A stretch of 64,000 bases of DNA from an uncultured Opitutia bacterium. Lineage in GTDB: Bacteria; Verrucomicrobiota; Verrucomicrobiia; Opitutales; UBA953. A program made the position numbers and the translations under genes. Below, in pieces: positions 1 through 64,000 of the stretch (positions are counted from its first letter, which is position 1; each line of letters begins with the position of its first letter). The notes under the pieces are model-generated. The model did not search any database. It was not told the origin of the DNA and worked only from the letters and a program-made list of their open reading frames with translations. The DNA lies in contig CAMFKE010000010.1 in assembly GCA_945957395.1 (NCBI GenBank), positions 1 through 64,000 on the forward strand. The letters are read 5' to 3'.

Positions 1-232
1 CACCGCACTCATCGGGAGGAGGGCGCAAAGTGCATTTCCGCCCCCATCCGTCGAGGGAGATTAATCAAAAGTTATTAACAGGCCCTCCGGCCCGCACAGA
101 TCAAGGGCGGAGGGCGATTTCGAGACACCCCGGAATATGGAAACGGCCAAGCCGCGTCGAGGTTGCGCGCCGAAAAAGAACCCGCCGGAGCCCTTGCGTC
201 CCCCTCGGGCTTCCCTTTTGTGCGACGCCGAA

Positions 233-868
233 ATGAACGACTACCTGCTCTCCAACGAGGAACGCGACTGGGCCGGACTGCTGGCCAAGTGGAACTGGCT
301 GCTGCCCGACAGCTTCGGCGTCTGGATGGCCAACGCCTTTGGCGATCTCATCATCGAGACCGAGGAGGGCATGATCGCGCTGCTGGACATCAACGGCGGC
401 TCGCTGATCCCGCTGGCCGACTCCCGCGAGGATTTCGTCGCGAAGCTGGCCAACCCCGAGAACGCCGCGGCCTGGCTGTACATGCCCCTGGTCGACGCTC
501 TGCACGCCGGCGGCAAGGTGCTTACACCCGGCACCTGCTACGCCTTCACGCGCCCGCCCCTGCTCGGCGGCGACTACGCCCCCGAAAATGTGCATATCGC
601 CGATTACGCCGAGCACCTCGCTTTCACCGGCGACTTCTGCGAGCAGTTGCAGGGCCTGTCGGAAGGCGACGAGGTGGAGCTCAAGGTGCGCGGCGAGGAC
701 TTCGCGGGCTGCGGCAAGGAAAACTGCTGCGGCGGCCACCACCACAAGCACGACGATCATCACCATCATGACGGCGAGCGCTGCCGCGACGAGCACGGCC
801 ACCACTACCAAGGCTGCGACGGACACGGCGGTTGCGGCGGCAAAGGCGGCTGCGGCCACCACCACTAA
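233..868 (+). CDS. DUF1851/Tdi1-like domain protein with His/Cys-rich metal-binding tail
   Basis: About 211 residues. The first ~150 residues resemble the DUF1851 (T6SS immunity protein Tdi1 C-terminal) family: a Trp-rich start, FGDLIIE, a repeated small-domain pattern and a closing LSEGDEVEL. The last ~50 residues are dominated by His, Cys, Gly and Asp, with runs such as GGHHHKHDDHHHH and CGGKGGCGHHH, which look like a nickel/zinc/copper-chelating tail of the SlyD/HypB kind. The start at 233 is preferred because the frame upstream (possible ATG at 137) encodes a low-complexity Pro/Arg stretch. No toxin gene is adjacent, so an immunity role is only a family analogy; metal storage or stress is equally possible. 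Confidence 0.7.
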   Translation: MNDYLLSNEERDWAGLLAKWNWLLPDSFGVWMANAFGDLIIETEEGMIALLDINGGSLIPLADSREDFVAKLANPENAAAWLYMPLVDALHAGGKVLTPGTCYAFTRPPLLGGDYAPENVHIADYAEHLAFTGDFCEQLQGLSEGDEVELKVRGEDFAGCGKENCCGGHHHKHDDHHHHDGERCRDEHGHHYQGCDGHGGCGGKGGCGHHH

Positions 869-877
869 GTGTCATTA

Positions 878-1135
878 ATGAACAAGGTGGCCGCGACCCT
901 TCTCCTTGCAGGACTCTGCCTGTACGGAGGCTCCTACGGTTTCTTTCGGATGAACCACCAAATCATTCACAGAACTGCATCCTCTTGCGGCCGAAACACC
1001 CTTCACGCCGTCGATGGCGGAGACGCGGCACTGATAGGAGCGGCCGTCAACGGAACCATCGCCGCCTTTTACTCGCCCCTGCGTTGGCTCGAAGAGGCCT
1101 ACTGGCACATCAAAGATCCCGTGTGGCGCCCCTGA
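878..1135 (+). CDS. small single-pass membrane or secreted protein of unknown function
   Basis: About 85 residues starting MNKVAATLLLAGLCLYGG: one hydrophobic N-terminal segment (residues ~5-20), then a short soluble tail ending in KDPVWRP. A GTG at 869, directly after the previous stop, could add three residues. It follows the DUF1851 gene by nine bases, so the two are probably cotranscribed. A strong terminator lies just downstream. I do not recognise a family. The Pro-Leu-Arg-Trp and Trp-His-Ile-Lys motifs near the end might suggest membrane-surface contact, which is speculative. Confidence 0.55.
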   Translation: MNKVAATLLLAGLCLYGGSYGFFRMNHQIIHRTASSCGRNTLHAVDGGDAALIGAAVNGTIAAFYSPLRWLEEAYWHIKDPVWRP

Positions 1136-1150
1136 TGGAGGCCCATCGAA

Positions 1151-1189
1151 ACAAAGAAAGCCGGGGCGGCCTGCCCCGGCTTTCTTTGT
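1151..1189. terminator. bidirectional rho-independent terminator
   Basis: A near-perfect palindrome (ACAAAGAAAGCCGGGGC ... GCCCCGGCTTTCTTTGT, 5-base loop) lies between the convergent small membrane gene and the 2295-residue protein gene. The A-rich left flank and T-rich right flank make it usable from both sides. Confidence 0.85.
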
Positions 1190-1210
1190 CTAAATCGGCG
1201 AACCGGCCCC

Positions 1211-4200
1211 TCACGCCTTGCGGCGCAGCAGACGGGAAAGCGCCGCGAGCACGAGCATGGCCGAGGCCAGCGCGACGGCCCGCATGCCGAGGCCCGCACG
1301 GCGCGTGTCCTCCATCTTCACCGACAGCTCCAGCGGAGCGGGCTCGTTGTGCATGGCCTTAGTGAACACCAGCTCCGTCGATTTCTCAGGCAGCAGCGTG
1401 CGAATGCCCTCCGGCGAAACCGCCCCCGCCTGCTGAAGCCCGGCAAGGCGTTCGGCCAGACGGCGCAACGCGCCCGTGTCGCCATCGGCGTTGAAGGCGC
1501 GCAGCCGCTCGGCCTCCTCGGCGGTGAAGTTCACCGACTTGTTCGCAAGCACCTCCGCGGCCTGAGGCGCCTGCTGCGTGGGCGAGAAGCTGCCGTAGTC
1601 CTGCGCCACCTGGGCGCGACGACGGTTCAGGCCGAACTCGATCTGCTCGGCGCGCAGGTTGCCGTACTGCACACGGGCGTCCTCATTGAGCGCCGCATCG
1701 GACTTCGACAGGCTCTGCGCCAGCGACAGCGCGTTCTTCGCCTGCACCTGATTGCCCTCGGCCCGGTACTTGTTGCCCAGCTTGATCAACTCGTCGGCGT
1801 CCTTTTTGGCGGCCGCCTGACGCGCGACATTCGCCCGGCCATAGGCCTCGGCGTCATAGCCGCGAACGAGGGGCTGCGCCTCCGGGCCGGACTCCATATC
1901 CTCCCGCCGCACAAGCGACCCGCTCCAGCCGGCCGGGCGCATGCCGTCCGGCAGGCTCACGCGCCAGATCACATTCTCCAAGGGCAACTGCTCGAACGCC
2001 GGCACCTTGAGCGCGCTCCCGGCGGCGCCGTCGTAAACCAGTTCGACCGTTGCGGGCGCATCGGCGGCCGGGTTCGGCTCGACCGGGATGATGAGCGACT
2101 TGCCGTCCAGTGACGGCGCAACGGCGCGGTTGTTCACGAACACCTGCCAAAGCGCGGCGCCTTCGGGCAGCGTGAAGCGCAGCGAGCGCTTGTCGGACAA
2201 CGAGAGCTCAAGTCGGCATGCGGAGAGCGAACGGCCGTCGGCGGCGAGCGTGGAACGCACCTCGGCGGACTTCACGCGCACCGGCAGCAGCTTGGCGGGG
2301 TCGTGCGTCGCCACATCCACCGGCAGGGCGAACTCCGGCTCGACGACGCGAAGCGTGCTCGCGGCCTCGTCCATGCCCTGACGCAACGCGGCGGGCACGC
2401 TCGCCCACTCCGCCGAACGCAAGGCCTCCGGCATGGCGCCGGGCCGCAGGCTCAGGCGCCCACCCGTGCGCAGGGAAATCCAGCCGCGCCGGATGCCGGC
2501 GTCCACGGGGCCGGCCGCCTTCATGAGCGCGGCCTTGCCGGGCTCCACGCCGGCGCGGCGGAAGGAGGCGTCGAAGACGACCTTGCCGATGACCCGACGG
2601 CGCAGTTTCACCTCCCAGATTCCCTGGCTGCCCGCCACGGGCGCCGCATCCGCGACGAGAGCGCCCGTGAAGCGCACGCCCTCGGCGTCGTCCGGCAGGC
2701 GCACACGCAGCGCTCGCACCGCGGCGCTTTCGATGGTGTAGTCAAAGCGGACGGCGCCTCGCACACGCCCGTCGAGCACGGTCATGTCCTGAAGCCAGTC
2801 GCACTTGATCCACGGCGCGGCGTTCTCGACATCGAAGGCGAGCGCGTATCCGGACTGCAATAACCGGAAGGCCAGCGCCCCTTTGCCCGCCGAGACGCCG
2901 GGATTCACCTGGGTGACCCCGGATCGCTCGGCCGGATGCAGCCGCAGCCCCTCCTCGGGCACGACCAGCAGTTCGCCGTCCGTGCGCGACGCCTCGGTCA
3001 ACGCAAGCCTGGGCGGCGACCAGCGCGACTTGCCCGCAGTGCCCGGGCCGGACAGCGCGATGGCGAACTTTTGCTCGCCCAAAGTACGACCGCGCAGGTG
3101 CATCACGATGACGCGCTTCGCGCCCTCGCGCATCTCCGTCCAATGGGACAGCGCGGGGCCGCCCACGGATTCCACATCGAAACCCTCGGGCGCCACGAAA
3201 CTCAATTTGAACAGGCCGGCGCGCAGGATGTCGGCCGTGACGACCGCATTGAGCGTCACGCGGTCCTCGCCCACCGAGACGGTCTGCTGCGACTTCACGC
3301 GCACCTCCGCCTCCACGGCGGCCAGCCGCACGCTCACCGACGCCGCGCCATCGCCATGGCGGAAGGCGCGACGCACGACCGTCTTGCCGCCGGCGAGTTC
3401 AGGGCTGACGGGGAAGTCGTCGGTGTTCACGGGAGAAAGTCCCTCCGGCGTCACGGCCTCGAAGCGCACATCGTCGCCCGAGGCGAGCCCCACTAGGCCC
3501 ACGCGCCCGGCGGCGCCGCGCACGACGAGCGGCGCAAGCTTCACTTCGGCCGGCAGCGCGCCGGTGGCGGCCTGCGTGCCGACGGAAAACTCGAAGGGGG
3601 TGCCGCGGGCGGATTCGGCGGCCACATGCAGAAGCGCCGACTCCGGGTCGTAGCGCCAGGTGCCGACAGCGTCGCCGGCCACGCCGGAGACGGTGAGCCC
3701 GCGGGGGATCTCGACCACGAGCTCCTTCACCACGCCCTGAGCCGGACGGATGCGCACACTGTGGCGCCCCTCGAGCACGCCCGGGGCGGGCGAGAAGAGG
3801 TTCGCGACCTCGGCGTAGAACACGAGCTTCTCGGCGCGGGCGTCGCGCGTCTTGGGCGTCCAGCGCAGGGTGCGGCAGGCGTTCGGCGAATACACGAGCG
3901 TCGCGGCGGAGGAGCCCCCGGGAGATTCGGGCAACACGGACACGGCCGAATCGCCGGCGAAAATCAGGTCGGGCTTTGCACACTCCACGCGCACCGAGTC
4001 GGCGGCGGCGCGACCGGTGGGAAGCAGGAACTGCGAATCCTCGGTCTTGAGCGCGAAACCGTAGGAGAACGGAACGGAGAAGGTCCCGGCACGGTCCAGC
4101 ACCACCTGCACGACGGTCAGCTCGCCGGCCTTGCGGTGCGCGAGACGCACGCCCTCCGGCGGCTTGCAATCCGTGAGCACGGCGGGCCCTGCAAGCAGGT

Positions 4201-7200
4201 CGAACCGGTCGCCCGCGCGCCCGCTCACCACCATCACGCCCGAGGATTCCAGGCGACCCTCGAGCAGTTTCACGGTCTGGCGCACCGAGTCCGCCGGCGT
4301 CGCCAAGGACTCGAAAACCTCCGGCGGCGGCACAAGGGACTGCCGCTGCATCATATCGGGCGAGAGCTGATACGACTTGGCGTCCGCGCGGTCGGGGAAG
4401 ATCGGCAACGCGGCCAGCGCGAGCGTGGCGGCCGTGGCGGCCGAGGAGGCGCCGGCGCGACGCGAGGCCAGGGCCGGCACGACGATGCCGAAGAAGGTGA
4501 ACGCCGAGGCGCCGCCGAGGAACAACGGAAGGCCTCCGGGCATGAACAGCGGAGCAGCCAGGATGGCGCCCCACCCCGCCGCACGCAGGTTCGGACGACG
4601 GCGCAGCGCGCCGCCCACGAGGAGCACGCCACCCAACGCCAGAGCGCCCAGACCGAAGGCGCTCGGGGCGAAGCCCGTGTCGGGCATGTTCGCCAGCCTG
4701 AGCAGCGGAGCGCGCCCCGAGTCCAGAATGGAGGCCGAGAACCTCAGGGCGCCTGCATTCGCCGCGCATCCGGCGAGTTCCGCCGAGCACACCGCGAGAC
4801 CAGCGGCGGCCACCGCGATGGCCGAGAGACCGCCCGCCCGCCAGGCGCGCGAATCACGGGCGCGCCCCGTGCGCAGGGCGCCGATGCCGAAACCGGCGAA
4901 CGCCGACACGGCGAACGCGGCGAGCACGCCGCCGGGTGTGCGCAGATGCTCGAAGAGTTCGGAAATGCCGTCGCGCGAGGCGGGCCCCGAGATCTGCGAC
5001 ATATCCCCGCCCGTGGCGACCAGCGAGCGGCCCGCGTCCGGCGTGAACGCCCACGCCGTGCTCACCACCGGCGCCAGAGGCGCAGGGGCGGCGGGGGTGA
5101 CGAGCAGCCCCGAGCCGCCGTTCTGGGCGACGCGCAGATCCACGGTCGTCACCGCGTCGGGGCCTTCGGAAGGCGGCAGCGGCACCAGCGTGTCCTCGCC
5201 CTCGGTGACCGGCACGACCTCGCGGCCGTTCACGCTCGCCGTCCAAAGACGCAGCGACGCGGGCACCTTCAAGCGCAGGTGCGGGGTGCCGCGCGACTTC
5301 ACCAGGTAGCGGCAGGTGGTCACGCAACCGCCGTCACGCGCCACCTTCGTCTCCAACGACGCCAGGTCGACGACCTGGGAGAGCGTGCCGGCGACGCCGC
5401 GCGGAGTAAGCGAGAGGCGCAGCGCGTATTCGCCGCCCGAATACTGGTAGGCGGCCAGAAGCGGCGCGTCGGCGATCATGCGGTACTCCGGCGGAATCTC
5501 CCCGGGCTCGATGGCGGAAAGGTTCTTGGACACCTCGCCTGCGGTCACGCCGAAGGGCTGCTCGGATGTCACCAGGATGTGCCCTTGCTCGCTCTGCGCG
5601 CCCAGCGGGCGGATGCCGGAAAGGTCGGGCTCGCCACCGCGCGACGCGAGGGGCAGTTCGCAGGAGGCCATGAGCGTGAACGCGCCGGAGACGCCGCGAC
5701 GCAGCGACACCTCGGCCGTGTCGCCCTCGGTCTTCCAACCCAGGATGTCGCCGCCGGCGAACTCCAGGTTGGTCGCGCCCTTGGGCACCTTGAAGCGCAG
5801 CGTCTGAAGCGGGGCGCCCACGATGACATAATTGACGAGCGTGCTCTCGGCGACGGAGCCCTCGCGCACCGAGTACTGGTGGAGGACATCGGTCTGCACG
5901 GCCACATCGAGCCTGGCCACCTTCAGCGCGGCCGACCAGCCGGACTCGCGCACGCGCCAGGCGTGCTGCAGGCCCTCGCGCCGCGACGGGAAGAAGGCGG
6001 TGGCGATTTCGGAAAGGCCGGAGGAGGCGCCGGGAGTGAGGCGCAACCCGGGCTCGGCGCACACGCCGATGAACCCGCGCACCGATTTCGCACCGGGAAA
6101 CTCAAGGGCGGGCAGCGTCCACTCGGCGAGCTCGCCGGAACGCTCGCGTTCCAGGCGCAGCTTCACCAGCACGCGACCCGACACCGGCTTGGCGAACGAC
6201 AGGCGAAGCTCGCCGGGAGCGCCGGGCTTGCCGGGCGCAAGGTTGTGATCGGCCAGATCGGGCGCGGTGGCAGCGGCCACCACGAACCCGGCGGGCACGC
6301 GCAGCACGAGCTCGCGCAGGGGCGCCTCGCGCACCTCCACATCCAGCTCGGCGTCGAGCAGGAAGTCGCGTTCGCCGAGCGTGCACACGGCAACCTGCGA
6401 GACGGCGATCTCCGGCAGGATGTTGTCCGCATGCACCGTGTAGGCGGCGTCGCCGGAGGAGATGCGGTAAACGAAGGTCTGGGAGGACTCCGAGCGCCTC
6501 GGCTGCGGGAACGCCGTCGGCGCGACCTGCGTGAGGGAGCGCGTGGGCGCGACCTCCAGCCGCACGGCGCCGGAGTTCACCACGCGCAGCAGACCGCCGT
6601 GGCGCACGGCGTCACGCGGCGTGATGACCAACGGCGCGAACGACGCGGGGAACGCGGCCAGCGCGTTCTGCGTGGCGACGGAGAGCGCGTAGTCGCCGGT
6701 GCGCGGGCGGGCCAACCGCACAACCAGGCGTCGTGCGGAGGTGGAAGGGGGAAGGTTGGAGGTGGCAGGTGAGGCGGAGGCGGAACCGTTTTCGACGGAC
6801 CAGCCGAGGATGTCGTCGCCGGTGACGCGCAGGACTTCGCCCTCGCCGGCGAGGTCGAACACCAGCGTATCCAGTTTACCCTGAAGCACTTTGCAGGCGT
6901 AGCGCGAGGTGCGGTTGAGCAGGCCGGCGCCGACGGTGACCTCGGTGGTCTCCTCGGTGGAGAAGAAGAGTCGCGCGTCGGCCTCGGCCTTGGACGGAGC
7001 GCGCCAGTCGAGCCGCAGAGCGCCGCCCGGAGGCAGGTGCCCGGCGTACGCGGGGCCGTCGGCGAGCGGGATCTGACCGTCGGCCTCGAACTTCGTGCCG
7101 GCCTCCAGGCCGGAGAGCGAATACGGCGCGACCTTGGCCGCGGGCACCGCGAAGTCCACGCTGCGGCGGTCGCCGCGCACGGTCACGCGCGCATCGAACG

Positions 7201-8098
7201 CGAGCTTCACGGGGAACTCGCCGGCCTTGTCGAACACGAGGCGGTAAACGGGCCGGCCTGCCTCGTCCTGCGCGAGGCGCACGCGGAAGCCGGCATCGGC
7301 GGGGATCTCGCGCAGCGCGGCGCCGCCGGTGAGGATGTCGCAGGTCGCGCCGACCTCGCGCACACGCGCCACCGCGGCGAGTTCGAACCCGGCGTGGTCG
7401 CCGGAGAGCGCGCCCAAGAGGCGGAAGTTCACGAGCGCCACCGGGTCGGCGGCCTCGGACGACGGTCCGGACTCGAGGATGAGCTTCGCAGCGCCGCGGG
7501 CGCGGTAAAGGAGCTGGCGCGGGTTCTCGGAAGTCAGCGCGACGAGCCCTTCCACGGCCTTCGCGCGCAGCGTGACCCCTTCTGCGGCGTTCACCTGCAA
7601 GGCGAGTTCGGCCGACACGGCGTTCGCCGGCACGATGAGCAGCGGCGCGAAATCGGCGCGCGGTTCGGACCGCTCCGTCTTCGCCGCCACCTCGACGACG
7701 AGCGATTCGCCGGGTTTCAGGCCCGGCTTCGGGCGCAGGTCAAGGTAGCGGCGGCCGGTGGCGTCGCGTCGCACCGCCCACTCCTGCAGTTTCTCGCCCG
7801 TCACCAGCGAGACCTCGCCGGCGCCGAGGAGTTCAAGGGAGAAAACCTCGGGCTCGCCCTGCACCACGCGCGCCTCGACGCGAGCGGTGATGAGCGCGGC
7901 GTCGGCCACGACGACCACCGACTCGCCCACGGCGGCCCCGTGGAAGAACGGGGGCTTCTCCGGCTTCTTGCCGTCGGGCGCGATGGAGGCGGTGAGGCTG
8001 ATGGTGGAGTTGGCCGGAGGTGTCGGCTCGGCCAGAGCGGCGCCGGTGAAGCCGGCGAGGGCCACGGCGAGAAGGGAGCGGGAGATTTGCGGGGACAT
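1211..8098 (-). CDS. giant (2295 aa) exported repeat protein with internal membrane block
   Basis: It starts with a signal peptide (residues ~1-23, ending AALAEP) and ends with a membrane anchor followed by RLLRRKA. Two large Ala/Val-rich beta ectodomains (roughly 24-1030 and 1260-2230) are separated by several hydrophobic segments at ~1045-1240. A degenerate module recurs across both halves: a G-x-x-I/L-x-x-W signature (TGEKLQEW near 103, TGDDILGWSV near 428, GGDILGWKTEG near 781, GDAVGTWRY near 1476, GPALSHW near 1648), each followed by a beta-rich stretch. Near residues 2000-2060 is an Ala/Gln-rich helical segment. It is last in a minus-strand run after the ECF sigma and vWA genes, so it probably works at the envelope with them. 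The family is not recognised. Two ectodomains joined by a membrane block suggest an old fusion or duplication. Confidence 0.8.
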   Translation of the reverse strand: MSPQISRSLLAVALAGFTGAALAEPTPPANSTISLTASIAPDGKKPEKPPFFHGAAVGESVVVVADAALITARVEARVVQGEPEVFSLELLGAGEVSLVTGEKLQEWAVRRDATGRRYLDLRPKPGLKPGESLVVEVAAKTERSEPRADFAPLLIVPANAVSAELALQVNAAEGVTLRAKAVEGLVALTSENPRQLLYRARGAAKLILESGPSSEAADPVALVNFRLLGALSGDHAGFELAAVARVREVGATCDILTGGAALREIPADAGFRVRLAQDEAGRPVYRLVFDKAGEFPVKLAFDARVTVRGDRRSVDFAVPAAKVAPYSLSGLEAGTKFEADGQIPLADGPAYAGHLPPGGALRLDWRAPSKAEADARLFFSTEETTEVTVGAGLLNRTSRYACKVLQGKLDTLVFDLAGEGEVLRVTGDDILGWSVENGSASASPATSNLPPSTSARRLVVRLARPRTGDYALSVATQNALAAFPASFAPLVITPRDAVRHGGLLRVVNSGAVRLEVAPTRSLTQVAPTAFPQPRRSESSQTFVYRISSGDAAYTVHADNILPEIAVSQVAVCTLGERDFLLDAELDVEVREAPLRELVLRVPAGFVVAAATAPDLADHNLAPGKPGAPGELRLSFAKPVSGRVLVKLRLERERSGELAEWTLPALEFPGAKSVRGFIGVCAEPGLRLTPGASSGLSEIATAFFPSRREGLQHAWRVRESGWSAALKVARLDVAVQTDVLHQYSVREGSVAESTLVNYVIVGAPLQTLRFKVPKGATNLEFAGGDILGWKTEGDTAEVSLRRGVSGAFTLMASCELPLASRGGEPDLSGIRPLGAQSEQGHILVTSEQPFGVTAGEVSKNLSAIEPGEIPPEYRMIADAPLLAAYQYSGGEYALRLSLTPRGVAGTLSQVVDLASLETKVARDGGCVTTCRYLVKSRGTPHLRLKVPASLRLWTASVNGREVVPVTEGEDTLVPLPPSEGPDAVTTVDLRVAQNGGSGLLVTPAAPAPLAPVVSTAWAFTPDAGRSLVATGGDMSQISGPASRDGISELFEHLRTPGGVLAAFAVSAFAGFGIGALRTGRARDSRAWRAGGLSAIAVAAAGLAVCSAELAGCAANAGALRFSASILDSGRAPLLRLANMPDTGFAPSAFGLGALALGGVLLVGGALRRRPNLRAAGWGAILAAPLFMPGGLPLFLGGASAFTFFGIVVPALASRRAGASSAATAATLALAALPIFPDRADAKSYQLSPDMMQRQSLVPPPEVFESLATPADSVRQTVKLLEGRLESSGVMVVSGRAGDRFDLLAGPAVLTDCKPPEGVRLAHRKAGELTVVQVVLDRAGTFSVPFSYGFALKTEDSQFLLPTGRAAADSVRVECAKPDLIFAGDSAVSVLPESPGGSSAATLVYSPNACRTLRWTPKTRDARAEKLVFYAEVANLFSPAPGVLEGRHSVRIRPAQGVVKELVVEIPRGLTVSGVAGDAVGTWRYDPESALLHVAAESARGTPFEFSVGTQAATGALPAEVKLAPLVVRGAAGRVGLVGLASGDDVRFEAVTPEGLSPVNTDDFPVSPELAGGKTVVRRAFRHGDGAASVSVRLAAVEAEVRVKSQQTVSVGEDRVTLNAVVTADILRAGLFKLSFVAPEGFDVESVGGPALSHWTEMREGAKRVIVMHLRGRTLGEQKFAIALSGPGTAGKSRWSPPRLALTEASRTDGELLVVPEEGLRLHPAERSGVTQVNPGVSAGKGALAFRLLQSGYALAFDVENAAPWIKCDWLQDMTVLDGRVRGAVRFDYTIESAAVRALRVRLPDDAEGVRFTGALVADAAPVAGSQGIWEVKLRRRVIGKVVFDASFRRAGVEPGKAALMKAAGPVDAGIRRGWISLRTGGRLSLRPGAMPEALRSAEWASVPAALRQGMDEAASTLRVVEPEFALPVDVATHDPAKLLPVRVKSAEVRSTLAADGRSLSACRLELSLSDKRSLRFTLPEGAALWQVFVNNRAVAPSLDGKSLIIPVEPNPAADAPATVELVYDGAAGSALKVPAFEQLPLENVIWRVSLPDGMRPAGWSGSLVRREDMESGPEAQPLVRGYDAEAYGRANVARQAAAKKDADELIKLGNKYRAEGNQVQAKNALSLAQSLSKSDAALNEDARVQYGNLRAEQIEFGLNRRRAQVAQDYGSFSPTQQAPQAAEVLANKSVNFTAEEAERLRAFNADGDTGALRRLAERLAGLQQAGAVSPEGIRTLLPEKSTELVFTKAMHNEPAPLELSVKMEDTRRAGLGMRAVALASAMLVLAALSRLLRRKA

Positions 8099-8128
8099 GG
8101 GGATCGAGAGTTGGGATTTTTAGAATTT

Positions 8129-8253
8129 AACCACAGAGGTCACGGAGGTCACAGAGGAGGCGCAGAGGATTCGGGGGAACCCGAGATGAACGACACGGGG
8201 CATCTTCGGAATAATCCCGCTCAAAACTCTGTGTCCTCGGTGAACTCTGTGGT
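8129..8253. repeat. solo CACAGAG-type inverted repeat (possible non-autonomous element)
   Basis: Left arm 8129-8156 and right arm 8227-8253 are reverse complements at 24 of 27 positions. Both are built from degenerate 9-mers of the form ACCACAGAG / TTCACAGAG / GACACAGAG. The ~70-base interior holds no gene, only a small TCGGG...CCCGA hairpin. The same arms, more exactly matched, bracket the GxxExxY gene at 29990-30444. The element fills the gap between the giant protein gene and the vWA gene, where it would also fold as a long hairpin in the operon mRNA. Confidence 0.8.
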
Positions 8254-8274
8254 GATAAAGCGAATACGGGGTGC

Positions 8275-10764
8275 TCACTTGCCGCCCGCGAGGCGGTCGG
8301 CGAGCAGGCGCAGGGTGGCCAGCGGCGCGTCGCCCGGACGGGAGGCGGCCAGGCGCGCCACCTGCTTGCGAAGCTCGGCGCGGTCGGTGCCGGCGGCGTT
8401 GGGGTTGTCGGCGTAGCACTCGGCCACGAAGGCCGCGCAGGCGGCGAGCCGCACGCCCTCGGGCGCGTCGGCGAAGGCTGGGGCGCCGGAGTTGGGCACG
8501 CCCCACTCGCGTTCGCGGTAATCCTGCGTGCCGGGCACGCGGTGGCGCACGCGCACCGTGCCGATGTCGCCGGCGCCGTCGGGCTTGATCTCGAGCGAGT
8601 ACACAGCGGTGCCGGACTCGGCGGCCGCGAGCTCCGCGGCGTCCACGGTGTTGTCGCGGAAGTCCTGCTTGCGCAGGCGGTGCTTCTCGTAGCCGAGGAG
8701 GCGCCAGGAGGCGACGCGGGCGGGGTTGAACTCGACCTGCACCTTCACATCGTTGGCGAACGGACGCAGCGCGCCGGCGAGCTTGGCGCCGAGTTCGGAG
8801 CGCGCCTCGTCGGCGTTGTTGAGGTAGGCGTAGCGGCCGTCGCCCTTGCGCGAGAGGTTCTCGAGCATGACATCGTTGTAGCCGTCGAAGCCGATGCCGA
8901 AGCAATCGAGCGCGCGGCCCTGGCGCCGGTTGGCCTCCACCACGGCGGCGAGCCGGGCGGGGTCGGCGTCGCCGAGGTTGGCGGCGCCGTCGGTGAGCAG
9001 GAGCACGCGGGCGGAGGCCCCTGAGCGCACCTGACGCGCGAGCTGGGCGTAGGCCTCGTTCAAAGCGTTCTCCAGGTTGGTGCCGCCCTCGGCGGGCACG
9101 CCGGTTTTCGCCAGCTCGCGCAGCGGGGCCGGATTCGAGCCGTCCATGCGGTCGATGATCAGCCGCGTGGAGCGCGAGAAACCGAGGACGGAGACCTTGT
9201 CGCCGGCGCGCAGGTTGTCAGCGAGCGCGTTGAGCGCGGCGGCGACGGTGTCGCGGCGGTCGGCGCGCTCCATGGAGCCGGAGGCGTCGAGGAGGACGAT
9301 CAGGTGCAGCGGCGAACCGGCGGCGCGGCCTTCGGCGGCGGTGCGCAGGGAGAGGCGCAGGAGCGTGCGGTTGTGCGCGAACGGGTGGCGCGACTGCTCC
9401 TGGCGCAGCGACACGGCCTCCTGGGCGAGCGGCGCGGGGTCGCGGAAGCGCTGGGCGTTCACGAACTCCTCGGTGCGGATGCCGGAAGGATCCGGATACG
9501 CGCCGCGTCGGGCGGCTTCGCCGGCGAGGCGGAAGGACACATCGCTCACATTGAGCGAGAAGGTGCTCCAGGCGTTTTCGGCGGTGAGCGTCTCGGTCTG
9601 CACAACCGGCTCGGCGGGTTTGGCATCCTTCGACTCGGCGCGCATTTCGGACGCCGCGGCTTCGTCGGACGCGGTGTCGGAGCGATTGGCGGCGACCTGA
9701 TTGGAGACAATGCCGTCGCCCACGGCGGCCCGTCCGGTGGAACGCGCGCCGAAGGTGCTGACGTAGCTCTTGCCGCCGCCCTTGCCGATGCCGACCCCTG
9801 TGCCTTCGCCGCCTCCGGTGCCGCCGCCGGCGCTTTTCGCGAGGCCGCCGGCGGAGAGGCCGGAGGCAAACGCGGCAGGCGCCGTGGCGGGCGCGGCGGG
9901 CAAGGCCATGTCGGCGCTCTCACTCTTGGAAACGATGCGATCGCGAGACATGCCGACCGCCGGGGAGGCGGGCATGTAGGCTTCGGCGCTGCGCCGGTCG
10001 TCACCGGCACCGTCGGCTTCGGAGGCGGCCGCCAAGGCGGCATTGGCCGGGGCGGGCGCCTTGGAACGCAGCTTGTGTTCAAACATCTTGGCCTTCTCAC
10101 CGGATGCGCCGCCTCCCACGCCACCGGGTGCGGAATCGAAGAGCGTCTTTTCGTTTGTGAGCGCTCGCCCGGGTGCCATGGCGGAAACCTCACTCGGACC
10201 GGCGGCGACGGACATTTCCGGCTCCGCAACGCTATCGTGGTCGGCGGCGGCGCCTCCGGCTCCGGTGGCGAAGACATCGGGGGCCTGCATGCGCGGGGCG
10301 CGTTCGGCGTAGCGCACCTTCTTAATCGAAACTCCGGGGATGACCAGGGCGGCGAGAATCAGCAGGACGGCCAGGAGCGCCGCGTACTTGGGCGCGGCGG
10401 ACAGCGCCGTGCGGAAAAATGCGACGACATTGGTGTGGCGCGGAAACGGCTGCGGCGCCGCCTCCTCGGCGAACGCGACCGGGCGGCGCAGTTTCTCCAG
10501 GAGGGCGGCGCGGCGGTCCGGGTCGAGGCGCAGCTCCGGCGCGGAGTCGGGGCGCGAGGCGTCGGGGAGCATTCCGAGAAGGGCGGCGGTGCGGTCGCGG
10601 TAGGCGCGCAGGTCGGGCCGGCGGGAAAGGAGTTCCTCCACGGCTTCGCGTTCGAAGGGCGAGGCCTCGCCGAGCAGCACGGCGAGCACGCGCGCCTCGT
10701 CGGAGGACAGGGCGTCGTGCGGGAAATCGCGGTCGGGGGGAGTGTGTGGTTGGTCGGGGTTCAT
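8275..10764 (-). CDS. YfbK-like von Willebrand factor A protein with anti-sigma-like N-terminus
   Basis: 829 residues. Residues ~20-65 form a short helical region like the cytoplasmic part of anti-sigma factors, followed by one membrane helix (~125-145) and a long Ala/Gly/Ser-rich linker. Next come a vWF_A N-terminal type domain (from ENAWSTFSLNVSDVSFR), a vWA domain with the MIDAS motif DASGS (~490), and a YfbK C-terminal/DUF3520-like region. The order matches the E. coli YfbK family, extended here by the cytoplasmic and membrane parts. The gene is just downstream of an ECF sigma gene, so sigma control through the N-terminus is plausible but inferred. The vWA part would sit outside the membrane and could bind metal-dependent partners, perhaps the giant protein encoded next. 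Confidence 0.88.
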   Translation of the reverse strand: MNPDQPHTPPDRDFPHDALSSDEARVLAVLLGEASPFEREAVEELLSRRPDLRAYRDRTAALLGMLPDASRPDSAPELRLDPDRRAALLEKLRRPVAFAEEAAPQPFPRHTNVVAFFRTALSAAPKYAALLAVLLILAALVIPGVSIKKVRYAERAPRMQAPDVFATGAGGAAADHDSVAEPEMSVAAGPSEVSAMAPGRALTNEKTLFDSAPGGVGGGASGEKAKMFEHKLRSKAPAPANAALAAASEADGAGDDRRSAEAYMPASPAVGMSRDRIVSKSESADMALPAAPATAPAAFASGLSAGGLAKSAGGGTGGGEGTGVGIGKGGGKSYVSTFGARSTGRAAVGDGIVSNQVAANRSDTASDEAAASEMRAESKDAKPAEPVVQTETLTAENAWSTFSLNVSDVSFRLAGEAARRGAYPDPSGIRTEEFVNAQRFRDPAPLAQEAVSLRQEQSRHPFAHNRTLLRLSLRTAAEGRAAGSPLHLIVLLDASGSMERADRRDTVAAALNALADNLRAGDKVSVLGFSRSTRLIIDRMDGSNPAPLRELAKTGVPAEGGTNLENALNEAYAQLARQVRSGASARVLLLTDGAANLGDADPARLAAVVEANRRQGRALDCFGIGFDGYNDVMLENLSRKGDGRYAYLNNADEARSELGAKLAGALRPFANDVKVQVEFNPARVASWRLLGYEKHRLRKQDFRDNTVDAAELAAAESGTAVYSLEIKPDGAGDIGTVRVRHRVPGTQDYREREWGVPNSGAPAFADAPEGVRLAACAAFVAECYADNPNAAGTDRAELRKQVARLAASRPGDAPLATLRLLADRLAGGK

Positions 10765-10883
10765 GACCGGACAGGAAAGTTTTCGGGGTGCAGTTTGGAT
10801 GGCTCGCCCTCACGGGCTGCTCGGTTCCTCAGTTCGGCGAGCGGGACGGCGCCGAAGGATTTCCCGATTTCAGCGTTTCAAAA

Positions 10884-11423
10884 TCACGCGCCTTGGATGC
10901 GGAGCATGGCGGCGGAAAGCCGCTTGAGGGTGTGGTGCAGGCGGTAGCCGACATTGCCGACGGAGAGCCCGGTGCGCGCGGCGATGCCGGCGTAGTCGAG
11001 CCCGTCGTCGAACTTCAGCCGGACGAGCTCGCGGTCGCGCGGCGGCAGGTCGGCGAGGCACAGGCGCAGCGCGCCCAGCGACTCGGCGCGCTCGTCGCGC
11101 CGGTGGGCGGGCTCGTCGGCCGGGGTTTCCGCCAGGGCGTCCACCGGGGCGGTCGGCTTGCGCCGGCGCAGGTGGTCGAGGGCGAGACGGCGCACCACGG
11201 TGACCAGCCAGGCGCGCGGCTCGGCGACCTCCGAAAAACGCGGGTGCAGGCGCAGGAAGGCGTCCTGCACGATGTCCTGGGCGGCGGCGAAGTCGCCGGT
11301 CACGCCGTGGGCGAGGCGAAGGAGACGGGATTCCTCGGCGACAAAGAGTTGCTCCAGCGAAGACCCGGCGACGCCGGAGGCCGGCGGCGGCGAGGTCGGG
11401 AGGGTGTCCGTGGTGGGGGGCAT
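10884..11423 (-). CDS. ECF-type RNA polymerase sigma factor
   Basis: 179 residues from the start MPPTTDTLP. Region 2 is seen in LFVAEESRLLRLAHGVTGDFAAAQDIVQ... followed by FLRLHPRF and the RAWLVTVVRRLALDHLRRR stretch. Region 4 carries LPPRDRELVRLKFDDGLDYAGIAARTGLS with a helix-turn-helix. The frame stays open to 11570, but the added 49 residues are Pro-rich and run into the intergenic repeat, so the internal ATG at 11423 is preferred. It opens a minus-strand run with the vWA protein (119 bases on) and the giant envelope protein, and so probably directs transcription of an envelope response that includes its own operon. Confidence 0.9.
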   Translation of the reverse strand: MPPTTDTLPTSPPPASGVAGSSLEQLFVAEESRLLRLAHGVTGDFAAAQDIVQDAFLRLHPRFSEVAEPRAWLVTVVRRLALDHLRRRKPTAPVDALAETPADEPAHRRDERAESLGALRLCLADLPPRDRELVRLKFDDGLDYAGIAARTGLSVGNVGYRLHHTLKRLSAAMLRIQGA

Positions 11424-11552
11424 GGAAGCGGGGGAATCCGGGGGCAGATCGGGCGAGGCGCGTGCATGGAGTAAGACGCGCGGGGGCGGCGAATCCTTGG
11501 GGCCTTTTTTCAGAAAAGGAGATTTTTCGGGTAAGGGGGGTGTGAAGGAATT

Positions 11553-11775
11553 GCAGAAGGCAGAAGGCAAAATGCGGAAGTGGGGCCGACCTTCGGCCGG
11601 CCCGGCAGGTGACCGGATTCAAAAACGGTTCCGCACGCGCCGAGCGCAGCGAGGCCACTTCGGCCTTCTGCATTTTGCCTTCTGCATTCGCCCGGCCCCA
11701 CTTCTGCATTCTGCATTTTGCCTTCTGCATTCGCCCGGCCCCACTTCTGCATTCCGCCTTCTGCATTTTGCCTTG
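11553..11775. repeat. GCAGAAGGC-type palindromic element with two 43-bp tandem units
   Basis: This fills most of the 384-base gap between the divergent sigma factor and U32 genes. The left arm (11553-11580) is made of GCAGAAGGC and AAAATGC motifs. The right part (from ~11658) is their complement, CCTTCTGCATT, expanded into two tandem copies of a 43-base unit (starting 11678 and 11721), each containing CGCCCGGCCCCA. Between the arms is the shared core: AAGTGGGGC, a GGCC hairpin, GACCGGATTC, AAAAACGGTTCCGCACGCGCC and GAGGCCACTTC. Short open frames here are repeat translations, not genes. No clear promoter was found in the rest of the gap. Confidence 0.8.
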
Positions 11776-11807
11776 GCCGCCGTTGGCGGCCCGGTGACCT
11801 TGGCGGC

Positions 11808-13064
11808 ATGCAAAAGAGCACGCACGCGAGGGACATCGAGATCATGGCGCCGGCCGGGTCGTACGCCATGGCCTCGGCCGCCATCCGGGCGGGCGCCAAG
11901 TCGGTGTATTTCGGCGTGGGCCCGCTGAACATGCGCTCGCACGCCACCGGACTGACCGAGGCCGACCTGCCGCGCCTGGCGCGCCTGTGCCGTTGGTGCG
12001 GCGTGCAGAGCTACCTGACGCTCAACACCATCGTGTACGACGAGGACATGCCGGCCATGCGCCGCATGTGCGACCTGGCGAAGTCGGCCGGCGTTTCGGC
12101 CGTCATCGCCACCGACCTCGCCGCCATCGGGTACGCGCGCTCCATCGGGCTGGAGGTGCACATGTCGGTGCAGGCGAACATCGCCAACCTCGAGTCGGTG
12201 CGCTTCTTCGCCGCCTTCGCCGATGTGGTGGTGCTGGCGCGCGAGCTCACGCTGGAGCAGATCCGCGCCATCTGCGAGGGCGTGCGCGAGCAGGGCATCC
12301 GGGGCCCGTCGGGCGAGCTCGTGCGCATCGAGGTCTTCGTACACGGCGCCCTGTGCATCGCCGTTTCCGGCAAGTGCGGCATGAGCCTCGCCCTCAAGGG
12401 CCAGTCCGGCAACCGCGGCGCGTGCACGCAGCCCTGCCGCCGCCGTTACCGCGTGACCGACGACGAGACGGGCGACGAGCTCGTCATCGACAACGAGTAT
12501 GTGATGTCGCCGCGCGACATCTGCCTGATCGAGCACTTGGACAAACTTGTCGGTGCGGGCGTATCGGTGCTGAAAATCGAGGGGCGCGGGCGCAACGCCG
12601 ACTATGTGTCGACCGTCGCCGGCGTGTACCACGAGGCGCTCGCCGCGCTGGACGCCGGCGAGTACACGCCCGAGCGCAAGGCCGCCTGGCTGGCGCGGCT
12701 GCAGACCGTGTACAACCGCAAGTTCTGGAGCGGCGGCTACATCTGCGGCAAGCCGGTCGACGAGTGGAGCGAGAGCGCGGATTCGCAGGCCACGCTGCGC
12801 CGGCGCCACATCGGCACGGTGGTGAACGCCTACCACCGGCTCAATGTCATCGAGTTCCGCCTGTTCCTGCCCCGCCTCGCGGTGGGCGACCTCATCCTGG
12901 TCGAAGGCCCCACGACCGGCGCCCTGCGCCACACGGTCGAGGCCCTGCGCGTGAACGGCGAACCGGCCGAGGTCGCCTCGCAGGGCGACACCGTCACACT
13001 CTCCCTGCCGGCCAAGGCACGGCGCGCGGACAAGGTGTACCTGCTGGAAGAGCAGAAGGCATAA
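11808..13064 (+). CDS. peptidase U32 family protein (TrhP/RlhA/YhbU type)
   Basis: 418 residues beginning MQKSTHARDIEIMAPAGS. The U32 core is clear: MAPAGSYAMASAAIRAGAKSVYFGV at the start, a TIM-barrel-like region, then the signature IEVFVHGALCIAVSGKCGMS followed by GNRGACTQPCR, whose cysteines are typical of the family. Later ILIEGRGR-like and VYNRKFWSGGY segments match the collagenase/TrhP C-terminal half. Members studied in E. coli (TrhP, RlhA, UbiU/UbiV) act in tRNA or 23S rRNA hydroxylation or quinone synthesis rather than proteolysis; RNA hydroxylation is my preferred guess. An upstream in-frame extension to 11718 is repeat sequence. The last codons (EEQKA) already resemble the repeat arm that follows. 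Confidence 0.85.
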   Translation: MQKSTHARDIEIMAPAGSYAMASAAIRAGAKSVYFGVGPLNMRSHATGLTEADLPRLARLCRWCGVQSYLTLNTIVYDEDMPAMRRMCDLAKSAGVSAVIATDLAAIGYARSIGLEVHMSVQANIANLESVRFFAAFADVVVLARELTLEQIRAICEGVREQGIRGPSGELVRIEVFVHGALCIAVSGKCGMSLALKGQSGNRGACTQPCRRRYRVTDDETGDELVIDNEYVMSPRDICLIEHLDKLVGAGVSVLKIEGRGRNADYVSTVAGVYHEALAALDAGEYTPERKAAWLARLQTVYNRKFWSGGYICGKPVDEWSESADSQATLRRRHIGTVVNAYHRLNVIEFRLFLPRLAVGDLILVEGPTTGALRHTVEALRVNGEPAEVASQGDTVTLSLPAKARRADKVYLLEEQKA

Positions 13065-13071
13065 GCCGAAA

Positions 13072-13231
13072 CGCAGAAGGCGGAATGCAGAATGCAGAAG
13101 TGGGGCCGCCCTTCGGCCGGCCCGGCAGCTGACCGGATTCGAAAACGGTCCCGCACGCGCCGAGCCACCGGCGAGGCCACCTCCCACCTCCCACCTCGCA
13201 CCTTCCACCTTCAATCTTCACCCTTCCGCCT
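13072..13231. repeat. palindrome-core element with mismatched arms (GCAGAAGGC left, CCACCTCCCACCT right)
   Basis: The left arm (13072-13101) has GCAGAAGGC and ATGCAGAAT motifs. The centre holds AAGTGGGGCCG, a CTTCGG-type GGCCG hairpin, GACCGGATTCGAAAACGGTC, CCGCACGCGCC and GAGGCCAC. The right arm (~13180-13231) is a pyrimidine-rich run of CACCTCCCACCT and CACCTTCCACCTT motifs that does not pair with the left arm. The element at the right edge of the window (63890-64000) has the same two arm types in inverse orientation. It lies between the U32 and clpP genes; the remaining ~110 bases before clpP show no clear feature. Confidence 0.75.
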
Positions 13232-13340
13232 TGGACTCGCTTGCCGGCGGAGTCGGGCGCAATTCAGGTGTTGAACCGGGTCGGGCGCCGTCCACGCTGT
13301 GGCGCTTTCCGACCCGTTTTCCCCCAAAACTTTTCCGACC

Positions 13341-13943
13341 ATGTTCCGCAACGACGACGAAGAAGAATGCCCGAAGAAGCCCGAGGCCGCGGCGTCGCCG
13401 CTGGGCGCGCAGATCCAGAAGAAGTTTTTGGAGCAGCGTAAGATCTTCCTGTGGGGCGGCGTGGACAGCGACACGGCGCGCGACATCGTGGAGAAGCTGC
13501 TGTACCTGGAGGCGACCGATCCCGGCAAGGACATCACCTTCTACATCAACACGCCCGGCGGCAGCATCACCGACGGCATGGCCATCTACGACACCATCAA
13601 GCTCATCAGCTCGCCGGTGAAGGTGGTGGTCACGGGCATGGCCGCCTCCATGGGCTCCATCCTGCTCTCGGCGCCGAAGAAGGGTAACCGTTTCCTGTAC
13701 CCGTCGTCGCGCGTGATGATCCACCAGCCGCTCATCATGGGCCGCATCGTCGCCCCGGCCGTGGACATCCACATCCAGGCGCAGGAGATGGAACGCCTGC
13801 GCAACGAGCTCAACGGCATCCTTGCCGCCGCCTCCGGCCAGCCGCTGGCGAAGGTGGAGAAGGACACCGACCGCGACTTCTACCTGAACGCCGAGGAGGC
13901 CATCGCGTACGGCCTTGCCGACGCCATCGTGGACAAACTCTGA
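13341..13943 (+). CDS. clpP: ATP-dependent Clp protease proteolytic subunit
   Basis: 200 residues from MFRNDDEEE; an upstream in-frame start at 13299 adds a non-conserved stretch. The ClpP fold is plain: YINTPGGSITDGMAIYDT, catalytic Ser103 in GMAASMGS, His128 in RVMIHQP and Asp179 in EKDTDRDF. The N-terminal 25 residues are charged and Pro-rich, unlike the usual axial-loop sequence, and no clpX lies beside it, so this may be a second, specialised ClpP paralogue. It would form tetradecameric chambers fed by Clp ATPases encoded elsewhere. The neighbours (U32, rhomboid, S41 protease) make a loose protein-quality cluster, but repeats separate the genes and cotranscription is uncertain. Confidence 0.93.
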   Translation: MFRNDDEEECPKKPEAAASPLGAQIQKKFLEQRKIFLWGGVDSDTARDIVEKLLYLEATDPGKDITFYINTPGGSITDGMAIYDTIKLISSPVKVVVTGMAASMGSILLSAPKKGNRFLYPSSRVMIHQPLIMGRIVAPAVDIHIQAQEMERLRNELNGILAAASGQPLAKVEKDTDRDFYLNAEEAIAYGLADAIVDKL

Positions 13944-13944
13944 T

Positions 13945-14225
13945 AGGATTCAGGGTTCAGATTTCAGGGTTCAGCCGGGCAGGACGGGTAAACGCCGACT
14001 CCCGGCCTTTTTTTGGCACAAGCGACCTCAACGCCACAGCAAGGACCACGAAAAGCGCCAAACACACGAAACACCCCGCCCCAATCCGGCATCGGGCAGA
14101 CGCCCTCTTGTGCCCACGGGGAAGCCGGCGAACCGCCTCACCGGGAGACTTTCGTGTGTTTCGTGACTTTCGTGGTTAAAAAACCGGGGCAAGCTCAGCC
14201 GGGGCGCCCCTGATTCCTGAAATCA
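13945..14225. repeat. nested inverted repeats filling the clpP-rhomboid gap
   Basis: The whole 303-base gap is explained by two nested palindromes. The outer arms are TTCAGGGTTCAG tandem motifs at 13945-13974 and the complementary CTGATTCCTGAAATCA at ~14210-14225. The inner arms are ACCACGAAA / CACACGAAA motifs at 14044-14073 and their complement TTTCGTG... at 14150-14177 (24 of 28 paired). The centre is a GC-rich 75-base segment without the AAAACGGT core seen in other elements. One element type appears to have inserted inside another. Confidence 0.7.
13974..14014 (+). terminator. possible rho-independent terminator after clpP
   Basis: GCCGGG (13974-13979) pairs with CCCGGC (14001-14006), followed by a seven-T run (14008-14014). 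The loop is long (21 bases) and the stem only six base pairs, so strength is uncertain. It lies just inside the outer repeat arm. Confidence 0.45.
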
Positions 14226-14246
14226 CCGCCCACCCCCTTTTCTCCG

Positions 14247-15236
14247 ATGGGACTGCACGACCGCGACTACATGCGACCGGACGACACAAGCGCGTTGGAG
14301 CGCCTGCGCCGGGCTTTCGCGCGGGCGACGGCGGTGCACTGGGCGGCGGGCGTGCTGGTCGCGGCGGGCGTGGTGCAGTTCGCACTCACCCTGGCGGGCC
14401 AATCCGGGGCGGTGCGCGACTACGCGGGGCTGTCCATCCGCGGGCTGCAAAGCCTGCGCGTGTGGGAGTTCGCCACTTACGCGCTGGTGCACAGCGACTT
14501 CTGGCACCTGCTCTTCAACGCGCTGGGTCTGTGGTTCCTCGGGCGCGGCGTGTGCGAGGAGCACGGCTCGCGCAAGTTTTGGAAAATCCTGGGCGGCGGC
14601 GTGCTCGCCGGGGCGCTGCTGTGGGCGCTCATCTGGTCGCTTCCCGTGGCGCACGGGGCGGAGCTGATCGGCGCCTACCGCACGCAGGCCACCCTGGTGG
14701 GCGCGTCGGCCGGCGTGTTCGCCGTGATGGCCTACTACATGGCGGACAAACTGCGCGAAGAGTTCCGCCTGCTCATCTTCCTCATCATCCCGGTCACCCT
14801 CGAGGGCTACTGGATCCTCGGCATCACCGCAGCGCTCTCGCTAGGCGGCCTGTTCCTCACGGAAATCCCCGTGGCCACCGGCTACTGGCGCGCCCTGCTC
14901 AACGACCCCATGAGCCACTCCGCGCACCTGGGCGGCCTCGCCCTGGGCTTCCTCTGGCGCCTCGCCGAAATCCGCCTGCCCGCCCTCCGCGCCGCCAAAC
15001 AGCGCGCCGCGTTCGCCGTGCTCGATAAGGACGCCGCAGCCGTGCCGCGCAGCAGCCGCGACCGGCGCTTCCCCGGCAAGCGCCCCGCCCCCGCCGCCGC
15101 CGCCACCCCCGAACCGGCCGACCTGCGCGCCGAGGTGGACCGCATCCTGGACAAGATCAACGCCAGCGGCTTCGGCTCCCTCTCCGCGCAGGAGCGCGCC
15201 ACACTCGAACGCGCCCGCGAGATTCTGCGACGCTAG
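14247..15236 (+). CDS. rhomboid family intramembrane serine protease
   Basis: 329 residues with about six membrane segments in the first 240. The rhomboid catalytic dyad is visible: Ser154 in LVGASAGVFAV and His227 in SHSAHLGGLALG. HSDFWHLLFNALGLWFLG matches the conserved rhomboid WHLLFNMLAL-type segment. Residues ~250-290 are a charged Ala/Pro/Arg linker. The last ~45 residues (EVDRILDKINASGFGSLSAQE...) match the DUF6576-like tail seen on rhomboids of Bacteroidota and Verrucomicrobiota. It would cleave membrane proteins within the inner membrane. The S41 protease gene starts 165 bases downstream on the same strand, so the two may act together. Confidence 0.92.
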   Translation: MGLHDRDYMRPDDTSALERLRRAFARATAVHWAAGVLVAAGVVQFALTLAGQSGAVRDYAGLSIRGLQSLRVWEFATYALVHSDFWHLLFNALGLWFLGRGVCEEHGSRKFWKILGGGVLAGALLWALIWSLPVAHGAELIGAYRTQATLVGASAGVFAVMAYYMADKLREEFRLLIFLIIPVTLEGYWILGITAALSLGGLFLTEIPVATGYWRALLNDPMSHSAHLGGLALGFLWRLAEIRLPALRAAKQRAAFAVLDKDAAAVPRSSRDRRFPGKRPAPAAAATPEPADLRAEVDRILDKINASGFGSLSAQERATLERAREILRR

Positions 15237-15401
15237 CCCCGAACCGGCGTTCACCCGGGTGCGCCGCCGCCACGCCGCCCCCGCGCCTCGGCCTGACAGA
15301 CGGAAAACCGCCCCCTCGACGCTCTTTTTACACCCACGGCCATCCGGGACTTCCTCACGGAACACCGAACCACGGAACCACCGCCCCCCCCTTTCCTCCC
15401 C

Positions 15402-17669
15402 ATGTCGCTCCCCCGCTCCCTCCGACTCCTGCCGGTCGCCGCGCTGCTCGCGCCCTTCGCCCAAGGCGCTCCCGCGGCGCCCGCCGCCGAGTTCGTCACC
15501 ACCCCGGAGATGAAGCGCGAGACCATGGCCACCGTCTGGTGCCTGGAAAACCAGCACCTGCTGCGCCGGCGCATCGCCGACATCGGCATGGACGAACTCG
15601 TCAACGACTACGCCGCCAAGCTCGACCCCACCCGCAGCCTCTTCCTTGCCGAAGATGTGAAGAAGTCGCGCGACCGCCACGCCGTCATGCTCGATGTCTG
15701 GCTGGAAAACGGCAACCTCACCGTCGCCTTCGACCTTTATAAGCAATTCCTCGCCCGCCTCGACAAACGCGTGGCCTGGATCAACGCGCGCCTCGACAAG
15801 CCCTTCGACTTCAAGGCCGACGAAACCTTCTTCACCGACCGCTCCAAGGCCGGCTGGCCCAAGGACGAAGCCGAGGCCGACTCCCTCTGGGAAAAGCGCC
15901 TCAAGTACGACCTGCTCCTGGAACTGCTCGGCGACCGCCTCCCGGGCGACGGCGAATCCGACGAGGACGGCGAAGCCAAGTCCACCGAGATCAAGCCGCC
16001 CCCGGCCTCCATCACCCCGGAGAAGCTCACCGCCGCCACCGCCAAGCTCAAGAAGCGCTACGCGCGCATGCGCCACTACCTCGCCCTCGAACCCGGCGAG
16101 GTCGAGGAGCTCTTCCTCAACGCCCTCGCCAACCGCTACGACCCCCACAGCAGCTTCTTCTCCAAGCAGACCCTGGAGGAGTTCGACATCGCCATGCGCA
16201 ACGCGCTCTGCGGCGTCGGCGCCCTCCTCGGCGACGAGGACGGCTACTGCACCGTCAAGGAGATCCTCCCCGGCGGCCCCCTAGAAAAGAACGGCAAGGT
16301 CAAGCCCGGCGACCGCATCGTCGCGCTCAGCGACGGCGACGACGAGCCCGAGGACATCGTGGGCATGCGCCTGAACAAGGTCGTGCAGCGCATGCGCGGC
16401 AAGATCGGCACCGGCATCAACCTGGTCATCGAGCCCGCCGCCGACCGCGCCGCGCGCTACACGCTCAAGCTCAAGCGCGACGAGATCAAGCTCACCACCC
16501 AGCTCGCCGCCGCGCGCGTGTTCGAGGTGCCCGGCCCCGCCGGCGCCACCCTGCCCGTGGGCGTCATCGAACTGCCCGCCTTCTACGGCAAGACCGAGGG
16601 CGACGGCGAGGCCTACTCCACCACCGAGAATGTCGAGGAGCTCATCAACAAGCTCAAGAAACACGGCGTTCGCAGCCTCGTCATCGACCTGCGCACCAAC
16701 GGCGGCGGACTGCTCAACGAGGCCGTGGACCTCGCCGGCCTCTTCATCTCCAAGGGCCCCGTGCTCCAGGTGAAGGACACCACCGGCAACATGGTCCACC
16801 TCGACGACAAGGACCCCAAGGTCACCTGGGACGGCCCCCTCGTCGTGCTCGTCTCCAAACTCTCCGCCTCCGCCTCCGAGATCTTCGCCGGCGCCCTGCA
16901 GGACCACCGTCGCGCCGTCATCGTGGGCGACAGCCGCACGCACGGCAAAGGCTCCGTGCAGGCCGTCATCCAGTACCAGAAGCTCGACCCGCGCCTGAAG
17001 GCCGCCGCCAAGGTGACCATCCAGAAATGGTACCTCCCGGGCGGCAACTCCATCCAGGTCAAGGGCGTCGCCTCCGACATCGTCGTGCCCTCCGTCTACA
17101 GCGTGCTGCCCGTCGCCGAATCCGACCTGGAGCGCCCGCTCCCCTGGGACAGCATCCCCGGCGCCATGGAAAACGCCGACCTGGGCGACACCTCCGCCGT
17201 CAAGGTCACCATCTCCGAGGACCTCGTGAAACGCCTGCGCGACTCCAGCGCGCGCCGCCAGAGCGAGCTGCCCGAGTTCCTCACGCTCAGCCGCTCCATC
17301 GCCTGGACCGGCGACCGCATGCAGCGCAAGGAGCAGTCCCTCAACTTCGTCGAACGCCGCCGCACCCGCCTCGACGACCTCGCCTTCCGCGAGACCATCA
17401 AGAGCGACCTCAAGCGCCTCGAGTCCGAAGCCGGCTACAAGACCGTCTCCGTCAAACTCGACGCCGCCGAAAAGCAGGAGCAGGGCGAAGCCGGCGCGAC
17501 CAAGGCCGCCAAGTCGGCGCGCGAAAAGCGCAACCGCCTCAACGCCTCCGCCTCCGACGCCGACTGGCCCGACTTCGATGTGCAGCTGCGCGAATCCCTC
17601 CGCATCGCCGCAGACCTCGCCGCCGCATCGCGCCCCCCTGAACCCGCCGCCAAGGTCGCCCACCAGTAA
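15402..17669 (+). CDS. prc: tail-specific (C-terminal processing) protease, S41 family
   Basis: 755 residues with an N-terminal signal peptide (ends about AQGAPAAPAAE). The order matches Prc/Tsp: the N-terminal helical Tsp domain (TRSLFLAEDVKK... to ~245), a PDZ domain (~255-340, with GVGALLGDEDGYCTVKEILPGGP), then the S41 core with Ser in KLSASASEIFAGA (~490) and Lys in HGKGSVQ (~515). The C-terminal ~180 residues are the helical DUF3340-type extension. It degrades or trims periplasmic proteins from the C-terminus. The length is slightly above E. coli Prc (682). Asp-Val and Asn-Val pairs use GAT/AAT-GTN throughout, as in most of this window. Confidence 0.94.
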   Translation: MSLPRSLRLLPVAALLAPFAQGAPAAPAAEFVTTPEMKRETMATVWCLENQHLLRRRIADIGMDELVNDYAAKLDPTRSLFLAEDVKKSRDRHAVMLDVWLENGNLTVAFDLYKQFLARLDKRVAWINARLDKPFDFKADETFFTDRSKAGWPKDEAEADSLWEKRLKYDLLLELLGDRLPGDGESDEDGEAKSTEIKPPPASITPEKLTAATAKLKKRYARMRHYLALEPGEVEELFLNALANRYDPHSSFFSKQTLEEFDIAMRNALCGVGALLGDEDGYCTVKEILPGGPLEKNGKVKPGDRIVALSDGDDEPEDIVGMRLNKVVQRMRGKIGTGINLVIEPAADRAARYTLKLKRDEIKLTTQLAAARVFEVPGPAGATLPVGVIELPAFYGKTEGDGEAYSTTENVEELINKLKKHGVRSLVIDLRTNGGGLLNEAVDLAGLFISKGPVLQVKDTTGNMVHLDDKDPKVTWDGPLVVLVSKLSASASEIFAGALQDHRRAVIVGDSRTHGKGSVQAVIQYQKLDPRLKAAAKVTIQKWYLPGGNSIQVKGVASDIVVPSVYSVLPVAESDLERPLPWDSIPGAMENADLGDTSAVKVTISEDLVKRLRDSSARRQSELPEFLTLSRSIAWTGDRMQRKEQSLNFVERRRTRLDDLAFRETIKSDLKRLESEAGYKTVSVKLDAAEKQEQGEAGATKAAKSAREKRNRLNASASDADWPDFDVQLRESLRIAADLAAASRPPEPAAKVAHQ

Positions 17670-17688
17670 CGCCCGGCGCTTTCGTTTC

Positions 17689-17725
17689 GCCCCGGCCCGC
17701 GCCCTCCGCGCGCCCGGGGCTTTTT
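17689..17725 (+). terminator. rho-independent terminator after the S41 protease gene
   Basis: GCCCCGG (17689-17695) pairs with CCGGGGC (17714-17720), with extra GC pairing in the loop, followed by TTTTT at 17721-17725. Confidence 0.7.
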
Positions 17726-17849
17726 CGCGTCCCGGCGTAACCGGCGGACGCAAGGCCCGGCGCTTTCGCGTGCCGATGCGCCGGCAAAAGCGGTCGCGGC
17801 GCCCCCAACGCACCTTGGCGGCTGACAGGAGTCCCGACCGGACGGCCCG

Positions 17850-18413
17850 CTAGAAGCCGCGGCCGAAGGAGTCGCTGAAGAGCAACACGCTGCGGTAGTC
17901 GCGCACTCCGCAGAAGGACTCGGCGGCGAACTCGCCGGCGGGAGAGAAGCCCAGGCGCGCGTGGAAGGCCAGCGAGGCCTCGTTCACCTTGGGGCGCAGC
18001 ACCACGAACGCCGACAGCGTGTCGGCGCCGCCCAGGCGCGCGACCTCCTCGTACAGCGAACGGCCCACGCCGCAGCCGGCGAAGGCGGGGTTCACCGCCA
18101 CATTGTCGACATGCCAGTGGCCGGGAGCCAGGCAGGCGGGGCGCACCTCGGGGCGCTCCCAGCACATGCGGTCGAAGCACTCGATGGACCGGTTGGCTTG
18201 GATGAACCCGGCCACCTCGCCCTCCTCGCTTTCCGCAATAAGGCAGAGCTTTTCGCGCCCTTTCACATAGGAAAGGATGTCTCCGGCCTCGCCGTGATCG
18301 AGGAGGAAGCCCTTGGCGGACTCGCCGTCGAACCAACATTCATGCAGACGAATCACCTTCGGGATATCTTCTTCCCGCGCCGCACGCACCGTACAGATTG
18401 TGGATATTGTCAT
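17850..18413 (-). CDS. GNAT family N-acetyltransferase
   Basis: 187 residues. The acetyl-CoA-binding GNAT motif A is seen in VDNVAVNPAFAGCGVGRSLYEEV, followed by motif B-type KVNEASLAFHARLGFSPAGEF; the N-terminus IRAAREEDIPKVIRLH-like segment is the usual GNAT beta1-alpha1. The substrate cannot be told; length and the single domain fit small-molecule or protein N-acetylation. It is convergent with the S41 protease gene across the terminator and has a 324-base non-coding gap upstream, so it is probably transcribed alone. Confidence 0.85.
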   Translation of the reverse strand: MTISTICTVRAAREEDIPKVIRLHECWFDGESAKGFLLDHGEAGDILSYVKGREKLCLIAESEEGEVAGFIQANRSIECFDRMCWERPEVRPACLAPGHWHVDNVAVNPAFAGCGVGRSLYEEVARLGGADTLSAFVVLRPKVNEASLAFHARLGFSPAGEFAAESFCGVRDYRSVLLFSDSFGRGF

Positions 18414-18737
18414 GAAGCCCCATGAAAGAGGCTGGGCTCCTGTTGTGCATTTTCGGCGCTGTCCGGCAAGCGCCGCCTTCGCCGGCGAAACGGATAAGGC
18501 GCAAGGGCGTCAGCACCAAAGGCATACGCAGCGCGTCTCAGTGCGGTTTGCCCGCCCCCGCGAACCGCATTCAATTCCCGTTGATTCCCCATGAACCCTC
18601 GGCGCCGAATCACGCCCCGGCCCGGCAGATGAGCGCGGCGAAAACCACCCATCCCAAGATTCCCATGTCGCAGACTGACCAAACCGCGTCGGGCGCGCCG
18701 GAGGGCCCGAGGCACTGAACACCCCGGGAGGTATCTC
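18414..18737. other. 324-base gap between divergent GNAT and SDR genes
   Basis: It presumably holds the two divergent promoters, but no convincing -35/-10 pair was seen. It contains one hairpin-capable stretch (TGCGGTT ... AACCGCA around 18541-18570) and a 29-codon open frame at 18629-18718 that has no support as a gene. Confidence 0.5.
18726..18731 (+). promoter_or_regulatory. strong Shine-Dalgarno site for the SDR gene
   Basis: GGGAGG lies six bases before the ATG at 18738. This is one of the few clear ribosome-binding sites in the window, and it fixes this start. Confidence 0.75.
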
Positions 18738-20192
18738 ATGAATGCTCATAACTGCGTGCTTTTGACCGGCGCCACCGGCTATGTGGGCGGGCGACTCCTG
18801 CCCCTGCTCGCCGCCTCGGGCCACCGGGTGCGCTGCCTGGTGCGCCACCCCGAGCGACTCCTCGGCCGCGTGCCGCCCAAGGTCGAGGTCGTCGGCGGCG
18901 ATGTGTTCGACGCCGATTCGCTCGCCGCGGCGATGGAAGGCGTCGAGTGCGCCTACTACCTCGTGCACTCCCTCGGCGCCTCCGGCGATTTCGAGGAACA
19001 GGACCGGCGCGCCGCCGACCTCTTCGCCTCCGCCGCGAGCGCGGCCGGCGTGCGACGCATCATCTACCTGGGCGGCCTCGGCGCGGACACGCCGGAGCTT
19101 TCCCCGCACCTGCGCAGCCGCCACGAGGTGGGCGAGCGCCTGCGCGCCCACGGTGTGCCGGTCATCGAACTGCGCGCGTCCATCATCATCGGCTCGGGCA
19201 GCCTCTCCTTCGAGATGATCCGCGCGCTGGTCGAACGGTTGCCCGTCATGATCACGCCGCGCTGGGTGCGGGTGACCGCCCAGCCCATCGCCATCGGCGA
19301 TGTGCTCGAATACCTGCTCGGCGCCCTCGCCCTGCCCGCCGACACCCCCGGCCAAATCATCGAGATCGGCGGCGCCGACCGCGTCTCCTACGGCGACCTG
19401 ATGAACGAGTACGCGCGCCGGCGCGGGCTGCACCGCCTCATGATCCCCGTGCCCTTGCTCACGCCTCGACTCTCCAGCCTGTGGCTGGGCCTGGTCACCC
19501 CGGTTTACGCGCGGGTGGGCCGCAAACTCATCGACAGCCTGCGCCACTCCACCGTGGTGAGCGACGACACGGCCCAACGCCTGTTCGCCGTGCGCCCCGT
19601 GGGCGTGAGCGAGGCGATCGCGAGCGCCCTGCGCAACGAGGACGCCGAATACGCGCGCACCCACTGGTCGGGCGCGCTGTCCTCGACCGGACGCCACGCG
19701 CACTGGGGCGGCCTGCGCGTGGGCAGCCGTCTGGTGGACTCGCGCCGGAGGTTCGTGGAGGCCACGCCCGAGGCGGTGTACGCCGCCGTGGAACGCATCG
19801 GCGGCAAGACCGGCTGGTACTACGCCGACTGGCTCTGGACCTGCCGCGGCTGGATCGACCTGCTGGCCGGCGGCGCCGGCATGCGGCGCGGACGGCGAGA
19901 CCCGTACCGGCTTTGCGAAGGCGACGCGCTCGACTGCTGGCGCGTGAGCGCCGTGGAACGCCCCACCCTGCTGCGCCTCACCGCGGAAATGAAGCTGCCC
20001 GGAGAGGCCCGGTTGGAGTTCGAGGTGCTTCCCGCGCCCGGCGGAGCCGAGCTCGTGCAGACCGCCACCTTCGCGCCCCTCGGGCTCGCCGGTCTGCTCT
20101 ACTGGTACGGCATCTGGCCCCTGCACCAGTTCGTGTTCGAAGGCATGCTGCGCGGCATCACCCGCGCCGCGACCAAAGACGAAGTCGGCTGA
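18738..20192 (+). CDS. SDR family NAD(P)-binding protein with DUF2867 domain
   Basis: 484 residues. Residues 1-~300 are an atypical/extended SDR (NmrA/complex I NDUFA9-like) with the nucleotide motif LLTGATGYVGGRLL and downstream RRIIYLGGLG and ELRASIIIGSGS. Residues ~325-480 match DUF2867, a START-like ligand-binding fold (RRFVEATPEAVYAAVERIGGKTGWYYADWLW). Proteins with this order are common but their substrate is unknown; lipid or quinone-like ligands are suspected from the fold. The start is set by a strong ribosome-binding site. The GH43-like gene begins 98 bases downstream on the same strand and may be cotranscribed. Confidence 0.9.
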   Translation: MNAHNCVLLTGATGYVGGRLLPLLAASGHRVRCLVRHPERLLGRVPPKVEVVGGDVFDADSLAAAMEGVECAYYLVHSLGASGDFEEQDRRAADLFASAASAAGVRRIIYLGGLGADTPELSPHLRSRHEVGERLRAHGVPVIELRASIIIGSGSLSFEMIRALVERLPVMITPRWVRVTAQPIAIGDVLEYLLGALALPADTPGQIIEIGGADRVSYGDLMNEYARRRGLHRLMIPVPLLTPRLSSLWLGLVTPVYARVGRKLIDSLRHSTVVSDDTAQRLFAVRPVGVSEAIASALRNEDAEYARTHWSGALSSTGRHAHWGGLRVGSRLVDSRRRFVEATPEAVYAAVERIGGKTGWYYADWLWTCRGWIDLLAGGAGMRRGRRDPYRLCEGDALDCWRVSAVERPTLLRLTAEMKLPGEARLEFEVLPAPGGAELVQTATFAPLGLAGLLYWYGIWPLHQFVFEGMLRGITRAATKDEVG

Positions 20193-20290
20193 TGCGCCCC
20201 CGCGCCTCGTGGCAGGCGCCTGCCGTGGCCCCGGACGGAACCCGGGCGCGCGCACCGGGTCACAAGCGGAGCATCCCACCCCGAACCGAC

Positions 20291-21397
20291 ATGGCATCCC
20301 TGCTCCGCGGACTATTTCTCCCCCTTGCGCTCGCAGCCGCACACCCGCTGCCGGCGGCGCCGGAGACCCGCCCCGCGAAGGCCGCCCCGCTGACGGCGGA
20401 AAACTTCCGCGCGTCGCTGAAGCCGATGGGCTTCGCTCTGCACGAGCCCGGCTGGCATGTCTGGTGCAACGCTCCCGTGCGCGCCGACGACGGCACCGTG
20501 CACCTCTTCGTGTCGCGCTGGCCGGTGAAGGACGGCTTTGAGCCCGGCTGGTTCACCACCTGCGAGATCGCGCACTACCGCGCCGCGCGCCCCGAGGGCC
20601 CGTACACCTATGCGAACACCGTGCTCAAGGGCGACGGCCGCGACGGATCCTGGCGCCGGGCGGGCACGCACAATGTCACCGTGGTGCGGCTGCCCGACAA
20701 GCGCTACGCCATGCTCTTCATCGCCAACGCCGGCGGCCGCCGCGTGTACGGGGACCCGTCGCAGTTTCCGGCGAACCAGAAGATCGGGCTCATGCTAGCC
20801 GACAGCCCGGACGGCCCCTGGCGTTTCGCGGGTCGGGACGGGCTGATCCTCGACCTCCCCGCCGACCCCGCCGTGTGGTCGCACGGGAGCACCGTGGGCG
20901 TGAACAACCCGACGCTGCTGCCGATGCCCGACGGGCGATTTTTCCTGTACTACAAGGCGCTGTCGAAGCGGCACGGCGGGGTGCGCCGCATGGGGCTGGC
21001 CATAGCCGACCGGGTCGAGGGCCCCTACCGGTTCGAGCCGGAGCCGCTCACCTCGAACGAGGGCACCATCGAGGACGGCTTCGCTTTCCGGCTCGGCGGC
21101 GAGGTCGCCCTGCTGGTCACCGACTGCCACGGCGCGGGCTTCGGCGGCGGCCTGATCTACCGCTCGCCCGACGGCCGAAAATTCTCGCCGCATCCGGTGC
21201 GCGCCTACGAACCGCTTTCGCATTACCTCAAGCCGTGGAGCAAGCCGAAGCACCTCTACTTCCAATGGGTCCTTCAGCGCCCGGCGCTGCTGCTCGACGC
21301 GGAGGGCCGGCCCACGCACCTGTTCACACCCTCCGGCACCGCGCCGCAGGGCGGCCGTGAAACGGCGTCCTTCCTCTTCGAAATCCGCCCGGAGTGA
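20291..21397 (+). CDS. secreted GH43-like five-bladed beta-propeller protein
   Basis: 368 residues with a signal peptide (MASLLRGLFLPLALAAAHPLPAAPE). The body has repeated propeller blades with GH43/GH62-type phrases: HEPGWHVWCNAPVRADDGTVHLFVSRWP, EGPYTYANTVL, THNVTVVRLPDKRYAMLF, NNPTLLPMPDGRFFLYYKA and EGPYRFEPEPL. An Asp-rich blade start and an EDGFAFRL Glu may be catalytic, but I cannot assign the three acidic residues. It probably acts on plant or host polysaccharide outside the cytoplasm. The frame stays open far upstream inside the SDR gene; the signal peptide fixes this start. It converges with the beta-helix gene, with only 16 bases between. Confidence 0.75.
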   Translation: MASLLRGLFLPLALAAAHPLPAAPETRPAKAAPLTAENFRASLKPMGFALHEPGWHVWCNAPVRADDGTVHLFVSRWPVKDGFEPGWFTTCEIAHYRAARPEGPYTYANTVLKGDGRDGSWRRAGTHNVTVVRLPDKRYAMLFIANAGGRRVYGDPSQFPANQKIGLMLADSPDGPWRFAGRDGLILDLPADPAVWSHGSTVGVNNPTLLPMPDGRFFLYYKALSKRHGGVRRMGLAIADRVEGPYRFEPEPLTSNEGTIEDGFAFRLGGEVALLVTDCHGAGFGGGLIYRSPDGRKFSPHPVRAYEPLSHYLKPWSKPKHLYFQWVLQRPALLLDAEGRPTHLFTPSGTAPQGGRETASFLFEIRPE

Positions 21398-21413
21398 GCC
21401 GCGCGCTCCGGCC

Positions 21414-23840
21414 TTACGGCAGGCGCAGGCGGCGGGTCTCTTCGCGCTGGGTGCGAGGGTTCTGCACGAGGAGCGTGATTTCGCCGCCGGAGGCGAGGGC
21501 CGAGGCGTACGCGGCGCGGGCGGATTCCAGGCCTTTTATGCGCACGCCGTTGATGGCGAGCAACGCCTCGCCGGACTTGAGTCCGAAGGCGGCGGCCGGG
21601 GAATCGGCGGGCACCTCGAGCAGGTACAGACCGTTCTCGTCGTTGAGCCCGGCGGCGCTGCGCAGGCCGAGGTCGATTTCCGAAACGCGGGCGCCCCACA
21701 GGTCGCCGGTGAGGGTGGTTTTCATGCCGGAAAGGGGGTGCTTTTGAAGGTACTCGGCGCGAGCGGCGGCGGCCTCGCGGGCGAACGCCGGCACGCGCGT
21801 GCCGAACTCGAACGGGAAGGCCTTGAAACCGAGCGCGAACGCGGGCGAATCCGGGCGCAGGCGGAAGTCGCCGCGCGCGGCGTCCGTGAACCTCGGGTCG
21901 GCGCACACGCTGGCCTTGTCGGTGCCGGCCTTGCGCGCGGCGGCGAGGTCCTGCAACCCGCTGCCGCCGTGCTGACGGAAGCGCGCGGCGTCGGTGGCGG
22001 TGGAGGCGGCGAACAGGTTGCGGTCCACCACGCCGCCGCCGGCCGCGAGGTTCGCGCCGATGTTGGCGTAGCCGGGGGCGCCGAAGACATTCGAGGTCAC
22101 GCTGTCCTCACATTCCCGATACCAGACATGCGGGTGCAGCGTGTCGCCCACCACGAGGTTGTTTCGCACCGTGCGGAAGAAACCCTCGCGCAGCTTGATG
22201 CCTCCGGCGGTGACGAGGTTGTTCTCGATCACATAGTGCGACGAGCCGTCGTCGAGGTCGATGCCCCAGCCGTGGCGGCAGTCGAACCGGTTGCCGCGCA
22301 ACAGGTTGGGCTTCATGGCATCGAGCTTCACGAGCGACTTCACCAGCTTGAGCTTCTCGCCCTTCACCTCGCTCCAGGTGCCGTCGAGCTGCCAGAAGCG
22401 GTCGCGTCCCCAGGAGTTGAAGGTGCCGTGGTCGTGCGTCTCGCGCACGGTGTCCCACGCGTCGTTGCCCTCGACGCGGTGGCCGCCCCAGGTGCCGTCG
22501 TTGATGTTCACGGCGGCGCGCGGGATGCGATGCATGGTGTTGCGCTCCACGACGATGCCGGAGGCCATGGAGATGTGCACGCCGGCGACCTGCTTCTCCC
22601 AGAGACCGAGGTCGTGCATGTAACAATCGGATACACGGCAGTTTTGCGGAAAATCGTCGCCGGCGGGGCCGGGCGCGCGGTCGACCTTGTCGGAGCGCGA
22701 AGGTTCGCCGTACCGGAAGCGCGGGCTGCGCACCGAGGCGGGCGAACCGACGAAGTACACGCCGCCGGCGCCGGTGTCGCGGATATGGCAGCGCTCTACG
22801 GCCCCGCCGGCGTTGCGATTCGAGAACAGCACGGCGTTGCCGCCCAGGCCGGCGAAGTCGCAGTCGGCGACGGTCGCGCCGTAGGTGTTTTCCAGGAGCA
22901 CGGCGGCCTTGCGCGCCAGGCACCAGTCGCCCAGCAGAAGAGGCTCCTTCGTGTCCATGAAGGTGCGCGCGGTGCCGGTGACACGCAGGCCGCGCAGCAC
23001 GACATGGCGCACCGGCTTTTTCGCCTCGCCGCGCAGCGAGAACGCCACGGCGGCGCCGTCGACGGACCAGCCCTCGGCGGGCGGCTTCGCGCCGTCGGAG
23101 GATTTGAAATGAACAAAGCCGTCGCGCACCGCCCACTCGCCGGGCGCGTCGACCTCCTCCACCGGGCCCTCCACCATGCCGGCGCCGGGCTTCGCCTCGC
23201 GGTTCAACTGCCAGCCGCCGTCGAGCGAACCGTTCGCCGCGACGCGGTAGTGCACGCTGCCCCATTCGTTCTTGGTGACGGCGTGGAACCACACGGCCGA
23301 CGGGCTTTTCCAACGGCCTTGGCGCGAGCCGGGCAGGCCGGACTCCGAGCCCTGGAAGCGCGCGTCGGGCGAATCGGCGTTCGGGTACCGGGCGAGCGTT
23401 TGGCGCACGCCGTCGAGGTAGAGCTGGCCGAATTCGGCGGGCAGGTCGGCGGGGAGTTTCGCCGCCCACACGCCGGGCATGCCGGACACCGGCGACCAGT
23501 CGAGCGCGCCCACCGGGTAGCCGGCGTGCACCACCGTGTTCGCCGCGGCGGCGCGGATAATCGTGGGGGCGTTCGGCGCGCCGCTCAGCGCCGGCGCGAT
23601 TTCCAGAGTTTTCCCACGCAGGTAATGCACCCCGGCGGAAAGCGTGATGACGACAGGTTCCGCGGGGTTGGCCCGGCGCGCCGACTCCGCCCGCGCCAGC
23701 GCGGCGGCCGGCGTGGCAAGCGGCTGGCTCGCCGTGCCCATGGCGGAATCCGACCCGTTCGGCGCGACATGCCATTCCGCCGCGGAGAGGGCGGCTGCGG
23801 AACAGATGAGCGTAAACGCGAGGCGAGCGGGAATCATCAT
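21414..23840 (-). CDS. secreted right-handed beta-helix protein with C-terminal PDZ domain
   Basis: 808 residues from MMIPARL (a second ATG is three bases on); the longer frame to 23912 adds 24 residues ahead of the signal peptide. After the signal (ends ALSAAEW) comes the DUF1565-like start WHVAPNGSDSAMGT...QPLATPAAALARAE, then a long parallel beta-helix with Asn/Gly/Val ladders (ENTYGATVADCDFAG, VERNTMHRIPRAAVNIN, IENNLVTAGG). The architecture resembles GH141-type and related poly-saccharide enzymes. The last ~95 residues form a PDZ domain (NGLYLLEVPADSPAAAFGLKSGE). A PDZ on a beta-helix, with no protease domain, is uncommon. The substrate is unknown. Confidence 0.82.
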   Translation of the reverse strand: MMIPARLAFTLICSAAALSAAEWHVAPNGSDSAMGTASQPLATPAAALARAESARRANPAEPVVITLSAGVHYLRGKTLEIAPALSGAPNAPTIIRAAAANTVVHAGYPVGALDWSPVSGMPGVWAAKLPADLPAEFGQLYLDGVRQTLARYPNADSPDARFQGSESGLPGSRQGRWKSPSAVWFHAVTKNEWGSVHYRVAANGSLDGGWQLNREAKPGAGMVEGPVEEVDAPGEWAVRDGFVHFKSSDGAKPPAEGWSVDGAAVAFSLRGEAKKPVRHVVLRGLRVTGTARTFMDTKEPLLLGDWCLARKAAVLLENTYGATVADCDFAGLGGNAVLFSNRNAGGAVERCHIRDTGAGGVYFVGSPASVRSPRFRYGEPSRSDKVDRAPGPAGDDFPQNCRVSDCYMHDLGLWEKQVAGVHISMASGIVVERNTMHRIPRAAVNINDGTWGGHRVEGNDAWDTVRETHDHGTFNSWGRDRFWQLDGTWSEVKGEKLKLVKSLVKLDAMKPNLLRGNRFDCRHGWGIDLDDGSSHYVIENNLVTAGGIKLREGFFRTVRNNLVVGDTLHPHVWYRECEDSVTSNVFGAPGYANIGANLAAGGGVVDRNLFAASTATDAARFRQHGGSGLQDLAAARKAGTDKASVCADPRFTDAARGDFRLRPDSPAFALGFKAFPFEFGTRVPAFAREAAAARAEYLQKHPLSGMKTTLTGDLWGARVSEIDLGLRSAAGLNDENGLYLLEVPADSPAAAFGLKSGEALLAINGVRIKGLESARAAYASALASGGEITLLVQNPRTQREETRRLRLP

Positions 23841-24027
23841 GAGGCTATGCCATAGCGTGTCGCCGCGCCCGCTCAACCCAAGGAATGCCTCAAAACAGGT
23901 CCTTGCGCCCAACCTCCCCTGCCGGATTCTGCGCGTATGAATTGTTTAAAAAAGGTAACACGCACCCGGCAGATTTGTTTCCCGGCACCCACCTCATAGG
24001 CTGCGACCAATCACCCCCCATATTGCC

Positions 24028-24789
24028 ATGCTCGATTCGAAAGATTACGATACGGACTCGCTGTCGCTGGACATCTCGGACGACTTCATCAACGACGCCG
24101 TCTCCGTCGCCCGCCTGATCTCCATTTACGGGAATGAGTACCTGGAGGAGATCGACACGCTCTGGAACTCAAGAGGGACGGAATACATCGTCCTTTTCGC
24201 CGATGATGAGGAAACGGAGTATGCGATCCTTCCCGTAGGCTTAGCCCACCCCACAAAATCTCTCTCGGAGGCGCTCCGTCTCAACCACGGGAAATTTCAC
24301 GCCGTCTGCCATTGCGCGGCGCGCCAAGGGGAAAAAACATCCCCCCTCAGGCTTTCAGCAAGCGGCTGGCACCATATCGCAATGACCTTCCCCTCGGAGG
24401 CCAGGGCGCTCGAAGAACTCATCAACAAGGCCGCCAACTCTGAAGCGGCGCTCATGGCGGTGCTGACACATGTGGCCGCGATGTCCAACGAGCTTCATAA
24501 ACAGATGAACAGAGTATGCCGACAGGAAAGCGAACTGCGCCAGAGTCAGGAGGAGGAAAAGGCGGAATTGCATCACCTTGAGGAACTTGTGGCCCGCTAC
24601 GGCAAATGGGAAACACTGACCGAACAGGAAACCCTTCTGGAACAAAGGGAACGCTACGTGAAGGAAGCGGAAGAGCGGCTTATCCGCACCGCTCATGAGC
24701 TGGAAATCCGGCAAGCGGAGATTCGTCAGGAAATGGCCAACTTGGAGTACCGCAGAACGCGTGAAAAAGAAACCCTTCAACCCCAATAA
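24028..24789 (+). CDS. coiled-coil protein of unknown function
   Basis: 253 residues. The first ~125 form an acidic mixed domain with no recognised family (DDEETEYAILPVGLAHPTKSLSEALRLNHGKFHAVCHCAARQ). Residues ~130-250 are predicted almost wholly helical and charged, with heptad-like ELRQSQEEEKAELHHLEELV and LLEQRERYVKEAEERLIRTA, so an extended coiled coil is likely. Base composition is visibly less GC-rich and codon choice less biased than in the neighbours. The small membrane protein gene follows after 17 bases. The pair may build an envelope-associated filament or tether, which is inference only. Confidence 0.65.
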   Translation: MLDSKDYDTDSLSLDISDDFINDAVSVARLISIYGNEYLEEIDTLWNSRGTEYIVLFADDEETEYAILPVGLAHPTKSLSEALRLNHGKFHAVCHCAARQGEKTSPLRLSASGWHHIAMTFPSEARALEELINKAANSEAALMAVLTHVAAMSNELHKQMNRVCRQESELRQSQEEEKAELHHLEELVARYGKWETLTEQETLLEQRERYVKEAEERLIRTAHELEIRQAEIRQEMANLEYRRTREKETLQPQ

Positions 24790-24806
24790 CTCAACCACCG
24801 CCTCCC

Positions 24807-25085
24807 ATGCCTACCGAATCCCCATTTGCACACCAGATTAGGCGCCCCGCCAGACACAAAAGCAGCGCCATACCCCCGCCACCGGCCCCGCCCGCTTCAC
24901 CTCAACCCCACATCACCCCGGAAGCCAATCACCTGAGAGAGGCGCATCTTCCGCCTCCTCCGCCGGGACACTTCGAAGAAAAGGCGACATGGCGGTCCTT
25001 GATGGTGTTCCTAAAGACCTTCGCCCTCACAACCTCGTTTCTCATCATGGCCGTAGGGGCTTGGAAACTGCTTCTGACTCGCTGA
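24807..25085 (+). CDS. small Pro-rich protein with C-terminal membrane helix
   Basis: 92 residues: a Pro/His-rich soluble N-terminal half (AIPPPPAPPASPQPH, LPPPPPGHFEEKATW), then one hydrophobic segment (LMVFLKTFALTTSFLIMAVGAWKLL) and the end LTR. It is probably a tail-anchored inner-membrane protein. It is 17 bases after the coiled-coil gene and before a strong terminator, so the two form a short operon. No family recognised. Confidence 0.55.
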   Translation: MPTESPFAHQIRRPARHKSSAIPPPPAPPASPQPHITPEANHLREAHLPPPPPGHFEEKATWRSLMVFLKTFALTTSFLIMAVGAWKLLLTR

Positions 25086-25132
25086 CCCGCCACCTGCAAG
25101 CGCCCCGCCGCCAGGACGCGATGGCGTGAGCG

Positions 25133-25170
25133 AAAAAGGCCGCACGGATTTCTCCGTGCGGCCTTTTGTT
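25133..25170. terminator. bidirectional terminator between small-protein operon and enolase
   Basis: AAAAAGGCCGCACGG and CCGTGCGGCCTTTTG form a 13-base-pair stem with a six-base loop. The A-run on one side and T-run on the other let it end transcription from both converging units. Confidence 0.88.
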
Positions 25171-25191
25171 TCGGGAAACCCGAAGGTCGGC

Positions 25192-26532
<1,341 letters not shown>

Positions 26533-26716
26533 CTAGTGGTTGAACCGGATTGGGTGGCCGGGCGGGGGCAATCCCCCCGGTGGCGGATTATGGCGTGTCC
26601 ATGGCTCGGGGAACTGTCAACGGATTTACGAATCCCAAAAATGTTCCAGTTTGCCGATGCGTACTCGGTTGCAAAACTTATAGCCCGCCTCCAGCAAACC
26701 ACCCCTTCGAATTATC

Positions 26717-27730
26717 ATGCACCACCATCCCAAGAACCGTCTGTCCTACATCCTGGCCGTGACCGCCGCCGTTTGCGCCGCGGGTTGCGGAGGCTGCCAG
26801 CAGGAGCAGCCCGTGAGCGTGCCCCCGCTCGGCGGCGAAAACGCCACCCCGCCCGCGGCCGCTCCCGTGAGCTCCCCCGAGGCCACCCCGGTGGAAGCCC
26901 CGAAAACGCCCGCGGCGGACAAGCCGGTCGAGGCCGCGCCCGCCAAGGCTGCGGAAACGGCGCCCGCCAAGGCTCCTGAAGCCGCTCCCGCCGAAGCCCC
27001 GGCCAAGCCGGCGGACAAGGCGCCCGAGAAGGTCGAGCCGAAGACGGCCGAAGCCGTGAAGGAGGAAGCCGCGCCGAAGCCCGCCACCGGGACCAAGCCC
27101 GCCGAGGCCGCCAAGAACACGAACGACCTGGCTCGCCAGGATTTCAAGGCCAACGGAGCCGCCGCCCCGGATGTCGCCAAGGACCTTGCCAAGCAGCTCG
27201 CCGCCTTTGAAATCCCCGCCCACTACGGCACCAACCACGGCGAGCTCATCGTCATGGTGGAAGCGCCCATCAACGAATCCGATGTCCCGGTGGACACCCA
27301 GGAGGTGCGCAACCAGATTCGCGCCGTTCTGACCGAATCGAATTCCAAGCTGAAGCCCGCGGTGACGCTGCAGGGCACGAAGCGCGCGACAGCCAGGATC
27401 CGCGCCATCCACCTGGGCTTCGAACCGGAAAGCCGCGCGCTGGGACTGATTCCCACGACCAACCCCAACGACGCGCCCGACATCATGGTCAACACGACCG
27501 TCACCAAGGAAGGCGAGCAGATCAAGCTCACCGTCTACGCCAAGGAAACGCGCAACGGCAAGCCGGTGTGGGTCGGCAGCAAGTACCTGAACTCGCCCTC
27601 CGTGGTCGTCGCCCCGGTGAAGCCCGCCGAGGAAGCCAAGCCGGCGCCCGAAGCCAAGGCGTCCGAGGCCAAGACGGCCGACACCGAAGCCAAGGCCCCT
27701 GAAGCCAAGGCCGACGAAGGCTCCATGTAA
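26717..27730 (+). CDS. Ala/Pro/Lys-rich lipoprotein, possibly LpoB-like
   Basis: 337 residues. The signal ends in a lipobox (AAVCAAG with Cys24), so the protein is probably lipid-anchored. Residues ~50-145 are an extended Ala/Pro/Glu/Lys linker long enough to span a periplasm. Residues ~155-295 form one globular domain whose phrase ELIVMVEAPINESDVPVDTQEVRNQIRAVL recalls LpoB/TolB-N-type domains that activate penicillin-binding proteins. That match is by eye and weak. The C-terminus returns to an EAKASEAKTADTEAKAPEAKA repeat. A terminator follows at once. If LpoB-like, it would reach through peptidoglycan to stimulate a PBP. Confidence 0.75.
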   Translation: MHHHPKNRLSYILAVTAAVCAAGCGGCQQEQPVSVPPLGGENATPPAAAPVSSPEATPVEAPKTPAADKPVEAAPAKAAETAPAKAPEAAPAEAPAKPADKAPEKVEPKTAEAVKEEAAPKPATGTKPAEAAKNTNDLARQDFKANGAAAPDVAKDLAKQLAAFEIPAHYGTNHGELIVMVEAPINESDVPVDTQEVRNQIRAVLTESNSKLKPAVTLQGTKRATARIRAIHLGFEPESRALGLIPTTNPNDAPDIMVNTTVTKEGEQIKLTVYAKETRNGKPVWVGSKYLNSPSVVVAPVKPAEEAKPAPEAKASEAKTADTEAKAPEAKADEGSM

Positions 27731-27753
27731 GGCCGCGAAGCCTTGAGCAACAA

Positions 27754-27790
27754 AGAGCCCCTTGCGCCGCTATGGCGTAAGGGGCTTTTT
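27754..27790 (+). terminator. rho-independent terminator after the lipoprotein gene
   Basis: AGCCCCTTGCGCC and GGCGTAAGGGGCT pair (one mismatch) around a GCTAT loop and run into TTTTT. Confidence 0.85.
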
Positions 27791-27844
27791 CATGCCGCAC
27801 GCCGGCGCCTTTCGGCCCGACGGATCGCGTCCGGCGCGAGGCGA

Positions 27845-28420
27845 TCAGTTGATATCGCCCAGGTAGACGGAGGGGGGCACGATGTCGCCGCCGCTGACCA
27901 GCGTCTTGAGCATGGCGGGGAAAAGGCGGAAACGGGACAGCTCGCCCAAGGGCAGCCAGGCCAGGCCCACCTGTCGGTTGTCGCGCGCCGTGGCGCTGCC
28001 GGCTCCGGGCTCGCCGCACAGGGTGCAGCGGAAAACGGATTCGACCTGATGGAAGTGCGCGTGACGCCGGGCGAACCCGTGGTTCTTGCCCACATACTCG
28101 CGGATGTACAGCAGCGGGCCCACCTCGACCTCCGCCCCGATCTCCTCCAGGCACTCGCGCCTCACCGCCTCCACCAGCGTCTCGCCATGCTGCTGCCCGC
28201 CTCCGGGCAAAACATGGAAATCGCCTTCGCGGTCGCGCAACACCACGGTCAGCAGGGCGCCGTCGCGCACGATCACGGCGCGCGCGGCGCACCGGATGAC
28301 GCCCGGCGGGTGCGGGGCGTGCCGGGGTCCGCCGTCGAGGCGGCGGCGCGGGTCGGGCCGTTGTTGAAATCGGTTCACGCGAGCAGGGATGGGGGCGCGT
28401 GACGACCCGCGCCAGAGCAA
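27845..28420 (-). CDS. Nudix hydrolase
   Basis: Up to 191 residues. A complete Nudix box is present: G74-x5-E80-x7-R88-E89-x-x-E92-E93-x-G95 (GGQQHGETLVEAVRRECLEEIGA). The core starts about residue 43 (RCAARAVIVRDGALLTVVL), so the real start may be the GTG at 28378 rather than the ATG at 28420; the intervening residues are low complexity. The family removes nucleoside diphosphate-linked groups; the substrate is unknown. The trailing SVYLGDIN is a common Nudix ending. It lies 46 bases downstream of the PLP enzyme gene on the same strand and may share its transcript. Confidence 0.87.
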   Translation of the reverse strand: MLWRGSSRAPIPARVNRFQQRPDPRRRLDGGPRHAPHPPGVIRCAARAVIVRDGALLTVVLRDREGDFHVLPGGGQQHGETLVEAVRRECLEEIGAEVEVGPLLYIREYVGKNHGFARRHAHFHQVESVFRCTLCGEPGAGSATARDNRQVGLAWLPLGELSRFRLFPAMLKTLVSGGDIVPPSVYLGDIN

Positions 28421-28466
28421 AATGCCGCCGGGCGCGCGGACGCGAGGCGGCAGGCGGGCAAAACGG

Positions 28467-29996
28467 CTACGAAAGCGCCTCCTCGAAGACGGCCTTCATG
28501 GCCTCGAAAGGCTCGGCGCCCACGGCGATGCGAATGAGTTCGGGGTCGAGTCCGCCGTCGAGCAGCTCCTTGCGCCCCTCGGCGTTGCTCACGAGCTCGT
28601 AGCGCGAGAGGTACATGAAGGGCACGACGATGGTGAAGGTGACGCCGAAGCTCGGGCCCTTCGGGCACCGGATGCGGTCGTAGAAACGGGCCACGGGGCC
28701 GTGCAGTTCGATGGAGAAGAGCGAACCGGGCCGGCGCGGGCCGCGAGCGATTTGCGCGTAGTGCGCGGCGGTCTTCTCCGAATACGCCCAGTGCACGCGG
28801 CGCACGGCCGGGTGCGTCGAGAGCCACGCCACCAGCTTCTCGCAGTTGGCGTTGATGGCGTCGGAGACCTTTCCCATGTCGCCGATCTGCGCGGCGAGCC
28901 GCGCGAGGTCGCGCGCATACGGCGCCTCGCGGTGGCGCGCCAGGCGAGAACGCAGCGCGTCGGCGTGGGGCGACGCCGGATTCACGGCCACGGCGCCGAC
29001 CATCACATCGCCGACATTGCCGGCGTATTTCGTGAGGCTGGCGACCACCAGGTCGGCGTACGGCAGCACATCCACATTCACCGGACCGACCGAGGACGGG
29101 TCGAGCAGGCGCACCACGCCGTGCTTCAGGCACAGCGCGGAAAGCCACCCGGCGTCCACGGTGTGGATGAGCGGGTTGGTGGGCAGTTCCGAGATGACGG
29201 CCGCGATGCGGTCGCCGTTCTCGGCGAAGAATTTCTCGATGGCCGCCTTGTCGAAGACATCGGCGAAGAACACATGGCGCTCATCCGGCGCCAGGAACTT
29301 CTTCAGGATCTCCGGCGTGTCCACATACAGCCAGCCGAGCTGCACCCAGATCGTGCGGCCGCGCGCGCGCTGCATCTCCCGCGCGGCGACAAACGCCGTA
29401 TGCATGGCGTTCATACCGGCGCGGCACAGCGCGATGTCCGCGCCAGCGGCGGGCGCGAAACACGGGGCGAGCGCCTCGCGCACGCGCGCCTCGGCGTCGC
29501 CGGCGTAAGCCGCCTCGGGCTCCGCGCAAGCGAGGACGCCGGAGGCGAGCAGGATGTCCTCGGCCTGGCGCGAGCTGATCTGCACGCCGGTGTGCTGCAG
29601 GTACTTGCCCGCGCGCGACACGACCTCCGCCGGCTCGGTCGCCCCGAGGCTGACCAGGAACCAGTCGCCGCCCGGCGCGGCGTCCACGCGCGCGTCGCGG
29701 GCGCCGGAGAAGGCCACGGTGTCGTCGGCCGCGCGGCGCGAGCACACGGGGAACAGCGCGCGACCGGCGAGCCCGAGGGCCTTCGCGAGGTCGAGCGCGG
29801 CGCGCTCGACGTACGGGTGGCGCTTGAAACGCGGGTATCCGGTTTTCACCTGCGCGTGGGTCTCGCGGCGGGCCTCCTCGTAGCCGATGAGGTCGTCCAT
29901 GGTCGGCAGGCTCACGACCACCGCGTGAGTGCAGTCCGGCACGCGCGCCCCGAGCGGGTGATGCTTCAGTTGCGAAGAAAGCTTTCCGATTTTCAC
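28467..29996 (-). CDS. Cys/Met metabolism PLP-dependent enzyme (cystathionine gamma-synthase-like)
   Basis: About 509 residues. VVVSLPTMDDLIGYEE near the start and the PLP lysine in VVASLTKYAGNVGDVMVGA place it in the Cys/Met-metabolism fold-type I family. The usual SVDNTFATP segment is replaced by RLLDPSSVGPVNVD, and the protein is ~120 residues longer than typical bacterial MetB, as in the long fungal-type members. Likely chemistry is gamma-replacement or elimination on an activated homoserine or cysteine derivative. No ATG precedes the conserved start; the best initiators are GTG codons at 29996 and 29999, which lie inside the left arm of the CACAGAG element. The frame upstream of that is antisense to the GxxExxY gene's own frame and is not coding. 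Confidence 0.8.
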   Translation of the reverse strand: MKIGKLSSQLKHHPLGARVPDCTHAVVVSLPTMDDLIGYEEARRETHAQVKTGYPRFKRHPYVERAALDLAKALGLAGRALFPVCSRRAADDTVAFSGARDARVDAAPGGDWFLVSLGATEPAEVVSRAGKYLQHTGVQISSRQAEDILLASGVLACAEPEAAYAGDAEARVREALAPCFAPAAGADIALCRAGMNAMHTAFVAAREMQRARGRTIWVQLGWLYVDTPEILKKFLAPDERHVFFADVFDKAAIEKFFAENGDRIAAVISELPTNPLIHTVDAGWLSALCLKHGVVRLLDPSSVGPVNVDVLPYADLVVASLTKYAGNVGDVMVGAVAVNPASPHADALRSRLARHREAPYARDLARLAAQIGDMGKVSDAINANCEKLVAWLSTHPAVRRVHWAYSEKTAAHYAQIARGPRRPGSLFSIELHGPVARFYDRIRCPKGPSFGVTFTIVVPFMYLSRYELVSNAEGRKELLDGGLDPELIRIAVGAEPFEAMKAVFEEALS

Positions 29997-30444
29997 CACA
30001 GAGTTCACAGAGGACACAGAGTTTGGGAGAGGGGGCTCAGAGGCTGCGGCGGATGATGCCGTCCTTGAGCGATGCCGTGTGGAAGTTGATAAGAAGTCCG
30101 GTTTTCTTGTTCGCCAAACGGAGATACGAGAGGAGTTGGGCTTCGTGTACGGGCAGGAGCTTTTCCACGGCTTTAAGTTCAAGGATGACCGCATCCTCGA
30201 CCAACAGGTCGATTTTGTAGCCGGCATCGAGTTCGATGCCGTCGTAAACGACGGAAACAGGAAGCTGACGGGCGACTTTGAATCCGGCTTTCTTGAGTTC
30301 GTGTTCGAGGCAGACCTCGTAGGCGCTTTCCAGCAACCCCGGCCCGAGCGCAGAGTGGACATGCATGGCGCAACCGATGATGCGGTGAGTCACTTGATCA
30401 GACTCGGCCATGCTCTGTGTCCTCCGTGAACTCTGTGGTGAAAA
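29990..30444. mobile_element. CACAGAG inverted-repeat element carrying a GxxExxY gene
   Basis: Arms at 29990-30021 and 30413-30444 are reverse complements at 31 of 32 bases and consist of degenerate 9-mers (ACCACAGAG, TTCACAGAG, GACACAGAG). Between them is only the GxxExxY gene: its ATG is one base from one arm and its stop 15 bases from the other. The same arms without the gene occur at 8129-8253. No target-site duplication is obvious. The arrangement looks like a nuclease gene travelling with its own terminal repeats, comparable in logic to REP/RAYT units; mobility is inferred. Confidence 0.6.
30037..30411 (-). CDS. GxxExxY family protein (PD-(D/E)XK-like)
   Basis: 124 residues, the usual length for the family. 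The namesake motif is GLLESAY (residues 25-31) in HSALGPGLLESAYEVCLEHEL. A PD-(D/E)XK-like active-site pattern follows: DAGYKIDLLVEDAVILELKAVE, giving D...ELK. The C-terminal LLSYLRLANKKTGLLINFH is the conserved family end. The biochemical role is unsettled; a nuclease fold is expected. The gene is tightly enclosed by inverted repeats (29990-30444), between lysA and the PLP enzyme gene on the same strand, and so looks inserted into an older gene pair. Confidence 0.9.
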   Translation of the reverse strand: MAESDQVTHRIIGCAMHVHSALGPGLLESAYEVCLEHELKKAGFKVARQLPVSVVYDGIELDAGYKIDLLVEDAVILELKAVEKLLPVHEAQLLSYLRLANKKTGLLINFHTASLKDGIIRRSL

Positions 30445-30459
30445 ACGAACGAGGCGCGC

Positions 30460-31710
30460 TCAGACCTCGTTCTGCAGAATCTGCTCGAGGGTCTGGCGGC
30501 GGCGGATCACCCGGTAGGCGGCGCCGTCGGAGGCGAGGAGCACCTCGGGGGCCTCGGGGAAGCTGTTGTAGTTCTTCGAGCTCATCGCGGCGCAGTAGGC
30601 GCCGGCGCCTTCCATCACGAGCAGGTCGCCGGGGGCGGCTTCGGTGAGCGTGCGCGGCGCGATGCCTTCGGGGTCGCCGGGCGCGCAGGTCACGAGGTCG
30701 CCGGATTCGCAGCAGTGGCCGACCACCACATAGTCGCGCGTGGCGCCCGTGGGCTTCTGCGGGACCACCACGGTGGCGTGCTGGGAGCCGTACAGCGAGG
30801 GGCGCAGCACCTCGGTCATGCCGGAGTCGATCTTGAGGAAGACGCGGCCGGCGGCGCCGGTGTCCACCACATCGGTGACGGTGGTGAGCACCGCGCCGGT
30901 GTTGGCCACGAGGAAGGTGCCGGGCTCGATTTCGAGCTTCAGCTTGCGACCGGTCTCGGCGGCGAACTGGACGAAGGCGTCGCGGATGGGCGCGCCGCAC
31001 TTCTGCAGGTCCGTGCCCTTCTCGGCGGCCACGCGGGCCACCTTGAAGCCGCCGCCCAGGTCGAGCGTGGTGACTTCGGGGAACTTCTTCACGAGCTCGA
31101 GCGAGAGCAGCGAGGTCTTCTGCCAGACCACGGGGTCGCTGCCGGAGCCGATGTGCGTGTGGATGCGCACGATGCGCAGGCCGTGCTTCTTCGCGATGGC
31201 GGCGACCTCGCCGGCGTATTCATGCCAGATGCCGAAAGAGGAGTCGGGGCCGCCCACATTGGTCTTGCCGTTGGCGCCGGAGCCCGCTCCGGGATTGAAA
31301 CGCACGCCCACCTCGGTGCCGGGGAATTTTTCGCCGTAGCGTTCGAGCTGGCGCAGCGAGCAGGCGTTGATGAGCACGCCCTGCTTCACCAGGTCGGGGA
31401 AGAACTCCGGCAGCTCCTGCGTGGACAGCGAGATGGACGCGGCGGGCACGCCGGCCCTCATCGCGCGCAGCGCCTCGAAGCCCGAGGAGGCGTCGAAGTG
31501 CAAACCCATGGAGGAGAAGAGCTTGAGAACCGCGGCGTTCGGGCACGCCTTCATGGCGAAGCGCACGGTCAGCCCGTAGGCGTTGGGGAAGGCCAGCGCG
31601 GCGGCGGCCTGCGCGCGCAGCGCGGCCTCCGAGTACACATAGGCGGGCGTGCCGATTTCAGCCGCGATGCGGCGGGCGGTCTCGGGCGTGAGGAAGCGGA
31701 GCTGTTCCAT
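30460..31710 (-). CDS. lysA: diaminopimelate decarboxylase (fold-type III PLP)
   Basis: 416 residues. It decarboxylates meso-diaminopimelate to L-lysine, or a related diamine-forming reaction. The PLP lysine is Lys54 in VRFAMKACPN. The Gly-rich phosphate-binding segment is DLGGGFKV, and the substrate/dimer motif is HCCESGDLV (~330-337), followed by GAYCAAMSSKNYNSFPEAPEVL typical of LysA. Related carboxynorspermidine decarboxylases share parts of this, but the GAYC and NSFPE segments favour LysA. The stop is 15 bases from the repeat arm of the GxxExxY element, and a 372-base gap lies upstream. Confidence 0.9.
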   Translation of the reverse strand: MEQLRFLTPETARRIAAEIGTPAYVYSEAALRAQAAAALAFPNAYGLTVRFAMKACPNAAVLKLFSSMGLHFDASSGFEALRAMRAGVPAASISLSTQELPEFFPDLVKQGVLINACSLRQLERYGEKFPGTEVGVRFNPGAGSGANGKTNVGGPDSSFGIWHEYAGEVAAIAKKHGLRIVRIHTHIGSGSDPVVWQKTSLLSLELVKKFPEVTTLDLGGGFKVARVAAEKGTDLQKCGAPIRDAFVQFAAETGRKLKLEIEPGTFLVANTGAVLTTVTDVVDTGAAGRVFLKIDSGMTEVLRPSLYGSQHATVVVPQKPTGATRDYVVVGHCCESGDLVTCAPGDPEGIAPRTLTEAAPGDLLVMEGAGAYCAAMSSKNYNSFPEAPEVLLASDGAAYRVIRRRQTLEQILQNEV

Positions 31711-32082
31711 GGATGGCGGCGTCGGACGGCTTGTTAAAAGAGTGTCTGCTCATGGCTTTGTGCGCGGAGGAACTCCTCGGACAACCCGGAAACACTAGGG
31801 CGGCGAGGAATCTGTCCCTTGTCCTAGCTGCTTCGGGGTGGTTCTTTTTTCTCCCCATGCCGCCAAAGCCTTATGTAAAGTGAGATTTGGCGTTTTGGTA
31901 AAAACCCATGGACATATGGGCCCTATTTCTCATGCACTCAGTCGCCATTTCCAAAAAAGCCCCATACTCATTTGCGGAAAAACAATTCCCCGGGACCTAT
32001 CCTTTAATCTAAACACCCGTTTATGCCCTACGCCCTTCCCAGTAATGTTGTTCGCGGTTACGCTTTTCGAGAAGCGTACAGG
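31711..32082. other. AT-richer divergent promoter region between lysA and the PATR protein gene
   Basis: No gene is supported here. The stretch is much richer in A and T than the surroundings. It contains CCCAT ... ATGGG inverted half-sites (about 31906-31922) that could be an operator, and a loose -10-like TTTAAT near 32003. An ATG at 32023 is in frame with the PATR gene and would extend it by 20 residues. Confidence 0.4.
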
Positions 32083-35000
32083 ATGGGCCTTTCGCCTTAT
32101 CGCCGACTCCTGCTGGCCGCCACCTGCGTGCTCGGAGCCGGGGCGAAGGATTTGAAGGCTGCCGTTTTTTATTGGGACGGCGCCAACAGCAGTGCGAACG
32201 CGGATGGCGGATCGGGCACTTGGAACACCTCGCTGACCAACTGGGACAATGCAGCCACAGGCGGGGCTTCCGTCGTGTGGGCCAATGTCACTTCCTCGGA
32301 CGCGGTGTTTGGAGGGGTCGCCGGGACCGTGACGGTAGGGACTGTCACGGCCAATGACCTGACATTCAATACCACCGGCTACGTGTTGAGCGGAGGAACC
32401 ATCACGCTGAATCGGCCCAATACATCGGATAATCCCAACATCACGATAGCCGCCGGGGTGACCACTACCGTGGCTTCCACTCTAGCGGGTACTCGCACCA
32501 TCACCAAGGACGGCACCGGCAAGCTTGTCCTCTCCGGAGCCAATACGTTTTCCGGCGCCCTGACCATTTCGCAAGGTGTCGTGAACATCCGCAATGCCAC
32601 GGCGCTGGGTACGACCGGGGGGGCGACCACGGTGAGCGCCGGAGCAGCTCTGGAAATCCAAGATGGCGTCAGTGTTGGCGGCGAGGCGCTCACGCTGAAC
32701 GGTTCTGGCGTGGGCGGTGCGGGAGCCTTGCGCAACATCTCCGGGTCCAACTCGATTTCAGGGGCCATCACCCTGGGATCGGCTACGACTGTCGCATCGG
32801 ATTCAGGTCTGCTAACCCTTTCAGGCAACATAGGCGGAGCCGCTCAAAACCTCACGGTGTCGGCGGTTGGTGACGTGACGTTATCCGGAGCCCTTGGAAC
32901 GGGTGCGGGCACGCTAACCAAGAACGGAGCGGGTACGCTCACCCTCTCCGGCTCTTCGGCGAACACCTTCACGGGGCAGACGACCCTAAGCGAAGGACGC
33001 TTGGTTTTGAGCAAGACGGCCGGCGTGAATGCCCTGGCCGGAGCTGTCAGTGTCGCCGGCGGCACCCTTGCCCTCGGTGCGTCCAACCAGATTGCCGCCA
33101 CAGCGGTGACGGTCAATTCCGGCACTTTCGACATAGCTTCATATTCTGACACCGTGGGGGCGGTGACCCTCGCCGGCGGCGCCATCACCGGCACCACCGG
33201 CGTGCTGACCGGTTCGTCCTATGCCGTCCAATCGGGCAGCGTATCCGCGATTTTGGGTGGCACGGGCACGTTGACGAAGACCACGGGAGGCACGGTCACG
33301 CTCTCGGGGGCAAACAGCTACACGGGAATCACCACGGTTTCCGCAGGCGTGCTGAATATTCGCAGCGCCACCGCGTTGGGAACCACTGCGGGGGGAACGA
33401 CTGTGGCCGCCGGAGCCGCCCTTGAAATCCAAGGCGGCATCAGCGTGGGTGCCGAGGCTATGACGCTCAACGGCACCGGCGTGGCAGGAAACGGCGCGCT
33501 GCGCAATGTCTCCGGGCTGAACACGATTTCGGGGGCCATCACCCTTGGGTCCGCCACCCTCATCCGGTCCGACTCGGGCCTTCTTACGCTTACGGGAAAC
33601 ATCACCGGCACCAACACCAATCTGACCTTCGATGGGGCGGGGGATGTGCTGTTGAAAACCGGCACGGTCAATCCGGGCACTGCCACAATTCTCAAGACCG
33701 GCACCGGGACGCTGACGCTCCAAGGTTCGACGGGAGCGACCGGCACGGCCTTTGAGGCCCGTGAAGGCCTTGCGGTCTTTGATTATTCACTCTCGAACAC
33801 CACCCGTGTGGGCAATACCGCGACGCTCACCTTCTCGGGGGGCACCGTCGGCGTCATAGGCGGTTCCGGCCCTGACAACCTTCTCTCAACGACCTTTACC
33901 CGAGGCGCCTCCAAGCTCGTCCGGCTGCCGGGGGACACCGGCACATCTTCCATCCGGCTAAACGCGTTGACCCGCAGCGTCGGGGCCACTTTTGATGTGA
34001 ATGGAGCCGCGTTGGCCGACACGGATACGGTCAATACCAATGGGCTTATCGGTGGCTGGTTCACCTTGGCCGGAAAGGACTTCGCGTCCAATTCAGTGAG
34101 CGTGGACGGCCCCTTGGTCACCCCGACTTATGTGAACGATACTTGGGCTGCGGGTAACAACACCAACGTGACGACGGGTGGCGTGATTTCCGCCGGCACG
34201 ACCAACTCGCTGCGTTTCAACGCTGCCGGCGCCACCACGCTCACGCTTTCGGGAGCCGGCACAATTCAATCGGGCGGACTGCTTGTGACTTCCGGTGTCG
34301 GCTCCTATGACACGACCCTCACCGGGGGGACGCTGCGTGGTTCGGCTTCGGGAGATCTCGTAGTGCATCAGTACAACACTTCCGGGGACCTCGTGATTGC
34401 TTCCGCCATCGTGGATAATGGGGGCGCGACGGCGCTGACCAAGGCGGGCTCGGGCAACTTGGTGTTGTCCGGAGCGAACACCTTCACCGGGCGCATCTAC
34501 CTCAACGAAGGTGATTTGAAGGTGACGTCGTTGGCCGATGGCGGATCCCCCTCGTCCCTTGGCGCTTCTTCGAAGTCGGCGTCGAATCTCTTGCTAGGAA
34601 ATGAAGCCACATTTTCGTATGCGGGAGCGGCCTCCGGCTCCACGGACCGCTCCTTCACGGCGGCGGGATCGTATGTCACCATTGCGTCCAATGGGGTCGG
34701 CACCCTCTCGTTTACAGACTCCGTATCGGTCGCTTTCGACACGCCGAATGTGGATCGCACCATAGCCCTCGCGGGCACCAACGCCGGGGACAACATCTTC
34801 ACGCTCACGCTGGGCGACAATGGAACGGCGCAGACCTCGCTGATTAAAAACGGCATCGGCAAGTGGGTGCTGTCCGGACTGAACGGCTACACCGGACAGA
34901 CCACGGTGAACGCAGGCACGCTCCTGCAGAACGGCTCCGCCGCAGGCAGCGCCCACACGGTGAACGCTTCGGGCACGCTCGGAGGAACGGGCACGGTGGG

Positions 35001-35451
35001 GGCCGTTGCACTCAATTCCGGCGGTTTCATCGCCCCGGGTATGAGCGGCGCCATAGGCACCCTGCAAGTGAACGGCGACCTGACATGGAATGGCGGAGCG
35101 ACCATGCTTTTCGACCTGGGAGCGGCCGGCGCGTCGGACCGGATCAACATCGGCGGGTCCCTCGTCAGGGGGGCGGCTGGAGGATACGGATTCGACTTTG
35201 GCGGCACCGGGCAACAGGGCGTTTACACGCTGGTTTCGGGCACCGGCGCTTCGGATTTCACAGCGGACCAGTTCTTCTTCCAGAACCTGGCGCCGGGTCT
35301 GTCCGGGTTCTTCTCCTTTGCCGGAAACAACCTGATTTTCACAGCCATTCCCGAACCGCGCGACTATGCGCTCAGCGCCGGCGCACTGGCTGCCTTGGCG
35401 GCCGGCGTGAGACGCCGGCGGCTAAAAAAGTCCGTGCATCAAGCCTCCTGA
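32083..35451 (+). CDS. PATR beta-strand-repeat surface protein with PEP-CTERM anchor
   Basis: About 1122 residues. The start at 32083 places a signal peptide (MGLSPYRRLLLAATCVLGAGA) at the N-terminus; an ATG at 32023 is also in frame. The mature part is a Thr/Ser/Gly/Asn-rich beta-solenoid made of autotransporter-associated repeats (G-TLTKNGAGTLTLSG--NTFTGQTTLSEGRL type) seen at least seven times. The C-terminus is a PEP-CTERM sorting signal: IPEPRDYALSAGALAALAAGVRRRRLKK. It is therefore probably exported and processed by an exosortase rather than being a classical autotransporter, as no beta-barrel is present. Composition is less GC-rich, and ACGT is common, unlike the neighbours. A role in adhesion or surface coating is inferred. 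Confidence 0.92.
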   Translation: MGLSPYRRLLLAATCVLGAGAKDLKAAVFYWDGANSSANADGGSGTWNTSLTNWDNAATGGASVVWANVTSSDAVFGGVAGTVTVGTVTANDLTFNTTGYVLSGGTITLNRPNTSDNPNITIAAGVTTTVASTLAGTRTITKDGTGKLVLSGANTFSGALTISQGVVNIRNATALGTTGGATTVSAGAALEIQDGVSVGGEALTLNGSGVGGAGALRNISGSNSISGAITLGSATTVASDSGLLTLSGNIGGAAQNLTVSAVGDVTLSGALGTGAGTLTKNGAGTLTLSGSSANTFTGQTTLSEGRLVLSKTAGVNALAGAVSVAGGTLALGASNQIAATAVTVNSGTFDIASYSDTVGAVTLAGGAITGTTGVLTGSSYAVQSGSVSAILGGTGTLTKTTGGTVTLSGANSYTGITTVSAGVLNIRSATALGTTAGGTTVAAGAALEIQGGISVGAEAMTLNGTGVAGNGALRNVSGLNTISGAITLGSATLIRSDSGLLTLTGNITGTNTNLTFDGAGDVLLKTGTVNPGTATILKTGTGTLTLQGSTGATGTAFEAREGLAVFDYSLSNTTRVGNTATLTFSGGTVGVIGGSGPDNLLSTTFTRGASKLVRLPGDTGTSSIRLNALTRSVGATFDVNGAALADTDTVNTNGLIGGWFTLAGKDFASNSVSVDGPLVTPTYVNDTWAAGNNTNVTTGGVISAGTTNSLRFNAAGATTLTLSGAGTIQSGGLLVTSGVGSYDTTLTGGTLRGSASGDLVVHQYNTSGDLVIASAIVDNGGATALTKAGSGNLVLSGANTFTGRIYLNEGDLKVTSLADGGSPSSLGASSKSASNLLLGNEATFSYAGAASGSTDRSFTAAGSYVTIASNGVGTLSFTDSVSVAFDTPNVDRTIALAGTNAGDNIFTLTLGDNGTAQTSLIKNGIGKWVLSGLNGYTGQTTVNAGTLLQNGSAAGSAHTVNASGTLGGTGTVGAVALNSGGFIAPGMSGAIGTLQVNGDLTWNGGATMLFDLGAAGASDRINIGGSLVRGAAGGYGFDFGGTGQQGVYTLVSGTGASDFTADQFFFQNLAPGLSGFFSFAGNNLIFTAIPEPRDYALSAGALAALAAGVRRRRLKKSVHQAS
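32560..33610 (+). repeat. duplicated ~95-residue module inside the PATR protein
   Basis: The segments encoded at about 32560-32840 and 33327-33610 are close copies: VNIRNATALGTTGGATTVSAG versus LNIRSATALGTTAGGTTVAAG, GALRNISGSNSISGAITLGSAT versus GALRNVSGLNTISGAITLGSAT, both ending SDSGLLTL(S/T)GNI. The DNA has diverged at many third positions, so the duplication is not recent. Confidence 0.8.
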
Positions 35452-35494
35452 TTCGCCCGGAAGAAAACTTCCGGAAGCATGGGGGCATAACAAG

Positions 35495-35530
35495 AACGCC
35501 GCCATCCCTCGGGACGGCGGCGTTTTTGTT
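35495..35530 (+). terminator. rho-independent terminator after the PATR gene
   Basis: AACGCCGCC and GGCGGCGTT pair around a 12-base loop and are followed by TTTGTTTT. It separates the PATR gene from the converging GH20 gene. Confidence 0.85.
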
Positions 35531-35549
35531 TTCGGGGCAACCCCCGGGC

Positions 35550-37673
35550 TTACTCGGGCTTGGCGGAGAAGCGCAGGCCGGGGAATTCGCGCACGGCGGC
35601 GAGGGGCTCGCCGGGGTTCTGCTGCACGGGCACGAAGGTGAACATCCACCGGCGCTGGTTCTTCACATGGGGCGACTTGACCAGCACCTCGTTCCAGCCC
35701 TGACGCAGCTTGATGGGCGTGGGGGAGCGGAAGTGGTAGTTTTCGTCGATGAAGGACTCGGTTGAGTGGTAGTTGGCCTTGCGGTTGGGCACGGCCCACT
35801 TGGGAGGCTCGATTTTTTCACCGTTCACGATGAACTCGGCCTTCGAGTAGTGCCACTCGCCGGGCTTGTTCATGCCGGCATGGAAGTTCGAGAGTTCCCA
35901 CCACTGGGCGCTGATCCAGAAGGGCACGGTCTGCGCCTTGGGCGAGTGGATGTAGGTGCGCGCGAAGTAGGTGGACTCTTTCACGACCTGCCTGCCCCAG
36001 GTGGGGTTGGCGAAGGTGGGCTGGTCCGTGTAGTGGCGGAACACGACGGTGGCGCCGGTGCGCTGCTCGTCGCTCCAGGCGTAGGGCTTGCCGTTGATGG
36101 AAACGGATTCGCTCTTGTCGCCGGGCTTCACGCCGAAGTCGCCCTCGGGCTTGCCGCCATGCGGGATGGGGCCGAGCAGGCGCCACGCGATGTCGGACTG
36201 CCGCACATACGGGAACTCCTTGCCGCGGAAGAACAGGTCGCGGTGCGCGAGGAACCGGTTCTCAAACTCGCGGAACTTTTCCAGCTCCGGATGCCCTTGC
36301 GGGGGCAGGTTCGAGTAAAACTCGATCCAGTCCTTGTCGCGCGGGTCGCTCCAGAGGGCTTCCGAGTAGACGACCACACCGGGGAAATGCGGGGTCTGCG
36401 CGAAGTGGGCGCGCGAGTCGGTCATGGCCATGTCCGGCCACGAGCACAGGATGCCGCCGAGGCCCTTGGCGTTCTTGTGCGGGCAGTTTTTGCGGAAGTG
36501 CAGGGTGGCCACCATCTCGAACGGGTCGAAGTGGTTGAGGTAGTTTTCCTGCGAATCGATGTATTCCCCGCCCTTGGAGGGGGGGCGCTTGCGGTTCTGC
36601 CAGGTCTGCTGAATGGCGGTCGGGTCGCCATTCTGGCCGGGAGACCAGCGGATGGCGCGCCGTCCGCATTCGCGCACGGTGGCGAAGTAGGTGTTGAGCG
36701 TGCCCTTGGACACGCGCTCATGCCCCTTGGCCTCGTCGGTGCCGATGTGGATGTAGGGCATCACATCCGCGGGGGCGAGCGAGGCGAGCTCGCGTATGAG
36801 GTCGCAGAGGATGGCGGTCACCTTCGGATCCTCCATTTTCTCCACGCCGAAGGCGCGGCGGAAGCTCGCGGTGTGCCCCGGCATGTCGAGTTCGGGGATG
36901 ACCGTGATGTGGCGCACGCGGCAGTACTCGACGAACTCCTTGAACTCGGCCTGCGTATAGAACTTGCCCGGCATGCGGTCGAACGAGGCGGGGTCGTTGA
37001 CCTTCGGGTACTTCTTGCTCTCCAGTCGCCAGCCGTGGTTGTCGGTGAAGTGCCAGTGGTACACATTCATTTTGTACCGGGCGAGCGTGTCGGCCATCTC
37101 CTTGAGCATGGACAACGGCATGTAGTTGCGGCCGGTATCGTTCATGGTGCCGCGGATCGGGAAGGCGGGCCAGTCGCGGATATCGGCGTGCGCGACATGC
37201 GCGCCGTCGGTGCGGCGGGTCACGAGCTGCGCGAGGGTCTGCAGGCCGTAGAAGAGGCCGGCCGCGCTCTTGGCCTCGATGGTGGCGCCATCGGACGAGG
37301 TGCGCAGGCGGTAGCCCTCGGGCTTGTCGGCGAACCAGGGGTCGTTCGAAAGCGCGAAGCGCAGAGCGTACCCGGACGCGCCGAGGGTCACGCCGCGCGC
37401 GGCGAATTCCTCAGTGGCGGCGGTGCGGAAGTGCGCGGCGCGCGCGGCGTCCATGGCCGAGGCCGGCAGGCTGAGCGAGACGGCGGTGAGCTTGGTGGCG
37501 CCGTCGCGCCACGAGATTTCGCGGGGCGCGGGGATGAGCGGGGCGCGCGCGCGCTTGAACGCGGCAAGCGTGGGCGCGTCGTCGGGCAGCAGCGCTTCGG
37601 CTGAATCGGCAAACGCGGGCGCAGTCAGGGGAAGGATCGCCGCGAGTGCGGCGAAACGAAGGACCGGGAGCAT
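35550..37673 (-). CDS. secreted family 20 beta-N-acetylhexosaminidase
   Basis: 707 residues with a signal peptide (ends PAFADS). Order: the N-terminal GH20b-like domain (to ~165), then the GH20 TIM barrel with RGTMNDTGRNYMPLSMLKEM, YKMNVYHWHFTDNHGWRLE and PELDMPGHTASFRRAF, and the catalytic Asp-Glu pair in YIHIGTDEA (~310), then a C-terminal beta-rich domain (~500-707) probably binding carbohydrate or the substrate. It would remove terminal GlcNAc or GalNAc from host glycans by substrate-assisted catalysis. The usual HIGGDE is HIGTDE here, which keeps the key pair. The sialidase-like gene lies 39 bases upstream on the same strand, so the two probably form an operon for trimming mucin-type chains. 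Confidence 0.93.
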   Translation of the reverse strand: MLPVLRFAALAAILPLTAPAFADSAEALLPDDAPTLAAFKRARAPLIPAPREISWRDGATKLTAVSLSLPASAMDAARAAHFRTAATEEFAARGVTLGASGYALRFALSNDPWFADKPEGYRLRTSSDGATIEAKSAAGLFYGLQTLAQLVTRRTDGAHVAHADIRDWPAFPIRGTMNDTGRNYMPLSMLKEMADTLARYKMNVYHWHFTDNHGWRLESKKYPKVNDPASFDRMPGKFYTQAEFKEFVEYCRVRHITVIPELDMPGHTASFRRAFGVEKMEDPKVTAILCDLIRELASLAPADVMPYIHIGTDEAKGHERVSKGTLNTYFATVRECGRRAIRWSPGQNGDPTAIQQTWQNRKRPPSKGGEYIDSQENYLNHFDPFEMVATLHFRKNCPHKNAKGLGGILCSWPDMAMTDSRAHFAQTPHFPGVVVYSEALWSDPRDKDWIEFYSNLPPQGHPELEKFREFENRFLAHRDLFFRGKEFPYVRQSDIAWRLLGPIPHGGKPEGDFGVKPGDKSESVSINGKPYAWSDEQRTGATVVFRHYTDQPTFANPTWGRQVVKESTYFARTYIHSPKAQTVPFWISAQWWELSNFHAGMNKPGEWHYSKAEFIVNGEKIEPPKWAVPNRKANYHSTESFIDENYHFRSPTPIKLRQGWNEVLVKSPHVKNQRRWMFTFVPVQQNPGEPLAAVREFPGLRFSAKPE

Positions 37674-37712
37674 GGGGCTCGGAGAACCTTGGGGTTGCTC
37701 TGTGGAGGGCTC

Positions 37713-39452
37713 TCAGCGCACTTCGGCGGCCACGGACTCGAGCAGGATGCCGGGGCCGGGCTTGTCGCCGGCGGCGATGAAGTGCAGGTAGCTGAGGCCG
37801 TTGGGGGCCGGGTTCTTCAGCTTGAGTGTTCCGGCCGGCTTGCCGTCGAGCGTGAGGCGGCAGGTCGTGCCCTCGGCGGTGGTGCCGGTCCATTCAACAA
37901 CCAGGGCGTAGTCGGTGTCGGGCTTGAGCTTCACGCCGCCGAGGCTCTCGCCGGGGGCGAGCTTCACGGTGTACATGGAGAAGTCCGGAGCCGTGCGATC
38001 GCAGGCGGCGAACAGGCGGTCCATCAGGCTGAAGTGAGCTCCGGCCGAGCCGGCGGGGAGGCGGAATTTCACCGTCGCCTTGCCCGCCTGCCCGGCGGGG
38101 AAGTTCCAGGCCGCGCCGCCGGCGCGGTAATCCGCTCCGGACTTCTCGTTCACCAGCGTGGAGTCGTCCTGGAAGCCGATGTCGAGCACGCGCACCCCGG
38201 ATTTGGTCGGGTGGTTCACGACGGTGGCGGCGGGCTTGCGGTTGTACGAGCAGTGGCCCTTGGGAATGGGCACGAAGGTGTGGCAAAGCCAGTCGCCGGC
38301 GCCCTGCGAGAAGTCGCCCTTGCGGTCCTTTTCCAGGAGCCAGCGGTTGTCCATGATCACCAGTCGGCGGTGGTTCTTATGCTGGCCGTAGGCGATAAGC
38401 GTGCGGTCCTTGTCCAGCGTGACGAACTCGGCCTGGTGGTTGCCGCGGTCCTGCGGGCCGCCCCAGGTGGCGTAGTCGGGGCGCGCGCGGTGCTCGTCGA
38501 GGCCGACCTCGCGGAAGCCGCGCCAGGTCTTGCCTTCGTCGTCGGAGACGGCGGCGTGCAGGGTGTCGCGGTTGTTGAAGGCGTCCTCGCCCTTGCCGGT
38601 GGCCGTGGAAAGCTCGGGGAGCGCCATCTGGTTGGTCCACAACACGAGCAGGCGCCCGTCGGCGAGGCGGCCGAGGGTGGGCATGGTGAGGGTGCCGGCG
38701 AAGCGGGAGGGCTCGGCCTTGGACCAGGTCTCGCCGCGGTCCTTGGAGAAGGATTCGTAGTAGTAATCCTGGGAGGTGCGCACGAGCGCCCAGAGGGTGC
38801 CGTTTTTGAGCTCCACCACGGTGGCCTCGACGCCGCCGTTCTGCCAACGCAGGCCCTTGTGGATGCCGCCGACCTCATGCGGGGGCGACTTGATCTCGGT
38901 CTTGGACTTGCGCCACGAGAGCCCGCCGTCGTCGGAGAGCCACATGGAGGTGGAACCGCCGTGCGAGGGGAGCACGATGCGCTTGCCGCCGTCGATGAAC
39001 AGCGGGGTGCGCATGATGCCGGGAATGGTGAGCAGGTCGCCGCGGCTCTTGGCCCAGGCGTCGGAGGTCTTGCCGTCCTTGGTCACGGCCACCCACTTGC
39101 CGTCGAGCCCGCCCTTGGAGAGGAACACATGGTCCTTGATGGGCTGGACGCGGATGAACTCGTTGGTGAGGGGATTGCGGGCTAAAGCGGGAGACTCCTT
39201 GGGAATGCCGCCGTAGTTGGGCGGGTAGCCGGGTCCGGCCTTCTCGTACTTCCAGGTCTCGCCGTTGTCGCGGCTGACAAGGAAGCCGGGGCCCTTGCGG
39301 ACGCCGTCGTAATGGCGGATTTCCGTGGCGCTCACGCGCACCAGGCCGCGTCCGGCGTCGGCGGGAGGCGTGGCGACCACGCGGGGAGGCGCATAATCGG
39401 CGGCGTGGGCGGCGGCGGCGAGCAGGAGGGAGGTGAGGAAAAGGGGTCGCAT
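37713..39452 (-). CDS. secreted sialidase-like BNR-repeat protein
   Basis: 579 residues with a signal peptide (MRPLFLTSLLLAAAAHAADY). Residues ~30-400 are a beta-propeller with four clear Asp-box (BNR) motifs: SRDNGETW, SDDGGLSW, SKDRGETW and SDDEGKTW. Residues ~400-579 are a separate beta-sandwich, probably a concanavalin-like or carbohydrate-binding module. I do not see the FRIP arginine motif of GH33, so it may be an exo-sialidase-superfamily protein with another specificity. It is transcribed with the GH20 gene and divergently from the GH33 gene, with shared direct repeats in the promoter region. Confidence 0.82.
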   Translation of the reverse strand: MRPLFLTSLLLAAAAHAADYAPPRVVATPPADAGRGLVRVSATEIRHYDGVRKGPGFLVSRDNGETWKYEKAGPGYPPNYGGIPKESPALARNPLTNEFIRVQPIKDHVFLSKGGLDGKWVAVTKDGKTSDAWAKSRGDLLTIPGIMRTPLFIDGGKRIVLPSHGGSTSMWLSDDGGLSWRKSKTEIKSPPHEVGGIHKGLRWQNGGVEATVVELKNGTLWALVRTSQDYYYESFSKDRGETWSKAEPSRFAGTLTMPTLGRLADGRLLVLWTNQMALPELSTATGKGEDAFNNRDTLHAAVSDDEGKTWRGFREVGLDEHRARPDYATWGGPQDRGNHQAEFVTLDKDRTLIAYGQHKNHRRLVIMDNRWLLEKDRKGDFSQGAGDWLCHTFVPIPKGHCSYNRKPAATVVNHPTKSGVRVLDIGFQDDSTLVNEKSGADYRAGGAAWNFPAGQAGKATVKFRLPAGSAGAHFSLMDRLFAACDRTAPDFSMYTVKLAPGESLGGVKLKPDTDYALVVEWTGTTAEGTTCRLTLDGKPAGTLKLKNPAPNGLSYLHFIAAGDKPGPGILLESVAAEVR

Positions 39453-39520
39453 AGGGAAATCTGGGTTGAGCGATTGTTGAAAGAATCCGCCTCGAACCCG
39501 AGAAGAAAGCCGAGGTAACC

Positions 39521-39594
39521 CCGCTGCACCGGTTTCCGGGCCCCCGGTTCCCTTCCGACATCAGGACAAGTTTTTTCACAGGCCGCTGCACCGG
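39521..39594. promoter_or_regulatory. paired 12-bp direct repeat between divergent sialidase genes
   Basis: CCGCTGCACCGG occurs at 39521-39532 and again at 39583-39594, 62 bases apart (about six helical turns), in the 225-base region between the two divergent genes. Spacing and position suggest binding sites for one regulator; the XylR-type regulator at 40846 is the nearest candidate. No operator of this sequence is known to me. Confidence 0.4.
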
Positions 39595-39677
39595 AACCCT
39601 GCCGTCGATGGCGGCGTTCATCCGGGCAGCTGCGGCAAAAACGCCCGCGCCCCTCGCCCCCGATTACAAGCCCGCCC

Positions 39678-40832
39678 ATGCGCCTTTCTCCCCGCCTTCT
39701 GATAGCTTGCGCCTTCGTCGCCTCGACCGCGCCCGCCGCACCTTCCTCCGGGCCGACGCAAGGGCCCGCCGTCACCGTATTCCGCTCCGGCGACGCTCTC
39801 GCCAACTCCTACCGCATCCCGGCACTCGTGGCGCCGTCCGAAGGGAGGCTTTTCGCCGTCTGCGAAGCGCGCAAAAGGAGCTGGGTGGACAAGAGCCCCA
39901 CCGCCCTGGCGGTGAGCCTGAGCCGGGATGCGGGAAACACCTGGAGCGCACCGAGTGTACTGGTGGACGCCGGCCAGGCGGCGGCCATGGACCCGCTCCC
40001 CATCACCGACGGCAGATCCGGGCGCATCGTGCTGCTCTACACCGTCTGGCCGGCCACCGTGCAGGAGCGCCGCTCAAACGGTCCCGACCTTTGGCAGATC
40101 GATTCCCCCGACGGCGGAGAAACCTGGTCCAAACCTCGCAAGCTCAACGGCTCCGACGGTTTCCCAAAGTGCAAAATCCTCGGCTGCGGCCCGGGCTCGG
40201 GCCTCGTGATGACCGGCGGCCCCTCGCGCGGCCGTCTTATAGCTCCCGTGCGGCTGCTCGACGCCGGCAACACCGCGCTGTTCAGCGACGATGCCGGCAA
40301 GACTTGGCGACTCGGCACCCCTTCTTCGGAGAGCGGAGAATGCCAGATTGCGGAGTGCGCCGACGGCGTGCTGATGATGAATGTGCGCACCCCGGGCCTC
40401 ACCCGCAGGCGCACCCTCAGCCGCGACGGCGGAGCCACCTGGTCCGACGCCGCTGACGCCGCCGGGCTGAGCAACCCCAAGGGAGGCTGCCAGGCGTCCG
40501 TACTGCGCCTCCGCGAGCCGAACCTGATGCTATTCAGCGGGCCCGGCGCCGTGGGCGAACGCACCGGCCTGGAGGTCAAAGTCAGCGCCGACGAGGGCGC
40601 CACCTGGTCCGCGCCGCTCCCCGTATACGCGAAAGCCTCCGGATACTCATGCCTGGCCCCGGTGGGCTCCACGGAAGTGGGCCTGATCTACGAGGCGGGC
40701 CCTGAGTCGACCTTCTCTCGCCTGAGGAACAGGCCGCCCGGATGGATGACCCTCGATTTCGTGAAAATCCCGCTTCCGCAGCTCAAGGCCCACGCTCGCG
40801 TGCCCTCCGAACCTGCTCCGAAGCGGCCCTGA
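39678..40832 (+). CDS. secreted exo-alpha-sialidase (GH33)
   Basis: 384 residues with a signal peptide (ends STAPAAPSS). The GH33 arginine motif is YRIPALV (~45-51), followed by LFAVCEARKRSW with the Glu-x-Arg pattern; Asp boxes are SRDAGNTW, SPDGGETW, SDDAGKTW, SRDGGATW and SADEGATW. GCQASVLRL and LIYEAG near the end match the region carrying the catalytic Tyr and an Arg. It should release terminal sialic acid from host glycoconjugates. It is divergent from the other sialidase-like gene and converges on the regulator gene with only 13 bases between. No nan catabolic genes are in the window, so the use of released sialic acid is encoded elsewhere or left to others. Confidence 0.92.
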   Translation: MRLSPRLLIACAFVASTAPAAPSSGPTQGPAVTVFRSGDALANSYRIPALVAPSEGRLFAVCEARKRSWVDKSPTALAVSLSRDAGNTWSAPSVLVDAGQAAAMDPLPITDGRSGRIVLLYTVWPATVQERRSNGPDLWQIDSPDGGETWSKPRKLNGSDGFPKCKILGCGPGSGLVMTGGPSRGRLIAPVRLLDAGNTALFSDDAGKTWRLGTPSSESGECQIAECADGVLMMNVRTPGLTRRRTLSRDGGATWSDAADAAGLSNPKGGCQASVLRLREPNLMLFSGPGAVGERTGLEVKVSADEGATWSAPLPVYAKASGYSCLAPVGSTEVGLIYEAGPESTFSRLRNRPPGWMTLDFVKIPLPQLKAHARVPSEPAPKRP

Positions 40833-40845
40833 CGCCGCACCCGCT

Positions 40846-41976
40846 TCAGACCGGGCCGCACGCGCGGCGCGCCTTGCGGGCGAGCTCGCCGGGGCGCGCG
40901 GAAGTCACGCGCGCATAGGCCTTCACAAAGCCGCGGTACGAGTCGAAGCCGACGGAGGAGGCGACCGATTCGGTCTTTTCGCCGGAGGCGAGCAGGGCCT
41001 TGGCGGCGTCGATGCGCACCTCCAGGAACCGGCGGGCCACCCCGGTGCCCAGCGAGCGCACGAAGGCGCGCTCCAGCGTGGCCTTGGAGACGCCCAGGCG
41101 CGCGGCGAGCTCGCCCACCGGGGGCGGGTGCGCCACGCTCTCGCGCATCAGTTTCAGCGCGCGCTCGCACAGGGGGTCGCCGCCCGATTCGCCGTCGGTG
41201 GAGGCGCGCTCCACCAGGCCGGCCGGAGGGAAACTGCGCACGGCGCCGGGGGCGACCCGACCCCGGATAAAGTCGTCGAGAAGGCCGGTCGCGGCGTAGG
41301 ACCAGGCGTGGTAGTCGATGGCGACGGACGATATGGGCACGCTCGCCACGCGGCTGACCAGCTCGCGGTTGCCGAACCCCAGCACATACACCTCGCCCGG
41401 CACGCGCAGCCCGGCCTCCTGCGCCGCCTCCAGCGCCAGCCGCGCCCACTCGTCCACCGAACCGAACACCGCCACCGGCCCCGGCAGCGACCTGAGCCGC
41501 CCGGCCAGATCCGCGCGCGAGGCGGCGTCGAACCCGGCGTCGTGGCGTTCGCAAGGCCTGGCGTCGCCCTTGAGCGCGGCGCGGAAGGATTCCCAACGCG
41601 CGTCGTGGTTCCACCAGCGGGAGGCCACGAAAAGGAAGCTGCGCGCGGGCAGCCGGCGCAGGCGGGAGGCGGCCAGGCGCGCTATGGCGTCGCAGTCCTC
41701 GGGGCAGCGGGCCCAGCCGGTGTTTTCGGGGTAGGCCAGGGAAAGTTCGACCACCGGACCCGGGCGTTCGCGCAGGAAGCGGCGCACGGGGTGCTCCGGG
41801 GAGGGCGGCAGCATGCCCACGACCCCGGCGAAATCGCGGCCGGCGAGGCGCGCGGCGGAATCGGCGTTGAGCAGTTCGGCGTCGTAGCCGTGTTCCAGGC
41901 AGTACTTGAGGGCCCCTTCGTGGAGGGACTCCAGGTACCAATGAAACGCCAGCAGGAGCAGGGGGCGGGGGGGCAT
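40846..41976 (-). CDS. XylR-type regulator (LacI-like sensor with AraC HTH)
   Basis: 376 residues. Residues ~1-255 have the periplasmic-binding/LacI sensor pattern (GVVGMLPPSPEHPVRRFL, GPVAVFGSVDEWARLALEAAQEAGLRVPGEVYVLGFGN). The last ~110 residues are an AraC-type double HTH (VGELAARLGVSKATLERAFVRSLG, then VASSVGFDSYRGFVKAYARV). This order is that of XylR, a sugar-sensing activator or repressor. It lies between the sialidase cluster and a LamG/PEP-CTERM gene, so it probably controls one of them in response to a sugar. The GFDSYRGF version replaces the more usual GF-S---F by one residue. Confidence 0.9.
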   Translation of the reverse strand: MPPRPLLLLAFHWYLESLHEGALKYCLEHGYDAELLNADSAARLAGRDFAGVVGMLPPSPEHPVRRFLRERPGPVVELSLAYPENTGWARCPEDCDAIARLAASRLRRLPARSFLFVASRWWNHDARWESFRAALKGDARPCERHDAGFDAASRADLAGRLRSLPGPVAVFGSVDEWARLALEAAQEAGLRVPGEVYVLGFGNRELVSRVASVPISSVAIDYHAWSYAATGLLDDFIRGRVAPGAVRSFPPAGLVERASTDGESGGDPLCERALKLMRESVAHPPPVGELAARLGVSKATLERAFVRSLGTGVARRFLEVRIDAAKALLASGEKTESVASSVGFDSYRGFVKAYARVTSARPGELARKARRACGPV

Positions 41977-42153
41977 GAGGGGCGGGGCGCCTCCCGATAC
42001 AGCGAAACGCGCCGGTTGTTCAATCCCATCGGCACGGGTGATTCAATTCGTCCGGCAATGAGCCGAGCGGCCCCATGGATAGTGTTCTGTTCCGGGTCAA
42101 CGCGGCCAGATTGCCGAACCGGTAAACAAATAACCCCACGCCCCATCCACCGT

Positions 42154-42987
42154 ATGAAATCCCGACTGCTTCCGCTGCTCGCCCTCGCCCTCTCCGCCGC
42201 CCCGGCGCAGGCGGCGATCTCCCTGTTCGCCGAATACCACCTCGGCGAAACCGGCTCGTTCTTGTCGAATCTGCCCCAGGATTCCTCGGGCAACGGCCGA
42301 AACTTCACCTCCATCAACGGGGGCGCCGCCGTGACCTCGTCACTCACCCCGGCGGCCCTCGCCGGCCTGAACGGCGTCGCCGGCACCTCCACGGCCTACT
42401 TGGACACCACCTCGACGACCGCGAACACCGAAATCTGGACCGGCGCCGATTACACAGCCTCCCTCGGCTCCGATTACGCCTTCGGCATCTTCGCCCAGGT
42501 CGCGACTGCGCCCACCGGCCAGAACCGCAATGTCTTCAGCCTGGGAAGCAACAACGGCGCGCTCTCCATTTCCTGTGAAACGAACGGTCAATGGCGCGCC
42601 AGCCGCATCAACCAAGCCTATATTGGCACCGGTCAGGCCATCACGGCGAACCAGTGGGTTCACCTCGCCATCATCCGCACCGGGGGCGCCTCCTCCTTCT
42701 ACGCCGACGGCATACTCCTCGGCACGACCGACGCCACCGCGCCGACCAACACCGGAGGACTGCGGCTGAGCGGCCTCGGCAGCACAGCCTTCGACGGCAA
42801 AATGGACGAGGCGCGCATCGTCACCTTCGCCGCCGGCGAAAGCACCGCCAACATCCTCGCCGCCCTGCAAACCGGCGCCGGAGTAAGCGCCGTGCCCGAG
42901 CCCTCCGCCTACGGCCTGCTCGGTGCCGGCGCCCTCGGGGCGGCCGCCCTCGCCCGCCGACGCTCCCGCCGAAGCCGCGCCGAGTAA
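42154..42987 (+). CDS. LamG-like surface protein with PEP-CTERM signal
   Basis: 277 residues. Signal peptide MKSRLLPLLALALSAAPAQAA; residues ~25-240 form a LamG/concanavalin-like domain (AEYHLGETGSFLSN, DYAFGIFAQV, ANQWVHLAIIRTGGASSFYADG, FDGKMDEARIV). The PEP-CTERM sorting signal is VPEPSAYGLLGAGALGAAALARRRSRRSRAE. It is exported and probably handled by an exosortase. It is transcribed away from the XylR-type regulator and ends before a terminator. Function is probably binding or display; no enzyme motif seen. Confidence 0.88.
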   Translation: MKSRLLPLLALALSAAPAQAAISLFAEYHLGETGSFLSNLPQDSSGNGRNFTSINGGAAVTSSLTPAALAGLNGVAGTSTAYLDTTSTTANTEIWTGADYTASLGSDYAFGIFAQVATAPTGQNRNVFSLGSNNGALSISCETNGQWRASRINQAYIGTGQAITANQWVHLAIIRTGGASSFYADGILLGTTDATAPTNTGGLRLSGLGSTAFDGKMDEARIVTFAAGESTANILAALQTGAGVSAVPEPSAYGLLGAGALGAAALARRRSRRSRAE

Positions 42988-43023
42988 GACGGCGCCGTCT
43001 CGCCAATCACGCCTCAAAAGAAA

Positions 43024-43053
43024 AGCCCCCGGTCGCCCCGCCGGGGGCCTTTT
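43024..43053. terminator. terminator after the LamG/PEP-CTERM gene
   Basis: GCCCCCGG and CCGGGGGC pair across an eight-base loop, with AAAAGAAAA before and CTTTT after. Confidence 0.8.
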
Positions 43054-43132
43054 CATGCCCGCCGAGAGCGCGTCAGCCGGAACCCGGGGCGCGCGGGACT
43101 GTCCCTTGGCCCCGAACCCACTCCCTTTCCCG

Positions 43133-45667
43133 ATGTCACCCGCCCCCCGATTCCTGGCGTGCCTCGCCGCGCTGATGCCCGTCCTGCTGCAAGCCAGCTA
43201 CTACGACCTCACACGCAACACCAAGGAGGCCCAGGAGGTCGTCACCTACGATGTGCGCTACCCGTACTGGACGAAATCCATCTACGCGGCCACCTACCCC
43301 GGCCACAGCCGTTCCAAGGAGGGCTGGATCGCCCCCTACTACGGCGGCATCGTCAGCGACAAGGACGGCCCCACCCAGCTCATCCAGTTCGCCTCCTGGC
43401 AGATGGGCGGCAAGGGCGCCCCCGGCACCGGCATCGACTTCGTGCACGCCGGCCGCCACATGAGCTGGGAGCGCTCCACCTGGGAGGGCAGCTCCGGCGG
43501 CATCAAGGGCAAGTGGCCCAACGACGAGTTCAAGCCCGGCCAGTGGTACCGCTTCGTCCACCGAGTGTGGACCCCCGCCGCGTCCACCCCGCACCTGGGC
43601 TACGCCGGCATCTGGATGAAGAGCCTGGAGACCGGCGAGTGGCACCACCTGGCCACCTTCAAGTTCCCCGCCGAACTCACCGGGTTCAACAACATGGGCG
43701 GCTTCAACGAGTTCATCACCGACGGCGCCTCCGAGACCAACGCCGTCGAGTTCCGCAACAGCTACGCCAAACGCTCCGGCAAGTGGGTGTCCGAGGCCGA
43801 GTTCTCCGCCATCAACCACAAGGAGGACACCATCAGGCTCATCCCCTCCGAGGACCGCCGCTCCATCACCCTGGAGACCACCCGCACCCCCAAGGACCCG
43901 GCCACCAAGCGCCACACCGTCATCCCGACCGTGCGCCAGAAGGCCACCCTCGCCCAGCCCGAGACCCCCGACTTCTTCGACGCCCCCAAGCTCGTCTCAC
44001 CCTCCGCCGAAGGCTTCGGCCGACGCCTCCTCGTCAGCTGGAAACACGACCCCAAGGCCGCCCCCCAGCTCGGCTACTCCGTCGAACTGCTCGACGGCGA
44101 CAAGGTCGTCGCCTCCGCGACCGAAAACGACCCGCTCGCGCGCCAGGCCGTGCTGGAGGTGCCCGGTCGCATCGACGGCATCCCCTCCGTGCGCATCCGG
44201 CTCACCGACATCTTCGGCGGCGCCACCGCGCCGGCATCAATCCCCGTGACTCTCGCCAAGCCGCTTCCCGCGCGCAACCTGGCCTCCTCCGCCGCCCCCG
44301 GCCTGAGCTACCGCTACTACGAATCCGCCAAGCCCGACGACTGGCGCACCCTGCCCGACTTCGACAAGCTCACCCCGGCGCGCCAGGGCGTCGTCGCCAC
44401 GCCCGAGCTCAGCCCGCGCCTCAAGCGCACCGGCTACGCCTTCGATTTCTCCGGCTACCTGCGCGTGCCCGAGGACGGCTTGTACACCTTCAACCTCGTC
44501 GCCGCCTGCGGCGCCAAGCTCATCATCGACGACACCACCGTCATCGACGCCGACGGCTACCACTCCATCTCCAACACCGCCGGCGCCGTGGCGCTGCGCG
44601 CCGGCTACCACAAGATCCGCCTGCCCTACTACCAGGGCGCGCGCCAGTTCCTCCAGGCCGACGACTTCCTCCAGCTCACCTGGTCCGGCCCGCGCTTCGA
44701 AAACGCCCCCGTCGGCGTCGACGCCCTGCGCCGCGAGACCTCCTCCGGCGAGCCGGTGGCGAACCTCACCGCGCGCCCCGCGGGCGCCGGCGGCATCAAC
44801 CTGGAGCTCTCCACCAAGGTCAGCCGCGGCAAGAGCAAGGTCGAGCGCGTCGAGTACTACGCCACCAACGCCGAATTCGACTACTTCTCCGCCCAGGGCG
44901 CTCGCAGCCTCGAATACCTCCTGGCCGAAAACACCGACCCGGCCGCCCCCACCCCGGCCGTCCTCTGGGGCGGCAAAAACCGCTCCCTGCGAGCCCGCCT
45001 CGTCTACTCCGGCAACCGCACCGTGGACAGCGCCCCGGTCGTCCTGCCCGACGCCCCCCCGCCGCCCTCCGGCAAGGACGCGCTCAAGCTCTCGGCGCTG
45101 GAGCACCACCTGTACCCGCCCGCCTTCAGCGAGGACAAGGGCGTCATCACCCTCGCCGGCGAATCCATGAACCTGCTCACACGCCCGGTCACCGGCGATT
45201 GCACGATCGTCGCGCGACTCGTCGACATCACCCCCGACAAGGCGCAGGCCGACGGCACCACGCCCCAGGACGCCTCCAACTGGTACTCCGGCATCATCCT
45301 GCGCAACAATGTCAACGAGCGCCCGGGCGAACCCCTCGGCGGCGCCGACATCCCGTTCAGCGCCGTCATGGGCACGAGCAACCGGCAGACGCGCCACTGC
45401 GACAGCACCATGATCAACGGCGCCGGCAACCAGCCCTCCGGCAATGTCGGCGGCGACCACCGCTGGTTCAAGATCGAGCGCAAGGGCGTCGAGTTCACCA
45501 CCTCCATCTCCAAGGACGGCAAGGAGTGGAAGGTCATCAAGACGGTGAGCCTGCCCAAGGCCACCGAGACCATGGAGGCCGGCTTCGTCCACTACGCCAT
45601 CCCCTGCGCCACCCCGCGCGTGCACTGGGCCAAGTTCGACAACTTCTCCATCACCCCGGCGAAATGA
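43133..45667 (+). CDS. secreted DUF3472 / PA14-domain protein
   Basis: 844 residues with a signal peptide (MSPAPRFLACLAALMPVLLQAS). The first ~270 residues have the DUF3472 pattern (GWIAPYYGGIV, LIQFASWQMGG, WERSTWEGSSGGIKGKWPNDEFKPGQWYRFVHRVWTP), often found on secreted glycan-handling proteins. After a Fn3-like stretch comes a PA14 domain (~390-530; GYAFDFSGYLRVPEDGLYTFNLVAACGAKLIIDDTTVIDADG). The last ~180 residues look like a DUF1349/laminin-type sandwich (NWYSGIILRNNVNERPGEP, RWFKIERKGVEFTTSISKDGKEW). It probably binds or processes carbohydrate outside the cytoplasm. A very long open frame on the same strand (43159-48258) is only a codon-bias shadow of this and the following genes. Confidence 0.85.
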   Translation: MSPAPRFLACLAALMPVLLQASYYDLTRNTKEAQEVVTYDVRYPYWTKSIYAATYPGHSRSKEGWIAPYYGGIVSDKDGPTQLIQFASWQMGGKGAPGTGIDFVHAGRHMSWERSTWEGSSGGIKGKWPNDEFKPGQWYRFVHRVWTPAASTPHLGYAGIWMKSLETGEWHHLATFKFPAELTGFNNMGGFNEFITDGASETNAVEFRNSYAKRSGKWVSEAEFSAINHKEDTIRLIPSEDRRSITLETTRTPKDPATKRHTVIPTVRQKATLAQPETPDFFDAPKLVSPSAEGFGRRLLVSWKHDPKAAPQLGYSVELLDGDKVVASATENDPLARQAVLEVPGRIDGIPSVRIRLTDIFGGATAPASIPVTLAKPLPARNLASSAAPGLSYRYYESAKPDDWRTLPDFDKLTPARQGVVATPELSPRLKRTGYAFDFSGYLRVPEDGLYTFNLVAACGAKLIIDDTTVIDADGYHSISNTAGAVALRAGYHKIRLPYYQGARQFLQADDFLQLTWSGPRFENAPVGVDALRRETSSGEPVANLTARPAGAGGINLELSTKVSRGKSKVERVEYYATNAEFDYFSAQGARSLEYLLAENTDPAAPTPAVLWGGKNRSLRARLVYSGNRTVDSAPVVLPDAPPPPSGKDALKLSALEHHLYPPAFSEDKGVITLAGESMNLLTRPVTGDCTIVARLVDITPDKAQADGTTPQDASNWYSGIILRNNVNERPGEPLGGADIPFSAVMGTSNRQTRHCDSTMINGAGNQPSGNVGGDHRWFKIERKGVEFTTSISKDGKEWKVIKTVSLPKATETMEAGFVHYAIPCATPRVHWAKFDNFSITPAK

Positions 45668-45693
45668 CGCCGACGGCCCCTCCGGCCCTTCTC

Positions 45694-45725
45694 ACGCCGC
45701 CCTTTCCCCGGGGCGGCGTTTTTTC
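45694..45725 (+). terminator. rho-independent terminator after the DUF3472 gene
   Basis: ACGCCGCCC and GGGCGGCGT pair around a short CCCTTTCC-type loop and run into TTTTTT. It separates this gene from the converging desaturase gene. Confidence 0.85.
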
Positions 45726-45759
45726 TTGGCCGGGCCGACCCGCGCCTCGCGGGCGCGCT

Positions 45760-46677
45760 TCAGCCCCGGGTGCCGGCGGTCTCGCGACGCGCCGCGCGGA
45801 TCACCTCGTCGGGCGTGCGATGCAGGTCGCCGACCAGGCCCATTCGGGCGAGCGTCCACACGACCCACTTGGTGGGGTCGAACTGCCACCAGCGGGCGCC
45901 GTTGCGGTAGTCGCGCTGGAACGCGTGATGGAAATTGTGGTAGCCCTCGCCGAAGGTGAACAGCGCGCACAGCGTGTTGTCGCGCGCGGAGTGGCTGCGC
46001 GAGTACGGGCGCGAGCCCACGGTGTGGCTGAGCCGGTGAAGCAGGAAGGCGCACAGGCGCATCACGGTCACCCGCAGCACGCCGGCCACCAGCAGCATGG
46101 CCCACGCCATGTCCGCCCCGCCCAGCGCGTACCCGAGCGCGAACGGCGCCCCCAGACTCACCAGCGCGCCCAGCAGGTGCGCATGCCGATGCTGCGCCAT
46201 CACCAGCGCGTCCGCCCGCAGGTCGTCCACATTCTCGAACGGCTCCACCGGCTTGAGCTTGAGCAGCCCCGGGCTCACCAGCGTGGCGAGCAGCCCGCGC
46301 GAGGCGTCGTGCGCCCCGGCGTCCGCATCGGCCTCGTCGTGGTGCCGGCGGTGCTCGCCGCTCCACTCCAGACACGAGTTCTCAAAGGCGCCGGCGCCGA
46401 ACACCAGGGTGAACGCGCGCACCGGCCACGCCGCGCAAAACGCTCGATGGGCGAAAAGCCGGTGGTAACCCAGCGTGATGCTCAGCCCGGTCAGGAAATA
46501 AAAGGCGACGAACGCGCCCCACACGGCCGTCCACGAGATGGCCGGATTATCCCGCTGCGTCCACAGGAACGCCGGCACGACGGCCAGGGAGATCACGGTG
46601 AACGAAACCAGACAGGCCGAGGCCACCCGGTCGATTCTCTCGACCGGAAAACGGCGCAGGCTCGGGGTTTCATCCAT
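45760..46677 (-). CDS. membrane fatty acid desaturase (delta-9 type)
   Basis: 305 residues with about four membrane helices. All three histidine boxes are present: HRLFAH (~72-77), EHRRHH (~108-113) and EGYHNFHH (~245-252). They bind the di-iron centre of acyl-CoA/acyl-lipid delta-9 desaturases, which need oxygen. A desaturase in an organism with an otherwise fermentative gene set implies at least brief oxygen exposure, or use of scavenged oxygen. A minus-strand terminator sits between it and the ketosynthase, so it is probably its own unit, although the function fits the neighbouring lipid genes. Confidence 0.92.
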   Translation of the reverse strand: MDETPSLRRFPVERIDRVASACLVSFTVISLAVVPAFLWTQRDNPAISWTAVWGAFVAFYFLTGLSITLGYHRLFAHRAFCAAWPVRAFTLVFGAGAFENSCLEWSGEHRRHHDEADADAGAHDASRGLLATLVSPGLLKLKPVEPFENVDDLRADALVMAQHRHAHLLGALVSLGAPFALGYALGGADMAWAMLLVAGVLRVTVMRLCAFLLHRLSHTVGSRPYSRSHSARDNTLCALFTFGEGYHNFHHAFQRDYRNGARWWQFDPTKWVVWTLARMGLVGDLHRTPDEVIRAARRETAGTRG

Positions 46678-46754
46678 GGGCTCGGGTTCTCTCTCCCCCG
46701 GGCGACCCGCCCGGAAGACGCCGGCAACATCCGAGAATGCGCTTTTCGCGCAAA

Positions 46755-46787
46755 CGAAAAAGGGCGGCCGGGATTTCCCCGCCGCCC
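46755..46787 (-). terminator. minus-strand terminator after the ketosynthase gene
   Basis: On the minus strand GGGGCGGC pairs with GCCGCCC across a GGGGAAATCCCG-type loop and is followed by TTTTTCG. It separates the ketosynthase gene from the desaturase gene. Confidence 0.65.
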
Positions 46788-46803
46788 CGTTTCCCGGTCC
46801 GGC

Positions 46804-48060
46804 TCACGCCTCGCCGAACAGCAGCGACACATTCGCGCCGCCGAAACCGGAGCTGTTGCTCAGCGCCGTGCGCAGGGCGCGCGACTCGGTGGTGCGCGGC
46901 AGGTTCAGGCCCTCCGCGTCCGGGTCCGGATTCTTCAGGTGCGCGTTGCCGGGCACGAAGCCCTCTTTCAGCGCCAGGCAGCAGATGGCCGCCTCCAGCG
47001 CGCTGGCCATGGAAAGGCCGTGGCCGGTGAGCCCCTTGGTGCTCGACACCGCCGGCGTCCCGCCGGCGCCGAACACCGACTTGATGGCGCGAATCTCCGA
47101 CTTGTCCCCGATGGGAGTCGAAGTGGCGTGCGCGTTGATGTAGTCCACCTGCGCGGCCGAGATTCCGGCGGACTTCAGGCAGCGGCGCATGGCGTCGGCC
47201 AGACCCAGCCCGTCGGGGTGCGAGATCGCCGGGCTGTACCCGTCGGACGCCTGCCCCCAAGCGAGGAACTTCGCGTAAACTCTCGCGCCGCGCGCGAGCG
47301 CGGCCTCTTCGGATTCCAGCACGAGCGTGACGGCGCCGCCGGTGGCGGTGAACCCGCTGCGGCGCGTGTCGAACGGGCACGACGCCAGCTCCGGGTCGGC
47401 CGTCGTGCTCAGCGCGCGCATGCCGGCGAACGGCAGAATGGATTCCAGGTCGCCGTCCTCGGCGCCCACCACGACCATGCGGTCCTGCCGGCCCAGCGCG
47501 ATTTCGTCGAACGCGTAGCCGAGGGCGTGCCCGGACGAGGCGCAGGCCGACACGAAGCCCGCCGACGCGCCGCGCACCTTGTAGGCCGCCACGAGGTTGA
47601 AGGAGAGCGTGCCGGCGATGGAGCTCACGATACCCATGGGCGAGCAACGCATCACGCCGTGGCTCATCATGCGCCCCAGGTGATGGTGCAGCATGGACGC
47701 CGACCCGGACGAGGCCGTGAACATGCCGGTCTCGGGGTTGGAAATGTCGCCGGCGCCGAGCCCGGCATCGGCCAGCGCCTGGGACACGGAGCAGTAGGCG
47801 TACAGGCCGTGCGGCGCGAGGCCGCGCAGCACATCGCGCTTCACCGTGTACCCGGAGGGAAAGGTCCAGTCCTCGGGGTCGAACGACGCCGTGTCGAACC
47901 CGCGCACCGCCCCGGTCAGCTTCACCGGAATGTTGTCCCCGGAAAACGGCGCGTACGGCGCGAGCCCGTGGCGCAGCTCGCGCACCGAGGCTGCGGCCTC
48001 GGCCGCGCTGTTGCCGATGCTCGAGATGAAACCGAGACCGGTGACGACGACAGAACGCAT
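46804..48060 (-). CDS. beta-ketoacyl-ACP synthase (FabF/KAS II-like)
   Basis: 418 residues. The Cys-His-His triad of decarboxylating ketosynthases is intact: Cys in SACASSGHALG (~172), His in NAHATSTPIGD (~310) and His in KGLTGHGLSMAS (~347). NAHATSTPIGDKSE and FGGANVSLLF are standard. It condenses malonyl-ACP with an acyl-ACP. It lies 130 bases after an ACP-hotdog fusion on the same strand, so it probably extends an acyl chain on that ACP for a special lipid rather than for bulk fatty acid synthesis; no other fab genes are near. The intervening gap holds short GC hairpins. Confidence 0.93.
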   Translation of the reverse strand: MRSVVVTGLGFISSIGNSAAEAAASVRELRHGLAPYAPFSGDNIPVKLTGAVRGFDTASFDPEDWTFPSGYTVKRDVLRGLAPHGLYAYCSVSQALADAGLGAGDISNPETGMFTASSGSASMLHHHLGRMMSHGVMRCSPMGIVSSIAGTLSFNLVAAYKVRGASAGFVSACASSGHALGYAFDEIALGRQDRMVVVGAEDGDLESILPFAGMRALSTTADPELASCPFDTRRSGFTATGGAVTLVLESEEAALARGARVYAKFLAWGQASDGYSPAISHPDGLGLADAMRRCLKSAGISAAQVDYINAHATSTPIGDKSEIRAIKSVFGAGGTPAVSSTKGLTGHGLSMASALEAAICCLALKEGFVPGNAHLKNPDPDAEGLNLPRTTESRALRTALSNSSGFGGANVSLLFGEA

Positions 48061-48190
48061 GGTGACGCTGAAAGGGGGAAAACGGGAAAGGGGACGGGGC
48101 GGGGAAACGGAAAAAAACGACGGCGGGAACGCGAGGAAGGAATCCCTCGCGCGCTCCGGCCCGTCGGGCCTTTTCCGCCCCCAGGGCGGC

Positions 48191-49078
48191 TTACGCGACC
48201 GGCTCCGCGGCGGGAGCGGCTTCGGCGACGGGGACCTCGGGGGCGTAGTCGAAGGTGAGCGCGATCTCCTCGGCGAACGAGGCCTTCTCGCCGTTCACCG
48301 AGATGACGCCCTCGAACACCGCGACCGGGTGCTTGATGCGCTTCACCTTCACGGCGAGCGTGAGCACGTCGCCGGGCTTGCAGATGCGCGAGCAGCGCAC
48401 GCCGTCGGCCGAGGTGAAGTAAATGGTCTCGGGGTTCACCTCGCGCTCGATGCCGGGGTGCTTGCCCTTCAGCAGGAACAGCACGCCGAGCTGGCCCAGC
48501 GCCTCCAGCTGGATGGACGCCGGGAACACCGGGCGACCCTTGAAGTGGCCTTCCAGGAAGAACTCCTGGCCGGCGATCTTGTACACACCCTTGGCCTCGC
48601 CGCGGCGCAGCTCGGCCTCCTGCACGAACAGGAACGGCGGCTGCTGCGGCATCACCGCCACGATGTCGGCGATGTCCACGCGCACCGGCTTCTCGGGCGG
48701 CGGCAGCCCGCGCGCCTTGGCGTCCACATACACGCGGATGTCGCCGATGGTGCGCAGGTCGCGCAGATCCTCGTTCTCGATCTTCATCGAGAGCGTCTCC
48801 TCCACCAGCATCACCACCTCGACCATCGTGAGCGAATCCACGCCGAGGTCGTCCATCAGGCGCAGGTGGTCGCATTCACCCTGCAGCTTCGGCCGCTGCT
48901 CGGGCTCCAGGAAGCGCGCCAGGATGCCGATGACCACCGCGCCCACGAGCGACGCGTCCCCCGTGCGACGGAACGCGACGGCCGCCTCCACGCACTCGGG
49001 TGAGCAGCGCTTCAGCGATTCGCGAATCTGGGCTTCGTCTTCAGGGGTTAGGCAGCGGGGGGTCTCGGCGGCGGACAT
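48191..49078 (-). CDS. acyl carrier protein fused to a FabZ-like hotdog domain
   Basis: 295 residues from MSAAETPRC; an upstream frame start at 49123 adds a tail without similarity. Residues ~10-125 are an ACP with the phosphopantetheine serine Ser82 in LMDDLGVDSLTMVE. Residues ~132-280 are a FabZ/FabA-type hotdog domain (FLEGHFKGRPVFPASIQLEALGQ) with Glu192 at the usual catalytic Glu place. The matching histidine is missing: MPQQPPFLFV stands where FabZ has LPHRYPFLLV, so Gln145 replaces His. It may therefore be a non-dehydrating, acyl-binding or modified enzyme. The neighbouring ketosynthase and the desaturase suggest a small lipid-modifying module. Confidence 0.85.
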   Translation of the reverse strand: MSAAETPRCLTPEDEAQIRESLKRCSPECVEAAVAFRRTGDASLVGAVVIGILARFLEPEQRPKLQGECDHLRLMDDLGVDSLTMVEVVMLVEETLSMKIENEDLRDLRTIGDIRVYVDAKARGLPPPEKPVRVDIADIVAVMPQQPPFLFVQEAELRRGEAKGVYKIAGQEFFLEGHFKGRPVFPASIQLEALGQLGVLFLLKGKHPGIEREVNPETIYFTSADGVRCSRICKPGDVLTLAVKVKRIKHPVAVFEGVISVNGEKASFAEEIALTFDYAPEVPVAEAAPAAEPVA

Positions 49079-49210
49079 GTTGCGCGACAAAAAGGAAACA
49101 CGCGCCGTCAGCGGCAACCCCATTTTCCTCAGGCGACCGGTGAAACTCCGTAAAACCCACCCGGGTTTCCCCTCCGGCCGACCACCACTGGCAAAAACCC
49201 CAAACCACCC

Positions 49211-50320
49211 CTACCTCGCGACCGCACCCACCGGGCGCTCGATCCGCGCGGTGTGCCGCACCGCGCCGGAAGCGTCCACATAGTCCACGCGCAGCCGCTC
49301 GGCGTCCACCGACACGCGGGCGAAACCGGGGGCGATGTCGGCGTAGCGCGTGCCGGCGGTCGCGCCGGTCGGGCGCGAGGCGTCGGCGGCGTTGCCCACG
49401 ATGAAGTTATGCAGGCCGTCGCGCTCGATATGCTGCGCGTCGTGTTCGTGCCCGCACAGGTACACGGCCACCCCGTGGCGGCGCATGAGCGGCGGCAGGA
49501 TCTGCGCCAGCTCCGTCTCCTTCGCCTCGCGCCGCACGCCGCCGGTCCACAGCGGGTGGTGACCCACCAGGATCTTCCAATCCGCCTTCGACGCGGCGAG
49601 CTCGCGCTCCAGCCACGCCAACTGCGCACCGGTGTCCTGCGCGGCCACATCGGAGTGCTTGGCGTTGTGCAACCCCGGCGCGAACGGACTCGTGTCCAGC
49701 ACGAAGAGCTGGACCGTCACGCCCGCGGGCGACTTCTCCGAGAAAGTGAAATAGCGCGCCGGCATGCGCCAGCGGGAGGACTTCTTCGAGTAGTCGATCT
49801 GCGCCTGCACGCTGCCCCGGTAGTCGTGGTTGCCCAGCGCATGCCACCACGGCACCTGCAGCGACGGCGCCGAGTACACATCCTCGAAAGTCTGCTTCCA
49901 GCGCGGGTCGTCCGTCGACTTCACGCCGGCCGGGTAGAAGTTGTCCCCCACCCCTACCACGAACGACACCGGACGCGCCGCCGCGAACTCGCCCATCGCG
50001 CGCGCCACGACCACCTGGGTCACCGTCTTCACCCGGTTCTCCTCATCCTCGCCCGGCCGCGCGTCGGGACGCTTCCCGATGCCCACCCAGCCCCAATCGC
50101 CCATCACCAGAAACTTCAACGCCCCGCGCTCCGCCTCCGGCGTCGGCAGCGCCTCGGGCGTGCCGGCCTTCGCCAGCCCCGACACCAGCGCGGGCGCCGC
50201 CACCGGCACCGGCGCCTCCGACCTCGCGCACACGGTCAACGGCGCCAGCGCGGCGGCCGCCAACACGGCGAGCAACGGGGTTTTCAGGCTCAGGAAATCA
50301 CGACGGCGGTTCGGAGTCAT
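49211..50320 (-). CDS. Tat-exported metallophosphoesterase (purple acid phosphatase-like)
   Basis: 369 residues from MTPNRRRDFLSLKTP, chosen because it starts a twin-arginine signal (RRDFLSL plus a hydrophobic run); the longer frame to 50431 is repeat-like. The calcineurin-type metal motifs are in order: GDWGW, GVGDNFY, GNHDY, GHHPLW and GHEHDAQ, as in tartrate-resistant acid phosphatases. A di-metal phosphatase folded in the cytoplasm before Tat export is likely. Substrate unknown. It begins the minus-strand run before the ACP-hotdog gene, with 132 bases between. A GCGGGCG repeat lies upstream. Confidence 0.9.
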   Translation of the reverse strand: MTPNRRRDFLSLKTPLLAVLAAAALAPLTVCARSEAPVPVAAPALVSGLAKAGTPEALPTPEAERGALKFLVMGDWGWVGIGKRPDARPGEDEENRVKTVTQVVVARAMGEFAAARPVSFVVGVGDNFYPAGVKSTDDPRWKQTFEDVYSAPSLQVPWWHALGNHDYRGSVQAQIDYSKKSSRWRMPARYFTFSEKSPAGVTVQLFVLDTSPFAPGLHNAKHSDVAAQDTGAQLAWLERELAASKADWKILVGHHPLWTGGVRREAKETELAQILPPLMRRHGVAVYLCGHEHDAQHIERDGLHNFIVGNAADASRPTGATAGTRYADIAPGFARVSVDAERLRVDYVDASGAVRHTARIERPVGAVAR

Positions 50321-50400
50321 GGCGCGCACCGTACGCAAGAGCGCCCCCCGCGAAAGCGGAAACGCACCGCCCGGCCGGCGCACGCCCTCGCGCCCCATGC

Positions 50401-50470
50401 CCGGCAGGAGCGCGGGCGTCCCCGCCCGCATTCGGCTCGGCTAGAGCGCGGCGATGGCGCCGCGCCCACG
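50401..50470 (+). repeat. GCGGGCGTCCCCGCCCGC-type intergenic repeat, copy 1
   Basis: It begins CCGGCAGGAGCGCGGGCG, forms a GCGGGCG/CGCCCGC hairpin, and after ~22 bases has GCGATGGCGCCGCGCCCACG. Copy 2 at 51481 begins with the same phase and has the same second block. The two copies flank the GspC/PilP-like gene in direct orientation, 1080 bases apart. Confidence 0.75.
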
Positions 50471-50547
50471 AACCAGGCGCTTACTTTGACTTGCCCGGGG
50501 CATGCCCGACACCAGCGTTCACGGCACATTTCCCGCCCCTATCCGAT

Positions 50548-51477
50548 ATGCGAAATCACCCCCGACGGGCCGCGCTGACTGCGGCCTTCGCGTTCCTCGC
50601 CATCATCCCGGCCATCGCCGTCCCGCCCGCACCCGCGCCCGAGAAACCGGCCGTCGCAGCGCCCGCAGCGGCGGAAAAGCCGGCGGAGAATTTCCCCATC
50701 ACGCTCCAAGGCTTCTTCGGCACGGACGCCAACGCCGAGGCCAGCCTGCGCCTGCGTGATTCCGAAAAATCAAGCTGGGTAAAACCCGGCGACTCCTTCG
50801 GCGGCTGGAAACTTGAAAGCGTCTCCACCCGCACCGGCACCGCCATCCTCACCGCCGGCACCCGCCGCGTCGCCCTCCGCCTCGCCGGCGAATCCGGCGC
50901 CACGCCCGCGGCCACGAGGCGCAGGTACACCAGCAGCAATGATAGTATCGTCCTTAGGCGCAACGCGGCCGTCTATCGGAAACACCCGGAGGTCGGCGTC
51001 GCCTTTCAGGCGCAAATCGAGCACACCATGGAACTGCTCGCCCAAGCCCGCCCCGATCTCGTCGACCCAAAAACGGGCAAGATCAACACTGCAGCCCCCG
51101 CCGTCATACGCGAACTCGACACCCCGGAGGTACGTCAATTCTTCTGGGAGCAATGGCGACAGTTCGTCACCGAAAGCACCGAGCCGGGCATCGTTGCCAC
51201 CCGCGAAGGCCAACTGGCCTACATCGACGCCCAAGAGCGAGTGAAGCGCCGCGACGACGACGGCGCCGATCTGCCGGCCGCCACACCCGAGGAACGCGAA
51301 CAAAACAAGGCGCAGGCCCACAACCTGCGGGTCCTGGAGGAAGCCGACCGCCTCTATCTCAGCCGGGGCGGCAACCCCGACACCTCCGAATACGACCAGA
51401 TGCAGCGGGAAAACGAAGCGCGCCAAAAGGCCGAAGAGGAAGCCGAGGCGAAGCCTACCGCCGAAGCGGCCAAGTGA
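50548..51477 (+). CDS. exported GspC/PilP-like protein (tentative)
   Basis: 309 residues with an N-terminal hydrophobic segment (RRAALTAAFAFLAIIPAIA), a short Pro/Ala linker, then a small beta domain (residues ~55-125) whose pattern FGTDANAEASLRL...WVKPGDSFGGWKLESVSTRTGTAILTAGTRRVALRLAG resembles GspC/PilP homology regions of type II secretion or type IV pili. The rest (~140-309) is helical and highly charged, with an acidic C-terminus. No other secretion genes are adjacent. The start at 50548 is preferred; a TTG at 50491 adds residues from the repeat. It is bracketed by two direct repeats (50401 and 51481). Confidence 0.6.
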   Translation: MRNHPRRAALTAAFAFLAIIPAIAVPPAPAPEKPAVAAPAAAEKPAENFPITLQGFFGTDANAEASLRLRDSEKSSWVKPGDSFGGWKLESVSTRTGTAILTAGTRRVALRLAGESGATPAATRRRYTSSNDSIVLRRNAAVYRKHPEVGVAFQAQIEHTMELLAQARPDLVDPKTGKINTAAPAVIRELDTPEVRQFFWEQWRQFVTESTEPGIVATREGQLAYIDAQERVKRRDDDGADLPAATPEEREQNKAQAHNLRVLEEADRLYLSRGGNPDTSEYDQMQRENEARQKAEEEAEAKPTAEAAK

Positions 51478-51480
51478 AGC

Positions 51481-51554
51481 CCGGCCGGAGCGCGGGCGTC
51501 CCCGCCCGCCCTTTTATCACCTCGCCCGAGGTGGCCGATGGCGCCGCGCCCACG
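51481..51554 (+). repeat. GCGGGCGTCCCCGCCCGC-type intergenic repeat, copy 2
   Basis: It begins right after the stop codon of the GspC/PilP-like gene: CCGGCCGGAGCGCGGGCG hairpin, then CTTTTATC (possible terminator), then CGATGGCGCCGCGCCCACG. It is in direct orientation to copy 1. Confidence 0.75.
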
Positions 51555-51647
51555 GCAACAACGCCACAATCCCCTTCGTCTTTCGTCCCCGGCCTCGCGT
51601 CCTCTCGCTTGCCTTTTGCGCCCGGGGCCTTGGCTTCCTCGGCCATC

Positions 51648-52604
51648 GTGCGCGTCCTCATCATAAAGCCCTCGTCGCTCGGCGACATCATCCACGGCCT
51701 GGTGGCCGCCGCCTCGCTGCGCGAGCAGGTGCCGGGCGTGCGCATCGACTGGGTGGCGCGCGAGGTGTTCGCACCCATCGTGCGCGCCGCGTCGCCGGTG
51801 GACCGCACCTTCGTGTTCGAGCGCAAGGGCGGCGTGCGCGGCTTCCTGCGCCTCGTGCGCGAGCTGCGCGCGACCGAGTACGACCTGGTGCTGGACCTGC
51901 AGGGGCTCGCCCGCTCCGCCCTGCTCGCGCGCATGATCCGCGCCAAGCGCCGCATCGGCCGCGCCGACTCCCGCGAGGGCGCGTCGCTGTTCGTTTGGGA
52001 AAAGGCCCCGTTGCCGCCGCCCCCGGCGCACGCCGTGGACATCCTGCTGGGCTTTTTGAAGAAAATCGGGCTGCGCGCCGAGCCCCTCGGCAAGCTCTCG
52101 TTCCCCGGCGCCAAGCTGCCGGAAGCCGTCGCCGCGCTGCCCAAGCGGCGCGCGATTGTGCTGTTCCCGGACAGCCGGAGGCCCGAGAAGGAGTGGCCGC
52201 ATTTCCAAAAGCTCACCGCGCTGCTGCTGGCGAGCTCGCCCGAGGCGCTCGTCGTGTGGGCGGGCAACTCCAAGCTCGCGCCCGACCCGGCGTGGCCCGC
52301 CGAGCAGTTCCTGAACCTGTCCGGCAAAACCACGCTGCCCGAAGCGGTCGCGCTCATCGAGCACGCCGCCGCCTGCGTGTGCAACGACAGCGGCCCCATG
52401 CACATCGCCGCCGCCGTGGGCACGCCCGTCGTCGCCCTTTTCGGGCCCACCGACCCCGCGCTCTACGGGCCCTTCCCGCTCTCGCGCCCCACGCACCGCG
52501 TGCTGTGCGCGCCCGATGCGAACCTCGAAAAGCTTTCGCCCGAAACCGTGGCCACCGAGTGCCTCCGGCTCATTGCGGATTGCCGATTGCGAATTGTGGA
52601 TTGA
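51648..52604 (+). CDS. family 9 glycosyltransferase (heptosyltransferase-like)
   Basis: 318 residues from a GTG start (MRVLIIKPSSLGDIIHGL), which is the canonical GT9 N-terminus; no ATG precedes it in a sensible place. Further GT9 marks: YDLVLDLQGLARSALLARM, a PDSRRPEKEWPHFQKL ADP-heptose-type site, and CVCNDSGPMHIAAAVGTPVVALFGPTDP near the end. It transfers heptose or a related sugar to the lipopolysaccharide core. The final residues (IADCRLRIVD) are encoded by the left arm of a GATTGCG palindrome, so the native C-terminus has been replaced or extended by the repeat. Confidence 0.92.
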   Translation: MRVLIIKPSSLGDIIHGLVAAASLREQVPGVRIDWVAREVFAPIVRAASPVDRTFVFERKGGVRGFLRLVRELRATEYDLVLDLQGLARSALLARMIRAKRRIGRADSREGASLFVWEKAPLPPPPAHAVDILLGFLKKIGLRAEPLGKLSFPGAKLPEAVAALPKRRAIVLFPDSRRPEKEWPHFQKLTALLLASSPEALVVWAGNSKLAPDPAWPAEQFLNLSGKTTLPEAVALIEHAAACVCNDSGPMHIAAAVGTPVVALFGPTDPALYGPFPLSRPTHRVLCAPDANLEKLSPETVATECLRLIADCRLRIVD

Positions 52605-52690
52605 GCGAGCGTCGCGCGCGCCTCCGTCGTCCTTCGTCCGCTGCCCCAATCCGCAACCCGCGATCCGCAATCCGCAATTCGCAATTCGCC
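52571..52690. repeat. GATTGCG-type palindrome overlapping the GT9 3' end
   Basis: The left arm (52571-52604) has GATTGCGGATTG / GATTGCGAATTG motifs and forms the last codons of the GT9 gene. The right arm (52647-52690) has the complement CAATCCGCAATTCGCAATTC and ends immediately before the ATG of the M32 gene. A GC-rich 40-base centre separates them. The element therefore spans the whole intergenic region. Confidence 0.8.
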
Positions 52691-54181
52691 ATGTCCCTCC
52701 GCTCCGACTACGACAAACTCGTCTGTGAACTGCGCAGGCTCAACGAGCTCGCGAGCATCGGTCAGATTCTCGGCTGGGACGAGGAGGTGAACCTGCCGCC
52801 CGAATCCGGCGCCATGCGCGCCGCCCAACACGGCGCCCTCGCGGCGGTCGTGCACCGCGACGCCACCGCGCCCGCCCTGGGCGAGCTCATCGCCGGCTTG
52901 CGCGCCGAGCGCGAACGGCTGGAGCCGGCCGAGCGCGCGGTCGTGGATTGGGCGCACCGCGACTTCCATGAGGCCACCGCGCTGCCCGCCGAACTGGTGG
53001 AGCGCCGCGCGCGCCTGGGCAGCGAATCCTGCCACGCCTGGCGCCACGCCCGCGCCGAGCGCGACTTCTCCAAGTTCGCGCCGTGGCTGGAGAAGCAGGT
53101 GGACATGAACCGCGAGGTCGCGACCCACCTGGGCAAGGGCGACCGCGTCTACGATTATTGCATCGACCGCCACGACCCCGGCCTGGACGCCGCGTTCGTC
53201 ACCGAGGCGTTCTCGAAGCTGCGCGCCGGGCTCATCCCGCTTTCCCAAGAAATCCTGGCCAAGGCCCGCCCGGCCGCGCCGGCGGACGAGCGCCGCCCGG
53301 TCCTCCCCGACGCCGCGCAACTGGCGTTCTGCCGCGAGGTGACCGGCGCGCTGGGCTTCGACTACTCGCGCGGGCGCATCGACAGCTCCACGCACCCGTT
53401 CTGCTCCGGCGACGCGCACGACTGCCGCCTCACCACGCGCTTCGCCGCCGACAACCCGCCCGACGCCCTGCTCTCCGCCATCCACGAGGCCGGCCACGGC
53501 ATGTACGCGCAGGGCCTCCCCGCCGACCACACCGGCGACGCCCTCGGGCGCGACGCCGGCATGGCCGTGCACGAATCGCAAAGCCGCCTTTGGGAAAACC
53601 AGGTCGCGCGCTCCGGCGCCTTCTGGCGCTGGTGCACGCCCGTGCTGCGCCGCCATTTCCCCGAGTGGCTGCCGCACGAGACCGCCGAAGGGCACACGCG
53701 GCGCATGAACGCCGTGGCGCCCACGCTCATCCGGGTGGACGCCGACGAGGCCACCTACAACCAGCACATCCTGCTGCGCTTCGAACTGGAGCGCCGACTC
53801 TTCGACGGCTCCCTGCGCGTGCGCGAACTGCCCGAAGCCTGGGCCGAACAGGCCCGCACGCTGCTCGGGCGCACGCCGGCGCACGACGCCGAGGGCGTGC
53901 TGCAGGACATCCACTGGTCGTGGGGAGAATTCGGATACTTCCCCAGCTACACGCTCGGCAACATGATGGCCGCCGCCCTCTGGGACGCCTACCGCGCGGG
54001 CCGCCCCGGCTGGGAGGATGACTTCGCGCGCGGCGAGTTCGCGCCGCTGCTGGCGTTCCTGCGCGAGCGCGTGCACCGCCACGGGCGCACCCTCGGCGCG
54101 CGCGAACTGTGCCGCGCCGCCACCGGCGCGGACCTGGCGCCGGACGCGCTGCTGCGCCACCTGCGCGAGCGCTACCTGTAA
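52691..54181 (+). CDS. M32 family thermostable carboxypeptidase (Taq type)
   Basis: 496 residues, the normal length for M32. The zinc-binding HExxH is in SAIHEAGHGMYAQG (~264-268), with the third-ligand region HESQSRLWENQ. The N-terminus is LNELASIGQILGWDEEVNLPP, and the C-terminal DIHWSWGEFGYFPSYTLGNMMAAALW is strongly conserved in the family. It removes C-terminal residues (not Pro) from peptides in the cytoplasm. The start at 52691 is exactly at the edge of the repeat; a far longer open frame upstream lies over GT9 and is not coding. Confidence 0.95.
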   Translation: MSLRSDYDKLVCELRRLNELASIGQILGWDEEVNLPPESGAMRAAQHGALAAVVHRDATAPALGELIAGLRAERERLEPAERAVVDWAHRDFHEATALPAELVERRARLGSESCHAWRHARAERDFSKFAPWLEKQVDMNREVATHLGKGDRVYDYCIDRHDPGLDAAFVTEAFSKLRAGLIPLSQEILAKARPAAPADERRPVLPDAAQLAFCREVTGALGFDYSRGRIDSSTHPFCSGDAHDCRLTTRFAADNPPDALLSAIHEAGHGMYAQGLPADHTGDALGRDAGMAVHESQSRLWENQVARSGAFWRWCTPVLRRHFPEWLPHETAEGHTRRMNAVAPTLIRVDADEATYNQHILLRFELERRLFDGSLRVRELPEAWAEQARTLLGRTPAHDAEGVLQDIHWSWGEFGYFPSYTLGNMMAAALWDAYRAGRPGWEDDFARGEFAPLLAFLRERVHRHGRTLGARELCRAATGADLAPDALLRHLRERYL

Positions 54182-54251
54182 ACCGGGCGCGCGGTCGGCC
54201 CGGCCTGAACGCGCCGGGGATGCGCGACGGTCGCCAAGGCGCGAAAGAAAA

Positions 54252-54285
54252 CGGCCGCGAGCGGTGAAGCTCGCGGCCGGTTTGT
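54252..54285. terminator. terminator between the M32 and acyl-CoA dehydrogenase genes
   Basis: CGGCCGCGAGC and GCTCGCGGCCG pair around GGTGAA, followed by GTTTGT on the plus strand and preceded by AAAGAAAA. Converging transcription from both sides may end here. Confidence 0.8.
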
Positions 54286-54305
54286 CATCTCGGGCAAGTC
54301 GCGGC

Positions 54306-56195
54306 TCAGAAGCCGACGATGCCGGATTCGGCCCAGCGGTGCTCGCCCTTGATGACCTGCTGGGTGAGCTCGTAGCCGTGCTCGTCGGCGTTGCGGCAGA
54401 CGCCGCGGAAGTTCTCGTCGATGCGCAGGGAGGCCTGGGCCACGAAGTCGTCGACCATGAAGAGCACCTTGTCCTCGGCTTCGCCTTCCTTGATGAGCTT
54501 CTGCGCGTACACGCAGGAGGCGGAGATGGCGAAGAGGTCGGAGCCGATGTCGGCGAGACGGGCGAGGAGCACCTGGCGCTTCTCGAGCTTGGGGCCGAAC
54601 TTCACCATCTGGTGGAACAGGGTGCGGGCCAGCTTGCGGCTCTGCGACTCCACGCGGTTCATGTGCTTGCGCAGGCGCGGGTGCATGTCGGCGGGCGCGC
54701 CGCGACCGGGGATCCACTGCGAGGGGTACCAGACCGAGTAGAACTTGGCGGCGCCCAGGGCGCTCTTGATGCGCTCGCTCCAGGGGCGCTCGGTGTTGAG
54801 CACGATGCCGGCGACCTTCAGGTGCGGGTCCAGCGCCTCGCGCATGATGAACAGGCGCATGATCTCCGAGGAGCCCTCGAAGATGGTGGCGACGCGGTTG
54901 TCGCGCATCATGCGCTCGACCGGCCAGAGCTTCTCGCCGCGCTCCTTGAGCGAGCTGATGTTCTCATAGCCGCGCCCGCCGCGCACCTGCATGAGGTCGT
55001 CCAGCGCCGCCCAGGCCTTTTCGGTGCCCCACATCTTGCAGATGGAGGATTCCAGGCGCACATCGGCCTTCTTGTCGCGGTCCACGATGCGGCAGGTGGC
55101 GATGAGCATGGCCTCCATGGCGAAGGCGTGCGCGGCGATCTTGCGGATCTTCTCCGCGACGGCCGCGTGCTGCCCGATGGGCACGCCCCACTGGATGCGC
55201 TCGGCGCCCCATTCGCGCACGATGGCGAGGGCGTCCTTGGTGGCGCCAAGGGAGGAGGCGGGGATGGAGAGGCGGCCGGCGTTGAGCGTGGAGAGGGCGA
55301 CCTTCAGGCCGCGGCCTTCGCCGCCGACGATGTTGGCCTTGGGCACGCGCACATTGGTGAGGCGCACGACGCCGTTGTACAGGGCGCTCAGGCCCATGAA
55401 GCGGCTGCGGTGCACGACCTCGAGACCGGGCGAGTTGGCCTCGACGACGAAGGTGGTGATCTGCGTGCGGGGCTTGCCGTCGACCATCTTGGGCGGCGTC
55501 TGCGCGGCGACGATGAGCAGGCCGGCGCGCGTGACATTGGAGCACCAGAGCTTCTCGCCGTTGATGATGAAGTCGTCGCCGTCGGGCACGGCCGAGGTCT
55601 TCATGCGCGCGGGGTCGGAACCGACGCCGGGTTCGGTGAGCGCGAAGGCGGAGATCTCGCCGCCGGCGACGCGGGGCAGGAACTTCTTCTTCTGCTCCTC
55701 GGTGCCGAAGAGGAGGACGGGCTGGGCCACGCCGATCGACTGGTGCACGGAGAGGTGCGCGAAGGTGTTGCCGCAATGGCTGGCGATGAGGGCGCAGGCG
55801 CGGCAGTAGGTGGTCTGAGAGAAGCCCAGGCCGCCGTAGACCTTGGGCACCTTGATGCCGTAGGCGCCCATCTTGGCGAAGCCCGCCATGACCGAGTCCG
55901 GAATCTCGCCGGTGCGGTCGATCTCGTCGGCGTCGACATGCGCCTTCAGGTAGGCGGCCAGCTCGGCGAGGAACTTGTCGGCGCGAGCCTTCTCCTCGGC
56001 GTCCACCTCGGTGATCGGGTAGAGCTTTTCCGGGCGGAACTTGCCCATGAAAAGGTTGGCGACGAAGCTGATGTCGTCATGCGACTCGCGTGCGGCCTCC
56101 GTGACCTGGAGGGCGGCGCGCTGGCCTTCGTTCATCTTGGACATGTCGATGACGGAGCGTCCGTCGTCGTTTTTTTTGCCGTTGGTTTCTGCCAT
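54306..56195 (-). CDS. acyl-CoA dehydrogenase with VLCAD-like C-terminal extension
   Basis: 629 residues from MAETNGKKNDDG; an upstream start at 56273 adds a non-conserved stretch. The FAD-binding core has FALTEPGVGSDPARM, ITTFVVEANSPG, and the catalytic Glu region TIFEGSSEIMR (~437). A ~180-residue helical C-terminal part follows, so the architecture is that of VLCAD/ACAD9 rather than the ~380-residue butyryl-CoA dehydrogenases. It is the last gene of the fermentation operon, so crotonyl-CoA/butyryl-CoA is the expected substrate, but long acyl chains cannot be excluded. No etfA/etfB is adjacent. Unlike the other operon genes it shows no ACGT on reading, so it may differ in origin or expression. 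Confidence 0.93.
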   Translation of the reverse strand: MAETNGKKNDDGRSVIDMSKMNEGQRAALQVTEAARESHDDISFVANLFMGKFRPEKLYPITEVDAEEKARADKFLAELAAYLKAHVDADEIDRTGEIPDSVMAGFAKMGAYGIKVPKVYGGLGFSQTTYCRACALIASHCGNTFAHLSVHQSIGVAQPVLLFGTEEQKKKFLPRVAGGEISAFALTEPGVGSDPARMKTSAVPDGDDFIINGEKLWCSNVTRAGLLIVAAQTPPKMVDGKPRTQITTFVVEANSPGLEVVHRSRFMGLSALYNGVVRLTNVRVPKANIVGGEGRGLKVALSTLNAGRLSIPASSLGATKDALAIVREWGAERIQWGVPIGQHAAVAEKIRKIAAHAFAMEAMLIATCRIVDRDKKADVRLESSICKMWGTEKAWAALDDLMQVRGGRGYENISSLKERGEKLWPVERMMRDNRVATIFEGSSEIMRLFIMREALDPHLKVAGIVLNTERPWSERIKSALGAAKFYSVWYPSQWIPGRGAPADMHPRLRKHMNRVESQSRKLARTLFHQMVKFGPKLEKRQVLLARLADIGSDLFAISASCVYAQKLIKEGEAEDKVLFMVDDFVAQASLRIDENFRGVCRNADEHGYELTQQVIKGEHRWAESGIVGF

Positions 56196-56304
56196 GGTAA
56201 AGGGGGTGCGGATGTGCGCGCAGTGGACTGCCCGCGGGAAGCGGGTTTGCCAAAAAGAAAAATGAATCGGCACGGCCTTGCGACAGGGCCGCCCGGGGCG
56301 CGAA

Positions 56305-56335
56305 ACCGGCCGCGGGCGAAGTGCGCGCGGCCGGT
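56305..56335 (-). terminator. stable hairpin between crotonase and acyl-CoA dehydrogenase genes
   Basis: ACCGGCCGCG and CGCGGCCGGT form a ten-base-pair stem; read on the minus strand it is extended by GAAAC/TTTC pairing. Only a short T-run follows, so it could be a weak terminator or an mRNA-stabilising hairpin. Confidence 0.4.
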
Positions 56336-56364
56336 GTTTCCCGGGAGGAGTTTTGCGGAAAGAA

Positions 56365-56390
56365 GCGGGCGTGGGCGCCCGCGCTCCGGC
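56365..56390 (-). repeat. GCGGGCG-type repeat, copy 3 (short, reverse)
   Basis: Reverse complement reads GCCGGAGCGCGGGCGCCC then ACGCCCGC, matching the start of the copies at 50401 and 51481. It abuts the stop codon of the crotonase gene. The second block of the longer copies is absent. Confidence 0.6.
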
Positions 56391-57179
56391 TTAGTTGGGG
56401 AAGGTGCGGGGGAAGGCGGCGGGGCGCTTCTCGATGAAGGCGCCCATGCCCTCCTTGCGGTCGGCGGTGCCGAAGGCCTTGCCGAAGAGCTCGCGCTCCA
56501 CGGCCTCGGCCTGCTCGTCGGAGAGGAACTGGCCGGCGAGCATGGCGCGCTTGCAGTACTCGATGGCGGTGGGGCCCTTGGAGGTCACCTTGCGCGCGAG
56601 CTTCTTGGCCTCGTCGAGCAGGGAGGCCACCGGGTGCACGGCGTTCACGAGGCCGACGCGGTAGGCTTCGGCGGCGTTGATGGGCTCGCCGGTGAGGATC
56701 ATCTCGAAGGCCTTGGTGCGGCCCACGATGCGCTGCAGACGGCGGCTGCCGCCCCAGCCGGGGATGACGCCGATGTTGATCTCGGGCTGACCGAACACGG
56801 CGGTCTCGGCGCACACGCGCATGTCCGCGGCCAGGCCGATTTCGCAACCGCCGCCGAAGGCGAAGCCGTTCACGGCCATCATCGTGAGGAAGCGGGAGCG
56901 CTCCAGCTTGTTGGCGGTGGTCTGGCCGGCTTCGGCGAAGTCGGTGCCCTCCTTGACGCCGTAGTTGATCATGTCGGCGATGTTGGCGCCGGCGGAGAAG
57001 AACTTGTCGCGGCCGGTGATGATCAGGCCGAGCACGGAGGCGTCGGCGTTGAGCGTATCCAAAATCCCCTGCAGCTCCTTGTGCATGGGCACGGTGAAGA
57101 CGTTGGCCTTGCCGTGGTTGAGGGTGAGGATGGCGAGCTCGGCGTCGCGCTCGAGGGTGAAGAAGGTGTAGGAGGACAT
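56391..57179 (-). CDS. crt: enoyl-CoA hydratase / crotonase
   Basis: 262 residues. Crotonase-fold marks: the oxyanion-hole segment FSAGANIADM, catalytic Glu113 in AFGGGCEIGLAADMR and Glu133 in FGQPEINIGVIPGWGG. The pair of Glu residues is that of true hydratases. It interconverts 3-hydroxybutyryl-CoA and crotonyl-CoA, the branch point of this operon. It is sixth in the minus-strand order, with a repeat-filled gap on each side. ACGT occurs in its sequence (AAC-GTC at ~57100). Confidence 0.94.
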   Translation of the reverse strand: MSSYTFFTLERDAELAILTLNHGKANVFTVPMHKELQGILDTLNADASVLGLIITGRDKFFSAGANIADMINYGVKEGTDFAEAGQTTANKLERSRFLTMMAVNGFAFGGGCEIGLAADMRVCAETAVFGQPEINIGVIPGWGGSRRLQRIVGRTKAFEMILTGEPINAAEAYRVGLVNAVHPVASLLDEAKKLARKVTSKGPTAIEYCKRAMLAGQFLSDEQAEAVERELFGKAFGTADRKEGMGAFIEKRPAAFPRTFPN

Positions 57180-57210
57180 GGGGGAACGGGGCGGGGCGTT
57201 TGATGATTAG

Positions 57211-57310
57211 GCAGCAGGAAGAAGGGAGAAGGAAGCAGGGGCGTGAGGGACCGTTTTCGAGATCGGTTCGGTACGCCCTGCATCCTCCTGCCTGCTTCCT
57301 GCTTCCCTGC
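57211..57310. repeat. GGAAGCAGG-type palindrome with ACCGTTTTCGA core
   Basis: The left arm (57211-57240) is made of GCAGGAAGAAGG and GGAAGCAGG motifs; the right arm (~57276-57310) is the complement CCTGCTTCCTGCTTCCCTGC and ends at the stop codon of the 3-hydroxybutyryl-CoA dehydrogenase gene. The centre is GGACCGTTTTCGA then GATCGGTTCGGTACGCC, forming a short ACCG...CGGT hairpin. Confidence 0.8.
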
Positions 57311-58159
<849 letters not shown>

Positions 58160-58163
58160 TGTG

Positions 58164-58334
58164 AGATGACAGTTGAGAGGTGAGAGTTGAGAGAGGCGAA
58201 ATTCAGAGCGAAGAACGCAGAAGGAAGAAATGAGGGGCTGCGCCCCTGGCACCGAAACCGTTTTCGAGAAGGTCTCCATCCGCCACGCGAAGCGCGGCCA
58301 TTTCTTCGCTCTTCGTTCTCAGTTCTTAGTTTTC
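58164..58334. repeat. palindromic core element with GCGAAGAAC arms, extended by a GTTGAGAGGTGAGAG tract
   Basis: Next to the dehydrogenase start is a tract of GTTGAGAGGTGAGAG motifs (58170-58195). Then the left arm (GCGAAGAACGCAGAAGG..GAAAT), a GGGGCTGCGCCCCT hairpin, the core AAACCGTTTTCGAGAAGGTC, GCGCGGCCATTTC, and the right arm (TTCGCTCTTCGTTCTCAGTTCTTAG) up to the thiolase stop codon. Confidence 0.8.
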
Positions 58335-59510
58335 TTAGCGCTCGATGAGGATGGCGATGCCCTGGCCGCCGCCGATGCACAGCGAGGCGACGCCGAGCTT
58401 GGCGTTGCGCGCCTCCATGGCGTGCAGGAGGGAGACGGTGATGCGCGCGCCGGAAGCGCCGATGGGGTGTCCGAGGGCGATGGCGCCGCCGTTCACATTC
58501 ACGATGTCGGGGTTGATGCCCAGTTCGCGCACCACGGCCACGGCCTGCGCGGCGAAGGCTTCGTTGAGCTCCCACAGCTGCACGTCGGCGATGGCGACGC
58601 CGGCGCGCTTGAGGCAGGAGCGCACGGCCTCGACGGGGCCCATGCCCATGATGGCGGGGTTGAGGCCGGAGAGGCCGAAGGCGCGGATCTTGGCGCGCGA
58701 GGCGAGCTTCTCGCGCTTCACGAACTCGTCGGAGGCGAGCACCAGGGCGGCGGCGCCGTCGTTGATGCCGGAGGCGTTGCCGGCGGTCACGGAGCCGGCC
58801 TTGTCGAAGGCGGGCTTGAGCGCGGCGAGCTTGGCGGCGTCGGTGGCGCGCGGGTGCTCGTCGGTGGCGAAGGCGACCTCGGCCTTGCCCTGCTTGACGG
58901 TGACGGGGACGATCTCCTTGGCGAAGGCGCCGGCGGCGATGGCCTTGGCGGCGAGCTCCTGCGACTTGAGGGCGAACGCGTCCTGGTCCTCGCGCGAGAC
59001 GCCGAACTGCTTGGCGACGTTCTCGGCGGTGATGCCCATGTGGAAGTTGTTGGTGGCGCACCAGAGGCCGTCGTTGATCATGGAGTCCACGAGCTCGGCG
59101 TTGCCCATGCGCTTGCCCATGCGGGTGTCGCGCGAGACATACGGGCTGCGGGTCATGTTCTCGGTGCCGCCCACGACGACGCAGTCGGCGAAGCCGGAGC
59201 CGATGGACTGGGCGCCGAGCTGGATAGACTTGATGCCGGAGCCGCACACGAGGTTGATCGTGGTGGCGGGCGTCTCGACCGGCAGGCCGGCCTTGAGGGT
59301 GACCTGTCGCGCGACATTCTGGCCGAGGCCGGCGGAGAGCACGTTGCCGAGAATGACCTCGCTCACCTTGTCACCGGCGACGCCGGCATCGGCGAGGGCC
59401 TGCTTCACGGCGACGGCGCCGAGGTCGACGGCCGGGGTGTTGGAGAAGGAACCGCAGAAGGTGCCCACGGCGGTGCGTCGGGCGGCGAGGATGTGAACGG
59501 GGGACGACAT
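58335..59510 (-). CDS. acetyl-CoA C-acetyltransferase (thiolase)
   Basis: 391 residues from MSSPVHILAARR; the extra 14 residues to 59552 come from the neighbouring repeat. Cys89 in NLVCGSGIKSIQLGAQ is the acyl-enzyme nucleophile; the other active-site motifs are NVNGGAIALGHPIGASGARI (His) and CIGGGQG (second Cys). Condensing or cleaving acetoacetyl-CoA, it links the operon to acetyl-CoA. The gene symbols thlA or atoB would fit. ACGT is frequent, as in the other strongly expressed genes of the operon. Confidence 0.96.
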   Translation of the reverse strand: MSSPVHILAARRTAVGTFCGSFSNTPAVDLGAVAVKQALADAGVAGDKVSEVILGNVLSAGLGQNVARQVTLKAGLPVETPATTINLVCGSGIKSIQLGAQSIGSGFADCVVVGGTENMTRSPYVSRDTRMGKRMGNAELVDSMINDGLWCATNNFHMGITAENVAKQFGVSREDQDAFALKSQELAAKAIAAGAFAKEIVPVTVKQGKAEVAFATDEHPRATDAAKLAALKPAFDKAGSVTAGNASGINDGAAALVLASDEFVKREKLASRAKIRAFGLSGLNPAIMGMGPVEAVRSCLKRAGVAIADVQLWELNEAFAAQAVAVVRELGINPDIVNVNGGAIALGHPIGASGARITVSLLHAMEARNAKLGVASLCIGGGQGIAILIER

Positions 59511-59542
59511 GAAAGTGGGGAGTGGAGAGTTGTTAGTTGATT

Positions 59543-59661
59543 GAGGGAACAAAGGGGCGGAGGGACAAAGGCACAGAGGGCGGTGGACTGCTTACGCCTT
59601 TTCAAAAAAGGTCGGGTGCGCCCTTTGCTCCTCTGTGCCTGTGTGCCTTGATGCCCTGACC
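59543..59661. repeat. palindromic core element with GACAAAGGCACAGAGG arms
   Basis: The left arm (59543-59580) holds GAACAAAGGGGCGGAGG and GACAAAGGCACAGAGGG motifs; the right arm (~59612-59660) is the complement GCCCTTTGCTCCTCTGTGCC. The centre is TTACGCCTTTTCAAAAAAGG then TCGGGTGCGCC, a divergent form of the ACCG...CGGT...GCACGC core. It fills the gap between the thiolase and CoA-transferase genes. Confidence 0.75.
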
Positions 59662-60963
59662 TCAGAGCAGCCCGGCGGCCTTGGCTTCCGCGGTGAGGGA
59701 CTCGCGGAAGTTCGGGTGGGCGATGGCGATGAGGGCGGCGGCGCGCCGGCGCAGCGACTTGCCGCGCAGCTCGGCGACGCCGAACTCGGTGACCACATAG
59801 TGGACGTCGTTGCGGCTCGTGGTGACGGCGGAGCCGGCGTCGAGGCGCAGGGAGATCTTGGAGACCGTGCCGCCCTTGGCGGTGGCGGGCATGGCGATGA
59901 TGGACTTGCCGCCCTTGGAGCGGCTCGCGGCGCGCACGAAGTCGACCTGGCCGCCGGGACCGGAGTACTGGCGGGGGCCGACGGAGTCGGCGGCGACCTG
60001 GCCCATGAGGTCCACCTGGAGGGCGGAGTTGATGGAGATCAGGTTGTCCACCTGGCCGGCGACGCACGGGTCGTTGGTGTAGTCGACCGGGTGCATGTTC
60101 ACCATGGGGTTGTTGTTGACGAACGAATACAACTCCTTGGAGCCCAGGAGGAAGGTCGCGGTGAGCTTGCCCGGGGCGAGGTTGTTGTACTTGTTGGTGA
60201 TCACGCCGGCGCGCACCAGGTGCACGACGCCGTCGGAGAACATCTCGGTGTGGATGCCGAGGTCCTTCTTGTGGCCGAGGAACTTCAGCGCGGCGTCCGG
60301 GATGGCGCCGATGCCCAGCTGCAGGTTGGCGCGATCCGGCACGAGGGAGGCGACATGCTCGCCGATCTTCTCCTCGACGGGGCCGATCTTGGGCAGGGGG
60401 ATCTCCAGGAGCGGCTTGTCGATCTCGACGAAGGCGGTGATCTCGGAGATGTGGATGGTGGCGGGGCGGGTGAACGGCATCTGCGCGTTCACCTCGGCCA
60501 GCACCAGCTTGGCGGCCTTGCAGGCGGCGACATTGTAGTCGGCGGAGACGCCGAAGCTGCAGTAGCCGTTCTCGTCGGGGGGCGAGACCTGGATCATCGC
60601 GACATCCACGGGCAGGATGCCGTCGCGGAAGAGGCGGGGGATCTCGGAGAAGTAGCAGGGCGTGTAGTCGGCCAGGCCGGTGGCGATGGCGTCGCGGGAG
60701 CCGCCGCCGGCGAAGAGGGAGTTGTGGCGGACATGGCCGGCGTACTCGGGCTTGCAGTACCAGGATTCGCCGATGGCGATCATGTGCACGACCTCGACGC
60801 CGGTGAGCGACTTGGCGCGCTCCTTGAGGGCGGCGAGCAGCACGGTGGGCTCGCCGGCGGCGTGGCCGGTGGTGAGGCGCTGGCCGGATGCGATTTTCGC
60901 GACGACCTCGGCGGCGGACATGCGGCGGGCGTTGTAAAGGGAGCGCCAGTCGGAGGAGGACAT
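59662..60963 (-). CDS. 4-hydroxybutyrate CoA-transferase (acetyl-CoA hydrolase/transferase family)
   Basis: 433 residues from MSSSDWRSLYNARR; the open frame to 61077 extends into the repeat. The family is clear: LTTGHAAGEPTVLLAAL, GLADYTPCYFSEIPRLFRDG, DVAMIQVSPPDENGYCSFG, and catalytic Glu in GIHTEMFSDGVVHL (~240), with the conserved GQVDFVRAASRSKGGKSI. The neighbours identify it best as the AbfT/Cat2-type enzyme that moves CoA from acetyl-CoA (or butyryl-CoA) to 4-hydroxybutyrate. By the same chemistry it could release butyrate while activating 4-hydroxybutyrate or acetate. Confidence 0.93.
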   Translation of the reverse strand: MSSSDWRSLYNARRMSAAEVVAKIASGQRLTTGHAAGEPTVLLAALKERAKSLTGVEVVHMIAIGESWYCKPEYAGHVRHNSLFAGGGSRDAIATGLADYTPCYFSEIPRLFRDGILPVDVAMIQVSPPDENGYCSFGVSADYNVAACKAAKLVLAEVNAQMPFTRPATIHISEITAFVEIDKPLLEIPLPKIGPVEEKIGEHVASLVPDRANLQLGIGAIPDAALKFLGHKKDLGIHTEMFSDGVVHLVRAGVITNKYNNLAPGKLTATFLLGSKELYSFVNNNPMVNMHPVDYTNDPCVAGQVDNLISINSALQVDLMGQVAADSVGPRQYSGPGGQVDFVRAASRSKGGKSIIAMPATAKGGTVSKISLRLDAGSAVTTSRNDVHYVVTEFGVAELRGKSLRRRAAALIAIAHPNFRESLTAEAKAAGLL

Positions 60964-60990
60964 GGGAGAGGTGGGAAAAAGGGGAAAGGG

Positions 60991-61112
60991 AGAATGAAAA
61001 ACGAAGAAGTGAGGGGCTGCGCCCCTGCGTCCTACCGCAGTCGAAAACGGTCTGCACGCGCCCGCCCGACGGGCCACTTCTTCGTTCTTCGTTTTAACTT
61101 CTTCGTTCGGGC
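60991..61112. repeat. palindromic core element with ACGAAGAAG arms
   Basis: Left arm AAAAACGAAGAAGTGAGG, then GGGGCTGCGCCCCT hairpin, core TACCGCAGTCGAAAACGGTC, TGCACGCGCC, CGGGCCACTTC, and right arm TTCGTTCTTCGTTTTAACTTC up to the stop of the dehydratase gene. This copy shows the full plan most clearly: arms, AAGTG/CACTT bracket, first hairpin, ACCG...CGGT hairpin. Confidence 0.82.
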
Positions 61113-62576
61113 TTACTCCTTGATCTGCGCGAGGTTCTTCGCGAGGGCCTGCTTGCTCTTCAGGTTGGCCAGGCGGCCGATCATGATGCGCTGGGCCTGG
61201 GGCGAACCGGCGCCGTGCATGGACTCGGTGAGGTAACCCACGGCGGCGCGGCCGAGCGTGAGGTTCTCGATGAGGCGCAGGAGCTTCATGCGGTTCTCAA
61301 CCGTCACGCCCGGGGCGGCGGCGAGGTACTTCTTCAGGTACTCGGCGGTCTCGGGGTTGTACAGGTCGTGCGCGGAAGGCAGGGTGACCATCAGGCCGCC
61401 CGCGATGTCCTGGAGGAGGCGGGAGAGCTCGTAGGGGAAGCGGGTGACGTTCTGCTTGCAGATGTTGGCGAGCATGATGTCGATGAGGTAGTTGCCAGCG
61501 GGCATCTGCTTGCCTTCGGCACAGGCGGCGAGGCCGCAGCCCATGATGGTCTCGTTGAGGTGGATCATCTCGACGATCTTGTCCTTGATGTGCGAGGCCT
61601 TGGCGGCGCCGTTGTACTCGGCGGCGGTCTGGGCGGCGCCGATGAGCACGTCGCCCACGCCCACCTTACAGCAGTAGCTGGAGCGGTGGTAGCCGGCGAA
61701 GCGCTCGACGAGGGTGCCGGCGAGCTCGTATTCGCCGTCCATGTACACGTTCTCGTTGGGGATGAAGACGTCCTCGAAGATGACGAGGGCTTCCTGACCG
61801 CCGAAGCAGGAGGCGCCGGAGTCGATCTGGCCGGCGGGGGAGGTGTCCATCTTGCGCTCGTCGCAGGACTGGCGGCCGTAGATGTAGACGATGTTCGGGT
61901 GGTCGACGGGCACGGAGCAGCACACGGCGTAGTCCTTGTCCTCGGCGCGCATGGTGCAGGTGGGCATGAGCAGGTGCTCGTGCGAGTTCACCGCGCCGGT
62001 CTGGTGGGCCTTGGCGCCGCGGATGACGATGCCGTCCGGGCGGCGCTCGACGACGCGCACATACATGTCGGGGTCGGCCTGCTCGGAGGGGGACTTGGAG
62101 CGGTCGCCCTTCACGTCGGTCATGCAGCCGTCGACGATGAGGTCGTTCTCCTGCACATACTCGACGAACTTGCGGAAGCGCTCGTGGTACTTGGTGCCGA
62201 ACTTGGCGTCGGTGTCGAAGGTGGTGGCGAAGACGGCGTTCATGGCGTCCATGCCGACGCAACGCTGGAAGCAGGTGCCGCACTTGCCGCCGAGCATGCG
62301 CTGCATCTTGACCTTCTTGACGAGGTCGGCCGGGGAGGCGTGCAGGTGCGAGAAGCGGTTGATGGTCTTGCCCGTGAGGGTGGACGTGGTGGTCATCAGC
62401 TCCTTCTGCTCCGCGTCGTGCGCCATGTCATAGGTGAGCGCGAGCGTGTTGATGGAGGGGGCGATGATGGGGTGATTGACGACGTCCTCGACGCGCTTGC
62501 CGTTGAGGTAGACGCGCAGGGGCTTGCGCTTGGCGAGGGAGGCGCGGTACTCGGCGCCGGTCATGAGCTTGGACAT
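61113..62576 (-). CDS. abfD: 4-hydroxybutyryl-CoA dehydratase / vinylacetyl-CoA delta-isomerase
   Basis: 487 residues from MSKLMTGAEYRASL, close to the ~490 of the clostridial enzyme. It is a 4-hydroxyphenylacetate-3-hydroxylase-fold flavoprotein with a [4Fe-4S] cluster. Likely cluster ligands are Cys102 and Cys106 (CGTCFQRCVGMD), His297 and a Cys at 302/303 (YHRSSYCCKVGVGD); FAD-binding and substrate segments include KAHQTGAVNSHEH and LTPETAEYL-type helices. It dehydrates 4-hydroxybutyryl-CoA by a ketyl radical route and isomerises the product to crotonyl-CoA. The enzyme is oxygen-sensitive, so it points to an anaerobe. It follows the dehydrogenase gene. At least seven ACGT sites occur here, far more than in most window genes. 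Confidence 0.96.
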   Translation of the reverse strand: MSKLMTGAEYRASLAKRKPLRVYLNGKRVEDVVNHPIIAPSINTLALTYDMAHDAEQKELMTTTSTLTGKTINRFSHLHASPADLVKKVKMQRMLGGKCGTCFQRCVGMDAMNAVFATTFDTDAKFGTKYHERFRKFVEYVQENDLIVDGCMTDVKGDRSKSPSEQADPDMYVRVVERRPDGIVIRGAKAHQTGAVNSHEHLLMPTCTMRAEDKDYAVCCSVPVDHPNIVYIYGRQSCDERKMDTSPAGQIDSGASCFGGQEALVIFEDVFIPNENVYMDGEYELAGTLVERFAGYHRSSYCCKVGVGDVLIGAAQTAAEYNGAAKASHIKDKIVEMIHLNETIMGCGLAACAEGKQMPAGNYLIDIMLANICKQNVTRFPYELSRLLQDIAGGLMVTLPSAHDLYNPETAEYLKKYLAAAPGVTVENRMKLLRLIENLTLGRAAVGYLTESMHGAGSPQAQRIMIGRLANLKSKQALAKNLAQIKE

Positions 62577-62726
62577 GGTGAAAAAGTTTTTAGAGGGTTC
62601 GTTGGCGAAGTTGGATCGGGCCCTGGAGGGCGATGCCGACTGTGGGAAAACTCCCCGCAGGGTCAATCAAGCGGTTAGGCATATTAATTCAGGCGCAGCG
62701 CCTCAATAAGCCCAACTACTCAAGGG

Positions 62727-62750
62727 CGCCCCCGGGGGAATCCGGGGGCG
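62727..62750. terminator. GC hairpin directly after the 4-hydroxybutyrate dehydrogenase gene
   Basis: CGCCCCCGG and CCGGGGGCG form a nine-base-pair stem with a six-base loop, five bases from the stop codon. There is no T-run on the minus strand, so partial termination or mRNA 3'-end protection is more likely than full termination. The rest of this 179-base gap lacks the repeat core found in the next gaps. Confidence 0.5.
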
Positions 62751-62755
62751 GGGGG

Positions 62756-63880
62756 TTACCAGGCGGACTTGTAGATGTCGCGAATCTCGTCGCGGGAGAG
62801 GGCGACGTAGTTGTTCACGAGGAGGCGCTGCTGGGTGGCGATCACGAGGTCGGAGAAGGCCTCGATTTCGGCCTCGGTCATGCCGTACTCGCGAAGCTTC
62901 TTGGGCGGCAGGAGCAGATCGAGCATCTTGGTGAGCTTGGTCCAGGGGTTGCCGGAGGGGCCCAGGCCGAAGGCGCGGTGGAGCACGAAGGTGAGGTCGT
63001 GGATGCGGCCGTCGGGCTGCTTGGCGAGGTAGGCGTTGAAGACCGGCATGAGCAGGCGGGTGTTGGCCTCGCCGTGCGGCACGTGGTGGACGCCGCCGAC
63101 CGGGTAGGAGAGAGCGTGCACGGCGCCCACACCGGTGTTGCCGAAGGCCACGCCGGCGTAGTGCGAGCCGAGGAGCAGGTCCTGGGCGATCGCGGGCATG
63201 GCGGCCTTGCGACCTTCCATGAGGAAGGTGGCGAAGGAGCGCACGATGAGGCGGATGGCCTCGCGGGCGAACATGCGGGTGTACTCGTGCGAACGCGGCG
63301 AGACGTAGGACTCCATGGCGTGCACCAGGGCGTCGATGGCGGCCGGGAGCATGACGGCTTCCGGCAGGCCGGCGACGAGCTCGGGCACGAGCACGGCGGT
63401 GTCGGCGAAGAGCTGGGGGACGGCCAGGCCCATCTTGGTGCCCTTGGAGGGGATGCCGGCGATGGTGATCATGGTGGCCTCGGAGCCGGTGCCGCAGGTG
63501 GTGGGCACGAGCACGAGCTGGCGCTCCTTGATGATGTCGACGGACTTCTCAAAGAGCTGCAGGGCGGTGCCGTTCTGCTTGAGGGCCAGGAGCTTGGCGA
63601 TGTCGAGGATGGAGCCGCCGCCCACGCCGATGACGCGCTTGCAGTTGGGCATCTTGCGGAAGTCGGCCATGATCTTGTCGATCATCTCGTCGGTGGGCTC
63701 GCCCATGCCGTAGTCCTCGAAGCACAGGATGGTGCACTTCACGCCGGCGGGCAGGAAGCGGGTGTCGCGCAGGAACTTGGCGGTGAGGAGGCAGTCCTCG
63801 GGGCCGAACTTGGTCTCGGTCACGAACTCGGCGAAGGTGTCGAAGAGCTGGACGGAGGGCTGAAGGGAGAAGGTTTTCAT
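62756..63880 (-). CDS. 4-hydroxybutyrate dehydrogenase (iron-containing alcohol dehydrogenase family)
   Basis: 374 residues from MKTFSLQPSVQLFD; the upstream part of the frame is repeat sequence. Family III alcohol dehydrogenase marks: the nucleotide motif GVGGGSILDIAK (~85-96), LVPTTCGTGSEAT, metal ligands in PAAIDALVHAMESYVS and HALSYPVGGVHHVPHG. Length matches the clostridial 4-hydroxybutyrate dehydrogenase (~371). With AbfD and the CoA-transferase following, the reaction is succinate semialdehyde reduction to 4-hydroxybutyrate. Succinate-semialdehyde-forming genes (SucD or GABA transaminase) are not in the window and may be upstream. It opens the operon as seen here. Confidence 0.93.
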   Translation of the reverse strand: MKTFSLQPSVQLFDTFAEFVTETKFGPEDCLLTAKFLRDTRFLPAGVKCTILCFEDYGMGEPTDEMIDKIMADFRKMPNCKRVIGVGGGSILDIAKLLALKQNGTALQLFEKSVDIIKERQLVLVPTTCGTGSEATMITIAGIPSKGTKMGLAVPQLFADTAVLVPELVAGLPEAVMLPAAIDALVHAMESYVSPRSHEYTRMFAREAIRLIVRSFATFLMEGRKAAMPAIAQDLLLGSHYAGVAFGNTGVGAVHALSYPVGGVHHVPHGEANTRLLMPVFNAYLAKQPDGRIHDLTFVLHRAFGLGPSGNPWTKLTKMLDLLLPPKKLREYGMTEAEIEAFSDLVIATQQRLLVNNYVALSRDEIRDIYKSAW

Positions 63881-63889
63881 GGAAAGAGA

Positions 63890-64000
63890 AAGGAGGTGGA
63901 AGGTGGGAGGTCGGATGCGGGAGGGATCGGGAAGGAAAGCCGAAGGCGGTGTCGGACGCGGGCCGGCCGTAGGTCGGCCCCACTTATGCATTTTGCCTTT
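63890..64000. repeat. inverse copy of the mixed-arm core element, cut by the window edge
   Basis: Left part GGAGGTGGAAGGTGGGAGG is the complement of the right arm at 13180-13231. The right part, CGGCC then GTAGGTCGGCCCCACTT and ATGCATTTTGCC, is the complement of the left arm and AAGTGGGGC block at 13072-13115. The AAAACGGT core is not recognisable. It lies upstream of the 4-hydroxybutyrate dehydrogenase gene, so it may overlap the operon promoter region. Confidence 0.7.

Follow-up and report, generated by a model that had tools for sequence, protein, structure and literature searches.

In the RAYT/REP systems, a single small nuclease gene lies between two inverted repeats, gene-less doublets of the repeat occur, protein and repeat covary, and there is no clear target-site duplication (PMC2817692, PMC3116915). 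A small open reading frame between inverted repeats is also found in the intervening sequences (IVS) of 23S rRNA (PMC4990558), and Xanthomonas carries heptamer repeats, e.g. GGGAATC, that have a period of 7 and no gene linked to them (PMC4692102). Searches of the open-access literature found no description tying GxxExxY/PDDEXK_3 proteins or the arm sequences reported here to repeats. The present analysis concerns a 455-bp unit in a contig of an uncultured Opitutia bacterium (phylum Verrucomicrobiota; GCA_945957395.1, CAMFKE010000010.1), within a stretch of 64,000 nucleotides referred to below as the window. With a probability of roughly 0.7, this unit is a minimal mobile element whose nuclease would recognise the repeated units that make up its own arms and would act in trans on pairs of arms that enclose no gene.

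Like a RAYT with its REPINs, the GxxExxY gene is flanked by two inverted repeats, gene-less inverted doublets lie elsewhere in the genome, and protein and repeat covary; to this extent the RAYT/REP-like plan that was suggested in the initial annotation of this DNA holds. Unlike RAYTs, however, the GxxExxY protein belongs to the PD-(D/E)XK and not the HUH/Y1 nucleases; its arms consist of three non-palindromic units of ~9 nt that do not fold alone and have no GTAG head; and several GxxExxY genes with different units can occur in a single genome. GxxExxY elements are also present in genomes that have no Y1 protein. Lacking an HUH enzyme and palindromic repeats, the GxxExxY element follows the same plan without being a member of the RAYT/REPIN group. 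With insertion sequences and their MITEs the element shares terminal inverted repeats, a single gene and gene-less derivatives, one of which retains a gene remnant, but it has no DDE, serine or tyrosine transposase. With the Xanthomonas GGGAATC repeats (PMC4692102) it shares short iterated units that are intergenic and often form convergent inverted pairs.

Structure of the element and its insertion site

The features of the element, its neighbours and two gene-less elements of the window are collected in Table 1. GxxExxY is the only gene between the arms. Its open reading frame starts 1 base away from the right arm and stops 15 bases short of the left arm; the geometry described initially (the pairing of the arms, the distances of ATG and stop, and nothing else inside) is right to the base. 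In a looser version the arms extend to 45 nt with 87% pairing (29987-30031 and 30403-30447). The arms are iterated, CACAGAG occurring three times, once every 9 nt, a point absent from the initial annotation, as are the two gene-less elements of like build elsewhere in the window. The inverted-repeat score of the element is 30, and a score of at least 25 is reached in just 0.09% of 2123 shifted windows. An Rfam search of the window gave no match to a known RNA family.

Table 1. Positions in the window of the element, its neighbouring genes and two gene-less elements.
Feature	Position	Strand	Description
Left arm	29990..30021	+	T-rich lead, then 3x CACAGAG at 9-nt spacing; sequence TTTTCACCACAGAGTTCACAGAGGACACAGAG
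Right arm	30413..30444	-	Inverted copy of left arm, 31/32 bases
GxxExxY gene	30037..30411	-	124 aa; predicted Cas4/RecB-like PD-(D/E)XK nuclease; active site E27, D67, E77, K79, Q91
lysA-like gene	30460..31710	-	PF02784/PF00278; upstream neighbour of element
PLP enzyme gene	28467..30000	-	Cys/Met-metabolism PLP enzyme, PF01053; downstream of element; exact start uncertain
Gene-less element 1	8128..8256		CACAGAG arms; intergenic; folds as one long hairpin
Gene-less element 2	14045..14178		CACGAAA-type arms; intergenic

Both neighbours lie on the same strand as the GxxExxY gene, and profile matches confirm the earlier assignment of the interrupted pair as lysA and a PLP enzyme. The insertion has removed the usual upstream start region of the PLP gene. 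The left arm (29987-30031) contains a GTG in the reading frame of this gene and may therefore now provide the gene's start codon.

The lysA-PLP junction is free of the element in all 27 same-family relatives in which both genes are readable, the distance from lysA to PLP being 93-121 nt in these relatives and 563 nt in the window's genome; the insertion is thus not one that is conserved in all relatives, an outcome that would have spoken against mobility. Five species of another genus (G295, G365, G303, G366 and G321) share, at one site, a GxxExxY element whose arms are of the ACAGGAT type. In G173, which was compared with four filled sisters and is without the element, the site is clean and the flanking genes are 5 nt apart; this empty site may either never have been filled or have lost its element later.

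Alignment of flanks, which had been proposed as a way to find a target-site duplication, a mark of classical insertion sequences and MITEs, yielded none above random pairing of flanks in 104 elements with blurred ends. Since the sister genomes are 74-84% identical, they are too distant for a target-site duplication to be read. The plasmid search covered 8 records, too few for near-identical pairs of filled and empty sites.

The enclosed protein is a predicted PD-(D/E)XK nuclease

In profile searches the window protein matches TIGR04256 (GxxExxY; E 8.8e-45; 151.8 bits, cut-off 35) and PF13366 (PDDEXK_3; E 8.3e-43; 145.9 bits, cut-off 22), PF13366 being the only domain matched. It keeps the GxxExxY motif and the PD-(D/E)XK site (E27, Y30, D67, E77, K79 and Q91), and E27, D67, E77, K79 and Q91 recur in 98-100% of the GxxExxY genes with arms. 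Structure prediction (pLDDT 96.5) gives a restriction-endonuclease-like fold, for which the closest structure is that of the Cas4 protein SSO0001 (4ic1; Foldseek probability 1.0), with a Z of 10.1 over 99 residues in structural alignment to 4ic1_G (VIA-align); lambda exonuclease, Hjc and restriction enzymes rank below SSO0001. The PD-(D/E)XK-like pattern noticed at the outset is thus upheld by an intact active site, by both profile matches and by the predicted fold.

The predicted fold and the D...ExK...QxxxY motif are shared with Cas4, lambda exonuclease and RecB-like nucleases. Unlike Cas4, however, the GxxExxY protein stands alone at 124 aa, its sequence similarity to Cas4 is weak (E 0.002; PADLOC reports a weak Cas4 alone), no invariant Cys for an iron-sulphur cluster is present among 39 homologues, and its neighbours here are lysA and the PLP enzyme, with no cas genes adjoining. 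Searches with the window protein of the PDB by sequence, of PHROGs, and of phages by tblastn gave no match. GxxExxY is present in 174 of the 289 sampled genomes of the phylum, and the window's genome has seven PF13366 genes.

Inverted arms enclose GxxExxY genes in many phyla

Arms were scored by the best inverted alignment between the 250 nt upstream and the 250 nt downstream of a gene, with a threshold of at least 15, and control windows were obtained by shifting along the same loci. By this measure inverted arms enclose 70% of 196 GxxExxY genes, sampled within the family, more widely in the phylum and in other phyla, versus 0.66% of 2123 control windows; in a later set of 94 further genes the values are 81% and 0.6% of 811 controls. 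Most GxxExxY genes elsewhere thus do have arms; the opposite had been named in the initial annotation as a refuting outcome. In named organisms outside the phylum (Acidobacteria, Proteobacteria, Planctomycetes, Chloroflexi and Bacteroidetes), arms are found at 27 of 39 GxxExxY genes.

The arms share a common build: a 7-nt unit (approximately CRCVRAD) is repeated at a spacing of 8, 9 or 10 nt, most commonly three times per arm, and the outer boundary reads T-T-A-A-C followed by the first unit. The unit itself varies by gene. In the window's genome, five of the seven PF13366 genes lie between inverted arms and have five different units (CACAGAG, CGCCAAG, CGCAAAG, CACAGAT/CACGGAT and CGCCGAT). 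The earlier expectation that the same inverted repeat would flank GxxExxY genes therefore holds for the build of the arms and not for the sequence of the unit.

Among the loci examined, which were mostly selected for GxxExxY, 75 convergent arm pairs surround a GxxExxY gene and just two convergent pairs of 300-600 nt are without one. The span of the 75 pairs is 427-470 nt (5th-75th percentile) and is filled by the gene, so the arms are not placed at random relative to it.

Arms (score at least 14) are present at 146 of the 182 genes whose active site is intact and at 1 of 14 inactivated genes (Fisher p 4e-8), a comparison in which most of the 14 form one related group and thus represent few independent losses. 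Several of the 36 intact genes under the threshold have weak arms. The relatives that have lost the active site (L007, L063-L065, L074-L077 and L092-L097) have DCR-like residues in place of ELK and are, as a group, single-copy and armless; they are possibly a domesticated or structural form.

Covariation of protein and repeat unit

The more alike two proteins are, the smaller is the distance between their units (Mantel rho -0.47, permutation sd 0.03), and the nearest protein neighbour shares the unit in 50% of cases versus 10% by chance. Joint inheritance of gene and arms could by itself explain this correlation. Shared ancestry was removed by the use of path-disjoint contrasts on the protein tree; in these independent contrasts, exchange between A and G at unit base 5 tracks exchange between other residues and Thr at residue 7 by 13-0, Thr7 going with G. 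This rule was fixed in writing before the hold-out loci were fetched. In the hold-out, base 5 is G in 36 of 63 overall and in 17 of the 18 proteins with Thr7 (Fisher p 1.4e-4), and a non-Thr residue 7 is a poor predictor, base 5 being A in 26 of 45. For all data the result is 16-0 (p 3e-5), i.e. 16 of 16 informative independent contrasts, for a pair that is the best of about 600 column-residue tests over three unit positions.

Because the covariation persists in independent contrasts, the GxxExxY protein probably reads its own arms by contacting the repeat that encloses its gene. The proposal that the protein acts on its own repeats thus gains indirect support from the residue-base covariation and from the loss of arms together with the active site, while cutting and transposition themselves are steps that we infer. 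For unit bases 2 and 4 no protein column survives multiple testing. Residue 115, considered as a code for unit base 7, was rejected: its raw association is strong, but of only 2 independent contrasts one agrees with it and the other disagrees.

Gene-less elements and genome-wide distribution of arms

Over about 26 nt, the right arm of the gene-less element at 8128-8256 matches that of the gene-bearing element at all positions but one. The gene-less copy folds with a z of -6.5; a single arm does not fold, its fold energy being about 0. Among the loci examined there are 50 gene-less convergent pairs with a median of 137 nt. Of 30 loci picked by arm pattern alone, two have a GxxExxY gene and the rest have gene-less arms, which indicates that most arms belong to gene-less elements, as is the case for REPINs. 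In genome G006 a 23-mer, CACGAAGGCACGAAGACACGAAG, is found at the resident gene and in several other contigs, so that gene-less copies bear the exact arms of a resident gene. At one locus (L471, 1466-1641, genome G273) the last 28 GxxExxY codons lie between arms, and no full-length copy was found in G273; this remnant is what internal deletion of a gene-bearing element would leave, and L471 would be an internal-deletion derivative. Remnants at L109 and L156 both lie inside complete genes and were discarded, leaving one of three hits. In the window's genome, a 7-kb stretch (L038; G000:C8, about 146000-153100) is dense with gene-less pairs and single arms of several different units (CGCCAAG, CACGGAG, CACAGAT and CGCAGAG), which lie nested and in tandem and resemble a BIME cluster.

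Arms were counted by searching a generic three-unit pattern in the 289 genomes of the phylum. In class-level genomes (n=95) the median number of hits is 78 (5-333) with GxxExxY and 1 (0-16) without it (AUC 0.99, one borderline genome with a GxxExxY hit of E 9.6e-4 being classed as without). Family genomes with an inactive GxxExxY copy alone have 6 (G005) and 3 (G019) hits. Among the genomes that carry GxxExxY, those with more copies of the gene do not have correspondingly more arms (rho 0.23, p 0.09). About 10 of the 289 genomes have 23-78 hits and no GxxExxY over the cut-off; the drafts concerned are G149, G192, G219, G260, G269, G273, G301, G343, G349 and G003. A search for GxxExxY in arm-rich genomes apparently without it found fragments only, and in these drafts the gene may be lost or unassembled, or another driver may be at work.

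Proposed mobility of the arms and alternative explanations

One alternative is that the arms are moved by another host enzyme, e.g. a Y1/RAYT or IS transposase, with GxxExxY as a passenger that is often caught between them. Y1 transposases are indeed common in the phylum (218 of 289 genomes), and some genomes have arms but no GxxExxY. However, the window's genome has 94 arm hits and no PF01797 (Y1_Tnp) match in the whole genome, G240 and G304 have 190 and 193 hits and no Y1, and genomes with at least 14 Y1 and no GxxExxY have no arms; Y1/RAYT as the driver of the arms is ruled out by this presence and absence. The passenger explanation also leaves the residue-base covariation and the joint loss of arms and active site unexplained, and gene-sized convergent pairs nearly all contain GxxExxY, albeit in loci mostly chosen for it. 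We consider it unlikely.

To the same degree improbable is that the protein is an arm-binding regulator or a structure-specific nuclease with a host- or self-protective role (through operator-like iterons, hairpin processing or a selfish restriction-like gene), the repeats having spread by ordinary duplication and recombination. Iterated direct repeats beside a start codon resemble iterons or operators, covariation attests to recognition and not to transposition, and a target-site duplication was not found. On the other hand, two observations are what mobile units give: gene-less pairs lie at a distance from the gene, in numbers from dozens to hundreds, and presence or absence between gene neighbours is exact and gene-sized.

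A third alternative places the unit at the RNA level, by analogy with the intervening sequences of 23S rRNA: the arm stem would be cut from transcripts and the open reading frame would be a by-product. The unit and these sequences share a small open reading frame between inverted repeats and a scattered distribution, and a parallel is offered by the free-standing PF05635 genes of these genomes (23S rRNA IVP, a four-helix bundle). In a set of 30 such genes from 28 genomes (L189-L218, including G000:C8:24299 and C5:155752; outside rRNA), 67% lie between inverted iterated arms versus 0 of 399 control windows (score at least 15), and the window's genome has ten PF05635 copies. Their units (AGAAGTC, GGTAAGC, AGCTTAA and others) are heptamers that recur strictly every 7 nt (autocorrelation 0.63 and 0.61 at lags 7 and 14), versus ~9-nt units at a spacing of 8-10 for GxxExxY. 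This parallel suggests a wider principle, and as a lead only, PF05635 elements are a possible source of heptamer repeats like those of Xanthomonas (PMC4692102). As an account of the element in the window, however, the RNA-level explanation is very improbable: GxxExxY is unrelated to the S23/IVP protein (PF05635), the unit lies between protein genes and not in rRNA and has no Rfam match, arms are found on either strand and also without a gene, and selection maintains the active site. Chance, or a terminator hairpin of the ordinary sort, can be dismissed, for although inverted repeats are common in intergenic DNA, fewer than 1% of same-locus control windows reach the arm score, 370 nt separate the two arms, and one arm alone does not fold.

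Discussion

The nuclease-borne mobile unit proposed in the initial annotation is supported by arms at 70-81% of GxxExxY genes and by empty sites in relatives, together with the gene specificity of the arms, a unit that tracks the protein, co-occurring gene-less copies and the joint loss of active site and arms. The chemistry of movement we infer as follows. The GxxExxY nuclease would bind the iterated units of its own arms directly, the arm pair marking the ends of the element, and its PD-(D/E)XK site would cut DNA at or near the arm ends, the substrate probably being the hairpin into which the paired arms would fold when the DNA is single-stranded. The freed element would be rejoined elsewhere in intergenic DNA without target-site duplication. 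The same nuclease would act in trans on gene-less arm pairs, which would multiply as miniature elements, as REPINs do for RAYTs or MITEs for insertion sequences.

The GxxExxY element appears to be a hitherto undescribed type of mobile element, one that also scatters short copies without the gene through genomes. The broader view, that GxxExxY elements form a separate class of transposable element (with a lone Cas4-like nuclease and a simple residue-to-base code, spread over many phyla and the source of much short intergenic repeat DNA), to which heptamer arms with four-helix IVP proteins would be a parallel class, is in our judgement an even bet.

The GxxExxY family is widespread, and the literature searched assigns it no role; the link to repeats offers it a testable function. 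The link would also point to a source of a large class of bacterial intergenic repeats that lack an explanation, and a stand-alone PD-(D/E)XK nuclease would join the enzymes with a possible part in mobilising DNA. The connection between residue 7 and the unit base would provide a natural series for the study of sequence recognition by such nucleases.
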